NCBI RefSeq assembly: GCF_000499845.2
Contig: NC_023749.2
Span: 44,147,608-44,211,607 of the forward strand
DNA from: Phaseolus vulgaris
Lineage: Eukaryota; Streptophyta; Magnoliopsida; Fabales; Fabaceae
DNA length: 64,000 bases
Direction of reading: 5' to 3'
The notes under the pieces were generated by a model. That model did not search any database and had not been told where the DNA came from. It saw only the letters and a program-made list of their open reading frames with translations. This document shows, in pieces, positions 1-64,000 of the stretch. Each line of letters opens with the position of its first letter. Positions within the stretch are counted from its first letter, which is position 1. Position numbers and translations under genes: made by a program.

Positions 1-7
1 AAAGATA

Positions 8-1145
8 TTGAAGTGCCTCGACAGAAGCTGGCAACCAAAGGTGACTGCCATATCTGAAAGCCGTGATCTGTCAAAGCTGGGAACTTCTGCACTGTTTGGA
101 AAGCTAAGGGAGCATGAGCTAGAGCTCAAAAGACTCAAAGAGCAGGAAACAACAGAGAGAAAACCCAAAGGTCTTGCACTGAAAGCAACTGAACTGGATG
201 AGATCAAGGAGGAAAAAGAAGATGCTGAAGATGATGACACAATCAGCCTTCTTACAAAAAGATTCAGCAAATTCCTGAGGAAGAAAAGCAGAAATAGGAA
301 CCAGCAGAAAAGAAGGTATCCTAAACCCAATGATTCAAATTCCTCTAAATATACTTGCTTTGGCTGTGGCAAAACAGGGCATATCAAAACAGATTGTCCA
401 GACAATCAAACAAAGGACAAATCTGTCAGCAAGAAATTTGAAAGGAACAAGGGAAGAAGAGCTTACATCTCATGGGAGGAAAATGAAGTATCTTCAACCA
501 GCTGCTCTTCAACAGAAGATGAGGAAAACAATTTGTGCTTCATGATGAAGGATGAGGAGTCAATCTCTGATTCAGTAAGTGATTTCTCTGTGGATTCAGA
601 TAACTATGATCAATTGCTTGCTGCTTTCAAGGAAACTCATGATGAAGCAAATAGGCTAGCTGTAATATGCAATAAGCTGCAAAAGGTAAATAATGTGCTT
701 GCACCTAAAGTAAAAACACTTGAGGAAGAATTTCATAAAGCCAAAACAGATTTGGTAAGCCTTGAACTAACATGCTTGCATGCCTCTATTAAAACCTGTG
801 AAAACTGCAAAAAATTGGAAAAACAAGTGGAATATTTGCTGAAAACCCTTTCCAATTTCACCAAGGGAAGAGAAAACCTTGAGTCTCTCCTTGGATCACA
901 GAATGTTGTTTTCAATAAGAATGGTCTTGGTTATACCCCTGGAAATGTAACCAATGTCAAAAAGCTTTCAAGTTTTTTTGTTCCAGCAAAATCAGTTTTT
1001 TTCACCTTTTAACAGTGGCAAAAAGGCATCTCATGTAACCTGTTTTTACTGCATGAAATCTGGTCATACCTTTAGGTCTTGCATTGCTAGAAAGCATCTT
1101 GTGCCTAAGAACTTAGCAAAATGGCTACCAAAGAGAAGGTTTTAA
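8..1145 (+). pseudogene. copia gag, C-terminal part, frameshifted
   Basis: Capsid/nucleocapsid part of the retrotransposon polyprotein. A charged Lys/Glu-rich region is followed by a CCHC zinc knuckle (CFGCGKTGHIKTDC, about 350-392) and an acidic, coiled-coil-like stretch (about 600-880). The frame breaks near 960-1012 and continues in another frame with a second CCHC knuckle (CFYCMKSGHTFRSC, about 1039-1080). Two knuckles far apart in gag are what I would expect for this lineage. The N-terminus is missing because the window starts inside the gene. Confidence 0.8.
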
Positions 1146-1179
1146 TCTGTGTTGGACCCTATACTGAAAAGGGTACCAT

Positions 1180-4100
1180 TTGTATCATTTTTATTCTGTT
1201 TTGCAGATTGGCAGCAAGAAAAATCAGTGGTACTTGGACAATGGTTGTTCCAAGCATATGACTGGAGATCTTACAAAGTTTACTAGCTTGAAGCTCAAAG
1301 CAGAAGGACATGTAACCTATGGTGATAATAACCGAGGGAGGATTTTGGGCAGAGGCACTGTTGGAACAGGGAACTCAACAACCATTGAGAATGTGCTCTA
1401 TGTAGAAGGACTCAAGCATAGTCTTCTCGGCATAAGTCAGCTTTGTGACAAAGGATACAAAGTGAATTTTGAGTCAAAAGGCTGCATAATCTCAAGTAAT
1501 TCATCTAGTAAGGTACTGTTTACTGGTAAGAGAGTGAATAACATTTATCTGTTGAATATCATGGAAACTAACTCTTCAAATGAGTGCTTGCTGTCCAGAA
1601 GTGATGAGTCTTGGCTGTGGCACAGGAGGTTAGCTCACATACACACAAATCACTTGAATAAATTGAAATATAAAGATTTAGTTTCTGGTTTGCCTAACAT
1701 TAAATTTTAGGACAACAGGCTTTGTGATGCTTGTGTGAAAGGTAAACAAATCAAATCCTCTTTCAAGTTAAAGGATATTGTCTCTACAAAAAAGCCTTTG
1801 GATGTACTGCACATGGATTTATTTGGACCATCTAGAGTTGCTAGCTTGGCTGGAAATTTGTATGCTTTAGTTGTTGTGGATGATTACTCTAGATTTACAT
1901 GGACTTTATTTCTTGCACATAAACATGATGCTTACACTGCCTTTAAGAAATTAGCAAAGATTCTGCAAAATGAAAATGGTTGCTGCATAAAATCAATTCG
2001 AAGTGATCATGGGGGAGAGTTTCAAAATGCTAAGTTTGAGAGGTTATGTGAGAAGCATGGGATAGCACATACCTTTTCAGCCCCTAGGACACCCTAACAA
2101 AATGGAGTAGTTGAAAGGAAAAATAGATGATTAGAGGAACTAGCTAGAACTATGTTAAATGAATCTAAGCTTCCTAAGTATTTTTGGGCTGATGCAGTTT
2201 ATACTGCAGCTTATGTGTTAAATAGGACCTTAATAAGACCTATTCTTAAGAAAACCCCATATGAATTGTATAAGGGCAGAAAACCTAGTGTGAGCCACCT
2301 TAGAGTATTTGGGTGTAAATGTTTTGTATTGAATAATGGCAAAGAAAATCTTGGTAAGTTTGATGTTAAATCTGATGAAGGTGTGCACATTGGTTATGCT
2401 TTGAATGGTCATGCATATAGAGTCTTCAATAAAAGGTTGCTTATAGTAGAAGAATCAATGCATGTTGTATTTTATGAAACTGATCATAGCATATCTAAAA
2501 CTGTTGTTGATGACCTTGACATTAATGAATTTAAATCTGTTTTAAATCAAAATGAATCGATTCATTTTGATACTGTTGATACACATGCTATACAAGAATG
2601 TACTGCAGCTGCAGGTTTGCCAAAAGAGTGGAAAACCCCAAGAGATTTAACCCTTGATAATGTCATTGGGAACATTGAGAAAGAAGTATCAACTAGGAAA
2701 TCCTTGAACAACATCTGTGAAGCAATGGCTTTTGTATCTCAAGTGGAACCTAAGAATCTGAATGAAGCTCTCAAGGACAGCAACTGGAATTTAGCCATGC
2801 AAGATGAACTGAATCAATTTGCTCTTAATGAGGTCTGGACTCTTGTTCCTAGAATACCTGAGATGAATATAATTGGAACAAAATGGGTATTCAGAAACAA
2901 AATGGATGAGCACGGGGTGATTACCAGAAATAAGGTTAGGCTAGTGGCTAAAGGGTACAATCAAGAAGAATGAATAGACTATGATGAGACATATACACCA
3001 GTGGCACGACTAGAAGCTGTCAGATTGTTACTTGCCTTCTCCTGCATCAAAGGGTTCAAGCTATTTCAAATGGATGTGAAGAGTGCATTCTTGAATGGTT
3101 ATATAAATGAAGAGGTATTTGTTTCACAACCACCAGGTTTTGAAGACCATCAGCATCCAGAATACGTGTTCAAACTCAAAAAGGCTCTCTATGGGCTCAA
3201 GCAAGCTCCTAGGCAATGTTATGAGAGGCTAAGTGATTTTCTCACCTCACAAGGCTATGACAGAGGCACATTAGATAAGACCTTGTTCATCAAGAAGAAA
3301 GGGGATGACTCAATTCTAAAACAAGTATATGTGGATGATATCATTTTTGGATCAAACAATGAAGAATTGTGTGAAACTTTTGTGGAAATCATGAAGAACG
3401 AGTTTGAAATGTCAATGATGGATGAGTTGAACTATTTTCTAGGCTTGCAGGTCAAACAACTCAAGGATGGCATTTTCTTGAATCAAGCTAAGTACTGCAA
3501 GGATCTGCTGAAGAAATTTGAAATGGACAAGTGTAAACCAATCAGCACACCCTTCTTAACAAGCTGTCATTTGGATCATGATGAAGCTGGAATTTCTGTT
3601 GATGAAACCAAATACAGAGGACTCATAGGATCACTACTGTATCTCACTGCCAGCAGGCCAGATATAATGTTTGCAGTGTGCATGTGTGCAAGATTTCAAT
3701 CTGCTCCTAAAGAATCACACTACAATGCTGTCAAAAGGATTTTGAAGTATTTGCAAGGAACTAAAGAAGTTGGCTTGTGGTATCCAGGTAATATTTCATT
3801 AAGTTTAACTGGATATTCTGATTCAGATTTTGCAGGTTGCAAAATTGATAGGAAGAGCACAAGTGGAACCTGTCATTTGCTAGGATCAAGCTTGATCTCA
3901 TGGCAATGCAAAAAGCAGGCTTGTGTAGCTCTCTCCACTGCTGAAGCAGAATACATTGCAGTAGGGAGTTGCTGTGCTCAAACCATATGGCTAAGACAGC
4001 AATTGAATGATTTTGGTATCTTACTTAACCATATACCTCTGCTGTGTGATAATACAAGTGCAATCAACTTAACCAAAAATCCTGTCATGCATTCAAGAAC

Positions 4101-4278
4101 CAAACACATTGAAATTAGGCATCATTTTCTAAGGGAACACATATCTAATGGAACATGTGATATTAAGTTCATTGGTACTGATTTACAACTTGCTGATTTG
4201 TTCACAAAACCATTAGCCAAAGATAGGTTTAATTTTCTGCTTAATGAATTGGGTATTATAAATGTCAATTGTGCCTAG
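1180..4278 (+). pseudogene. copia pol: protease, integrase, RT, RNase H (stops in frame)
   Basis: Open blocks 1180-1710, 1735-2097, 2152-2973 and 3001-4278 together cover pol. Protease: WYLDNGCSKHMT, with DNG where DSG/DTG is usual. The integrase zinc region has WHRRLAHIH and LCDACVKGKQ. The integrase core has LHMDLFGPS and RSDHGGEF. RT has the copia signature VDVKSAFLNG region near 3075 and the active site YVDDIIFGS near 3330. RNase H has STAEAEYIA and ends at ADLFTKPL. Stops at about 1708, 2095, 2127 and 2971 interrupt it; at 2095 a Gln codon of the usual PQQNG motif reads TAA. The copy is dead as a source of protein but well preserved. Confidence 0.9.
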
Positions 4279-4686
4279 CAGTGAAAAATTAAATCTGTTT
4301 ATTCGTAATTGAATGTGTTTATTTTTTGTACTGATACGCATTTATGACTAGGAAAGAGAAATTGTGATTTTTGACTGCTTGACTGACCTAGTGAGCATTA
4401 ACCTATGTACCTTTGACGGTTTTGGTCATGGTTATGTAACCGATTTGATGGTTTGGGTGCTCAATAAAGGTATGAATTGTGTGCATCGTGACCCTAAATA
4501 TTTGCTGCATATTTTCAAAGATTCTCTGCATAAATTCAGAGCATAAAATCTTCATGCATATCCACTCATAACTGCCATATCAACCCATTCATTTCTATAT
4601 AAACCTGTGTGAATATCTGCTACCCACATTGGCTACCCATTTTCTGTTCTCACCATTTGAAACAAGAGAAAAATTCTGGTTCAACC

Positions 4687-5853
4687 ATGGCTTCTTCTTC
4701 AAAGAAACAGAAAAATAAGGGCAAGCAAACCACCTTTCAAGGTGTGCTAGAAGGTTGGTTCGCTGGAAATGAAGAAGCAAACAATGCCTACATCCACGAA
4801 ACAAGCAGAAAGCAGATTAATATACCCAAGGTGCTGGACTTCAACTGGCTGAAATCTGAAAAACTGGAAGAAACAAGGGCTGTGTTGAAGCACCAGAAAC
4901 TGAAAAAGCTGCTGGAATTAACGGGTAATGTATATCCTGACTTGGTTAAGGTGTTTTACACTAACCTCACATTGGATGGAAAGAATGATGTCTCTTATGT
5001 GAAAGGGACCAAGATGAAGATCACAAGTGAGGTGTGGAATTCTGTGGCTGGAATAAAGTATGCTGGACTAAAAGTAGGAAAGGGAAACACCAGTGGAATC
5101 CAAGAATTCAACAAGCTGCAATACTATAAAAGCTGCATGAGGAATCCTACAGAGAGTATAAACAGGTTCCATGCAGGGCACTTGAACCTCACTCCACGCC
5201 TAGTTGCCTACATCATAGCATGGCAACTTATTCCAAGAGGAACAAACCATGCTGTCTTACATGAAGAGGATCTAATTCTCCTATATTGCATCATGAACCA
5301 GATTAAGGTAAACTGGGTTTTCATTATCAATGAACACATGCTCAAATCAAAAAGGTTGGCTGATTACCGATTTCCCTATGCTATAATTGTTTCCAAATTG
5401 ATTGATTACTTTGGTATTGATGTTACAAATGAGAGAAACGACCCTATCAAGGTTGTAAGTGAGATTGATACTTCAACTCTCACCAAAATGGGTTTTCACA
5501 AAATTGAGGACAAGTGGGTGGTTCTCAAAGGGAAGGACCCTCAAGCAGAACATGAGGCATCAAACCTCCACAATGAGGATGAAGATGAAGCTGTTCCTAT
5601 GGATGATGACTCACCTGCTACCCAGTCTGTGCATGAGGAAGTTGCTGCAAATGCCATAGTTGCCTATCAAGCTCCAAAATACCGAGGAGAACCAATGTCT
5701 ATGTTTGAAAGGCAAGTGTTGTATCGTCTTGATGTAATGTCTGCAGAACAAAGGGCATACTTTGAGACTACTCATGCAAGGTTTCAACACCTTAATGATC
5801 AGATTGAAGGGGTTCAGGCACAACTTGCAGAGCTTTACTACAAGGATCAGTAG
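4687..5853 (+). CDS. Extra ORF downstream of pol (putative plant transposon protein domain)
   Basis: Open reading frame of 388 codons in the element's sense strand, 400 bp after pol. I choose the ATG at 4687 (context AACCATGGC fits the plant consensus) over an upstream in-frame ATG at 4609. The N-terminus is Lys/Ser-rich. The middle has the RLVAYIIAWQLIPRGTNHA and DLILLYCIMNQIKVNW region that I recognise from the 'putative plant transposon protein' family found in many plant LTR elements. An acidic stretch (about 5560-5640) and a short predicted coiled coil close it. Its position is that of the 'envelope-like' ORF of SIRE elements, but I see no signal peptide or clear membrane span, so an envelope role is not supported. 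It is intact while gag-pol is broken. Confidence 0.75.
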   Translation: MASSSKKQKNKGKQTTFQGVLEGWFAGNEEANNAYIHETSRKQINIPKVLDFNWLKSEKLEETRAVLKHQKLKKLLELTGNVYPDLVKVFYTNLTLDGKNDVSYVKGTKMKITSEVWNSVAGIKYAGLKVGKGNTSGIQEFNKLQYYKSCMRNPTESINRFHAGHLNLTPRLVAYIIAWQLIPRGTNHAVLHEEDLILLYCIMNQIKVNWVFIINEHMLKSKRLADYRFPYAIIVSKLIDYFGIDVTNERNDPIKVVSEIDTSTLTKMGFHKIEDKWVVLKGKDPQAEHEASNLHNEDEDEAVPMDDDSPATQSVHEEVAANAIVAYQAPKYRGEPMSMFERQVLYRLDVMSAEQRAYFETTHARFQHLNDQIEGVQAQLAELYYKDQ

Positions 5854-6190
5854 TCATCTGTTTTTAATGCTTTCTTTATCAGCTTTCAAATGTCTGTAAT
5901 GCTGAACAATATGGTTTTCTTTCTGGACTATTATGGTTATGGTTTCTGTTTTATATTTTTTTCCCTATGCTTCTATGCTGTTTGATGAATCCAAAGGGGG
6001 AGAAAAATAGCTGAAAAATAGCTCACCATGCAAGGTGAAGCTAGCAGAAACAGGGAGTTAATTCTGCACCTTAAAACCATTTCTCATGCTATGCAATGTT
6101 GCTGTTTTTTTCTGGTTTAAAATCTGGTGCAGTGCAGGTGCTTAAAGCAACAAAGCTATGAGGTTAGCTATGGGGATTTGTCTCCATCAA
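5854..6190 (+). other. 3' untranslated region of the copia element
   Basis: No coding potential. It contains a purine run AAAGGGGGAGAAAAA near 5993-6007 and another AACAGGGGAGAT just before the LTR. Two purine tracts may serve as internal and terminal plus-strand primers, which is an inference from position. Confidence 0.5.
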
Positions 6191-6201
6191 ACAGGGGAGA
6201 T
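6190..6201 (+). other. Polypurine tract next to 3' LTR
   Basis: AACAGGGGAGAT lies directly before the TGTTG start of the LTR, the expected site and composition for the plus-strand primer. Confidence 0.8.
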
Positions 6202-7976
6202 TGTTGAAGATGGTTGTTGCCCCTTCAAGATTGTGTTTGATGAAGACTTTTATGTACATTTCATGTGTATTTTGCTTTGCTTTAAGTGTGTCTTAGGTAG
6301 TGCTTAGAGGTTGTCTAAGAGTGGGCTTTTTGTTGAGTAACTCACCTCATAACCACTGGCCATGTGATAAGAACAAGCATAAGTTTTCTTAAACTGTTTT
6401 TCACATGTTTTACAAAAACCACGTTTACTGCATAAAAATAAATCTGTTCTTTTCTAAATAAACAGATTCATTTTTACACTGATGCCTTGTCTAAGTCTTG
6501 TGAAAATTAGATTTTGTGCATCATGTATTTTGACTAAGTCTTCTATCTTTCAAAACGACTGTGTTTCAAATAGTTAAGCTTTTCTGTTTTCGTTTTGAAA
6601 AATAAATCTGTTCATCTGTAAATGAATACATTCTTTTTCTCTCTGGTGCCATATCTAGCTTAAGCGTTTTTCAGTTTTATCTCTGCACCAGAATGGTTGA
6701 CTAAGTCTCCTCACTTAACAAATTCTCTAACTGCTTTTGAAAATAAATCTGTTCATTTTATTTTCAATCTGTTCATTTTATAACAGCTTTAACTGTTTTT
6801 TTAAAATTCTGTTATAAGTTGGTTTTCTATAAAATGAAAACTTGTTTCTGAGTTTAAACATCGTTCATACATTTGTAAAAACAAGTTTTACAGCAGAGAA
6901 TTAAGAGTTTACAAAGGATTAGCATTTGTTCTTCAAAGATTTCGAAAATCACAAAGTGCTTGTTCTTGGTTTGGTTCCAAAAGCTTGGTGTGAGGTGTTG
7001 CTACTGTTCTAGAAATCTTGCCTACTGGTTTAAGGCAGATCTTTGTATCCTCAATCAGGTGTAGTCGTTTCACTTCTCATTTCTTGTAATAGTTTGGTTG
7101 AACACTCTTCTTGATAGGTTTTCTTGAAGAGTGTGTGTCAGCTTAAATAGGTTTTTTCAGCAAGAGTACCTAAGTTCTTGTAGGTTTCAAGAACAGTGGG
7201 AATTGTGTTTGTTTGTATTGTGATTTAGTGAATTTCACCTTGGTTTTAGGTGAAGACTGGATGTAGCTCAGTTGAGTGAACCAGTATAACTGACATGTGT
7301 TCATTCTCTCTCAATCTCTGCAATTAAGTTTCTGCATAATTGATAAAACAGCAAAGAAATAAATCTGTTCATTCATTAATAAATCTGTTTTTTTCTGGGC
7401 TCGTTTCATCCTGTTCTTAATTTCAGGAAAAGTTGTTTGAGTCAGATAAGAACATATAAAATTTGTTAAAAGCTACTGGAACAGATTGATTGTGATAGGT
7501 TGCTCAAGAAATTGTCAAAGCTATTAATTGAACCTTAAACAATTGCTTAAAATTGAAGCTTGTTGTTCTGTGATTCATTGTTCTTAATTTCTGGAAAACT
7601 GTGTCTTTCAAGAAGAACACTTATAATTTGTTAAAAGTCACTGGAACAGGTTGATTGTAAAGGTTACTCAATTAATTGGCATGCTATCAATCGAACCTTA
7701 ATCATTTGCTTGAAATTGAAGTTTGTTGTTTTGTGTTTCACTGTGTTTCAAATCTAATATCAATGTGTGTGCATCTGGAAAATCTATCTGCATAATCTTG
7801 TGATTAACCTTGCTGTATAAACGCTTTTCAAACAAAAACAGTGCTGAAATAAATCTGTTCATTTTCTCATAAAGCAATTTATTTTCTGTAAACTGTGTTA
7901 AACACTGTTTTTGTGAGAAAGTTTTAATAGGTCAATTCACCCCCCCTCTTGAACTTTGGCACTATTAAACCCAACA
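6202..7976 (+). repeat. 3' LTR of the SIRE/Maximus-like element
   Basis: Starts TGTTGAAGATGG after the polypurine tract and ends ACCCAACA, giving TGTTG...CAACA termini, 1775 bp. A closely similar sequence begins at 63151, confirming the left edge. The LTR carries many copies of AATAAATCTGTTC followed by T/A-rich sequence (about 6437, 6601, 6740, 7357, 7848) and two related blocks around 7428-7535 and 7580-7700. Where transcription starts cannot be fixed by eye. Confidence 0.88.
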
Positions 7977-8300
7977 CATTTGAATATTGATTGCAAAACC
8001 ATTAATCAATGCACCAAGAAGGAAAAATAAACCACCTGCCAACATTGAGGTCTTGCGTCCCATCATTCTTGAGGTGGTGGAAGCAAAGAAAGAAGCTACT
8101 AATGCAGCAAGATATAAAGAAGAGGTAAATAAAGTAAGGATCTGGTTGTTGAATTTGCAATATTGACTCTCATGGTTGGACTCATCTTTCATTTGTCTGT
8201 AAACACTTGGAAAGAATTTTATCAAGAATGGTTCCATAGAAGTGACTCCTCCCGTAATTCCAAGATCATAACCAAAGACACTAGTGCAGATATGTAAAAC

Positions 8301-8626
8301 AAATGCGGCTATTTTCAATTTACAAATGCGGTCATAGAACCGCATTTGATCAGCACGTATTCGTAAATCTGGAATTTACAAATGCGGTCCTATGACCGCA
8401 TTCATAAATCACATTTACAAATGCGGTCATTTTAGGTAACCGCATTTGTATATTATTCTGAATTAGGGAGTGGGTTTGGGGTTTAGGATTTATGAATGCG
8501 GTCTTGGTAAAGACCGCATTCATAAATCACTATTTACAAATGCGGTCATTTACCAAGACCGCATTTGTAAATGCGAATTCACTATTTACAAATGCGGTCT
8601 TGGTAAATGACCGCATTTGTAAATAG
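8301..8626. repeat. CACTA left subterminal repeat region
   Basis: About a dozen copies of (A)CAAATGCGGTC, or GACCGCATTTG on the other strand, some as GAATGCGGTC, occur in 325 bp. They are mostly paired head to head, so each pair can fold into a hairpin. In En/Spm-type elements such subterminal motifs bind the regulatory transposon protein. Confidence 0.85.
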
Positions 8627-8787
8627 TGATTTTTTTTTTAAAATACACTCTGTTTTGTGCAGAAACCATATATTTAAATAACCTGCATAATGATCAAACC
8701 CAGCCAGACAAATACAGAAATGTAGTGATCAATTGAAATCATCAAAATGTACATTTACAAGTGATCAAATTACATATAATAAAACCA
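8627..8787. other. CACTA noncoding stretch 3' of the Ulp1-like gene
   Basis: AT-rich, no ORF, no subterminal motif; presumably the 3' UTR of the minus-strand gene ending at 8788. Confidence 0.4.
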
Positions 8788-11643
8788 CTATTGTTTACCT
8801 ATGCTAGAGTTATAAAAATTAATGAAATATGTGGACCAAGAATCTCTAACATATGAAATGCCTTCCTCACTCAATGGTGTTTCTTCTGTGAATAACTGCA
8901 TTGCAAAGTTGACATAAATTAGTTTCTAGATATATATATGTTCAAGAATTATAAAAATGATTTAACATATACCTCTTTCCAACCAGTTTTAACACCTAGT
9001 CTTATAATGGTAATCATCCATTGCATAATGTAATAGCCACACTCATAGCTTCCTGGTTGTTTATTACACTATAATTCAATAAAAAGTAATATGTTAGTAT
9101 ATTGATAAACAATGATAATAGAGAAAGAAAAAAATTACAAACCTTTACTCTTATGTAGTTCAAATTATTTGAACTGGATCGACCTTTTAGGATGTTATAT
9201 CCACGCCATGAACTGGTTAATACAAAAAACCTCGTTAGTAGATGGTTAATTAGTAACATACAAAGTTAAGTTTATACTATACTTACGTATCAATGATATC
9301 CTTAAATTTTGTGGGCATCTTCTTGTGTAGGGAACAGAACCACACAGCAGTCTTATCAACCATTGATAAGACAAGTAACTGCCAATGATGCCTATATGAT
9401 CATTGAAAAGAGTTAGTAAATATTTAAAACATGAAATAATAATAATTGATGACATATAATTAAACTTACTCATTAATATAAGGGCATAAATAAATTTGTT
9501 TTCCCTCTTTTTCCAGGATGTTAGTGATGTATGCTTGAGTCTCAGTTGAGTTTGGTCCAACGGGATTAGTATATGTAGGATCTACGAATCCATACATATT
9601 TTCTTTCCCCTCAGTGATACAGACTCTATGCAAAAACCTACAAGTTTTTAGTTAAAGCATAATCAATAATGATTTAACATAAAGTAAATTGAATAATAGG
9701 TAAAGATACTTACATCATAAAAAATTGAATTATACTTATATTGAGCTCCTGTTTCCCAGATATAAATTCTGATAAATCTGTGTTGTAAATCATCAGTGGC
9801 AGTTCAGTGTTGATTTGAAAAAATGTATTATCCCACGGAACTGGAAAAGGATCATTGCCAATCTGACTAGCAATGAGACGTAGGGAAGCCATAGGATCGT
9901 CAACTGGAACCTCACGCTTCTTTTTCGGACTTGGTGGCTGAAAAGGTTTCTACAAGATAAACAACATTTGTATTAAATTATATGTAATATATAAATATAA
10001 ATAAAAAATAATATAATGAAACGAAATTATTACATGAGGTTCGGGCATAGATCGAATGAGCTCTCTGGGCCAGGCAACGAATGTCTGAAATGCATCGGCC
10101 ACAGTGGTTACCTCATCTGAAGGTAGTGGAACACGAGCATCAGGAAATCGTACTTTTTCAACTGTTACCTTCGCCACATCAGGGGACAGAGGAACGTTAT
10201 GTAAGGTGGTGGCGTTTGTATAGACTTTTCCAAGTGCCACCACCCGAGGAAGTTTGCCGCCCACTACCAGTAGCTCACAATCCTCTGTCTGCCCATTGAT
10301 ATCATCCCCTGATGTTGGAGGAGCCGCACAACTCCCCTTTGTGCTCTTGGGAGTGGGACTAACAAGGGGTTCAATCGGCTCAGCACAAACTTGTTGCGAT
10401 AGAAACTCTTGTCGCATTCGATCATTCTCCTTTTTCATCTCCAGCCACATCAAATCAGTCTCCTTTCTCATCTCCTCCATTATTTCTTCACGTAACTTAC
10501 TCTTCATTTGAGTTTCCTTCTTGGAGGAGGAGGATGGCTGTCGTTCTGAAACTCCAAAATAAAGTTTAATTCCGACCCCTTGTCCAGCGGCACGAACACG
10601 ACCAGAGTGTTCAGGTCGTCCAATTGCTTCAACCAGGATATCGTGACGACCTTCAGCAACAAATTTACCATCGGATTCCAAGGAATCCTGCAAGAGTACA
10701 CAAAAACCATATTTTCAATCATTAATATAATTAATGCTTTAAAAAAATTGAAAATAACAAAAATAACTTACAATTTTTTCGATTATAACCCCGGATTGCT
10801 CAGAACTTGGTGCACCCGACTTCTTAATTCGGGCCCTCTTCCATTTTACATGGCGAAAAGGTGGTGATGGAGGAGAAGTGACCCCTGTTGAGATTTCTCC
10901 TTTTCCACCATCAGTGTTTGCTCAAGTTTTCTATACCCCGAACGAGACATAACGTGCGGGGTAAGATTCTTCAAAGCTATCTCTTGAGCTTTCTTCCGAC
11001 GATCCTGTCATAATTGAAATAAACAAACTGAAGTAAATAAGATAAACTTATTAATGTTATATAATCAAAAAAGTTACTTCACTTACCATCCAAGCCTCAT
11101 TTTCACGGCTTTCTCTAAAAAGACGCCATGTCTCTTCATCAATATGTTGGTACTTTAAACATGGATTTTCGTCTTTAAGGTCGCCAAAAATGTTTCTCGA
11201 AGTCAGTCTTGACTTAAAGGTACAAAATTTAAGTGCGATATTGGATAATATCTTTGATCGAAGCGGTTCCACATCAGGAATGTCAAAGTTTGCCTGGAAA
11301 ATAACATCATCAAATTAAAATTAATTAATCAATATTAAAAAGCATTATATGATAACAATAATAATGTAAAGCTTACCAGAACATCCTCCCATAGCATGTT
11401 CCGATCAACCTCTGAAACCTCATCCCATGAATTAATCAAAATGGAGAGCCTCTCACGAGAAACAACTCCAAGATAGCTCATAAACTCATCTGCCTTAGGA
11501 CCAAAAGCCACTCCAGTGTTGACGTCAATATCAACATGTGTCTTCTCACCAGCAGCACGTCTCAATGCAAGACGCTTCAATCTAGTAGGTCCTCTATTGC
11601 CTCGTCCAGATCGAGGTCTGTTTGGAGTCTGGTCGTCATCCAT
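8788..11643 (-). pseudogene. CACTA-associated protein with Ulp1 (C48)-like C-terminus, ten exons
   Basis: Exons placed by GT/AG sites and frame, 5' to 3': 11643-11377, 11293-11087, 11004-10772, 10687-10034, 9950-9714, 9637-9470, 9391-9287, 9213-9142, about 9069-8973, about 8905-8788. The first exons (MDDDQTPNRPRSGRG, basic; DEETWRLFRESRENEAWM; HVMSRSGYRKLEQ) match the plant En/Spm Ptta-type transposase family. A Glu/Lys coiled coil (KLREEIMEEMRKETDLMWLE) follows. The last exons carry HHWQLLVLS, AVWFCSLHKK and KQPGSYECGYYIMQW, matching the His, Asp-position and Gln...Cys blocks of Ulp1 cysteine proteases. Where Asp is expected the sequence reads FCSL, so classical catalysis is doubtful. A one-base shift in exon 3 (about 10905-10925) would break the protein. 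Confidence 0.78.
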
Positions 11644-11761
11644 GTCTCTGTTAAAAAAATTAGGTAACAAACATTAGTTAATGTGAATCGAATTAAAATC
11701 ATATAAAAATAATACAAAAAATTCTAAATGTTTATTTACATGTTGCATATGGGTTGAATGT

Positions 11762-14700
11762 TTATATGTAAATTCCTTCACTGTGGTCTTTACGGGTTGC
11801 ATGTACATCATCAAGTACATCGTCATCTTTATTAGTTATCATTGGTGTGAATGAACGAGTTTCGCCATATTCAATATCATCTATGGCTTCCCCTTGTTTT
11901 TTCCCGTGTAAAACGACATACCAATGTTCTGACGTAGGATCTTTCACGTAGAAAACCTGAGATGCTTGTTGAACCATTATAAATGGCTCATCTCGATACC
12001 CTATCTTTCGAAAGTCCACTAGTGTGAATCCTGATTCATCAATTTTAACCCCACTTTTATTGTCAACCCATTTACACTTGAAAACTGGAACGAAAAACTT
12101 AGTGTAGTCAATCTCCCATATCTCTTCTATAAACCCATAGTATGCCATTGATCCAAGTACTGGATTTGTATCTTTCGAAGTCAAAAACTGCATTGACTCG
12201 GCTTCAAGAGTAACACCAGAATTTTGAATTGTACTCTTTTCATCCATGGACTTCGTGTAAAATATACAATTATTCACTTCGTACGCTGTACATGAGATGA
12301 CATCAAACTTCAATCCAGCAGCCAACCAAGTTAAGGTCTCTGATGCCGTTGAATCCTTGAACACCTCATCTTTAAACCAAGGCATGAAAGTTCTATTATG
12401 TTCCATCAAGACCCATTTCTCTGCTTGTCTTGGGTTATTTGCCTTCACAATGACTTTATGAGCTTCTATGTAAGGTACAACTTCATCTGTGTTATTCAAT
12501 ATGTACAAATGTGCTTGCAAGACTTCTGATCGAGATTTGCTTACAATATTCACACCACGTAAACATTTAGTTGTAGAACGCCTGTGGTGCCATGAATTAG
12601 CTGGAACACCTATTGGATTTGCTTTTGTCATGTACTCTGAACAAAATTCAATACTTTCTTCAGCTATGTACCTTTCAATCATTGAAGCCTCTGGACGATA
12701 ATGATTTTTCACATAACCTTTCAAAATTTTCATATACCGCTCAACAGGATACATCCATCTTAAGTACACTGGTCCACACAATCTAACCTCTCTTACCAGA
12801 TGCACCACTAGATGAACCATGATGTCAAAAAAAGACGGAGGAAAAAACATTTCCAATTCACACAAGATAACAACAATTTCATTTTGAAGTTCATCTAGTT
12901 TTGAGGGATCAATGACTTTACAACAGATGGAAGAGAAGAATGAGCACAAACGGGTTATGGTGTGTCTAACATTTTTTGGTAAGATCCCACGGATAGCTAC
13001 CGGCAACAACTGTTGCATCAAGATGTGACAATCATGAGACTTCAACCCAATTAACTTCAAATCTTGCATTGACACTAGGCTCTTCACATTTGAGGAATGT
13101 CCTTGTGGCACTTTCACACCCTTTAGACATTGACAAAAACTAATTTTTTCATCTTTTGACATTGTGTAACAGGCTGGGGGCAAATATGTACGCTTACCCA
13201 TTTCTATGGGTGCCAACTCGCCGCGTATGTTCATCTCAATCAAATCTAAACGAGCATTTAGACCATCCTTCGTCTTCCCGTTAATGTTAAGAAGTGTACC
13301 AATTAAGCTATCACACACATTCTTCTCAACATGCATTACATCTATACAATGTCTGACTTCTAACCTCGACCAGTACGGAAGATCAAAGAAGATTGATTTC
13401 TTCTTCCAAATATTTGTCACGGATGACTTTTTTTTGGACTTACCAAAGGTGTGGTCTATGTTATTTACCTTTTGGTAAACCTCAACACCGGTTAATGGAG
13501 TTGGTGGACCACTACCCTCTTGGTGTCCATTAAAGGCTTTTTTCAACCTCCGGTAAGGATGATGACTTCTAAGAAACCTCCGATGCCGAAGATATACTGT
13601 TTTCCTTCCATGTTTCAATTGTTGAGAAGCAGTGTCTTCTTCGCATATTGGACACGCTTTGTGACCCTTAACACTATAACCTGATAAGTTACCATATGCC
13701 GGAAAGTCATTGATGGTGCAAAATAACATGGCATGAAGCTTGAAAGTTTCATTAGCAAATCCGTCAAATACTTCGACACCCTGGTCCCACATTAACTTCA
13801 AATCTTCAATTAGGGGACTTAGATAAACATCAATATCATTCCCTGGTTGTTTCGGACCGGATATCATCATAGACAACATCATGTATTTTCGCTTCATGCA
13901 CAATCCAGGAGGTAAGTTGTAAATAACTAGTAATACAGGCCATGAACTGTGATTTGTACTCATATTACCAAACGGATTCATTCCGTCTGTAACTAAACCA
14001 AGTCGGATATTTCTTGATTCTTTACCAAATTCTGGAAAGTCATCATCAAATTTCTTCCATTGAATAGAATCAGCTGGATGTCGGTACATGCCATCGCATT
14101 TCCTCTCATCTGCATGCCATCTAAGATTCTTAGCATCGTCTGGGTTTGCAAACAAATGCTTCATCCTTGGAATGATGGGAAGATACCACATAACCTTCAT
14201 TGGGGGTCCATGCTTTTCCATGTCATCAATAGAATCATCATCTTTTTATTTCAACTTATAACGTGATAAACCACACCTCGGACAACTTTTCAACAATTCA
14301 AAATCTTTCCGGTATAATATACAATCATTAGGACATGCATGTATCTTTTTGTACTCCATACCCATTGGACAAAGAATCTTTTTGGCCTCGTAATTACGAT
14401 TAGGTAGACTATTTCCCTCTGGAAGCATATCCTTCAACAGCTGGAGCAATTCCGTGAAGCTTTTATCAGTCCATCCGTTTATTGCCTTCAAATTCATCAA
14501 TCTTAACACCGCCGACAACCGTGTGAAGTTAGTTGATCCAGGATACAAAGGAGTTTCTGCATCTTTTGACATACTTTCATATCCATGCGCTTTTGCAAAA
14601 CACTCAGCTCCCACATCACGAATCATGTCCTCCAATCGATCATCATCTCCATCATCGTGTACTGTTTCATCCATGGTAGAACCCACATATTCCTCAGTTA

Positions 14701-14962
14701 CGGAAACACGTGGTAAATTTAATAATTCACCATGCCATGTCCAAGTTGTATAAGATCGAAGAAACCCATCACACAGCAGGTGTTCCCTCATGATATTCAC
14801 ATCCAGTATCCTTCCATTCAAACAGTTAACGCACGGACACCTGATCTTTGCTCCATCATGACCACTAATAATCGCGTTACGCTGCACAAATTGTATAAAT
14901 TCCTCTACTCCCCTTTCGTACTCATCACTTATACGAACAGCATTAATCCAACTTCGATCCAT
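11762..14962 (-). pseudogene. CACTA TNP2-type transposase, one in-frame stop
   Basis: Frame of about 1067 codons from ATG 14962 to the stop at 11762, interrupted only by TAA at 14246-14248 in a run of A (KLK*KDDD). N-terminus: transposase-associated domain with CPCVNCLNGR. Next comes the TNP2 catalytic region (MKVMWYLPIIPRMKHLFA; TDGMNPFGNMS; WPVLLVIYNLPPGLCMK; FPAYGNLSGYSVKGHKACPIC). Then come the DUF4218-like part (LPVAIRGILP; VHLVREVRLCGPVYLRWMYP) and the DUF4216-like part (GFTLVDF; FIMVQQASQVFYVKDP). It would cut and join the element ends. One AAA-to-TAA change would account for the break; otherwise it is remarkably intact. Confidence 0.9.
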
Positions 14963-15780
14963 TATATATTCTGGAATATAGTTAGGATTTTCTAATAATT
15001 AGTATTCTATTCAATCTCACACATTTGCCGAGGGTCGAACACCCCCGGACTCAATCCAAACACGATATTTCTATTCTAAAAGTAACAATAACTAACATAA
15101 CATAAAACTTTTATTAAAATGTAATTAACAACTAACTAAATATATAATATAAATTTAAGAAAATAGAAATTATATAATACAAAAATTCAAAATACACACA
15201 AATATATAAATTATTAGTTATTAGTTATAAATTCCAAGTTGTATTAGTTATTAATTAAATATATATTATAATACAGAAAAATAACAATTCAAAATATTAA
15301 ATATAAATTTAAAATATTAAATATAAATTTAAAATATTAAATATAAATTCAAAATATTAAATATAAATTAAATACAACACCAACCTTTAGGTTGATGGTG
15401 ATCGGAGTGGCGCAGGCGGTGATCGGAGAGGCACAAAACGAAGACGAGGACGAAGACGAAGACGAAGGCGCAGCGGTGGCGGAAGTTTTCGACTATGACA
15501 GTGGCAGTGGCGGAGCTGAAAAAACCGGCGAACCCAATAGAACAGTAACCACCTATATGACAAAAACGAGTTAGGAAACGAAATGACAATGCCAAGGAAG
15601 TGAATAATGACAATGACAAAAACGAAAACGAAAACAAACGTTGGAGCGGAAGAGCGGAGAAGCTGAAACTTACAATGCAAAGGGAGAGCTGAAACAGAAG
15701 ACGAAACGTTGAAACGAAGAGCGGAGAAGACGAAAGTGAAAGTGAAAACTAGTGGCGCGCTTCAATTTTTAGGGTAAAAT
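14963..15780. other. CACTA 5' region upstream of transposase
   Basis: Holds the likely promoter and leader of the minus-strand transposase. It is AT-rich with a 20-bp tandem repeat (15289-15369), then a GC-richer purine-strand stretch (15400-15740) full of GACGAAGACGAA units that yields ORFs on several frames. None resembles a known protein and I treat them as chance. Confidence 0.5.
15289..15369. repeat. 20-bp tandem repeat, four copies
   Basis: Unit AAAATATTAAATATAAATTT, nearly perfect; the last copies read TTC for TTT. It lies inside the CACTA element upstream of the transposase. Confidence 0.85.
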
Positions 15781-15990
15781 TGATTTACAAATGCGGTTCT
15801 AGGGTAAGACCGCATTTGTAAATCAATTAAAATGATTTACAAATGCGGTCTTTACTATGACCGCATTTGTAAATCATTCTGAATTGAATTACAAATGCGG
15901 TCTTACCATAGAACCGCATTTGTAAGTCAATTTAATTACAAAAATGCCACCGCATTTTTTACAAATGCGTTTAAGCGCAAAGCCGCACTA
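15781..15990. repeat. CACTA right subterminal repeat region
   Basis: About seven copies of ACAAATGCGGT(C/T) or its complement, three of them as head-to-head pairs with a 10-15-bp spacer, plus degenerate copies near the end. Same motif as at the left end. Confidence 0.85.
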
Positions 15991-16135
15991 AATAAGGGGT
16001 CGTTGTTTTCATATTTTGTACTAGTGAGAGTAAACCGTCCATGGCTGCTACAAAACATGTCACCAACACATACATTGTTATCTTACTTTCGTATTGTCTT
16101 CCATTTTCTAAAGTAGCAAAAGTTCCACCAGCCAT

Positions 16136-16983
16136 CTCTTAAAATTTTATATTTTAAGTGGATATTTATATGTCTCAACTTTCCTTTCTTTTTCTACATT
16201 CTCATGTTCAGTAATAACTTATTTTATAATATAAAATATGCTAATAATATCAATGAGTTATATCAATGAAATAACTTCTCCAACAATATTATATCTTTTA
16301 AGTAATTTAATTATCTATCATGCTATTAATATCCTAATTTATGTGTATTGTTGGTTCAGTTAGAACTAATATGTTATTTTAAGAATTTAAGACATGTTTT
16401 ATAAAAAATAGTTTATTTTGACCATTAATTAGTGATGTAATCTACTTATAATTTAAGGAATATTAACTAACAATCAATTTATATTTTCATATTTATTAAT
16501 ATTGTGTTCATAAATACTTATAAAAAAATATAAGGTTATAACATGTAAAAAAAACAGCACCAATTACATGTAAATCAATATAGTGGGATTGAGATTTTGA
16601 ATATGGTAGGAAAAGTTTGTATACACAATTTACTTAAGACGGAAATGAGTATTTTTCATTTGTCTCTAATATAAGGAAACATGTATATTAGACTTCTAGT
16701 TGGTGACCAACCACATTTTCTATTGGATAGATGTATTTTATTGATAAAGTAGTACTTTCACTTGTATATATTTCAACTCTTCTTCCCATGTTTATATGCT
16801 TATTTTTCTTCCACCATTTTCTATAGTTTCTTATTCATGTAAAACTGTCATGCATAACCATCCACTAATAAATCAAGGTTTGTGGCATCATGAACTGTGA
16901 TTCTAGTAAGAAAAGAGCCAACAAAGTTTATTTTGGTTACAGAAAACATTGAAATAGTAGAAAGCATAACATAACATTGATCA
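16136..16983. other. Intergenic: STP upstream region and 3' flank of the next gene
   Basis: Noncoding AT-rich DNA. It should contain the promoter of the broken sugar-transporter gene (start at 16135) and the 3' UTR of the gene ending at 16984. I see no decisive promoter element. Confidence 0.4.
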
Positions 16984-17537
<554 letters not shown>

Positions 17538-17577
17538 GTCTCTTCTCAATGTCGATTCTGTACAAGGAAGGTCGTTT

Positions 17578-17591
17578 GTATATATATATAG
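17578..17591 (-). promoter_or_regulatory. Probable TATA box of the phytohormone-binding-like gene
   Basis: A TATATATATATA run lies about 41-54 bp upstream of ATG 17537 on the minus strand. The position implies a very short leader. Alternating TA runs are also common by chance here. Confidence 0.5.
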
Positions 17592-17688
17592 ACACTTTAG
17601 TTGGCATCACGTTAACTCGAAAATGAAATATAATGTTTTATTAATAAAAGAGTTTATAAAATGAAAGTATGAAAAGTGTCAAATAAAT

Positions 17689-17711
17689 TTATATATATAT
17701 ATATATATATT
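17689..17711. repeat. TA microsatellite
   Basis: Uninterrupted (TA) run of about 11 units. Confidence 0.85.
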
Positions 17712-17786
17712 AGTAGTAGTGTAGTTTTTTTGAGTAATTTTATCCCAAAATTATCAGAACTGATAGATCTGATAAAATTAAAGTAC

Positions 17787-18093
17787 AAGTTATCGACTCT
17801 GCTACGCTGAGGAAGTGGACTTTGGTCTCTACACTTTTATGTTTGATTTGTGCCCAAGTTTTGCATAAAAGAAGTGGACTTTGGTCTCTACACTTTTATG
17901 TTTGATTTGTGCCCAAGTTTTGGATAAAAGCTTAGGCTTGGTTAGTTATTATGCAGGGTTTTTTTTAGTTTTTGTTTTTATCATGCTTTTTAGACTAGCG
18001 GTTGGTGTTTGTATCAGGATTGAGATATCTCTGAAATATCATCTTTCATTTATTTTAATTCTTTGCTGATAAAAAAAAAATAAGTTATCGACT
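17787..18093 (+). mobile_element. 5'-truncated LINE tail, copy 1, with 12-bp target duplication
   Basis: The segment 17799-18081 ends in TTTGCTGATAAAAAAAAAA, a plant LINE 3' end. It is flanked by AAGTTATCGACT at 17787-17798 and 18082-18093. No coding sequence remains. Copy 1 contains an internal tandem duplication of 59 bp (units starting 17812 and 17871) that copy 2 at 22529 lacks. Confidence 0.8.
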
Positions 18094-18104
18094 TTTTTAA
18101 AAAT

Positions 18105-18125
18105 TTTAGGATTTAGGGTTTAGGT
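18105..18125 (+). repeat. Three telomere-like heptamers
   Basis: TTTAGGA TTTAGGG TTTAGGT lie between the LINE tail and the truncated 5' LTR. TTTAGGG is the usual plant telomere repeat. Two units are imperfect. Confidence 0.7.
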
Positions 18126-18126
18126 G

Positions 18127-18366
18127 TGTTTAACATCCTGCAAGTTAGCTTTTTCTGTTATTGAATAAGTCTCCATATTTTTAGGGATTTAATTATTCTG
18201 TTTTAACCACTGGTTGGTTTGTTACCATATTTATTTCCTGTTTTTTAGAACAACTTTGTTCATTCTCGTACAACTTTGTTCGTTCTTGTACAAATACATA
18301 GCTTTCTAGCTTTAATATATCATCTTAGTTGATCAATCAAATATTTGTTTTGTTTTAAGACTAACA
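18127..18366 (+). repeat. 5' LTR (lacks first 13 bp)
   Basis: Begins TGTTTAACATCC and ends GACTAACA. Compared with the 3' copy it lacks TGTTAGAATAATC at its start, replaced by telomere-like filler. Confidence 0.88.
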
Positions 18367-18367
18367 A

Positions 18368-18383
18368 ATTGGTATCTAAGAGC
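18368..18383 (+). other. Primer-binding site
   Basis: ATTGGTATCTAAGAGC, two bases after the LTR, resembles the complement of the initiator methionine tRNA 3' end used by plant copia elements. Confidence 0.7.
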
Positions 18384-18412
18384 ACTTTTCTTAAGGGATC
18401 CGTGAGGTCAAA

Positions 18413-19744
18413 ATGGAAGGAGAATCAAGTTTTTCAGCTATTGCACCACCAGTCTTCGATGGAGAAAATTATCAAATGTGGGCAATTCGTATGGAGACTT
18501 ATCTGGAGGCTTTGGATCTTTGGGAAGCAGTAGAAGAGGATTACGAAGTTCCTCCACTTCCAACAAATCCTACTGTTGCACAAATCAAAGCACAGAAGGA
18601 GAAAAAAACCAGAAAATCAAAGGCAAAAGCTTGTCTATTTGCAGTTGTATCTCAAATGATCTTCACACGAATAATGTCCCTCAAAACAGCAAAGGAAATT
18701 TGGGATTACCTCAAGGATGAATTTGCAGGAGATGAGAGGATTCGTGGAATGAAAGTTCTGAATTTAATTCGGGATTTCGAGTTGCAGAAGATGAAGGAAT
18801 CCGAGTCAGTGAAGGAGTACTCTGACAGACTTCTCAGCATTGCCAATAAGGTGAGATTACTTGGTTCTGTGTTTATTGACTCTAGGATTGTTGAAAAGCT
18901 GCTGGTCACTGTTCCTGAGAAGTTTGAAGCCACCATTACTACTCTGGAGAACACCAAAGACCTGTCAAAAATCTCTCTTACAGAGCTCTTGAATGCTTTA
19001 CAAGCACAAGAGCAAAGAAGGTCTATGAGGCAAGAAGGGGTGATTGAAGGAGCTTTACCTGTCAAGCATCAAGACAACAACTGGTACAAAAAGAAGAAAA
19101 ACTTCAAAAAGGAAGGAGGTTCCAAAAAATCCTACCCACCTTGCCGCCACTGTGAGAAGAAAGGTCATCCACCATACAAGTGTTGGAGAAGACCCGATGC
19201 CAAATGCTCCAAATGCAATCAACTTGGACATGAAGCTGTGATCTGCAAAGTCAAAGGTCAAGTGCAAGAAGTAGATGCACAGGTTGTTGGTCAAGAAGAA
19301 GATCAATTGTTCGTGGTCACTTGTTTCTTAAGTAGAGAATCAAGTGAGAGCTGGTTGATTGACAGTGGGTGCACAAATCATATGACATATGACAAGGAGC
19401 TTTTCGAAGAATTAAAAAACACTGAAGTTAAGAGAGTGAGAATTGGAAATGGTAAACTCTTGGAAGTCAAGGGAAAAGGCACAGTAGCAATAGCAAGCTA
19501 TGAAGGTACAAAATTTGTTTCAGATGTTTTATTTGTACCTAAAATTGATCAAAATCTCTTAAGTGTTGGCCAGCTACTTGATAAAGGCTATAAAGTGTTG
19601 TTTGAGAATAAACAGTGCTTGATTAGAGATGCTAGTGGCAAAGACTTGTTCAATGTCAAAATGAAAGGAAAAAGCTTTGCTTTAAATCCAATGGAGAAAG
19701 AACAAATGGCCTTCAAGTCCAGAGCTAGTGCCACTGAGATTTGA
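18413..19744 (+). pseudogene. copia gag and protease, ends at a nonsense codon
   Basis: Open for 443 codons. The N-terminal copia gag has FDGENYQMWAIRMETYLEA and the middle part EIWDYLKDEFAG. Two adjacent CCHC knuckles follow (CRHCEKKGHPPYKC, CSKCNQLGHEAVIC). The protease has WLIDSGCTNHMT with the DSG active site, and QNLLSVGQLL follows. The frame stops at TGA 19742-19744 exactly where the integrase motif WHKRLGH should begin (I*HKRLGH), so TGG became TGA. Apart from that codon the reading continues in the same frame. Confidence 0.9.
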
Positions 19745-20901
19745 CACAAAAGACTTGGGCACTTTCATCATCAAGGATTGTTTCAGATGCAATCAAAGAA
19801 GCTGGTTGAAGGACTTGCAGACATTGATGATAATATTCCTCCTTGTCATGCCTGCAATTTTGGGAAGCAACACAGGCAACCTTTCCCTAAACAAGCTTGG
19901 AGAGCTTCAAAATAGCTGCAGTTGGTGCACACTGATTTGTGTGGTCCTCAGAGAACACCTTCATTAAATGGTAACCTCTACTACATTATTTTTATTGATG
20001 ATCTAACAAGAATGTGCTGGATTTTCATGTTGAAACAAAAGTCAGAGGTTCCCAATATATTCTGGAAATTCAAAACCAGAGTTGAAAATGAAAGTGGATG
20101 CTCAATTCAGATTATAAGGTCTGACAATGGCAAAGAATACACCTCTGATGCTTTCAACAAATTTTGTGAAGAAGCTGGAATTCAACATCAATTAACAACA
20201 CCATATACTCCTCAACAGAATGGTGTTAGTGAAAGGAAGAACAGATTCATTATGGAGATGACAAGGTGTATGCTCCATGAAAAGAATCTTCCAAAAGAAT
20301 TTTGGGGGGAGGCAGCAAACACTGCTGTATTCCTACAAAATCGAATTTCTACAAAAGCCTTGAAAGATCTAACACCATATGAAGCTTGGTATGGCTACAA
20401 ACCTTCTTTGAAATTTCTTAAAATATTTGGTTGTCTTTGCTTCACATATATTCCACAGGTCAAGCGTGATAAGCTTGATAAAAAAAAGCATAAGCAGGCA
20501 TCTTTGTTGGATATAGCACTGTATCCAAAGCTTACAAAAAATTTCAGCCACAAACTGGTCGTGTGATTGTAAGCAGAGATGTTCATTTTGTTGAAAATGA
20601 GCAATGGGATTGGGAAAGTTCAACTAAGGTGAATCAAAGTCCAAATGCTCCAAACAGTTCAACCCTTGAGAGCATGACTAAAGAATCTGAAGATGATGCT
20701 GCAGTTGATGATGCACCTGTCAGAGGAACAAGACTGTTGTCTGACATCTATCAAAGGTGCAATGTAGCTGTTTGTGAGCCTGCAGGATTTCATGATGCAA
20801 AAAACAGTCAACACTGGATGGCTGCAATGCAGGAGGAGCTTTCTATGATTGAGAAAAATAATTGGAGTAAGATGGGTTTTCAGAACCAAGCTAAGTCTTG
20901 A
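19745..20901 (+). pseudogene. copia integrase region, broken
   Basis: Continues gag-protease in frame: HKRLGHFHHQG and CHACNFGKQHRQPF form the HHCC zinc site. A second stop, TAG at about 19912, lies just before LQLVHTDLCGPQ. The core has HTDLCGP, IDDLTRMCW and RSDNGKEYTSDAF, with QQNGVSERKNR. Near 20480-20560 the frame shifts; the next open piece (20563) has VSRDVHFVENEQWDW. At about 20865 a short deletion shifts it again, ahead of the RT. Confidence 0.88.
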
Positions 20902-22264
20902 TGGTTCTATCAACAAATTCAAAGCAAGACTTGTTGTGAAAGGATATGCACAAGTTTTTGGTGTTGATTATTCAGAGACATTTGCACCTGTTGCCCGGCT
21001 TGACACTGTAAGATTGTTGCTTGCTCTTGCTGCTCAAAGGAGCTGGAAAGTATACCATTTGGATGTTAAATCTGCATTCTTAAATGGAGATTTACAAGAA
21101 GAAATTTTTGTTGAACAACCTGAAGGCTTTGTGAATGAGGGCAATGAAAATAAAGTCTACTTTCTGAAAAAGGCTTTATATGGATTAAAGCAGGCTCCAC
21201 GAGCCTGGTACAGTAAGGTTGATGATCATCTGGTGCACCTTGGCTTTCATAAAAGCCAATCTGAACTCACATTGTATGTCAAACATCAAGGTACAAATAT
21301 TTTGGTCATTTCTCTTTATGTGGATGACATGTTAGTTACAGGAAGCAATGTTGAAGAAATCAATTGGTTCAAACTGGAAATGAAAAAGGTCTTCGAAATG
21401 ACAGATCTTGGTCTTATGTCATACTTTCTTGGCATTGAGATCAAACAGAATCAAGATGAAGTTTTCTTAAGTCAAAGAAAATATGCAAAGGAGATACTCA
21501 AGAAATTTCTTATGGAAAATTGCAAAACTGTGAACACTCCCATGAATCAAAAGGAGAAGCTAATCAAAGATGATGGTTCTGACAAGGTTAATGAATCTGA
21601 GTTTAGAAGTTTGATAGGTTGTCTGATGTACTTAACAGCAACCAGACCTGACATCCTAAATGTTGTGAGTATTCTTTCAAGGTTCATGCATTGTCCAAAC
21701 GAAACACATATGATAGCTGCAAAAAGAGTTATCAGATACATCAAAGGAACTTGGAATTTTGGTGTGAAGTTTTTGAAGCTAAAAGAAATGAAGCTGATTG
21801 GTGGTTTCTCTGACAGTGACTGGGGTGGATCAATTGATGACATGAAGAGCACATCTGGTTACTGTTTCTCCCTTGGATCAGGCATGTTCTCTTGGAGCTC
21901 AAAGAAACAAGAAACTGTTGCTCAATCCACTACTGAAGCAGAATTTATTGCTGCAACAGTTGTTGTTAATCAGGCCTTATGGTTAAGAAAGATTCTCTTT
22001 GATCTAAATCTGGAACAAAAGCAAAGCACTGAAATACATGTTGATAATCAAGCTGCAATTGCAATCTCAAATAATCCAGTCTTTCATGGAAAGACAAAGC
22101 ATTTCAACATCAAGCTTTTCTTTGTTCGAGAAGTCCAGAAAAACGGTGACATAATTCTTTGTTATTGCAAATCTGAGAATCAAATTGCAGATGTCTTTAC
22201 CAAGCCTCTTCCAGTCAGCAAGTTCGAAGATTTCACAGCTAAACTGGGAGTTTGCAGCATTTAA
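20849..22264 (+). pseudogene. copia reverse transcriptase and RNase H, open but cut off from gag
   Basis: 471 open codons. RT blocks: GVRWVFRTK, FKARLVVKGYAQ, FAPVARLDTVR, VKSAFLNGDLQEE, ALYGLKQAPRAWY, active site LYVDDMLVTGS, YFLGIEI. RNase H blocks: SDSDWGG, KSTSGYCF, TTEAEFIAA, VDNQAAIAIS and ADVFTKPLP. Stop TAA at 22262. All catalytic motifs look intact; the enzyme is lost only because upstream breaks separate it from the polyprotein start. Confidence 0.92.
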
Positions 22265-22266
22265 AC

Positions 22267-22275
22267 AAGGAGGAG
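22267..22275 (+). other. Polypurine tract
   Basis: AAGGAGGAG directly before the 3' LTR start TGTTAGAATA. Confidence 0.85.
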
Positions 22276-22528
22276 TGTTAGAATAATCTGTTTAACATCC
22301 TGCAAGTTAGCTTTTTCTGTTATTGAATAAGTCTCCATATTTTTAGGGATTTAATTATTCTGTTTTAACCACTGGTTGGTTTGTTACCATATTTATTTCC
22401 TGTTTTTTAGAACAACTTTGTTCATTCTCGTACAACTTTGTTCATTCCTGTACATATACATAGCTTTCTAGCTTTAATATATCATCTTAGTTGATCAATC
22501 AAATATTTGTTTTGTTTTAAGACTAACA
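22276..22528 (+). repeat. 3' LTR
   Basis: TGTTAGAATAATCTGTTTAAC to GACTAACA, 253 bp, complete. It serves as reference for the truncated 5' copy. Confidence 0.92.
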
Positions 22529-22774
22529 GTTATCGACTCTGCTACGCTGAGGAAGTGGACTTTGGTCTCTACACTTTTATGTTTGATTTGTGCCCAAGTT
22601 TTGGATAAAAGCTTAGGCTTGGCTAGTTATTATGCAGGTTTTTTTTTTAGTTTTTGTTTTTATCATGCTTTTTAGACTAGCTGTTGGTGTTTGTATAAGG
22701 GTTGAGATATCCCTGAAATATCATCTTTAATTTATTTTAATTCTTTGCTGATAAAAAAAAATAAGTTATCGACT
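22529..22774 (+). mobile_element. LINE tail, copy 2
   Basis: Same 5'-truncated LINE 3' end as at 17787, starting directly at the 3' LTR edge with GTTATCGACT and ending GCTGATAAAAAAAAATAAGTTATCGACT. The internal 59-bp duplication is absent. Very similar to copy 1 otherwise. Confidence 0.82.
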
Positions 22775-24306
22775 TTTTTTAAAAAAATTTACCTTAAAAT
22801 CCAACAAGATGTTAACATTTTTTATAAGAGAAATGATATTTGGACAACTTATATTAGTTTACAATTTCATTTTTTTTTAAATTCAATTTTTTTTATTAAA
22901 CAAATACTCTTTCTTCATATCATCAATCACAGGTTAAATACTCTTGTCAAAGTATCATTACTCTTAAATTAATTTTTATATTAAAGGAAAGTGATGTACT
23001 GGAAAAGATAGTTTTATATTAAAAAAAATGAAATTATATATGACAAATAAGACTTTAGTTATCTTATTTTTGTATTGAAATTGTGTTTAGTAAGGATGTG
23101 ACTTCTTTACCATTTTAGGAAAGTGGATAAAACATGTTGTAACAGCGCATGATGATTGTGGAACAGTTATTTAAAATAAGTATACCGAGATGGAGCAAGA
23201 GTGGAATAAACACAAGTGAAAAAATAAATGCATAAATATAATTTGTGAATATTATTGAATAAATAAATGTGTATTTTGTTAGGTTTCAATGACTAGGAAA
23301 AGAAAGAGAGATACATGTTTTAATTTTTGAAGGTTTGTTTTATTGTAAAAATAGTGATATCTGCAGCTCTTTAAACTTACTAGAGTGAAGTCATGAAAAG
23401 TTTGGAAAAAAGATTTGGTACATTACTTCATATTATTATGAATTTGTTATATTATATATTATTATTATAAATAAAAAGTAATAAAAGTCGTGAACAATAT
23501 ACTTTGTTTAAGTATCACCATTAGTCTAATCAACGTGGTGGTCATCTATGAATGTTTTTTTTTAGCAAAGTCCTCTTTTATGTTTTATTTGAATTAGAGA
23601 GAGGAATTGAGAAAGTGATTTTGAGATGATTTCAAGAAAAAATACAAAAAAGTTAGAGTGTTTAAATTAAAATAAATAAAATGAAAAGTTTAAGAAAAGT
23701 TGATGAAAGTTTACAAGTGATGGTGTGATTAAAATTGATTTTTTTTAATTGATAAAAATGTAAGTTTATATATTTGTCCTTATATTTAAAAATTGTTGAA
23801 AAAATAATTTGATTGATTATTTGTGAATTATAATTGTTTGAATTAAAATATTATTTTTGGTAATTGAAATATTATTTTCAGTATTTTATTAGAGATAACT
23901 TCAGAAAAATATAAATGATGTAAAATTTTCATACCATGTCTATGATTGTCAGAAACTTTGTTTAGAAAAAAGTTGTAATTGTGATTTATTTATTTTTTAA
24001 TTATAGTTGTATGCAATTAAAAATTATTTTTTAATTATAGTTGTATGTAATTAAAAGATTATTTTTGTTAGTGTGTTGGAGCATATTATTTTCGATAATG
24101 TGTTGGAGCTAAAATTTGATAAAGCAAAAAATATTAATAAAATAAATATTAATGCAATAAATTATAATTTAAAGCAAAATTTATGGATAAAGTCCATGCA
24201 TAACAAATATTATAAATGTGCATAGAATTTGTATCATAATTAAGATTACAAATCCGAAAAGAAAAACACATATGCATAATAAAAGACAACCAAATTTTTA
24301 CATAGT
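22775..24306. other. AT-rich intergenic DNA
   Basis: No ORF with recognisable similarity and no clear element ends; a short direct repeat of TTTTTAATTATAGTTGTATG occurs around 23990-24055. Confidence 0.4.
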
Positions 24307-25547
24307 TTAGGAATTCATAGTCATTATCTTCACAAACTTTCTCATTCGTCGTTCGAGAGGTAGGCCAACAAAGAGTTGTTTCACCTCATTAGAATGACCA
24401 CACAGGAAGTCATAACAGTTTTCCAACAGATCTTTATCCTGTATGTTCATCTCCACAAACATTTCCCAAATATAAGATTCAGAGTACTAAAAAGTCGATG
24501 TACGGCGGAGTGTGCGTCTATGTTCACGAAATATGGAGTTTCGTTCTTTTTCTGCAACAACATGGCATCTGTTATATTGTAGGTTTTCTTCTGTAGCATT
24601 AGTCACTCGCTCTGATGACAAAACGATAACCTCAGAATGGCTTGTCACTCAGCAATATGACATAACCTATGTGACTGATCGCTACCCCTCTCAAGGATAT
24701 TAGTTAATCCTTCAAACCTTGTATTAAGCCTTTCCAATTGCATATCAATGACGTCTACCATGGGGGCTTTTCTTTTTCATCCCCTAGAAGAAGAAGTACT
24801 ACCTGATGGTTGGGATGACTGAGGTGGCATCAATGGGGGTCTCAGATTAGGGTCAGGACTGTATGAATCGACATTAGGACTAGCTGAGCGAGGAGTTTCA
24901 CATTGGGTCGCATCAATATCCGGCTCCTTTAGGATGTACTCCATATTGTGATCGTTATGGTCTACATTAAAATGATGAGATTAAGTTTAAGTTGATGACT
25001 GTAGTGTTGTTCTCCCACCGTGGCTGCTAGCATGATCAAGCCTCCATAAGTCTTCCATCAAGTTGTAGTGCTTGATGGGTTTATGCGCCACTTTGTAGTT
25101 GTGGGTTTTTCCTGTTCATTAATGAAAAAAATACATTGATATTCATAATTACTGTTTAATATATACGATAAGTCAACATCAGGTTGAATACGTTACCTTT
25201 ATCAACGCATCCCACACTTCATCATCAGCCTAAAAAATATTTTAGCTTTGATTCCAAGCGAAACGACTTAGTCCACTAAATAGATCATGGATCTCATGGC
25301 ATCTGTCCTTAAGGCTTTTCTACCTGTTCTTCACATGATTTTTTGTAATCTCTACCAATCCACTTTGATGTAGGGATTTAACGATGTTTGTGTAACCCAA
25401 GGTCGTCCCACTACCGTTAATGCGATTACCCATAGATGCCTCATCAATCATGGCATTCAGCAATCGGAAATCCATGTCGGTAGTCCATTTTTTGTGTTCA
25501 TGGATACCTGCAGATGACTCTGGAGCAATACCCTTCCCGCAATCCAT
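24307..25547 (-). pseudogene. Myb/SANT-like DNA-binding domain protein, degenerate
   Basis: On the minus strand an ATG at 25547 opens a Myb/SANT-like domain (KWTTDMDFRLLNAMIDEASMGNR, GYTNIVKSLHQSGLVEITKNHVKNR). Further down, near 24790-24680, the frame reads SGSTSSSRG*KRKAPMVDVI then a leucine-containing helix (DMQLERLNTRFEGLTNIL). It ends with FLCGHSNEVKQLFVGLP and a stop at 24307. Between these blocks frames shift and stops occur. The family is the Myb/SANT-like proteins that often accompany PIF/Harbinger-type transposons or derive from them. No transposase lies nearby. Confidence 0.72.
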
Positions 25548-26757
25548 GTATCAATACTTGTTGTATTTGAATGTATATTTTGCTTTGAAAGAGAGACTAT
25601 ATTTATAACTCTGAAATGTAGTTGTTTATTGCAGTTTTAATCACTGAATCGGTTAAAATAAGTTTTCAAAAAACTATTATGAAAACACATATTTAACCGA
25701 TTGAAACCACAATTTAACCGGTTGAATGAGTCTAGCAGTTGCATAACTAATTCAAAAATTAGTTTCAAAAAACCTCAAGCCAACTATGTGACAAACAACT
25801 GATTATCCCGATGATTCAACCGGTTGTTTTTCCTTTGCTTGGAAAAACACTTTGTTTCTTTTAAAACTGATTGATCAAGCTTTGTGTAGGAATTAAAACT
25901 GATCTTAACAAAGATTCTAAACAACCTAATATAAACCCAAACCAAAAAGCAACACAGCTTCAGGCTTCATATGGATTTGACACATCAAAGCTCTCATGTT
26001 CAACAACGATATCTTTCATTATGGACCAAGTACGACGTCAATTCTTGTTGACGACGCTCCTTTTGTGGAACCAACTCCGGCATAGCACTATGTGTCTTCG
26101 TTGACACACGTAACACATCCAATCATGCAAAGGATTGGCATTGCTGCTACTTGCGTTTGCAAATTTATTTACTCTTGTATTTGTGAAATTAGTGTGAAAT
26201 CAACACCCATAACATCGGGATTTATGTCATTGTGCTAGACATCTCCACAATGTTGAAATACATAGATTAATGGTTATCGTTATCCCTGGTCACAAAACCT
26301 TCACAGTCATATAAGTTTAACTATTAGGTCTAAATAACCATATTTAAAAAAAAATAATAGTTTGTAAAATAAAAAATTAAAGTATATAATTAATTTATAA
26401 GATCTTAGCGTAAAATTATTGTAGAGTTTAAATTGTACTTTCTTCACTTCTAAGTTTTTTATTTTAAGTTCTTTTTACTTCATTTCAAAAAAATATTATA
26501 TGTACAGTAGTATTTTTATACTTATAATTAATTTATAAATTCCAAATAATATTCTTTATACTTATAACTATTTTATAAATTCACAATAATATTTATCAAC
26601 TTTTTTACTTCATTTTTTAGAAAAAATTAAATATTATATCTAAAGTATTTGTAAAATAGTATTTTCAAAAATTAAAATATTTTTTATACTTGTAATTATT
26701 TTATAAATTCAAAATAATATTTATAAAGTTTTTTACTTGATATTTTTTTTAAAAATT
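25548..26757. other. AT-rich intergenic DNA with short internal repeats
   Basis: No supported gene. 26500-26750 repeats ATTTTATAAATTC...AATAATATTTAT several times. A few AACCGGTTGA-type motifs lie at 25690-25830. Confidence 0.4.
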
Positions 26758-27475
26758 TGTCTTGAACAGGAATGCTCAAGACCTCGGTCCAAATACTTGG
26801 GGGAGGTAAGCTCGGTGTTTGGGTCTAAGAGGTGGGTCGTGAGCTCGGCCCAGATGTTAGTCAACCCATAAAAGGTAGTTAAAATGAAAGATATAATTGT
26901 TATTATTTAAATTTGTTATCATATTATTCTGAAGATGAAAGATATAATTATTATTGTTTAAATTTGTTATTAGTATAATATATTTTTTAATGTAAAAGAT
27001 AAGTGTGTATGGTTATTAATTTACGTAAATATATGCATACAGTTGTTGGTTGAAAGGATAAAGTTGTTAAATAAGAGAAGCACCGTGAGTAAGGGTGCAC
27101 ACATAAACATAATATTTTCCTGTTGTTAGCACCTGAAGATAAGTGGTGCCCCGTTAGCAGGTGGTTTTTCTGTTATTATTTTATGCTTTCAGTAGAGATA
27201 AGATTCTCATGAGCGAAAGTTGTTACAAAAGTAGTTATAAAAGGGGCTTGAGTCCCCCCGGTAAAGGTACGATGTTTCTGAATACTAGACTGAAACCGAA
27301 TATTTATCTTATTTTAATAAGTTCTTGCTGACTTGATCGTCGGAGTGTGATCAACAGGTAGAGCCTCATCTGTCCCAACAAAGCCACGTTCCAATGCAGC
27401 AAGAAGATGTAGAACAGATTCCAGAGGAGATAGATTAGAAGTGGAGCTTCTCACTAGAGTCAATCGACGAGAACA
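26758..27475 (+). repeat. Gypsy-like 5' LTR, copy A
   Basis: Starts TGTCTTGAACAGGAATGCTC and ends GACGAGAACA. It holds a TATAAAAGGGGCTTGAG promoter-like box (about 27237) shared with the copies at 29417 and 30935. Directly after it comes TTTGGCGCCCATCGTGGGG, a primer-binding site of the TGGCGCC type seen in plant gypsy elements. Confidence 0.85.
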
Positions 27476-27494
27476 TTTGGCGCCCATCGTGGGG
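27476..27494 (+). other. Primer-binding site of copy A
   Basis: TTTGGCGCCCATCGTGGGG follows the LTR directly. The same motif, with CACCC for CGCCC, follows LTR copy B on the other strand. Confidence 0.7.
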
Positions 27495-27561
27495 CCCGAT
27501 AAAACCTGATCTCACCCACATTCGTGTTTAAAGCCTTGTAACGTGAAAAGGAACACTAAAC

Positions 27562-27830
27562 ATGGACCGTTGGGATTCGAAGGAAGTGACGCCCCCTTTT
27601 TACAGCAACTCATGGAGATCATGAGGGCTCTCTAGGAAGCCAATGAATAGTATAGACAAGAGTATAAACAAATCCAGCAAGAAGCTAGATCCGAGCAAGA
27701 GAGGTGATACAATCCAAGTAGACAAGAAGATGACCAAGGACTCAAGAGACCATTCACATTATAAGCAGTCATCACAACAATCAAGTGAAGACTCCATCAA
27801 AGATCTAACGAACCTCACCAGAGGAAGAAC
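27562..27830 (+). pseudogene. gypsy-like gag N-terminus, several stops
   Basis: The reading GFEGSDAPFLQQLMEIMRAL, then EAN and YRQEYKQIQQEARSEQER, is interrupted by three stops (after MRAL, after EANE, after EQER) and starts about 15 codons late by a frameshift relative to the ATG at 27562. It is the start of gag, matching the copy on the opposite strand at 29210-29380. Confidence 0.7.
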
Positions 27831-28540
27831 TTGGCATAGACCAGAACACCAAATGTTTTTTCTTCTGGTCTTCTTAAAAATAAAACATGTTGTAAATAAT
27901 TTAGGCTCACTTTAGGGGTCCAAATAGCAAGATAGGCTATAGTAGGTTCATATAGCATAAAAGGGAGTGTTCTTGGTGAAATGGGCTTGTTCCAAGCCCA
28001 CTTTTTCAAGACAAGGCATCTAGGTTTAGGAAAGTTGACTTAGCTTCTAGAAGAACAAGCCTAAGGTGCGGTTTTGACTTAGTCAAACCCTAAAAACCAC
28101 CCATCACTCTTTTATAATCATACCCTTGCTTATCTTGTTTTCCAAGGCACCCATTCCTATAAATAGGAATGGGTTCCTTACTCCATGTATCCTCAAGTTG
28201 AATTTTGATATAAAAAGTAAAACTTTGCACAAATTGTGTGAGGCTTATGTTCTCTTAACTTAGGTCTTATCTTGTGAGAGTTGAGAGCTCTTCAAGTGGC
28301 GGCCCTCCACACTTATCTTGGAGAATCCACACTCCAAGTGGTGTGTTCTTCTTTTGTCCATCACCATAAGCATTCTTTCCTTCATCTCTTCTTCCATTGT
28401 TCCATTACGCCTTTGTTCTTTATAATTGTGTTCTTGCTTTTGCTTCCTTTTTCCATTTCGGTTTCCTCCATTACATTTGTTTCCTTTCATGAGTTTCAAT
28501 TCCTTAATATGCATCATCTTCACCATTTAATGTGTTTTTC
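27830..28540 (+). mobile_element. LTR-like insertion inside gag, edges uncertain
   Basis: The gag reading is interrupted by about 0.7 kb with LTR-like features: CCTATAAATAGGAATGGG (TATA box, about 28154), then a leader GTGGCGGCCCTCCACACTTATC. Likely starts are near 27830 or at TGTTGTAAAT (27889); the likely end is near 28540. No target duplication found. I recognise the sequence type as a common legume repeat but cannot name it. Confidence 0.5.
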
Positions 28541-28551
28541 CATATGGCAGA

Positions 28552-29044
28552 GATAGAGTTTTCTTGTGTAGCCAATGAGGAATTGCGCAAGACCGACGAG
28601 AGAAGTAAGACTCTACAGCAGTGTGACCGACGAGGGTTGAAGGAGTACCTTGAGGCTGATCATGAAAAGAAAAAGGGAGCAGTTGGCCTCAGGGACCAAG
28701 GACATGAGATACCAATCCATGGAGAGATGAACACCATCTCGAGAGGATTTTCTGGAGGAAGGAGCTCTACTTCCAAGCGTAAGCGATATGCGCAGGTAGT
28801 GATGTACCTGGAGGCGAGCAGACCTGACCATCCATCAGAACCCGATCTCTTCTTTGTGAGCTCTGACTTGGAAGATGTGGTTTCGCACGAGGATGATCCA
28901 GTGGTCATATCTGTTATCACCGTGGGAAGAAAGGTACACAAAATTTTGATCGACCAGGGGAGCTTGGCTAACGTGATGTTTTGGGAGACCTTAGTCAATT
29001 TGCAGTTAGCCCCTGACTTAGTAGGTGCCTTGTGTGTAAATTGA
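28552..29044 (+). pseudogene. gypsy-like gag C-terminus and protease
   Basis: Open piece with EINTISGGFSGG-like sequence (EMNTISRGFSGGRSS), SKRKRYAQVV and then the retroviral-type protease start KVHKILIDQGSLANVMFWET. The active-site triplet reads DQG where DTG/DSG is canonical; DQG is, to my knowledge, common in this legume family. The frame ends inside the 70-bp tandem repeat. Confidence 0.7.
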
Positions 29045-29210
29045 TTTTCTGTTGTTAGGTAAGATGACCTGTCTTAGTAAGATGACCCGAGTAGGCGCCC
29101 TGCGTGTAAATTGATTACCTGTTGTTAGGTAAAACGAATTGTCCCGATAAGATGATCCGAGTAGGTGCCCTGTGTGTAAATTGGTTATTTGTTGTCAGGT
29201 AAGACGACCT
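29021..29210. repeat. 70-bp tandem repeat, 2.7 copies
   Basis: Units begin GTAGG(T/C)GCC(C/T)TG at 29021, 29091 and 29161, spaced exactly 70 bp. It lies at the join between two oppositely oriented retrotransposon 5' halves. Confidence 0.88.
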
Positions 29211-29397
29211 TCTTCTTGAATCCATTTTTGCTCTCATCTGTGCACCTCATTCACCTCTTGGAGGGCCTTCATGGAATCCATGAGTTGTTGTAAAACGGGG
29301 GCATCACTTCCTTCAGATCCTTGCGGGCCTTGCCTTGTGTTTCTCATCACGTCAGAAGGATCAATCACGAATACGGATGGGATCAAGCTTTATCGGA
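29210..29397 (-). pseudogene. gypsy-like gag N-terminus, opposite strand
   Basis: Minus-strand reading MRNTRQGPQGSEGSDAPVLQ, then LMDSMKALQEVNEVHR and a stop. It corresponds to the gag start of copy A on the plus strand. It lies downstream of LTR copy B and its primer-binding site, so it is the 5' end of a second element. Confidence 0.7.
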
Positions 29398-29416
29398 CCC
29401 CACGGTGGGTGCCAAA

Positions 29417-30013
29417 TGTTCTCGCCGGTTGACCTCAGTTGGACTGGATGGAGAGCTTCGCTTTTGGTATGTCTCCTCTTGATGCACTGGAACAACGCTC
29501 CGCTAGGACAGAGGGGTCTCTACCTATTGATCACACTCCGACGATCAAGTCAATGAGAGCATACAAAATAAGTATTCATTTGCAGTCTTAAGTATTCAGA
29601 AACAACGTTCCTTTACCGGGGTCTCAAGCCCCTTTTATAGATTTCCCTTCAATAGCTTCTACTAATGAGACCACAATCTCAACACAAAGCATATAATCAT
29701 GAAAGAAAAACCACCTGTCAACGTGCACCTCTTATATTCGGGTGCTAACAATAGGAAAATATTTTGTTTACACGTGCATCATTATTCTCAGGTGCTAACA
29801 ACATTATTCTCAACAGCTTTTATTTGCATTTTAATTAGCGTATGTGTTATAAACAAACAAAATATTTCTTTTATTTTAACTATCTTTTTGAGTTGTCTTA
29901 CCAGCGCTTGGGCTGAGCTCATGGCCCACCCTTTGGGCCCAAGTTGGCCTAAAAACTGAGCTGACCATACAAAAGTGCTTGGACCAAGGTCCCGAGCACT
30001 CCTGTCTAGTACA
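29417..30013 (-). repeat. Gypsy-like 5' LTR, copy B, inverted
   Basis: Read on the minus strand it starts TGTACTAGACAGGAGTGCTC at 30013 and ends GGCGAGAACA at 29417, followed by TTTGGCACCCACCGTGGGG (29416-29398). Shares the ATAAAAGGGGCTTGAGACCCC box with copies A and C. Confidence 0.85.
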
Positions 30014-30469
30014 GTTTCTTCTTTCAGTCCCAATGTGAACGTTGATTCATTAATATTGTAATCTTTGGGTATCCGTCATTTTCGTGCATTGTTCATTTTC
30101 TTTTTCATGTCAGATGCTGAATATGGCAACTTTTGCTTTGATTATATTCTCTACGTCTTTAAGTATATGAAAAAATTTGAATTGTTTCCTCTCTGATATG
30201 AACATTAACCCTTTAATGTATGTGACTGATTCTTCAATCATATCTCTATCACAATTGCTTCACTATAATTGCCTTGGACATTGATTATGGAAATAATTGT
30301 TATTTAAAAAAAAAAAATACTGAAAAATCACTCATTAAATAACCAAAATCGATCACTAATTTTATTTAAAAAATATTATTATAATTTTATCATTATTAAA
30401 ACTATTAAAGTTAATATTAACGCTTTAACGGAGGAAGGAGTTGATCGTAGGTCCATTGAGTAATGAAAC
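30014..30469. other. Intergenic AT-rich stretch
   Basis: No gene or element end recognised. Confidence 0.35.
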
Positions 30470-30536
<67 letters not shown>

Positions 30537-30934
30537 AATAATAATAATAATAATAGTATAATAATAACAATATCATTAATGTTACTATTAATATTATTTT
30601 AATTATTATTAATACTATTAATATTAATATTATTGATATTATTATTATTATTATATTTATTAATATTATTAATGCTAACATTATTATTATTATTATATTT
30701 ATTAATATTATTAATGTTGATATTAATATTAATAATATTACTATTATTATTATTATTATTATTGATATTAATATTATTTTTATTATTATAATTATTATTA
30801 ATTTTATTAATATTAATATTATTATTACTTTTATTATAGTTATTAATATTATTATTAGTATTATTATTAGTATTATTTGTTATTAATATTGTTATTAATA
30901 TTACTATAATTATTATTAATATTATTATTGCTAT
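30470..30934. repeat. ATT/AAT microsatellite with inverted switch
   Basis: About 20 perfect ATT units (30471-30531) switch directly to AAT units (30532-30555), then degrade into interrupted ATT/AAT repeats to 30934. The switch makes a perfect inverted repeat. Confidence 0.9.
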
Positions 30935-31488
30935 TGTACTAGACCAGAGCGCTCAGAGCTCAGATCTTGATGTATGGCCCAGGCAGGTCAGCTCGGTTGT
31001 TGGACCAGTATAATGGGCCATGTGATTGAGTTCAGTTTGGACAATACACTCATTTTTGGTATAATTGAGGTAACCTTTTATACATAAATATAACGTTGTT
31101 AATAAAAGGTATTTGTGGATCTAGGGGTACGCTTAGTGCATGTGGGGTCTAGGTTAAGTAAATATTTTCTCCTAAACAGAATTTGTTTCTCCTGTTGAGT
31201 GTGCTTTTAGTTGAGATTAGATTCTCGTGATAGAAAGTTGTTATAAGAGGTAGGCTATAAAAGGGGCTTGAGACCCCAGATTAAGGTACGTTGTTTTCAA
31301 GACTAAAACTGAATACTTCTTAAATTCTAGTAAGCCCTTTACTGACTTGATCGTCAGAGTGAAATCAACAGGTAGGGTCCCCTTTGTTTCAACGGAGCTA
31401 CGTTCCATAGCAACAAGAGATAGAACAGATTCCTAAAGAGACAGACGGAGCTAGAGTTTGTCACTAGAGTCAATAGACGAGCAAGACA
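30935..31488 (+). repeat. Gypsy-like solo LTR, copy C
   Basis: Starts TGTACTAGACCAGAGCGCTC and contains ATAAAAGGGGCTTGAGACCCC and the TGACTTGATCGTC...GAGTG block shared with copies A and B. It ends near GACGAGCAAGACA, with no primer-binding site or gag after it. ATT repeats flank both sides, so it inserted into the microsatellite. Confidence 0.75.
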
Positions 31489-34278
31489 ACTGACGATAAC
31501 AACTATAATTATTATTAATATATTTAGTATTATTAAACTTATTATTATAATTATTAATATTATCATTATTATTGTAATAAATATTAATTTTATTAATATT
31601 AGTACTATTCAACAATGCTAATATTAGCGTGGAAATTGGAAGAGAAAAGTATACATAAATTTTTTGGAAATAAATTCTTAGTAAAGTCACCAATTTTGTA
31701 ACTGCTTTTATGACTGATTTGGTGACTGATTTTTTGACATATTTTATATGACTAAAAATGTTGTTATATTGGTCATTAAATCATAAAAATAACTTTTTGT
31801 CACTAATTTGGTCACGGATAGTGACCACATTTTTCAGTCACTGATTTTGTCACTAATAGTGACCACATTTTTCGGTAATTGATTTCGATCATTCAACAAT
31901 TTTCTTGACTTTGTCATCAACTATGCATCTCTGCCATCTGTAATTTGCCAGAATGTTCTCTTAAGTTATTTCTAACTTTGTTGTAAATTTGAACATTGGA
32001 TGTAATCTTGGATTTGCTTTGAATCTCGATCTCCACTTGAGCTCTGTTGCATTTGACATTGATCAAGAAAGGTTTTGGCTTGTGTCTTTAATGATTTTTC
32101 TTATTTGAATTCTTTTAATTGTATTTCTTAGAAATTCTCTTTCTCTTCGTTATTTGCAACAACTTTGAATGCTCTGCAATAACTTCATTAAGCCCGTTGG
32201 ATGCTCTATAAGAAAACTTGTGCACATTCTCCTTTACGTCTTTATGGTTCCTAAAATCATATTTTGAAACCTTTGTGATTATTAATATTTTCAATATGTG
32301 AGAGCAAATGTACCATCAATACTTTCCGTTCTTAGATATTAATTCAATTCACTATATTCAAGTTTACTAAGAACAAATATAATCACAACTTTTCTTGAAT
32401 AAATTCCATAAAATGTATTTCAAAAAAACATTAAATGAATAGGACACGTGTGTGCTCTGTTTTTTTGAAGTCTTTTTCAAACATAGATTTGGAATATCTA
32501 ATTAAGCACACATGTGTTTGTACAAAATATTCTTCATCTAACATTCAAGACAAATTAATTTTGCTCAGTGTGTTTCAAAGAATTTTTTCAATATTTAGAC
32601 AATTTAGTCACATGATATATTCGATGAAGTTCATTTGAAAACCTTTTAGATCTTACTTAAAAGTTGCGCTTTGATGCAAATATAATTTATATGATTTAGC
32701 TTAGTCAAAACGAGTTCAGAAAACATTTGATAAACATTTAAGCACATATAAAGTGAAATGATTAAGTTTGGAAACTTCCCTGACATTTAATCGCCCAACA
32801 CATAATCATCGTCTGCCACGTTCATTTGATCATCGTTTGCCCTATGTAATGCTCATGCTTTAAATGTTCTTCTCATATTATCGTATAGCGCATCCAAATA
32901 TTTTTTACGCATTTAGCTTTGGGCATTTGTGCGTTCGTCTAACACTAAAGTATGACGCTTAGTCCATTGAGTTTTGTTATAGATATCGTCTGTCAACTTG
33001 ATAAGCCCTTAGATGTAACTCATATGATATGTCCATTTCTGATGCTTCAATGCTTATTTTTTATGCGTCTGATGCATTATATTGTTTTGTTTTTTGTTTA
33101 CACTGTTCTTATCATTATAGATTTTTGTTATCATCAAAACATGCTTGAAAGTTTTTACTATTAAATAGTTTAAGACTGAATTGCCTTAACACAAATCATC
33201 TCAGTAAATCCATGCTTTATTAAACGTAAAAAAACAATATAGTATTGTATCGTCTGACCGACAAGTATCTTCCATGATCTATTGTTAAATGAATACTATC
33301 GTTTTAGAGACGAAGTATGACCATGTTTTATACTTAATTATTTTCAACACTTAATCCAAACAATGAATGTTGAACTTTTTTTCTAAGATATACTAATTAC
33401 ATGACTTATAAAAAAAATTTATAAAAATGATAAATATAAAAAATTAACTAAAACTAGAAATATCTTTTTTATCACTAAAGTAGTAACATTTGTTATTAGA
33501 AACTAGTGACAAGCCCTTTCATATGTGTACTTACTTTTTATTACATTAAAATTTAATACATATATAATTTTACAAAAGTGATATTAAAAATATTAAAATA
33601 ATATAATATACAAAATATATAATTTTGTAAGAATGCTGTTAAAAATGTTATGTGGTAGTTATTTTTAAAAGAGAAATTATTTAATTATTTTTAAGATAAA
33701 GAGAAATTCTTCAATTAAATATTTTATTAAATAATTAATTATTTTTTATTTATTAAAAGAAATTTTTTAATTAAAAAATAACATTAAAGGAAGTTATATA
33801 TTTCCTTTATAAAAATGGTATAGACGATAAAAAATATAACTTAAATAAATGAGTAAAATGTTGCAAAATAATACAATTTAGATAAATTAGTAAAATTTTA
33901 AATGTTGGTAAATAAATGTTTCCAAATATACAAAATGTAGTGGTGTGAAATGGTAAGATTATTTAGTTTTTTTTAATATAAATAATGGAAGAATTTATAT
34001 TTTAACTTTTATTAAATCTCTCTAAACAATTTAATGTCATTTATATAATTATAATTTTTATTTAACCAGTATTTTCTAATTTTAACTAAAGTTCCTCTCC
34101 GATCAAATTGTTAAGAACTGTGATCCATACAAAATAATCTGAACTATAAATCGCTTAATTTATCTGCAGAATTTAAATTAAATCACAATCAACTAAAATA
34201 TTAAATTTCACAATAAATGCCTTCAGCTACTTAAATAAACTGTACTACTCATAAAAGAAAAAAAAAAAGAATTAATTG
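31489..34278. other. AT-rich intergenic DNA
   Basis: 31495-31620 continues the ATT/AAT repeat. 31806-31880 holds two copies of GTGACCACATTTTTC(A/G)GT about 53 bp apart. The rest has no ORF with recognisable similarity. Confidence 0.4.
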
Positions 34279-34530
34279 TGCACTGCATCACAATTTTCAT
34301 TTCATTTAATAATACGAATTTGTAAATTTTTAATCCTACCATTTTTTCACACCAAAACGCGTTAAAAAATTTATTCAATTAAATGCTTTAAATATTTTTT
34401 TAATGTTCACTGCATCACAATTATTAATTCATTTAATTTTTAATTTTTTAATCCTACATTTTTTTTCACACCGAAATGCGTTATAAATTTACAAATCTCT
34501 CCAGTTAAATGCTTTAAATATTTTTTATTT
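34279..34530. repeat. Imperfect tandem duplication of about 127 bp
   Basis: CACTGCATCACAATT begins at 34281 and 34408. Each copy continues through AATCCTACNTTTTTTCACACC, AAATGCGTTA and TTAAATGCTTTAAATATTTTTT. Confidence 0.8.
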
Positions 34531-35528
34531 TTAATTTTAGAAGTTGGTTTACCTTGATAATCTTGTAATTAGCTCAAAAAAGTTTCTATCAATTATTTCA
34601 ACCATATATTCCTTTTAATTTGCATTCTTTTAAATTATTTTTTTTTAACAAATTTATAAAACTTTTATAATTAAAAATAACTTTATACTATTTAAATATT
34701 TTTTATTTATCATGGATATTTTAAAACTTTTATATGAAAATATTTATCCAGGATAATCAATTAAAATACATTTACTTAAATAATTCAAATATCCGAAAAT
34801 TATTATAGAAACTAAGTTGAATTTATGGTTGAACTTTTATTTATGCTAATATGTATTCATAATTTGAATTTATGTTGAATTCATTTTGGAAAAGTAGGTA
34901 CATTACAAAATCTAAAAATATATTCTACTATTACTGAAATTCAAGATTCGAGATATATTTTCGCATTCTAAAATGGTAAGATCTTAAAAGGATGAAAACA
35001 TAGGGTACAAAAAGTAATTTCTTTTGTATTGTGTGTTACAATAGCCCAATAGTCCCAATAAAAAAGTAATATATATTCTATCCTTTTTAATAACAAACAG
35101 TTATATCATTTCTTTGCTCCCTTTACAATGGTGCCCTTCTCACTGTTGCAGGCGACTCCATAGAAGAGCTTTTACGCCCAATCACTGTATGCCCTTTTTC
35201 TATCTTTTTCTTCCCTTTTGCATTCTTGGTTTTGTTATGTTTCTCAGTGGTTTCAAACACTTGCACAGTGATGTAAAGCTTTTCCTTTTTGCTGCGCAGA
35301 GGAATGATGTAAAACTGTTACGAAGGTTCTTCCAGAAAGAAGAGTGGAAATAATTGGGATAGGATTGTTTTGTTTGGCGTTGATTGGTACTGGTGAATTG
35401 TGCATACCCTTTTGCACAAATCTAGCGTAGTTTGCTGTTCCATGCAGTTGTGAAAACAGTTGAATAGAAGGATAGGCACATTATTGGGTTTGGGTTTCTG
35501 GTGATTTTTGTGAACTCCTATCATAATA
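34531..35528. other. Upstream region of the LDL2-like gene
   Basis: AT-rich to about 35100, then C/T-richer sequence (35110-35528) that is probably promoter and 5' leader. No TATA box is obvious. The 79-codon ORF at 35114 looks like a chance leader ORF. Confidence 0.4.
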
Positions 35529-38500
35529 ATGGAATCCCCGGCTTCGAACGGATCGGTTTCGAAGCGTTCGCTGAGGAGGAAAGTGAATTTGAGGAGCTAT
35601 GATGAGGATCTGATGGATGAGTTGTTTGAGAAGCAATTGGGGGGTGGCTTGAAGAAGAGGAGTAGGACCAAAGAGGATTTGGAGAAGGAGACTGAGACTG
35701 AGGCTATGATTGCGATGTCGCTTGGTTTCCCTATTGATGCTTTGCTTGAGGAGGAGGTTAGGGCTGGGGTTGTGAGGCAGTTGGGTGGGAAGGAGCAGAA
35801 TGATTACATAGTGATAAGGAATCATATATTGGCTCTGTGGAGGAGGGGGAATGTGAGGTTGTGGTTGAGTAAAGGGATGATTAGGGAAACTGTGAGCAAT
35901 GAGTATGAGCATTTGATTAATTCTGCATACGATTTCCTTTTGTATAATGGCTACATAAATTTTGGGGTTTCACCTGCATTTACTTCTCAATTGCCCGAGT
36001 CAAATGAGGGGACTGCTGTTGTTATTGGAGCTGGCCTGGCAGGGTTGGCAGCAGCGAGGCAGCTGTTGTCGTTCGGTTACAAGGTGGTGGTTTTGGAAGG
36101 CAGAAATCGGCCTGGTGGGCGAGTTTATACTCAGAAGGTAGGGCGTGAGGGAAAATTTTCTGCCATTGATGTTGGTGGGAGCATTATCACTGGCATTCAT
36201 GCTAACCCTTTGGGAGTTCTGGCTCGACAACTTTCTATACCACTTCATAAAGTCAGAGATAATTGCCCTTTATATAAGCCAAATGGGGCACCGGTTGATA
36301 CAGAAATGGATGCAAGCGTTGAATTTGTATTTAATAGGTTGCTTGACAAGGTTATGGAGCTGAGGCAAATTATGGGTGGGTTTGCAAGTGATACCTCACT
36401 TGGTTCGGTATTGGAGACTCTTAGGAAATTGTATAGCGTGACCAGAAGTACTGATGAGAGGCAGTTGCTTGATTGGCATCTTGCAAATTTGGAATACGCA
36501 AATGCTGGGTGCCTTTCAAATCTTTCGGCTGCCTATTGGGATCAGGATGATCCGTATGAGATGAGTGGTGATCACTGCTTTCTTGCTGGAGGGAATACGA
36601 GATTGATAAAAGCTCTATGTGAAGGAGTTCCTATTTTTTATGGAAAGACTGTGAATACTATCAGATATGGGAACGAGGGTGTTGAGGTCATTGCTGGGGA
36701 CCAAGTCTTTCAAGCAGATATTGCCTTATGCACTGTGCCTCTTGGAGTTCTGAAAAAGAAGGCCATCAGTTTTGAACCTGAATTACCTGAAAGGAAACTG
36801 GCAGCAATTGAGAGGATGGGGTTTGGGCTGCTGAACAAAGTTGCTATGGTTTTTCCTCATGTATTTTGGGGGGAAGATCAAGACACATTTGGATGTCTCA
36901 ATGAATATAGTCATCAACGTGGGGAGTTTTTCCTATTCTACTGTTACCACACAGTTTCCGGAGGCCCCGCGCTTGTTGCGCTGGTGGCTGGTGAAGCCGC
37001 CCAAGCCTTTGAATCCACAAATCCTTCCATTTTGCTCCATCGCGTTTTGACTGTTTTAAAAGGTATCACATTTATTTGATGAATGTTAATAGATACTTGA
37101 ATGCCTGTATTATTATTGTATTTATTTATCCAATTAGGGAAGTGTTTTGTAGGCATATTTGAACAGGATGAAACTTAACATATATTTTCTGTCTTAAAAA
37201 TATAGTAAAACTGAGCATGGGCTTAAAAGAGTGATATAACATGGTTCTATTAAAAAGAGTGGAACTATATAAAATAGGATAGAATAGCTTCATAAATATT
37301 GTTTTAATTATAAAAACAGAGTTGTTAAATAGCCTTAATAACTATTGCGTTACCAAACTACTTGGATATTGAATAGCGGCCACTATAGCATTGCGGTTGC
37401 AGATTGCATTCTTCATTTGCCTGACATCTATGGCGAGTATCTGACGAATTAAACTTTGAGTTATTGTCAATTTGTCATGCATTTTATTTTTATCTGTATG
37501 CCATTTTTTATACATATATAATTGATATATGTCATACAGTGTTATCAATAATCGGTTATGGCGTCGGCCATTGGCAAGACTCTGCCATGTGGAATTGAAA
37601 AAATCCATTCCTTGCAGATATTTTTTTGCCACAAATTCATACTCTCTTCATGTAACACCATCAAACTTTGAAGCTTTCATATCTAGGTGTTCTTTTCGCT
37701 CAGCACCATGAAGCTTTCTCTTTGTTTAGGACATTTGGCTGCCACAACCTCTAAGACACCCTTTTGATGGCTTCATCTATTTGAGTCTTTTGATTACTGC
37801 AACTTACTTGCAGATCCTCATGCATGATAACACGACTGAATATGTTATTTATTTATTTTGTTTTGGGAATGTGAAATGGTGTTCATTTGGGTTGTGTTCA
37901 TTTGGAATTAAACCTTTCCATTTAGTCTTTAATTTGGATATCTTTTTTATCTTTATATAGTATTGCCAAATAAATAGATTGAGATTTAATACTACTACTA
38001 CTACTAAATAAATATCTAAATTATTGCTTAACTTGTAATGGTATTATTACATGTATGTATTAGTTAATTATATTCTCATACTTTGTGGAATTTATACTTT
38101 TATATTCATGGGATCTTACTTTGATTGAAAATAGCATGCTATAGTGGCATGATGCTGCTATTTGAAGATTATAGTGTAGGGTTATGGTGTCATGGTCGTT
38201 GACCACTACCGTAGACAAGATTGCTGCTTGTGCACATATTGGTCTAAACATAGCAATCAACATGAAAATGCTCTTAAATTATAAGTTTTAACATTGTGGA
38301 ACTGTATTTTAGGGGGGTTTGAATGTAGCAGGGGTTTTCTATAGAGGAATAACATAGTCTTTTTTTCTTTCCTGAATCCTGAAGAGATTGCCTCTTGCAC
38401 AACCCTCTATCTCCTCTACGTGTCCTCACATACATTTTCTACCTATCATCTTTGTTTTCTGGCCAGCACATAGTAGTTTGTGAGAACCCTCATTGTTAAT

Positions 38501-41500
38501 ATATTTTTCCCTTCTTGTTGCTTCTCATTTGTTGTTCTATTTTCCCATTCACTATATAGCATGCTGGTATAACCCACTTGCTCGTCCCTTTCTCTCTCTT
38601 TTTTCTTGTCTGAATTGTTTAACTTGTTTGAATAGTTATCTTGTTAGAATAGGTTATCTTATCAGTTTTGTATTACCAATTTGTTAGAATTGTTTAACTA
38701 ATTTTAATATGCTAGCTTGTTAGATTAGGTTAACTTATCTATTTATCTGTCACCTATGTGTAGGTTGCGAGTATCTTTGATGAAAGGATCCATATTATAT
38801 GAATTGGTTAAGAGATGATCTATCTCTTAAGCATTTTTTCTATTTTCACTCTCAAGTTGGTATTAGAGTGGGTCAATCCTACTCTTTGTCCCTCACTCGC
38901 TGTTGACCATTGTCATCTTCTCCTCCAACAAACACATAGCTGTACATCTCATCAAGTGATGTAGAACCTTGTATTTTTTAATTTAGTTTTGTCCCCACTT
39001 GCTTTCAATGCTAACCCCTTTTCCTATGGTTTCTCTATCAAACCTCAAGTTTGTCTGCCTTGTCTAGCATGACTCTTTTAAGTTGGCCCCAAAGTTAGCA
39101 ATGACCTCAACTTTTTTTTCCCTGCTTGGAAAGTGGGTCCAAGTCTATGAAGCTCAGATACGCCTTTTCGATTACATGTCCTTGTGCCCGACACGTGTGG
39201 ACACATATGTTACATATCATACACTTTTCTGAAGTACTAGATTAAAAACATTTTTTGAGCCTCTAACACTCCTCCGACACAATGCTAATGAGGCTAGGCA
39301 CTGTGAATTTTTTTAAAAGTTAGAAACTCAAACTTATTATGTAAGTTTGCTTTATAATTATAGAAATAAGAAGTGAATTCTATGTAATAAGGAATATTTA
39401 GATTATATATGTATTATGAAGAACAATTTTATTTATCCACATATCATATCTTTATATATTGTAGAATTCTTTGAAGTTGTTAATTTGTCTTTAGATGAAT
39501 CTTAACTAGAGTATCCTTTTTCAATGATGAAGATGATGGTCAAGAAGGGAGTGAAATGTCATAAATGAGTTAGATTTGTTTACTTTATGACTTTGAATGG
39601 ACAAATTAAATTCACTTTTGTATTTGAGTAACAATATCTTTGAATTGTTATATTTGACTAACGTTTTTGTCGATACTTTTGAATATATAAATCTTGATTG
39701 TTTATTTAAATAATTCATAATAATGTTCAATGTAAATATGTATATGTATATATTTATTTGTGTCATCATGTCTTAGATTTTGGAGACCATAAGTATCCCA
39801 ATGTGAGTGTCGTGTATGTGTTTGTGCGACATAGGTTTGAGTTCTCCTTGTCCTTTGAGTTTAGGTTTCTTATTGTTCTAGCAACAAGGTCATTTTGGCC
39901 CTATTTTTTCGGTTTTCGAACTCCAATCATAATTTTAAAGAAACTCAATGGCAAAAACTATATATATCTTGGTCAGCTTCTAGGGTACTATGGTTCCTTG
40001 GTCAAGGATATTGCGATCATTTAGAAAAAATTATAACTGAAGTGCTATCAAATAGTCAAGAGTAATGGAAAAATCTTGATTTCCAACTATGCCTTCTTGT
40101 GGAAATTTGTAGAGCAACATTTTAGAACCTTAAAGACCTTCAAAACCTGCAATTCCTTCTGTAGGAAGGTTCAAAATATTTGGGAATGATATTCAACAAT
40201 TATATGATTTAGCTAGAAAGTTGACATCTTTCAAGCAATTTGATAATGACATGGTTTCTTTTTTTGCTCAAGCCCAAGCCTTAAAAGTGTGTTTGGAAGC
40301 ATATTTTGTTTGATAAAGGGAAGAAACTTGATAAGTTGTGCATGGTGTTGGTCTTGAGTGCTATGGATTCAAATTTTAATAGGTCAAGAAGTTCCTTCAA
40401 TGGAAAACCATATGACATGTCTTCTTCGTGCTCCAACACTGAAAATCAGTGAGTTTTGTTAGATCTTGTTGAATCTTCAATAATGGTGTTTACCGAGGAA
40501 AAAAGGAAGTGGTGGTAGAAGTGGTACTCCCTAATGTTCATATTGTAAAAGGATGAGACATACTTAAGAAACTTGTTATTCTTTGCATGACTTTCCTGAC
40601 AAGGCTACACATATATCTAAATTTAAGCTAACATTTTCTGATGAGGAATTACGACATCTTTGGAGAGTGTCTCAATAACCTATATTTCTCAATTAGTGGA
40701 GAGTTATGTTCCATGGGTTTTTTTATTCAAGTGCTTCTGTTTATATTTCTGATAACATTTCCCGTTTTCATTTATTTCTTCGCCCAAATTTCCTCTCCTC
40801 GTTAACACCCCCTCATGCTGAGACTGACAATTCGTGCATGGGACTATATATTTATGAGTGGTCTGATAGCGGTCCGATAACGGGTGGCCTGATAAGCCCA
40901 ACTAACTCTCATTAGGATAGACTCTAAATGATTCTAATACCGATATTGGATTGTGCTATCTCAATCTCCAAGAAATATCTATCTGAGTTTACCAAGATCT
41001 TTGGTCGGATAGTGTTGACAAAGGTGTTGTTTTACTTGTGAGATGACATGGTGATCATTGCCTATAAGAACAATGTCATCAACATATACTACGAGATAGA
41101 TACACCGAACACTCGAGTGATGGTAAAAAACGAAATGATCTTCTTGACTGTGAGTCATACCAAACTGTTGAACAACATTGTTAAATTTTCCAAACCAAGC
41201 CCTAGGATACTACTTGAGGCCATATAAGGATTTGTGCAGATGACATACCAATCCAGAAGACTTCCCCTAAGCAACAAAATCGGGAGGTTACTCTATATAA
41301 ATTTCTTTTTGCAAATCCCCATTAAGAAAGACATTTTTGACATCCAGTTGCTAAAGAGACCATCGTTGAAGAGCAGCCATCAAGGTAGTCAAAATCGAGA
41401 TCTTACTTAGGATCGGATAGATAAACATGATTGTAAATCGGAAATCGTAACACGGATCGTAAGATCCTACAAATTTTATGAAATTCATAATTGAGTCTCA

Positions 41501-44500
41501 TAATATATAAAAGAATACATAATTAGGTGTAAGGAAAGGGGAGAGAATAGTAGGAGTCGTGACTGCAATGAGGAAGTTGAAAGGGAAGGGGGGAGGAGAG
41601 CAGGATTCATGACTGCACTGGATTAAAAAAATTAATTTTGTTGGAGAATTTGTAACATTTCAGTAAAAAATTAAATTTGCAGTAAGTAGTTTCTTTCACT
41701 GTGCAGTAAGTAGTTTCTTTCACTGTGCAGTAAGTGGATTCTTTTCACTTATTTGGGCTTTTTATCTTATTGAGCCCATATGCTACTACTGCAGCCTCCT
41801 CCATCTTAAACAAAAACCCTAATATCAACTACTCCATCTACTGCTGCCACACCACAGCCACTGTGCCACTCGCCGTCGCGACACTGTAAATGTTGTCGCG
41901 CCACCGCAACCATGTAACAAGCGCTGCATGTGGCGATTTCCAGCATCGCGAAACTCGACGATCCCACGTGAGTTGCGATTTGCAACGCCGATCCCGCGCG
42001 ATCCGCCGGAATCGTATTATTCTGGTGATCGCAGATCGGCACCATGAGTATATATCATAAAATCGTACGATCTTACGATGCAACTCGCGATTTTGACTAC
42101 CATGGCAGTCATGGCTATGAGGAAGCGAACATAAGTCATCTTTGCCACAGGAGAAAAAGTATCACCATAGTCTAAACCAAAAATTTAGGTATAACCCTTA
42201 CCCACAAGGCAAGCTTTGAGACGACCAATGTGCCATCAAGATCAATTTTGATAGCAAAAATCCACTTGCAACCAACAACAAATTTCCTAGAAGGTAAAGG
42301 AACAAGTTTCCAATTTCCATTATTCTATAGCGTATTCATTTCATCAAGCATGGCCTGACGCCAACCAGGATGACTAAGTTATTACCTACAGATTTTGGAA
42401 TGGATACAAAAGAAATAGATAAAAGACAGGTATAAAAAAGTAGAGATAGTCTATGGTAACTCAAAGTAGTATAATGTGGAAAGGGATTATGGGTTGAACA
42501 TATACCTTTACGGATGGCAATGGGAAGATTAGGTTCAACTGTCGAAGTCGGAGGGGGTGGAGGTGTTGGCACTAGAAGAGAGTCAATGGACAATGGGAAG
42601 TCTGATGATGACTATAGTGGAGGTGGTGAATCTTTAGGTGCACTAGGCAGAACAAGAGGATCACAAACAATAAGAATATTAACTTGATTAGATGAAGACA
42701 CATAAGGAGAAGGAGAAGATTTAAAAGTAAAGGGAAGACTTACTGAAGGTGACATCTGCTGAAATAAAATAACGGTTAAGAGAATGTGAGAAACATTTAT
42801 ATCATTTTCGTGATCTAGTGAACCCTAAAAAGACACATTTGTGCAACCTAGGAGATAATTTATCAAGACTATGATTAAAATTATGAACAAAGCATGTGGA
42901 CCCAAAAACTTTGGGAGGTAAGGGGTGGGTGGAGAGGTTCATGTGGAAATAAAAGAGAATGAGGAATTTTTCATCTAAAACTAAAGATAACATGTGATTA
43001 ATGAGATAACATGCACTAAGAACAACATCACCCAAAAAACGCTGATGAACATCACTATGGATTAAAATAATACGAGTTATTTCAACAAGATGTTTATTCT
43101 TGTGTTCAGTTGTCCCATTTTGTTGAGGTGTATAAACACATGAAGTTTGATGAAGAATACCATGAGAAACCATAAAAGTTTTAAAAGAATGAGAAAGATA
43201 TTCACGCCCATTATGAAGTTTACCCAAATATTTCGCCATTGCACCATCAAGACGTTTGGGAGCAACAACTATGAGGAGATTTTGACACACCATAAAGACG
43301 TTGAGTATCATTCGTGTATAATAATTTTTCCTTGTTCCCAAACTTCTGAACATGTCTCATAGGTACTAAAAAATTGTTTTAAAGATGAGTTAATGGTAAA
43401 TTTGATAATAATGCATAATTGAACATCAATTTTCAACCAATGGGAAACCTCATTTTCAACAACATGCGGGTAAGATGATCAACATAACCTTGACTCTTAT
43501 GTCATAATTTAATATCCGAGGCCCAAGTGTCATAATTGGTTCCATCCAATTTGTCAATGCAGAGATGAACATTGACATAATTTGTATAAATAGACAGATC
43601 AGACATAGTGGCAATGGAAGAAGCCATAGATGATAAGGAGAGATTCAGTCACCTGCCAATTGGCGATGATGGCGGCAACTCCAACGTCGTGGAGGCGGTG
43701 GAGCGGTGACTGGAAAATACCGGTGAACAGTGGGTTCACAAAAAAATTGAACCCTAACCCTATGCTCCAGATACCATATTAAAATAAAGTAAGAAGAATA
43801 GGATAGATCCCTTGTGTATATTAAACACATAGGGTTATGCTTATATAGAAAAAAGAAACATACAAAAAATATGGACTAAGTCCATTACTTAGATAGAGAT
43901 ATCTAACAATATCTCATAATATCTAGCAAGAAGCAAGTCATGAATGGTGAGTTGATGATATTCCTAGAGTTGAAACAAAATGTAGTAGCAAGATCAAGTG
44001 CAAAAGCAGAATTTAGAGTCATGGCTCAAGGGGTTTGTGAACTATTATGGATGAAGATCATACTCGATGATCTCAAAATAAAATATGAAGCTCCTTTGGG
44101 TTTGATGTGTGATAATAAGTCTGCCATCAGTATTGCACACAATCCAGTTCAACATGACCAAACAAAGCACGTAGAGATAGACCGACATTTCACTAAGAAG
44201 AAGTTGGATAATGGTGTTATAGTCACCGAGTACATCCCTTCAAGACTTTAAATTGGCAGATATGTTTACTAAGGGACTTCCCGCAAAACAGTTCAAAGAT
44301 CTTACTTGCAAGTTGGGAATGATAGATATACATTCACCAATCTGAGGGAGAGTGTTGCATAATTAGGAGATAATTATTTCATAATTAAGTGCAGATTTCA
44401 TTTTCTATTTATTAGGACAAATTTGATATCTTTTAGTGATTTGATTTGTATAGCTTTAATTACCTATTATTTCTTGTTTTCTTTACCTATTATTTCTTTC

Positions 44501-45531
44501 CTTAATTAGGTTGTAAACCGTCTATAAATTGACAGTGTAATCACATTTGTAAATACATCTCAGAAATATATTTAATCTATTTCTTTCAACTATTGGTTTT
44601 GTAGGTACTAAACACATTAAATGGAACAATAATGTCCCATTCCATTTTTTTTTCTTTATGTTCTATTCGTGTCAAATGCTACCTTTATAATATTGAAGTC
44701 CTTGTTCTTGAAATAGTCTTTATATCTATTCTCCTTCTCATGCTGTCATGTATTTTTCCCATTTTGAATACTATGGATATTCTTAATTGCTACCTCATAT
44801 GCCTTGTTTCAAATGTTCCTTGTTCTGCAGGGATATTTCATCCTAAAGGCATTATTGTACCTGATCCAATTCAGTCAATTTGTACGAGATGGGGAAGCGA
44901 TCCCCTTTCTTATGGTTCCTACTCTCATGTTAGTGTGCATTCATCTGGTGACGATTATGATATACTAGCCGAAAGCGTGGGAACCAGACTGTTCTTCGCT
45001 GGTGAGGCTACAAGCAGGCAGTATCCTGCAACTATGCATGGTGCTTTCTTGAGTGGCTTAAGGGAAGCTTCACGCATATACAGATTTTCACGTCTGCAAA
45101 ACAATACTAAGAAATATATGCCTAAGAATATTGGACCAAACCATGATATACTCCTTGAATTATTTAAGAAGCCTGATTTTGAATGTGGGAAATTTGCTTT
45201 CATTTTTTATTCTTCATCAGAGAGCCTGCCTTCAATGGGGCTTCTTCAAGTAACTTTTGGTGACACCGAACAGAGTTATGAGGAGCTGTTAAACAGCTAC
45301 CAGAATTCAACTAAGTGGCCATTGCAGCTGTACACTGTACTATCCCGTGAACAAGCGCAGCAGCTACAACTAGTTGAGGGAGGGGATGAAAGCAGGCTAT
45401 CATTTTTGGTCAAAAGCCTTGGCTTGAAGCTCATGGGACCAAGTGCCTTGTTTTCAGCAGGTAATACATTAGTAGCTAACATTGCGTATTCTCGAAAAGG
45501 CCGTGGGAGGAACCGCTTAATTACTTGTTAA
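35529..45531 (+). CDS. LDL2: Lysine-specific histone demethylase 1 homolog (LDL2-like)
   Basis: Two exons, 35529-37062 and 44831-45531, splice to 744 aa, about the length of Arabidopsis LDL2. Donor AAAAG|GTATCA and acceptor TTCTGCAG|GG join in frame (exon 1 ends after the first base of a Gly codon). The start MESPASNGSVSKRSLRRKV and YDEDLMDELFEKQLGG match LDL2 rather than LDL1 or FLD. SWIRM domain about residues 53-148; FAD motif VVIGAGLAGLAAARQ at 164-178; LEGRNRPGGRVYT follows. LLNKVAMVF carries the substrate-site lysine at about 437. Exon 2 has the C-terminal FAD block LFFAGEATSRQYPATMHGA. The enzyme would oxidise methyl groups of histone H3 Lys4 in the nucleus. No tower domain is seen, as expected for plant homologs. 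The 7.77-kb intron is full of transposons; both exons look intact. Confidence 0.95.
37063..38639 (+). other. LDL2-like intron, first part
   Basis: Noncoding AT-rich sequence after the GT donor. Fragments such as AGCGGCCACTATAGC (37374) hint at an old repeat, but no element end is clear. Confidence 0.45.
38640..40690 (+). mobile_element. Copia 5' remnant in the LDL2-like intron (LTR, PBS, gag)
   Basis: A likely LTR end near 38860 is followed by TTGGTATTAGAGTGGGTC, a methionine-tRNA primer-binding site. Gag fragments follow: LNGKNY at about 39940, and around 40535-40620 a knuckle-like reading CSYCKRMRHT*ETCYSLHDFP. Stops and shifts are frequent. The LTR start near 38640 is a guess. Confidence 0.55.
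40691..40919. other. Junction zone between two copia remnants
   Basis: No motif recognised; the boundary between the plus-strand gag remnant and the minus-strand element lies here. Confidence 0.3.
41384..42102. mobile_element. Nonautonomous TIR element inside the antisense RT
   Basis: Left end GGTAGTCAAAATCGAGATC; right end on the other strand GGTAGTCAAAATCGCGAGTT. The RT reading resumes on both sides, so the element is an insertion of 719 bp. No transposase is encoded. A clear target duplication was not found. The right part (41830-42010) is CG-rich compared with the surroundings. Confidence 0.75.
41680..41748. repeat. 25-bp tandem repeat, about 2.7 copies
   Basis: Unit GCAGTAAGTAGTTTCTTTCACTGT, last copy GCAGTAAGTGGATTCTTTTCACT. 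Inside the TIR element. Confidence 0.85.
43940..44353 (+). pseudogene. Copia RNase H 3' fragment, sense
   Basis: VARSSAKAEFRVMAQGVCELLW, LMCDNKSAISIAHNPVQHDQ and TKHVEIDRHF are copia RNase H. A frameshift near 44250 precedes an ADMFTKGLP-type ending. A purine tract GAGGGAGAG lies at 44345-44353, directly before an LTR start. Confidence 0.82.
44354..44588 (+). repeat. Copia 3' LTR in the LDL2-like intron
   Basis: Starts TGTTGCATAATTAGGAG right after the purine tract and ends near ATTTCTTTCA. It contains TATAAATTGACAGTG. It does not resemble the LTR-like sequence near 38640, so the two plus-strand remnants are different families. Confidence 0.75.
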
Positions 45532-46711
45532 ACATCATATATCTTAAAAAGGATGGTTTTTGCATCTTGTCTTCAACTGAAACCTTGTGCTGTAGAGACA
45601 CCCTTACAAAAGAATTGCTTGGAATTATCTTGACTTTTCTTTTCTGCTTCTGGGGTGCAAAGTCTGTATATAATAGACTTTCGTAGATCATTGATTTGCT
45701 GCTAGAGATAGAGAGGATTTTTGAAGGCTTGACTAGTGAGATGATTCAATTTTAGAAGACAAGTCTTCAGTCATCGATCAGTTATGTAATCACAGGAAAA
45801 TTAGATGAAACTTGTTGACAGAGAGGTATTGGCAGTCCAAAAGGGGTGTGCAGAATTTGTAAACAGAGGGGTACTATTCCCCCAAGTGTATCATGTATTC
45901 AAATTTGTGTTCATGTATAAGTAGTGCTTACCTATACCACACCCCACCGGACATCACTGTTGTTATTTTTTTTGTAATTTTTTTTTCTGGAGGGCCTTTG
46001 TGCCTAACTTGTACTTGTATAATATACTAATTCCTTCTTTTACTCCTTCATTGGTTCCATACATTCATGAAAGCTTTGTTTTTTAGTATAATTGCTTCAT
46101 ACGATTCTTTTACTAAAGATTACAATTTCACTTATTAATTACCAAAATGGATAATTTTTTTTAAAAAAAATACTAAAATAGATAAGTCGTGTAAAGGTGA
46201 TATGATTTTAGTTAAAATTTGATTACATTGAAGATGTGTTAACGTGATAGACTAATTGAAGTCATATTACCTAGTCATGACTTACTTATTTTAATAATTT
46301 TTTGAAATTTTACCTATTTCGATAATTATTTTATGAAATTGAAATGGTAAAAATCCCTCCTTCATACCTCCAATGTGTAATACTACTAGCTGGAAGAAGA
46401 ATGTGAGGGAGTTACTTTTAGAACTTCTTTTTTCACGTTTGGATTGTTCAAAGAGTTTTAAGATGAGAAATGTGGCTTTCAAAAGAAGAAAAAAGTGGTT
46501 ATGTTTAATATAAGTCAGGTTATTATTTGACTAAATGGAACAAAGAAGGTTAAAATATATTTTGTTTCATAAAGTTTAGCTTTCTATTTAGTTTTGTTTA
46601 TGTTTTTGGTCTTTAAAATCTATAAAAGTGATGGATTTTGTGTCCTAGTTGAGGATAAAAAATGATCTCTTTTTAAATGTATGGATTAAAAAAGTAACTG
46701 TGACTTTGTTT
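45532..46711. other. 3' flank of the LDL2-like gene
   Basis: 3' UTR at least to about 45950, then AT-rich intergenic DNA. No other gene recognised. Confidence 0.45.
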
Positions 46712-46735
46712 AAATAAAGTTATCTACAGTTATAT

Positions 46736-46892
46736 TAGAAAATATAACTGGAGCGTGAAGGCCATTAGGAGAAAGACCACTGGAACTGGAAGGATGAGGT
46801 ACTTGCGTCACGTACCTCGCAGATTCAAGAGCGGCTTCAGAGAGGGTACTGAGGCTGCACCCAGGAAGAGGGGAGCGGCTGCCAATGCCTAA
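46736..46892 (+). pseudogene. 60S ribosomal protein L37 C-terminal cDNA fragment at the LINE 5' end
   Basis: Frame from 46736 reads [20 protein letters not shown] then [31 protein letters not shown] and stop TAA at 46890-46892. This is the C-terminal half of plant eL37 without interruption. It sits about 10 bp inside the left target duplication and directly before the LINE leader, so it is part of the inserted unit. No poly(A) and almost no 3' UTR remain at the junction. Confidence 0.9.
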
Positions 46893-47350
46893 GCTTTGGA
46901 AGGTTTGCTCCTCGCCACAGCGTAGCTTCTACTCCTCGGATACAGATCGGCGGCGAAACCTCCTTCCGCCTCCACCGCTTTATCCTCGTCGATTCTCGCC
47001 ATCCCGACGCTGCTAGATTTCGGCAACACTATCGAGACGTGGATTCGATTCGCCAACGTCGTTCTCGCTGACGCGGCTCTCACGAGCTCCGTGTAATCCT
47101 CGTCGCTAACCTAGGACCTGACCGACGAGGACGCCACGCTTTGGCTCCTGGAGAACCTTCCAGCACCTTGCTCACGTGCTGGCCGCCGCATGTTGTGGTC
47201 GAAAGGGGAGAGGGTTCTAGATTGGCGTGGCTCTGGTTCGTCAGAATTGGGTTTTTGGTTTGCTTTCAAAGCCAAATTGCCTCACTTCACCAGCGGAATA
47301 GCTGGAGGTGCGGCGCGGAGTTCTTCGCGGCAACTTATTAGCCTTCTAAA
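46893..47350 (+). other. GC-rich leader of the LINE, or a second captured fragment
   Basis: 458 bp, GC-rich unlike its surroundings, with no intact ORF. One frame reads ILAIPTLLDFGNTIETWIRF, ANVVLADAALTSSV and DLTDEDATLWLLENL between stops, which might be a second captured gene piece. I do not recognise it. Plant LINE leaders are often GC-rich, so a plain 5' UTR is the simpler reading. Confidence 0.5.
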
Positions 47351-48978
47351 ATGACGGAGGGTTCTGCGGGTTTTCTCATACCATGGGCTTGTTTGATGGA
47401 TCGGGAAGTATGTCCTGATAAAAAAATATATTCTATATCCGGTCAAAGGAAGACTTTTGCTCAGGCTTTGGGAAATACATGTGACATTCCTTTGTCCCAG
47501 CTACCTACTCCTTGTATTAAAGGTGACATGTTTGTTGTCTGGATTGATGAGGCAGATTACTTGGCTGGTCTTGAGGATTGCAAAACTCATCTCCATGGTC
47601 GGATTATTCTATCTAAGGGGGATAAACCTCTTACACACCTGGATTTAACTAAAAAGTTGCAGCCGGTGTGGAAAGCTCTTGGACCATGGAAAACAATTCC
47701 TCTTGGAAAGGTTTCTATGAGTTTGAGTTCGCTTCTATAGAAGACATGCGATGGGCCCTCGGGATGGGTTCACTGAAGTTATCTCCTGGTTTATTGAGAT
47801 TGTTTGCCTGGACAAAAGACTTTGTCCCAGCTACCATGAAGAATACCAAAGCTCAGACATGGGTTAGAATCTACCATTTGCCTTTGGAGTATTGGAAACC
47901 AAATACAATATATTCCATCGTTAGAGGCCTTGGTACTCCTTTGTCTTTGGATGAGCATACTATGAGAAAGAATAGGGGTATGTTTGCTAGAGTGTTGGTG
48001 GATATTGATCTTCTGTCCCCTCTCTCCGATCAACTTTTGGTTGAACGTCCAGACTTTGCTTTTGTAGCTGGTGTGGAATATGAATGGCTCCCTCCTTTTT
48101 GCTCTCATTGTAAGATGATTGGGCACGAGCTTGCTCAATGTCGGGCAATCCATGACCAGGGTCGTGTTCTTGGGCCTCAACATAAACCTTCTTAGAAGGC
48201 ATCTTCTGATGAAAGGGACCAAGGGAGGACCGTGATTCCTAAACAACGTAAAGAATATAGGGAAAAAGATCCGGAGACAAAACTCGTGGAAGGCCTCATT
48301 GATAAGTTGAAAGTTGATGAAACTGGTGGAGGGGAGGATGATTTTGCAGATATGCCTCCTCTTGAGGATGCTTCAGATCATGATAGGTCCTCACCCAAGC
48401 AGGGGTTGTCCACTCCCACTTTGGATTCAATTGTTGTTATGCAAGCTAAGGACTCAGAGTCAAATTCAACAACTTTTATTGATGATCATCATGTGGAGGT
48501 ATCTGTTCCTGTGATTGTACCATCTCCGTTGCGTACTACCTCTCCTCGGAGGGTTAAATCACATGCGGATACTAATGCACCAGTTCCTAATGTGAAGGTC
48601 ACTGCTATTGTGACTGTACCATCTCAGTCGCCTCATACCTCCCCTCGGAAGGCTAAATATCTTGGGGATGTTAAAGCAATATCGTTGGTCCTTCAAAATC
48701 ACTTTTCTTCTCTTGATGGTTTGGAAACTACAGATGTGGGAGTTGATTCTCATATTGGAGCGTCAACTATTCCCCCTACCATTGTTGGAATTAATTATGA
48801 TCATATTGAAAATCAGGTTGTTTCAAAATTTTGGGCTGACTCTAATGACATGGAGGAGGATGACAGTGATAATGGGGAGGAAACAGTTCGCACTAAAAGA
48901 AAACCAGGGAGACCACCTAAGGGGACTGGTAAATCCAGGAAAACTGCTAAGGCAGTTCTCTCTACAACGTCGCAATGA
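47351..48978 (+). pseudogene. LINE ORF1 (nucleic-acid-binding protein)
   Basis: ATG at 47351 opens a DUF4283-like domain (FAQALGNTCDIPLSQLP; HGRIILSKGDKPLTHLDL). A frameshift near 47690 moves to the frame with WKGFYEFEFASIEDMRWALG and WVRIYHLPLEYW. A CCHC knuckle follows (CSHCKMIGHELAQC, about 48100-48140). TAG at 48193 interrupts; the same frame goes on through an acidic Ser/Thr/Pro-rich part to the AT-hook-like KRKPGRPPKGTGK near the end. It would coat the LINE RNA. Confidence 0.85.
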
Positions 48979-51900
48979 AGGTCTCTTCATTTTTTTGGAA
49001 TGTCAGAGGATTGGGGAACCACAAAACTGTGGAGATGTTGCTTAGTTTACTTAACCTACATAAACCTCTCCTGGTTTTTCTTGCTGAACCCATGATGCCG
49101 TACACTAATGCTTTCGACGTCCTTTTCAAATCTGTTAATATGCATTTGGTGGCTACGTCTCCTATTGTTAATAAAGTTGCTAAGCTTTGGTGTTTGTCGG
49201 TTCCTAATCTTGTCCAAAATTTCTTGGTTAATGATCAATTTATCTCTGTAACTTGTCGTCTGCAGGATAAAAGTTTTAGCTTTGCAGGTGTTTATGGTGC
49301 TAACACATACTTGTCTAGACGATTTTTATGGAGGGATCTTAGTTTCTTCACAGGGCCTTGGTGTATTCTGGAAGATTTTAATGCTATGCTCTCGGCGGAT
49401 GACTGTAAAGAGGGGGTGGCTCCTAATCAGGTTTCTTGTAATGAATTCCTGGACTGGATTAATACTAATGATCTTTCTTGTATGCCTTTTACTGGATCTT
49501 GTTATACTTGGTGTAACGGAAGGAAAGGGTTGCATAGAATTCACAGAAGACTAGATAGGGCTTTATGTAATGGAGTGTGTCTGGATGAATGGGAATCTTG
49601 TTCTTATCAGGTTCTTGTTAAAAATTGTTCTGATCATTCCCCTATTCTTGCTAGTCTTGCTAGTAATTCTTTGCGGAAGGTTAGCAATTTTCGTTTCTTT
49701 TCGATGTGGTTTCAGGACACTTCGTGTCTAAAGCTTATTCATGATTCTTGGGCTAATCAGGTTGTTGGTTGTCCTATGTTTATCTTGCAACATAAGTTAA
49801 AAAGGTTGAAACTTGAGCTTCGAGACTGGAATAAAAATTCTTTTGGTAATGTTCATAATGGAGTTCTTCTTAAGCAGGGCATCCTTCTTGGTATTCAAAA
49901 AAGCTTAGAGACTGCTAGTTTGTCTGATAGTGATGGACTTCTCTGTCAAGAAAAGATTGCTAAGGAGGAGCTTGATCATGCTCTTCACTGTCAATATTTG
50001 TTTTGGAAAGAAAGGGCTAGGATGTTATGGTTCAAGGATGGAGATCGAAATACTTCTTTTTTCAATGCGGTGGTCAAAAGGAGATATAATTCTAGTGGGA
50101 TTCATCGTCTACGGATTGATAATGAGGTTACGGAGGATCCTAAAATCATTGAGGATCATATTTTGGACTTTTATAAAAAATCTTTATGCTGAGTCTATTT
50201 CTAATGTTCTGGATACTGATAATATGGAAGATTTTATTGGTACTTATATTCCTGCGATGGTTTCCTCTGAGGAGAATATGATGTTGATTAAGTGTCCAGA
50301 TTTTTCTGAAATTAAAAATGTTGTTTTTAATCTTAACGGTAATAGTGCTCCTGGTCCTGATGGTTTTGGTGGTGTTTTCTATCATTCTTGCTGGGAAATT
50401 ATTGGGACAGATGTTTGCAATGCTGTTCAACAGTTTTTTAAACAAAACTGAGTTCTCCCTGGAATGAACAGTAATGTGGTATCTCTTATTCCAAAGGTTC
50501 AGGGTGCTGATTCCATTAAAGATTACAGGCCAATTGTTGTTGCTAATTTCAAGTTTAAGATTATTTCCAAGATACTGGCGGATAGGCTTGCACTTGTGGC
50601 TGCTAGAATCATTTCTCCTAATCAATATGGATTTATGCAAGGTAGGCAGATTCAGGATTGCATTGGTATTGCTTCTGAAGCTATTAACCTGCTTTCTAAA
50701 AAGGTTAGAGGAGGTAATATGGCTTACAAAGTTGATATTCATAAAGCTTTTGACACTCTAAGTTGGAAGTTCTTATTATTAGTTTTAAAACGCTTTGGTT
50801 TTCACCCCTCATTTGTCGGTTGGATTAGTACAATTCTCCGTTCAGCTATACTTTCTATAAGAATAAGTGGTAGTTTGGTGGGTTTTTTTCCTTGCAGTCG
50901 AGGGGTAAGACAAGGTGATCCATTGTCTCCTTTACTTTTCTGTCTTGCAGAGGAAGTTCTTAGTAGAGGTCTCTCTAAGCTTGTGAATGATAAGAAGATT
51001 TTCAATATGGCCAGTCCGCACGGTTATCTCACTCCCTCTCATATTTTGTATGCTGATGACATATTTATTTTTTGTAGGGGGGATATTAAGTCTCTTAGAA
51101 ATTTGAGTTCTTTTCTTAAAACATATGGTGATTTTTCTGGTCAATATTTTAATAACTCTAAAAGTAGTTTCTTCACCATGGATAATTCTCCAAGATTTGT
51201 CACCAAAATTCAAAATATTCTTTCCTGTAGTCATGGTTGTTTGCCTTTCCATTATTTAGGAGTGCCTATCTTTGTTGGTGCTCCAAAGTGTCGTTTCTTC
51301 AACCTTTGGCTGATAAAATTAAATTGAAGCTAGCATCTTGGAAAGGTAAATCTCTTAGCATGATTGGTCGAATTCAGCTGGTCAATACAGTGATTACTGG
51401 ATCTCTAGCTTATAGCTTTAATATGTATAAGTGGTCTGTTTCACTTATTAAGCAAGTTGAGCAGTGGTGTCGGAATTTTATTTGGACTGGTGATATTCTG
51501 AAAAAAGGTATTGCTACCGTTAATTGGGGGAAAATTTGTTCACCTCTTGAGGATGGAGGCTTGAATATCATTAATCTTCATCATGAAAATAATGCATATC
51601 TTCTTAAGCTTGCTTGGAACTTTGCTTATAGCGACAAACCTTGGTCTTTACTCTTGAAAGCCAGGGTTCTTAAATCAAAATATGAATTTCGAACGGTTTA
51701 TAGATCTTCCTCTCTCTGGCCTGGAATTAAGCAATTTTATTCTACCATTCTTGACTATACTTATTGGACTGTTGGTACAGGTTCTTTTATTAATTTCTGG
51801 AATGATAAATGGTGTTCTACTACTTCTTTAACAAATATTGCAGGGTTATCTGATGGTGTTAGCATTCCGGATACAGTCTCTCAATTTTGGACAAGTTGTG

Positions 51901-53096
51901 ATTGGAATATTCCCTTCTCTTTACAGCAGATGCCTCTTTTTTTTAATCATATCATGATTAGAGAGGAACAGGATATTCCTAATTGGATTCTAAATGAGTC
52001 TGGTCGTTTCACTCTTAAATTGGCTAGGATTTTTTTCTTGGAACCAGAAGTTCCAGGTGGTTGGGGTAAATTCATTTGATCTTCATCTATTCCGCCTTCC
52101 AAAACTCTAGTACTCTGGAAAAATTTTCATGGGCGACTTCCTACAGATCAACATATTCAGAATAAGGGTTTGCATATATGTTCTATGTGTTCGCTTTGTG
52201 AAAAGCAAGAGGAATCTATTCAACATCTATTTTTTGATTGTTCTAACGCATTGCATATTTGGAGTTGGGTACGACAAATTTTTCTTACTTCTCATTTCTC
52301 TAATAAGGATGGTCTACTTTCTTTTATTAAGAGTGATGGTAGTCCTTTGGTTAAATTGATTAAGCTTTCGGTGATAACCTTTTCTATATGGATGATATGG
52401 CAAATGAGGAATTATTCTATATTTCAGGATAAGATTGGGGTTTCTAAGGCTATTTCGCTAATTAAAGATTTAACTTGTTTAGTGGGAAATTCGTCTAAAG
52501 CTTCAATGAAGAATGATATGTTGGACTTCAACGTGATTAAGTTTTTCGGTATTAAGACTCGTAGTGGTAAAGTTTTTCGTCCTCTTCCTATTAGATGGGA
52601 ATTTCTTTCACCAGGTTGGGTCAAAATTAATACTGATGGGGCTGCTAGGGGGTATCCTGGTCTTGCTACTTGTGGAGGTATTTTTCGTGGGAGTATGGGA
52701 GAATTTCTTGGTGCTTTTTCAGCTTTTCTTAAAGTTCAAACTGCTTTGGTTGCTGAGTTTTATGGAGTTATACATGCTATGGAGGAAGCTCAAAAAATGG
52801 GACTTACTAATGTCTGGCTTGAATGTGACTCTGCCTTGGTTTGTGCTGCGTTTACTGCTAGGACTAATGTTCCGTGGATGCTTCAGAATCGATGGAATAC
52901 TTGTCTTAATTTTTGTGGGACAATCAGGTTTAGGCTAACTCATATTTTTCGTGAAGGGAATGCGTGTGCTGATAAGTTGGCTAATTTAGGATTTATTCAT
53001 AGAGAATCTTTTCATTGGTATAATAGACTCCCAGCTAGTCTGTTCTTAGAATTCTTTATGAATAGGTATAATCTACCTATGTATCGTTTGTGTTAA
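48975..53096 (+). pseudogene. LINE ORF2: endonuclease, RT, RNase H
   Basis: ATG at 48975 overlaps the ORF1 stop (ATGA). Endonuclease: FFWNVRGLGN, AEPMM, FAGVYGAN, ILEDFNAML, NCSDHSPIL. A one-base shift near 50180 changes frame. RT: SAPGPDGFGG, DYRPIVVANFKFKIISKIL, ADRLA, NQYGFMQGRQ, KVDIHKAFDTL, RGVRQGDPLSPLLF, active site LYADDIFIF (about 51045-51070). TGA at 50449 stands where Trp is expected. A shift near 51300 and TGA at 52077, again for Trp, follow. A zinc-binding region has CSLCEKQEESIQHLFFDC. RNase H at about 52620-53000 (INTDGAARG; ECDSALV; REGNACADKLANLG). Confidence 0.93.
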
Positions 53097-53284
53097 CATA
53101 TGGGTTTTGGTCTAGTCCCCCCATATTTTTGTATTTTCTTTCTTTTTTCTTTTTTTTAATAATATTTTTTTTTCATGTGATGGCAGATGATTGTTGTTAC
53201 TTGAGGTGTCAGCTTAGCTGAGATGTCAAGTTGCATAGTGATGCCTAACACGAAAACTTTATATAAAAAAAATAAAGTTATCTA

Positions 53285-54720
53285 TAAGTTACTTAAAGAA
53301 AAGAAAAAAAATAAAATAAAATGCATTAGTCAATTTTTATAAATAAAATTAATTTATGTATTTTGAAGTCGGGTGGTTGATTTTAATTCTTAGAAAAATT
53401 GAATTTCTCTTTGCTTTCTATTTATAAAAGTTCATAGAGAATTTATATTTGTAGTATGTATGCATAAATATGAGTAAAAATAATCCACATTTGCAATCTT
53501 ATCATTGGGCATCTTTGTCCATTTCCTATGTGTAAATTTTGAAAAAATATTATGGATTATAGAATTCACAATAAATATTTTTTGAATTTTATAATCTAAG
53601 ATGTAATTTAAAAGAAAAACATTTTAGTTTGTTGAATCTAAAATAGATATACTTTTTTTAATTCTACCATCTAGAATATGTAAATAAAAAAAAACATTCT
53701 AAATTGTGGAATTTAAAATATATTTTTTAAATATAAAATTATCTTTTGGTCTGACTAATAAGAGTGTGAAGAGAAGGAGGTGCAGGAAGAAATGCCTCTT
53801 GATATAGAATACATAAACAACAAGATTACTATAGATCTATAATGACAAATTTAGAAGTGAATGCAATTATTATTTATCACTTTCGCATTTACTAATTAAT
53901 ATATATATACGATTTTATAAAATAAAGATCACAATCTAATCACTAATAGATACTGAAAGATCAAAACTATTAACAATGAACGATTGTTGAAAATTGGTAA
54001 AAGGTTTCGTACTTTATAAATGGGCATTGATATTTTGACAACTTGATTTCAGTTGCTTCAAAATACAACATTTTGACATGATGATTTTAATATTAAATAA
54101 ATTGTGTGTGGAAATTTTATAAAAAATTTGCATTTGAAATGTGCATTTCTGAAATGGGATCTGCGAATGAAAATTGTTTGAAATGTGAGTTTGAAAGGTA
54201 GGAGGATTCTCGATTTCGAAGGAAGAACATTTCGTTTGAGGGTTGTGGATTGTGAAGGTAGACCATTTATGTTTGAGGGTTCTTGGTTGTGAACGAAGAG
54301 GTGCGATTTTGAGGGATTAGGGTTTTCGATTAGGACGTTTTCGATTGTGGCAGTTTTTTAAGGGAGAAGGAAGCATAGGAGAGGTGCGTTGTCATCTTGA
54401 GGGGTTTAGGGTTTTTGTTTAAGAGTGTGATTTTGATTGAGGTATGTATTTTGGTTCGTTTGGTACAGGGTTATTTGTTTGATTCTTTTGTTATTGCTTT
54501 GATTTTAGTTTTTTAGCGTTGAGTGTAGTGTAATTTCGTTTGTTTGTTTGGTGTTGTGGTTTTTGAGTTTTGAAGTTTGAATGGATTTGGATTTCATTGT
54601 TTTGTACTCTGCGATTTTGGGACTGGTTTTGAAGTTTTTGTGTGTCCAAAAGGTTTGGGATTGAGTTACTCGTGATAGAATTTATTGTGAATGCTAATGT
54701 ACTGAATTAGTGACACTGAC
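53285..54720. other. Intergenic, then probable leader of the next transposon gene
   Basis: To about 54150 AT-rich without features. 54150-54480 is G/T-rich with repeated TTTGAGGGTT(G/T)T and GATTGTGAA words, suggesting the promoter or leader of the plus-strand gene at 55336. Confidence 0.4.
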
Positions 54721-55190
54721 ATGGGGAAGTGGTGACCCTTTCTTTTTTATGTGGTGACCTACTAAGCACTTTTTGCACTGTCATGTTGTCTTACCAGTGT
54801 TATGTTTGCATATCCTGTTTTGGTGTTGTGAGGGTTGAAAAGAGAGTCCAGTGAAGTGATTGAAGGTTAGCCAATTGATTATTGTAAGGGTAGTTTCAAA
54901 TGTGGTATGTGTAGGTAAGTGATGACCGCTTTTTTTTTATGTAGTGACCTATGGAGCACTTTTTGCACTGTCATGTTGTCTTACCAGTGTTATGTTTGCA
55001 TGTCCTGTTTTGGTGTTGTGAGGGTTGAAAAGGGAGTGCAGTGAGCTGGTTGAAAGTTAGAGAATTGATTATTGTAAGGGTAGCTTCAAATGTGGTATGT
55101 GTAGGTATTTATGCACTGATATTTTGGTTTTATGAGGGCTGAGATGGGCAAGGGGTGACCTATGTGGGAATAGGTGGTGACCTGCCACCA
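54720..55190 (+). repeat. 190-bp repeat array with paired GGTNACC motifs, array 1
   Basis: Two near-identical units spaced 190 bp (compare GCACTTTTTGCACTGTCATG at 54766 and 54956), plus a divergent third. Motif pairs start at 54731/54753, 54921/54943 (degenerate) and 55154/55176, always 22 bp apart. Confidence 0.88.
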
Positions 55191-55335
55191 CGTTTTTGCA
55201 TAGTTAAAATTTGTATGCTTTTTATTATTTTCTTGCATGTATTTTGCTGGGGCAGTATTTATTTTGGTTTTTGTAGAATTGAATTGTGGTGTTCATGGTT
55301 TTCAATTGATTGAGTAATTACGTGTTCAGGATATA

Positions 55336-56912
55336 ATGTCAAGTAGCGGATGTTCAGATGAGGACGTTGTTACGATTGATCGTCATCCTAAGCCTCAAGC
55401 TAATGTTTGATTGAAATGATGATTTTTTTTTAAAGTAGACATGATGGTATATTTATTTTTTGACCATTTTATATATTAAAGTGTATTTGTATTTGATTTG
55501 ATATACAGGTGTTTAGGCATAATTGCAAGTCAAAGTGTTTGGGTCTTGTGAACAACAACTTAAGTTTGGGACAAAAGTCTATTATACAGTCCACCCCATT
55601 TGGATGGCTTATGTTTGTGCGTGAGAAGATAAAATTGAGTCGTGGACTTTTAAGTAAGTTATGTAATGCTTGGGTGGAGAGGAAACATCGTTTTGAAATT
55701 CACTGTCAATTTGTGTCGTTTAGTTTGTTAGATGTGTGTTTAGGTATAGGTCTAAGAGTAGTTGGTACAAAAATTTATTTAAGGAAAACTATAATTATAT
55801 CTCGCATTAGGAGTTTTTTTTAAGAAGGCGATGTAACTGTGGAAATTATTTATTCTGAAATTTTGAAACGTGACAACGATATTTTAGAGGACTTTTGTAA
55901 GTTGTACATCCTGTTAGGATTGTCGAAGTTTTTTTTGCCTACTAGAATGGGTTTAGTTCATGATGGAATGTTTCACATTGTTAATGATTTAGACAAACTA
56001 GGTACGTATAATTCGGGGGGATTAGTGTATGAGATTTTGGATGACCCAAGAAAATATGTCGTCTATCCATATGAATGGTTGTGTTTACCTGTTGCAGGTA
56101 ATATGAAACATTTTTGTTATTGCTAAGTGTTTGTAATAATTGTGCATGTCTTTGACTTCGTAATAAAAGGGTTTTTTTATTCATTCTTCAGATATGGGCG
56201 ATGGAGCATTTGTTCTCTTATAAGCGTCATGTACCTATAAGTGGAAATAAATATTCCAGTATCATGCATTGGATGGATGTTAGAGTTGGTGACCATGAAC
56301 TTCGACGTGGTCTGTGTAAGAATATGGTATGTCGTTTTTATTGAATTTGTATTACATTAATGTTGTTCGAAATGTAGATAATTAAGTTTGGAATTATATA
56401 TGTCAATGAACAGGTTGTTGTTGAGTTATGTGTTTTGAATGAAGAATTTCACAATGAATTTTTTTCAAGAAGCTTTTCACCAATTTGGTTGTGGAATTAG
56501 GAAGAAGAAAGCAACAAAGGATAAAGTTTGTACAATGATGGTGATAGTTGTTGAACTAATGCGCAAATGTGAGGAGCAGGAGGTATTAATCACGAGTATG
56601 GAGAAAGAGGTGAAGGACATACTTGAGTTAGTTGCAAGCAGAGATTTTGTTCCTTACGATACTCGTTCCGAAATAGTTGAAGTTGAACCTCTTTCAGTGG
56701 ATTGTACATACTTCAAAAAGCCAGAAAGTAGTGATGAAGATGTACATGAAGAGAAAGACTTACATGGAAATGAAGACCGACCAAATGAAGAAGTCAACAT
56801 GTTTTCTAAAATGAACCGTGAACCCAGAAAATGTTTCAAGACTACTGTTTTGAGAACACCTTGGAGAACATATTCAAAGAGGAAAGGAAAAAACCTAAAA
56901 AGTTATGCTTAA
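55336..56912 (+). pseudogene. Plant transposon gene related to Ulp1-type elements, N-terminal part only
   Basis: Exons by splice sites: 55336-55404, 55509-56097, 56192-56326, 56414 onward. Exon 1 starts MSSSGCSDEDVVTIDRHP. Exon 2 has STPFGWLMFVREKIKLSRGL, LCNAWVERKHRFEIH and FVSFSLLDVCLGIG, then EIIYSEILKRDNDILEDFCKL and YILLGLSKFFLP. This layout fits the N-terminal domain of plant Ulp1/DUF1985-type transposon proteins. Exon 3 is IWAMEHLFSYKRHVPISG with MHWMDVRVGDHELRRGL. Exon 4 ends in an acidic and basic tail (VLRTPWRTYSKRKG). A stop at 55821, a shift near 56075 (GCVYLLQ lies in another frame) and one near 56470 break it. No protease domain follows. Confidence 0.7.
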
Positions 56913-57364
56913 GAAGTTGGTCAATTGATATGTTTTTAGGTTTTTCTGGTTTTAAGTTAGTGGGTTTATGGTTTATTGACATTATTGATACGATTGTAAT
57001 TTATGTGCTATTGTAGAATTTATTTTCTTATGAAATTGTCGTAACAAATATTTTTGTTGAGGACTTATTTATTGTGGAAACTCGGATTGTATGAGTGGAT
57101 TTATTTTGTGATTCATTGAGCATTGTTTATTGACTTTGTAAGCTTTGCAGTTAAATTTGGTGACTTGATTGTATTCTTGTGTAGTACTCTTTGTTCAGAT
57201 GGTTTTGTTGAACTTTGTAGTCAATATGGTCAATTCTATTGTGTGTAAAACTGAGTTGAGTGGATGTGATGATAGTAATTGCAATGCGTCGTGGTCAAGT
57301 TGTGAATACTTTATGCATAACTTCTCAATACTTTAGGAAATTGAATACTGCAAGAGTACCTTGA

Positions 57365-57770
57365 AATGTGGTATGTGAATGTAAGTGGTGACCACTTCAT
57401 TTTTAATTGGTGACCTGTGAAGAACTTTATGCATTGTCATGTAACCCTACAAGTGAATGTTTGCATGTGATTTTTTTGGTGTTTTGAGGGTTCAGATGGG
57501 AGTCTAGTGAACTCATTCCATGTTAGGACATTAAATAGTGGAAGAGTAGCTTGAATTGTGGTATCTGAATGTAACTGGTGACGCCTTTGTTTTTAATTGG
57601 TGACCTGTGAAGAACTTTATGCATTGTCATGTAACCCTACAAGTGAATGTTTGCATGTGGTTTTTTTGAAGTTGTGAGGGTTGAGATGACAGTCTAGTGA
57701 ACTCATTGAAGGTTAGGAAATTCAATAGTGAAAGAGTAGCTTGAATTGTGGTATGTGAATATAAAATAAT
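57365..57770 (+). repeat. 190-bp repeat array with paired GGTNACC motifs, array 2
   Basis: Two units exactly 190 bp apart (GGTGACCTGTGAAGAACTTT at 57409 and 57599). Motif pairs 57387/57409 and 57577/57599 (the first of the latter pair reads GGTGACG). Confidence 0.9.
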
Positions 57771-57829
57771 ATTATTCTCTTCCCTATGTCTTAAAACAAA
57801 ATAATCATCTCACAAGCCTTGTTATAATA

Positions 57830-58322
57830 AACAATAATTATGCACACAAATAGAATTATAATAGCAATAAATAATTACAATAATATTAATAATATTATTA
57901 TTAATAATAATATTAATATTAGTATTATTAATAATAATATTAATATTAGTAGTTATTATTAATGCTATTGTAATTATTATTAATATTAAAATTACTATAC
58001 TTAAATCTATTGTAATTATCATTAATATTTCAATTATTATTATTAATCTTAGTTTAATTATCATTAATTATTATATTTATTATTATTAATTTTATTTTAA
58101 TTATCATTAATATTATATTTATTACTATTAACATTATATTAATTATTAATATTAAAATTATGATTCTTAATATTATCGTAATTATGATTAAAAATAAAAT
58201 ATTTATGTTTAATATTTTTGTAATTATTATTAATATATAAATTATTATTATTAATATCATTGCAAATATTATTCATATTATTGTAATTATTATTTATAAT
58301 AAATATATTATTAGTAATATGT
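57830..58322. repeat. Interrupted ATT/AAT repeat, left of the foldback element
   Basis: Imperfect ATT/TTA/AAT repeats. The long minus-strand ORFs here are low-complexity Ile/Asn runs, not genes. Confidence 0.88.
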
Positions 58323-58967
58323 TTTTGATCATGATGGGGTTATTTTTTTTGCTTTTTACTAAAATGGGGTCCGTTTAAAAAAAAATTACAAATTTAGACA
58401 AGTTGTACCAATTTGGCACGACTTCATATGCACAAATCGTTCCAATTTGACATACTGAAGTCGTGCCAAGGCGGCAATGTCATCAGGAGTTAATGGCTCA
58501 AAGTTTGAATAAGCTGATTATCCAAACATGATGCATACACGATTATCCAATTTTTTGTTCCTTAAAACTAACACTCTTAGAAAATTATGTATCAAATTAA
58601 TTTTTAACATTACATAACTTACTACCCAATATATAAAGAATAAATTTTTTTTTAAAAAATATGACGTGGCAGAAGTCGTGCCAACTTGGCACGACTTCAG
58701 TATGATATGACAGAAGTCATGCCAAGTTGGCACAACTTCAGTATGACAGAGCAGAAGTTGTGCCAAGTTGGCACAACTTCAGTATGACAGAGCAGAAGTT
58801 GTGCCAAGTTGGCACAACTTCAATATGACATGGCAGAGTCGTGTCTAATTGAGACGATTTGTGCATATGAAGTCGTGTCGAATTGACACGACTTGCCTAA
58901 ATTTGTAATTTTTTTTAAACAGACCCCATTTTGGTAAAAAGCAAAAAAAAAACCATCATGGTCAAAA
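58323..58967. mobile_element. Foldback/MITE-like element with about 135-bp terminal inverted repeats
   Basis: Left end TTTTGATCATGATGGGG; right end on the other strand TTTTGACCATGATGG. Both continue through GCTTTTTACYAAAATGGGGTC, AAATTTAG, and the ACTTCATATGCACAAATCGT segment. No ORF. It sits inside the ATT repeat, which continues at 58968. Target duplication unclear because the flanks are repetitive. Confidence 0.8.
58670..58870. repeat. 41-bp tandem repeat of palindromes
   Basis: CAGAAG-type starts at 58670, 58711, 58752, 58793 and 58834, exactly 41 bp apart. Units centre on the palindrome AAGTYGTGCCAANTTGGCACRACTT; one arm in some units carries a change. Confidence 0.9.
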
Positions 58968-59160
58968 TCCCATTATTGTAATTATTATTAATATTACAAT
59001 TATTATTATTATTATATTAATTATTATTAATATTATTATAATTAATATTAATATTATTATTATTAAGATTACATTTATTATTACTAATATTATCGTAATT
59101 AATATTAAAAATAATCTCTTTCATATTATTATTACTAATAATTTCATTATTATTATTGTG
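58968..59160. repeat. Interrupted ATT/AAT repeat, right of the foldback element
   Basis: Continuation of the microsatellite after the foldback insertion. Confidence 0.88.
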
Positions 59161-59269
59161 TGAAACCAATGAATATCACTGTCCAGTCATTCATGAACCG
59201 AAATACAGCTAGAGACTTTTACAAGTTGACTTTATTGCAAGTGTCCCAATCTCGCTAAATCCACAACAC

Positions 59270-59720
59270 ATTGGCATGACCATGCAGAAACTATGTCATG
59301 GGTCACCACTTATGAACTCATAGGTCACCACTTACATTACAAGGTTTCTTATGACCACCACTACGTGGGTTCACCCACCCAATTCACGTTCATACCCTCC
59401 ACCTAGGTCCCTTCACACACATCATTCACTTCCAAGTGGTGAATCCCAATAACCAACATAAAAAACATGACCATGCACAAACATTGTCATGGGTCACCAC
59501 TTATTAACACATAGGTCACTACTTACACTACAAGGTCTCCTATGACCACCACTACATGGATTCACCCACCCAATTCACATTCATACCCTCCACCTAGGTG
59601 CCTTCACACACATCATGCACTTCGAACTCATGAATCAAATAACCAAAATGAAACACATGACCCTGCTGTACAAAAGTTGGCATGGGTCACCACTTATAGA
59701 AACTAAGGTAACCATTTACC
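59270..59720 (-). repeat. 190-bp repeat array with paired GGTNACC motifs, array 3 (inverted)
   Basis: Units start CCATGCANAAA at 59280 and 59471 and CCCTGCTGTACAAA at 59661, a 190/191-bp period. Motif pairs, here reading GGTCACC, start at 59301/59323, 59492/59514 and 59685/59707 (last as GGTAACC), all 22 bp apart. Read on the minus strand they match the plus-strand motif order of arrays 1 and 2. Confidence 0.9.
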
Positions 59721-60039
59721 TGTATGTCCAACACTACCAATAAATGTTTTCACTAAAAAAAACACTCAATATCGGTGAATTTATTAACATACAATTTTAC
59801 ATTTGTGGCATCCAATGACACATTTGTGCCCAAAATATGATATATAACAATACTACACTATGTATAGTGCATACTTGCTTACACAAAAAAGAAATTTCTT
59901 GCATCCCATTTAAATATACATGAATTAAATAACTTAAATCAAACTCAAATTACTTTCATTCATCAAACAAATGTATATATATTGTCCACGTGTACTCATA
60001 ATAAGTAACATTTTTGTAAATAAGAACGAAAATGTACAA
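59721..60039. other. Spacer between array 3 and the Ulp1 gene
   Basis: AT-rich, presumably the 3' UTR of the minus-strand gene. Confidence 0.4.
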
Positions 60040-62430
60040 TTACAAGAAAAATATGTCATCATTATCCAAATTTGTCAAGACGGTTTCTCGTTCAACATTA
60101 CGCTCATCCAACACCCAAGAAAAAAGCATTTCTTGACGAAAGCTTAGGAGGTCCTTCTGAATAATATATCATGGAATCAGTTTCCAATTACCAAATTCTA
60201 AATTAAAGGTGTAAACTCATGAAAATAGTTATTACTGTGGTGTAATTGGGAAAGGTTTTCCCATCCAATTGTTGTGAACCATCCCACAACTCGATATATT
60301 TGACAACTAAAATGTCATAGTCATAACTGCATAGAACAAATAAATTTTTAACTCTAAACAAAAATTCAAAATATTAAGTCCAAACCAATTAAAATACATA
60401 TAAAATCAAAATAAATAACACTATTACTTTCAATACTAACCTATTTGGTTGTAATGGAATCTTTTGTTTTATCAATGAAATTTGAGGACCACTCTTTCCT
60501 AAGAAGTCGTCAAGAATTTAAAAAAGGTGATGGAGTCGATTAACCTACAAGATGCAATTTAACAAGAATGACAAACAAATTCAAACCAAATGAATTCATT
60601 AACTATTAAAGAACATGCAATTATTTACCATTGCTTTATCAATCTTCTATCGACCTTCAATTCCATGACCAATGGAGTCCAACACATGCAATTGCCTCGT
60701 CCGAAAATTGAATGTGTACAACCACCAATGGTCATTGAACACGGTTGGCACAAAGATCTACAAAACAATGCAAAATTTAAATCGACAGTCAACATCAACA
60801 TTCTAAACAACACCAACAAAATTTGCACAAAACATCGCCAATATTAACTTACAAAATCACAATACGATATTCCCTGGTATGATAATCAGAACTGGACCAT
60901 GAAATTTGTCCCTCATTCATGTTGATCTCCTCAATTACACGAGTTTGTAACAACCAACTCTTATTATTACTATTACCAAAAACTTAAAACAAATAACAAG
61001 AAATTTAAATGCACACTAACCGCAAAAAGCGGATTGAATGAAAACTGATTCAGCACTCTAAATTTCACAATTTGATTCAGATTTAACAACCGGTTACAAA
61101 TAACATAACCTACAACCACATTCAACATAACTAAGTAAATAATATAAGTACATACAACAAACACAGCAATATGAAAATTTTTACCATGTTGTCAACTTTT
61201 GACCGCAGCCTTAATGATTGCAAATCCAGCTTTGTCAAAATATTATTTTGTATGTCCACAATAACACTACAACAACATTTAACATCAACTCATCAATCAT
61301 GCAATAACAACAAATCAAGTAATAACTAAAATTACTTATGTTGCACATTAAGTATAGTTACTTACCGTTTTATGTTAAACTTAAAGGCAAAATTTTTTTA
61401 TACATCTTCAAAATATCCAAACTAGATGAGCTTGGACCGACACAGGTTGCACTAGCAGAGTTTAGGTTGGGTCCACATGCACAAATCCAAGTGACCACTG
61501 CTTTTCTTTATGAAGCAGTTGTCAGACCTCTTTAAGTTGTTTATCCAAATCAACAATTCTATTTTGGTTATTTGCAACTTTCTTCTCACAAACTTTATGT
61601 TGGTCAAGTAAGTTCTCCCACTCACTTGTACCATCACTAGATTCCCCAACTCCCTCATCTGAATCTGCTAAGGCTTCTTTAACAATTTTTATACCTTCCT
61701 CTTCAGCGGTGACTGGTCAATCCCATACAATATGAAAAAAACAATAATTTAAAATTACTAAAAAATTATTGCAAAAGTATGCACCAAAAACTTAACCAAT
61801 CCAAAAAATACCTCAGCAGATAAAAACAGTTTATGTAACCTTCTTCCACGATTATTTACATATGGTTAGTGCAAAAATCGTGAAAAACCAATACAATCGA
61901 CATGGTCACCAACACCCACATGGTGAACTGCCCACACCTATTTCCAAAAAATAATACACAAGTAATTAACATTTAATCAAAATGACCAATTCATTACAAA
62001 ATCATAATTGTACAAATTTTCACTAACCTGTAACATGGCAACACAACCTGTCAAATATATTTCACGGGCATTCTTCTCTTGATAGTACACTTCAGATGCC
62101 CTCCTCAAACTTGTAGCTAATACATTATACATTGCACCACAATTATATAAATCTAACGCATGTAAATTGTCTAACAATTTAAAAGGAAAACATTTAAATG
62201 TCCTAGAAGTCCTAGGAACATAAAAAAAACACATAACCCAAGCAATATGTATAACCTACCAAAATCATCTACACTTTTCTTTCTATTCAAATTCTTGTCC
62301 CACAACATTTTTACAATTGTTTCTAATTTAATTTTTTCCCCATCATCAAACAACCTATTCACCAAACCTCCCCCGTCATTCTCCAATTTCACCTCCCTCC
62401 CCATCCTAATACAAAACATACATCAACAAC
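60040..62430 (-). pseudogene. Transposon-encoded Ulp1 (C48) protease-family protein, catalytic Cys replaced
   Basis: Minus-strand exons recognised: about 62404-62028, 61937-61813, about 61710-61540, 60757-60629, about 60550-60440, 60326-60236 and 60157-60040 (stop). N-terminal block LNRKKSVDDFGRLYILLGL is followed by a one-base shift in an A8 run (62222-62229). Then come DLYNCGAMYNVLATSLRRAS and LTGCVAMLQ|VWAVHH, homologous to the plus-strand gene at 55336. An acidic coiled-coil part follows. Ulp1 domain: FVPTVFNDHWWLYTFNF (His) and LHVLDSIGHGI (Asp), then QPNSYDYDILVVKYIELWDG, where QPNSYDCG is expected. So Cys reads Tyr and the next Gly reads Asp. Stops at about 61870, 60645 and 60530 add to the decay. 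Confidence 0.8.
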
Positions 62431-62969
62431 TGAAAAATGAAGTAAACTTTTTTGAATCCTAAATATACTGTTATTTGATGCCCATCTACTTAGTAGCTCT
62501 CTCAGAAGGCTGTTAGAAATGTATAATACTTTGTCCACTTCAACCATCTACTTGAATGGAGTTTGTTGAATCCTTTCTCGTTAAAAGATGATAAGTTTAT
62601 GGTTGACATCAACAATATATTGAGTCTGCACATTGTGCCTAACTCGTACCTGCAAACTCATAAAATAAAATAATACCATCTTTATTTATTCAACAATGTC
62701 ACTTCACAAAATATTCAACTATTATGAACACAATATAAAAACAGTACCTTCAATTCAGCTTTTGCACGGGAGAAAAAAAATCTTGGACAATGAACTTTCC
62801 ATTCTCTAAACCTTAAAAAACGATTCATTTAATCAAAAACAAAATAGAGAACACAATAAGTCACAACAAACCTCACACAATAAGTCAAAGAGCAAATAAC
62901 AAAAAACCTCTCACAAAGCACATAACAAAACAACTTAGTTCTCAAAGACAGCACAAAAAATCACATTCG
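62431..62969. other. Upstream region of the Ulp1 gene
   Basis: No further exon identified with certainty; a reading LVVKVEVDKVLYISNSLLRE-like near 62470-62540 could be an upstream exon but is unsupported. Confidence 0.3.
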
Positions 62970-63150
62970 AAGATTAAGTTGGAAGGTTACATGACAATGC
63001 ATAAAGTTCTTCATAGGTCACCACATAAAAACAAAAAGGCCACCACTTAGATTCACACACCACATTTCAAGCTACCGTTAGAATTATCATTTGTCTAACC
63101 TCCAATGAGCCCATTACACTCCCTTTAGAACCCTCACAACACCAAAAAAG
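62970..63150 (-). repeat. 190-bp repeat, array 4 (inverted), cut by an LTR
   Basis: Read on the minus strand it carries TTTTGGTGTTGTGAGGGTT, AGCTTGAAATGTGGT, and GTGACCTATGAAGAACTTTATGCATTGTCATG, matching arrays 1 and 2. Motif pair at 63016 (GGTCACC) and 63038 (GGCCACC), 22 bp apart. The unit is broken at 63151 by the LTR. Confidence 0.88.
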
Positions 63151-64000
63151 TGTTGAAGATGGTTGCTGCCCCTTCAAGACATGTGTTTGATGAAGACTTT
63201 TATGTACATTTCATGTATTTTTACATTTGCTTTAAGAATGTCTTAGGTAGTGTTTAGAGGTTGTTTAAGAGTAGGCTTTTTGCTGAGTAACTCACCTCTT
63301 AACCACTAACCATGTGATAAGAGCAAGCACAAAATTTAGAAAACTGTTTTTCACATGTTTTACAAAAAACACGTTTACTGCATAAAAATAAATCTGTTCT
63401 TTTCTAAATAAACAAATTCATTTTTAAATTGATGCCTTGGCTAAGTCTTGTGAAAATTAGATTTTATGTATCAAGTATTTTGACTAAGTCTTCTACCTTT
63501 CAAAACGATTGTGTTTTAAATAGTTAAGCTTTTTCTGTTTTTGTTTTGAAAAATAAATTTGTTCATCTGTAAATGAATAGATTCTTTTTTTACTCTGGTG
63601 CCAAGTCTACCTCAAACGGTTTTAAATTTGTCCCTGCACCAGAATGGCTGACTAAGTCTCCTCTCATAACAAATTCTCTAACTTCTTTTTGAAAATAAAT
63701 CTGTTCATTTTATTTTCAATCTGTTCATTTCATAACAGCTTTAACTGTTTTTCAAAAATCTGTTATAAGTTGGTTTTCTGTAAAATGAAAACTTATTTCT
63801 AAGTTTAATCATCGATCATACAATTGAGAAAACAAGTTTTGCATAAGAGAATTAGGGATTTACAAAGAATTAGCATATGTTCTTGAAAGATTTCGAAAAT
63901 CAAAAAGTTCTTCTTCTTGTTTGATTCCAAAAGCTTGGTGAGAGGTGCTGCTACTGTTTTAGCAATCTGTTCTACTGGTTTAAGGCAGATTTCTGCATCC
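63151..64000 (+). repeat. SIRE/Maximus-like LTR, runs off the window
   Basis: Starts TGTTGAAGATGGTTGCTGCCCC and follows the LTR at 6202 closely for 850 bp, including the AATAAATCTGTTC words. No polypurine tract precedes it, only the interrupted 190-bp repeat, so it is a 5' LTR or a solo LTR. Confidence 0.9.

What the first reader, a model, noticed from the sequence alone, without database searches (positions are those of the whole stretch)
54731..63044. Nine GGTNACC pairs, always 22 bp apart, in 190-bp repeats around two transposon genes
Seen: motif pairs at 54731/54753, 54921/54943, 55154/55176, 57387/57409, 57577/57599, 59301/59323, 59492/59514, 59685/59707 and 63016/63038. Every pair is spaced exactly 22 bp although the bases between and around them differ strongly between arrays. 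Units repeat every 190-191 bp in three separate arrays. GGTNACC is a self-complementary motif, and 22 bp is two helical turns. Inference: a dimeric or tetrameric transposon protein binds here, and the 190-bp period (near a plant nucleosome repeat) may place one site pair per nucleosome. I know of no described element with this arrangement.
Basis: partly seen in the sequence, partly recalled or inferred. Interest (0 to 1): 0.82.

Follow-up and report, generated by a model that had tools for sequence, protein, structure and literature searches.

The report
Paired-motif arrays in bean jumping genes
A decayed jumping gene in the common bean genome carries arrays of paired short DNA sites, set 22 letters apart, that recur beside many of its relatives and look like landing pads for a protein the jumping gene itself makes, perhaps to escape the plant's silencing.

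Summary
All nine pairs are spaced 22 bp; five are exact, three have one mismatch, one has two. The exact pair occurs 603 times in the 537.7-Mb genome against 18 for the reversed pattern. The genome is probably common bean (one 100% protein match).

The conserved unit is not the palindrome alone but a directional site, GGTNACCAnnT, repeated at 22 bp. With the gap free, 95 of the 100 listed sites have period 22, while repeat units vary from 150 to 245 bp.

The host element is a Mutator-like transposon. Better-preserved copies carry a FAR1-MULE-SWIM transposase, an HROB-like gene and two convergent paralogous PMD/DUF1985-like genes, one with Ulp1-like exons. No transposase match was found in the window. 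A sister subfamily keeps the architecture with GGTCCCC instead.

Best reading: target sites of an element-encoded PMD/DUF1985 protein, working like Arabidopsis VANC anti-silencing factors, which bind short motifs in tandem repeats. Binding and demethylation are inferred. New variant of a known kind.

The parts
54022..54069 (+). left terminal repeat of the element: GGGCATTGATATTTTGACAAC, then a copy of the terminal core TTGCTCCACCATACAAC with 3 mismatches at 54053
   Evidence: core scan; alignment to relative L032 begins at 54029
54709..55182 (-). array upstream of gene A: pairs at 54731, 54921 and 55154 (and a 2-mismatch pair at 54709); the directional site reads on the minus strand
55336..56912 (+). 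gene A, decayed (one in-frame stop and a frameshift by reading of the ORF list): PMD/DUF1985-like
   Evidence: ORFs; PMD E=6e-4, below the curated cut-off; 83.5% DNA identity to E1 over 1512 bp; start codon and splice sites placed by eye
57333..57764 (-). array downstream of gene A: pairs at 57387 and 57577
57768..59160 (.). ATT-rich stretch with a foldback/41-bp palindromic repeat insert, where relatives carry the HROB-like gene and the transposase
   Evidence: no transposase or HROB match in the whole window
59275..59719 (+). array between the insert and gene B: pairs at 59301, 59492 and 59685
60203..62679 (-). gene B, decayed: PMD/DUF1985-like exons, then Ulp1-like exons; the relative E1 reads DCG where the window reads DYD
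   Evidence: (80.2% DNA identity to E1 over 2961 bp); exon limits approximate
63016..63044 (+). single pair upstream of gene B, in a repeat unit related to the 57387 array

Best explanation
The window holds a decayed copy of a Mutator-like DNA transposon. Its arrays are cis-acting target sites for a protein encoded by one of the element's two PMD/DUF1985-like genes. Each repeat unit offers two directional sites (GGTNACCAnnT) exactly two helical turns apart, so that a dimer or a protein with two binding units sits on one face of the DNA; tandem units raise local occupancy. By analogy with VANC, occupancy removes silencing marks from the element and so lets its genes, in particular genes A and B next to the arrays, be expressed. 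Shown: motif, spacing, directionality, link to the gene set, decay of the window copy. Inferred: which protein binds, that it binds at all, dimeric binding, and loss of silencing.
For: 603 pairs against 18. Directional pattern with free gap: 416 matches (216 + 200) against 2 in the reversed control; of the 100 listed, 95 have period 22. In the fetched loci, 68 of 72 neighbouring site spacings of 11-60 bp are exactly 22, and none in 20 block shuffles. Unit length varies 150-245 bp, so the spacing is held while the rest drifts. One pair per array (27 arrays): unselected columns +7 and +10 are 0.94-0.96 conserved in both sites against 0.57 for the inner spacer and 0.43-0.48 for flanks. Architecture: E3 has 7 pairs beside gene A (5 exact) and 6 exact pairs beside gene B, with an open 769-aa FAR1-MULE-SWIM transposase between. 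27 of 39 transposase loci of at least 55% identity have gene A or B within 15 kb, against 0 of 12 below 55%. 19 of 39 motif clusters lie near element genes, random mean 0.36. E1/E2 keep the 22-bp architecture with GGTCCCC. Precedent: VANC21 binds YAGTATTAY and VANC6 regions carry other motifs, both in tandem repeats of noncoding DNA; VANC has DUF1985 (PMC5735166).
Against: No binding, methylation or expression data. DUF1985 is only a sub-threshold match (best E=5.5e-4, 20.3 bits against a cut-off of 35.1); no DUF287 match was listed. The PF09331 genome search found nothing, with nothing in its controls either. 20 of 39 motif clusters have no listed element gene within 15 kb. E1 has no pair upstream of gene A, and its array downstream of gene A is inverted relative to the window's. 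Units are homologous, so some conservation is shared descent. Motif type follows gene clade only loosely.
Confidence: 0.52

Rival explanations
1. The arrays are binding sites of the element's own transposase (FAR1-type DNA-binding domain), as subterminal repeats are in other cut-and-paste transposons; the pairs help assemble the transposition complex.
For: The transposase carries a FAR1 DNA-binding domain. In E3 both arrays lie towards the ends. Gene-poor derivatives keep the arrays, and some also the terminal core, e.g. L008, L010, L013, L014, L015, L016.
Against: Internal arrays lie between genes in E1, E2 and the window. The terminal repeats shown contain no GGTNACC in the parts printed. 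Arrays are absent upstream of gene A in E1. The motif differs (GGTCCCC) between families whose transposases are about 75% identical, which does not decide the question.
Confidence: 0.2
2. The arrays are promoter or enhancer repeats read by a host transcription factor that drives genes A and B.
For: Arrays lie upstream of gene A in E3 and in the window, and upstream of gene B in E1, E2, E3 and the window.
Against: Arrays also lie downstream of genes (window 57387, E1 6870 and 12735). The motif changes between sister subfamilies, which is easier with a co-evolving element protein than with a fixed host factor.
Confidence: 0.15
3. The arrays are neutral satellite DNA; the 22-bp step and the motif are inherited from one ancestral unit.
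For: Units from different families share flanking sequence as well (TGTGCARAAA about 10-20 bp before the first site).
Against: Flanks and inner spacer are about half conserved and unit length varies, but the two sites and their distance do not; 95 of 100 listed sites at one period. Near-triplets also step by 22 (L014, L018, L019).
Confidence: 0.13

Closest known systems
VANDAL Mutator-like transposons of Arabidopsis with VANC anti-silencing proteins (PMC5735166)
   Same: Mutator-like transposon; DUF1985-related extra gene; short motif in tandem repeats of noncoding DNA; motif differs between related families.
   Different: Here the best Pfam match is PMD, DUF1985 is below cut-off and no DUF287 match was listed; transposase has a FAR1 domain; terminal inverted-repeat cores occur in several copies; motifs come in strict 22-bp pairs; two convergent paralogous genes and an HROB-like gene. 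Binding untested.
Ulp1-carrying VANC genes (KIU, Kaonashi) of non-TIR MULEs (PMC13317346, passages; Sasaki 2022 not held)
   Same: Gene B joins a PMD/DUF1985-like region with Ulp1-like exons in a MULE.
   Different: Gene A shows no Ulp1 match; several copies have terminal repeat cores; Ulp1 match is just under the Pfam cut-off.
Plant mobile domain (PMD) proteins MAIN/MAIL1 and TE-encoded PMD proteins (PMC8616336, PMC6419827, passages)
   Same: Genes A and B match PMD; [quoted passage not shown]
   Different: Those passages tie PMD to Ty3/gypsy elements and name no target motif; here PMD-like genes sit in a Mutator-like element next to motif arrays.

Membership tests
Mutator-like element (MULE) | MULE transposase domain | tested here: met
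   E3: PF10551 4.5e-36 in an open 769-aa frame; E1: 7.4e-34 in a broken gene. Not met by the window copy itself: no transposase match in the 64 kb.
Mutator-like element (MULE) | terminal inverted repeats and 9-bp target duplication | tested here: inconclusive
   Terminal core at 3 mismatches or fewer in 8 of 28 loci (L005-L032) and in the window; on both sides only in L010 and L015. L015 is flanked by AAAATAAAA on both sides, in A-rich DNA, read by eye. No core in E1/E2; no right end found for the window copy in 6 kb beyond the window.
VANDAL / VANC anti-silencing system | DUF1985 domain in the candidate protein | tested here: inconclusive
   Sub-threshold: E1 gene B 5.5e-4, E1 gene A 0.0064, E3 gene A 0.055; cut-off not reached. 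PMD is the better match.
VANDAL / VANC anti-silencing system | DUF287 domain | tested here: not met
   Not among Pfam matches at E up to 1 for the exons given; only exons were searched, not whole proteins.
VANDAL / VANC anti-silencing system | short motif clustered in tandem repeats of the element's noncoding DNA | tested here: met
VANDAL / VANC anti-silencing system | the protein binds the motif and causes loss of DNA methylation | not testable with these tools
   needs EMSA, DAP-seq and bisulfite sequencing
Plant mobile domain (PMD) family | PF10536 match above the curated cut-off | tested here: inconclusive
   Single exons just below 34.9 bits: 31.9, 32.6, 31.6; window gene A 19.5. Relative P0004 (57% identical to E3 gene A) 68.5 bits, 7.8e-19.
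Ulp1 (peptidase C48) | C48 match and His/Asp/Cys catalytic residues | tested here: inconclusive
   E1 gene B exons joined by X: PF02902 8.1e-4, 19.7 bits against a cut-off of 20.7; HWW, VLDS and DCG seen in E1; window reads DYD.

The most novel reading that the evidence does not exclude
FAR1-type Mutator elements of legumes carry their own class of sequence-specific counter-silencing factors, PMD-type proteins, that read strictly phased 22-bp site pairs; two paralogous factors per element guard the two ends, and a one-base change of the site (GGTCACC to GGTCCCC) has split the family into independent systems.
Probability: 0.3. Interest if true: 0.78.

Novelty: new variant of a known kind. Interest (0 to 1): 0.6.

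Why it matters
[quoted passage not shown] This finding offers a concrete candidate: PMD-like genes in a Mutator element together with a genome-wide set of candidate binding sites, in a crop, with subfamilies that differ at one base of the site. The idea becomes directly testable with short probes. The strict 22-bp pairing, if it is a binding constraint, would also say something about how such proteins grip DNA, which the VANC single-motif description (PMC5735166) does not.

Tried and rejected
Nucleosome phasing by a 190-bp unit: rejected as a general rule, units are 150-245 bp. GGTNACC as a pure palindrome: rejected, columns +7 and +10 are conserved on one side only. DUF1985 genome search: no match, but its controls also gave none, so no conclusion. 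Rfam and tRNA scans of the window: no match. Solved structures for E1 gene A: none at E up to 1. A structure model of P0004 with 17 sequences had mean pLDDT 58.2 and was not used further. Motif strings in papers: 461 papers hold one of four strings; none of the 10 listed is about a plant transposon by its title. Common-bean transposon annotation (PMC4093653, passages): no Ulp or mobile-domain mention in the main text. Motif type against gene clade (rows, read by eye): the three separate loci with a gene 55-57% identical to window gene A carry GGTCACC; of nine loci with a gene of at least 66% identity, six show only GGTCCCC-type sites and three are mixed; L032, the relative whose C-terminal part matches the window best among those listed, has one exact GGTGACC pair and one with two mismatches. 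Suggestive only: few loci, related to each other.

Rows dropped before counts: 51 of the 70 rows (19 second fragments of the same loci left out) and 91 merged loci, only contigs C1, C2 and C3 up to 32.66 Mb, because one search lists 100 of 416 matches; the genome protein searches scored 120 of 357, 58 of 437 and 150 of 300 candidates. L001-L004 were left out of all counts because they overlap L005 and L006.
Full report
What was checked. The nine pairs are at the stated places and all have a 22-bp step. Five are exact, three carry one mismatch and one carries two. In 100 shuffles of the window no exact pair arose; with two mismatches allowed the window has 10 against a mean of 0.59. The window lies on contig 11 of a 537.7-Mb genome. 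A protein of a related element in that genome is 100% identical to a Phaseolus vulgaris record, so the plant is probably common bean.

Genome-wide test. GGTNACC-N15-GGTNACC occurs 603 times; the reversed pattern occurs 18 times. With a free gap of 0-30 the counts are 1300 and 579, so this one gap accounts for a large share of the excess. In 20 fetched 10-kb loci and the window, 83 pairs with at most one mismatch were lined up. The conserved part runs on past the palindrome: GGTNACCACWTA, twice, 22 bp apart. In a second count with one pair drawn per array (27 arrays, 200 draws) and orientation chosen from flanking sequence only, columns +7 and +10 of the first and second site were 0.96 and 0.94, and 0.95 and 0.94, conserved; the inner spacer averaged 0.57 and the flanks 0.48 and 0.43. 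The GGTNACC columns were used to select the pairs, so their own conservation (0.99 and 0.96) is not independent evidence.

Spacing. A directional pattern GGTNNCCACWTA with a free gap of 0-30 gave 416 matches against 2 in the control. Of the 100 listed, 95 have period 22, two have 21, and one each 20, 18 and 38. In the fetched loci, 68 of 72 spacings of 11-60 bp between same-strand sites are 22, two are 44, one 48 and one 49; 20 block shuffles gave none. Repeat units within arrays range from 150 to 245 bp. So the step between the two sites is held while unit length drifts. That is the main reason to think the step is functional rather than a relic.

The element. Three better-preserved relatives were read: E1 (L025+L026), E2 (L027+L028) and E3 (L029+L030). 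Reading left to right they carry gene A (+), an HROB-like gene (-), a transposase (+) and gene B (-). E3 has an open 769-aa transposase with FAR1, MULE and SWIM domains; in E1 and E2 the transposase is broken. Gene A and gene B are paralogues with sub-threshold PMD (about 1e-7) and weaker DUF1985 matches; a relative from the protein database matches PMD at 7.8e-19, and 14 of the 28 proteins found carry a precomputed PMD label. Gene B also has Ulp1-like exons, just under the Pfam cut-off. The HROB match in E1 is above its cut-off (3.3e-9).

Linkage. Of 39 transposase loci with at least 55% identity to E3's, 27 have a gene A or B match within 15 kb; of 12 less similar ones, 0. Of 39 motif clusters on C1, C2 and the listed part of C3, 14 have a gene A/B match within 15 kb (random mean 0.21, largest 2 in 200), and 19 when gene B and transposase matches are added (random mean 0.36, largest 3 in 1000). 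The other 20 have none listed; some of them (L008, L010, L013, L014, L015, L016) share the element's terminal core or gene and HROB remnants (L010, L013, L015).

The window copy. Gene A (+, 55336-56912) and gene B (-, 60203-62679) are 83.5% and 80.2% identical in DNA to E1's over 1512 and 2961 bp. Both are decayed: gene A has a stop and a frameshift, gene B reads DYD at the position of the DCG of E1. No transposase or HROB match was found in the 64 kb; an ATT-rich stretch with a foldback repeat lies in their place. The left end is at about 54022, where a terminal-repeat core and the alignment to relative L032 begin. No right end was found within 6 kb beyond the window.

Sister subfamily. In E1 and E2 the same architecture, with 192-bp units, carries GGTCCCCACTTA-N10-GGTCCCCACTTA. 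The genome has both forms and mixed ones. Motif form follows gene clade in tendency only (rows; see Tried and rejected).

How it probably works. VANC proteins of Arabidopsis VANDAL elements carry DUF1985, bind a short motif that lies in tandem repeats of noncoding DNA, and remove DNA methylation; the motif differs between families (PMC5735166, parts 1-3 of 6 read). Some VANC genes carry an Ulp1 domain (PMC13317346, passages). The bean element has the same set: a Mutator-like transposase, PMD/DUF1985-like genes with or without Ulp1, and motif arrays. I therefore take the arrays as target sites of a gene A or gene B protein that counters silencing, with two sites per unit on one face of the helix. 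The paired architecture, the directional site and the coupling to a FAR1-type element are shown; binding and anti-silencing are inferred. Rivals are transposase binding, a host factor and plain descent.

Limits. One genome, no functional data, capped listings, and homologous units that are not independent. E1 lacks an array upstream of gene A, and array orientation is not constant. The Sasaki 2022 study on such systems in eudicots is not held and is known here only through passages of a review, so overlap with it cannot be excluded.

Noticed in passing
L025:7567-8478, L027:5241-6116, L029:5482-6266 (minus strand); fragments in L009, L010, L013, L015: An HROB-like (homologous recombination OB-fold) gene recurs between gene A and the transposase in these elements; its retention across subfamilies suggests a use to the transposon.
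   Followed up: partly
58314-58971: Foldback element with 41-bp palindromic repeats inside an ATT-rich stretch; the same sequence lies beside the array of L008 (7565-7861).
   Followed up: no
L006, L011, L012, L017, L023, L024: Short elements of roughly 600-900 bp made largely of arrays with GGTAACC pairs and related to each other; no element gene matched in them.
   Followed up: partly
L010, L013, L015, L030: 60-bp-type tandem repeats (TTGAGCGAAAATAGGGCAGTGCTGAAGGGG...) fill the middle of several of these elements.
   Followed up: no
63150-64000: Sequence starting TGTTGAAGATGG abuts the last repeat unit and looks by eye like an inserted LTR; not tested.
   Followed up: no
52080-53096: Open frame of 338 aa that looks by eye like the end of a LINE-type reverse transcriptase/RNase H.
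   Followed up: no
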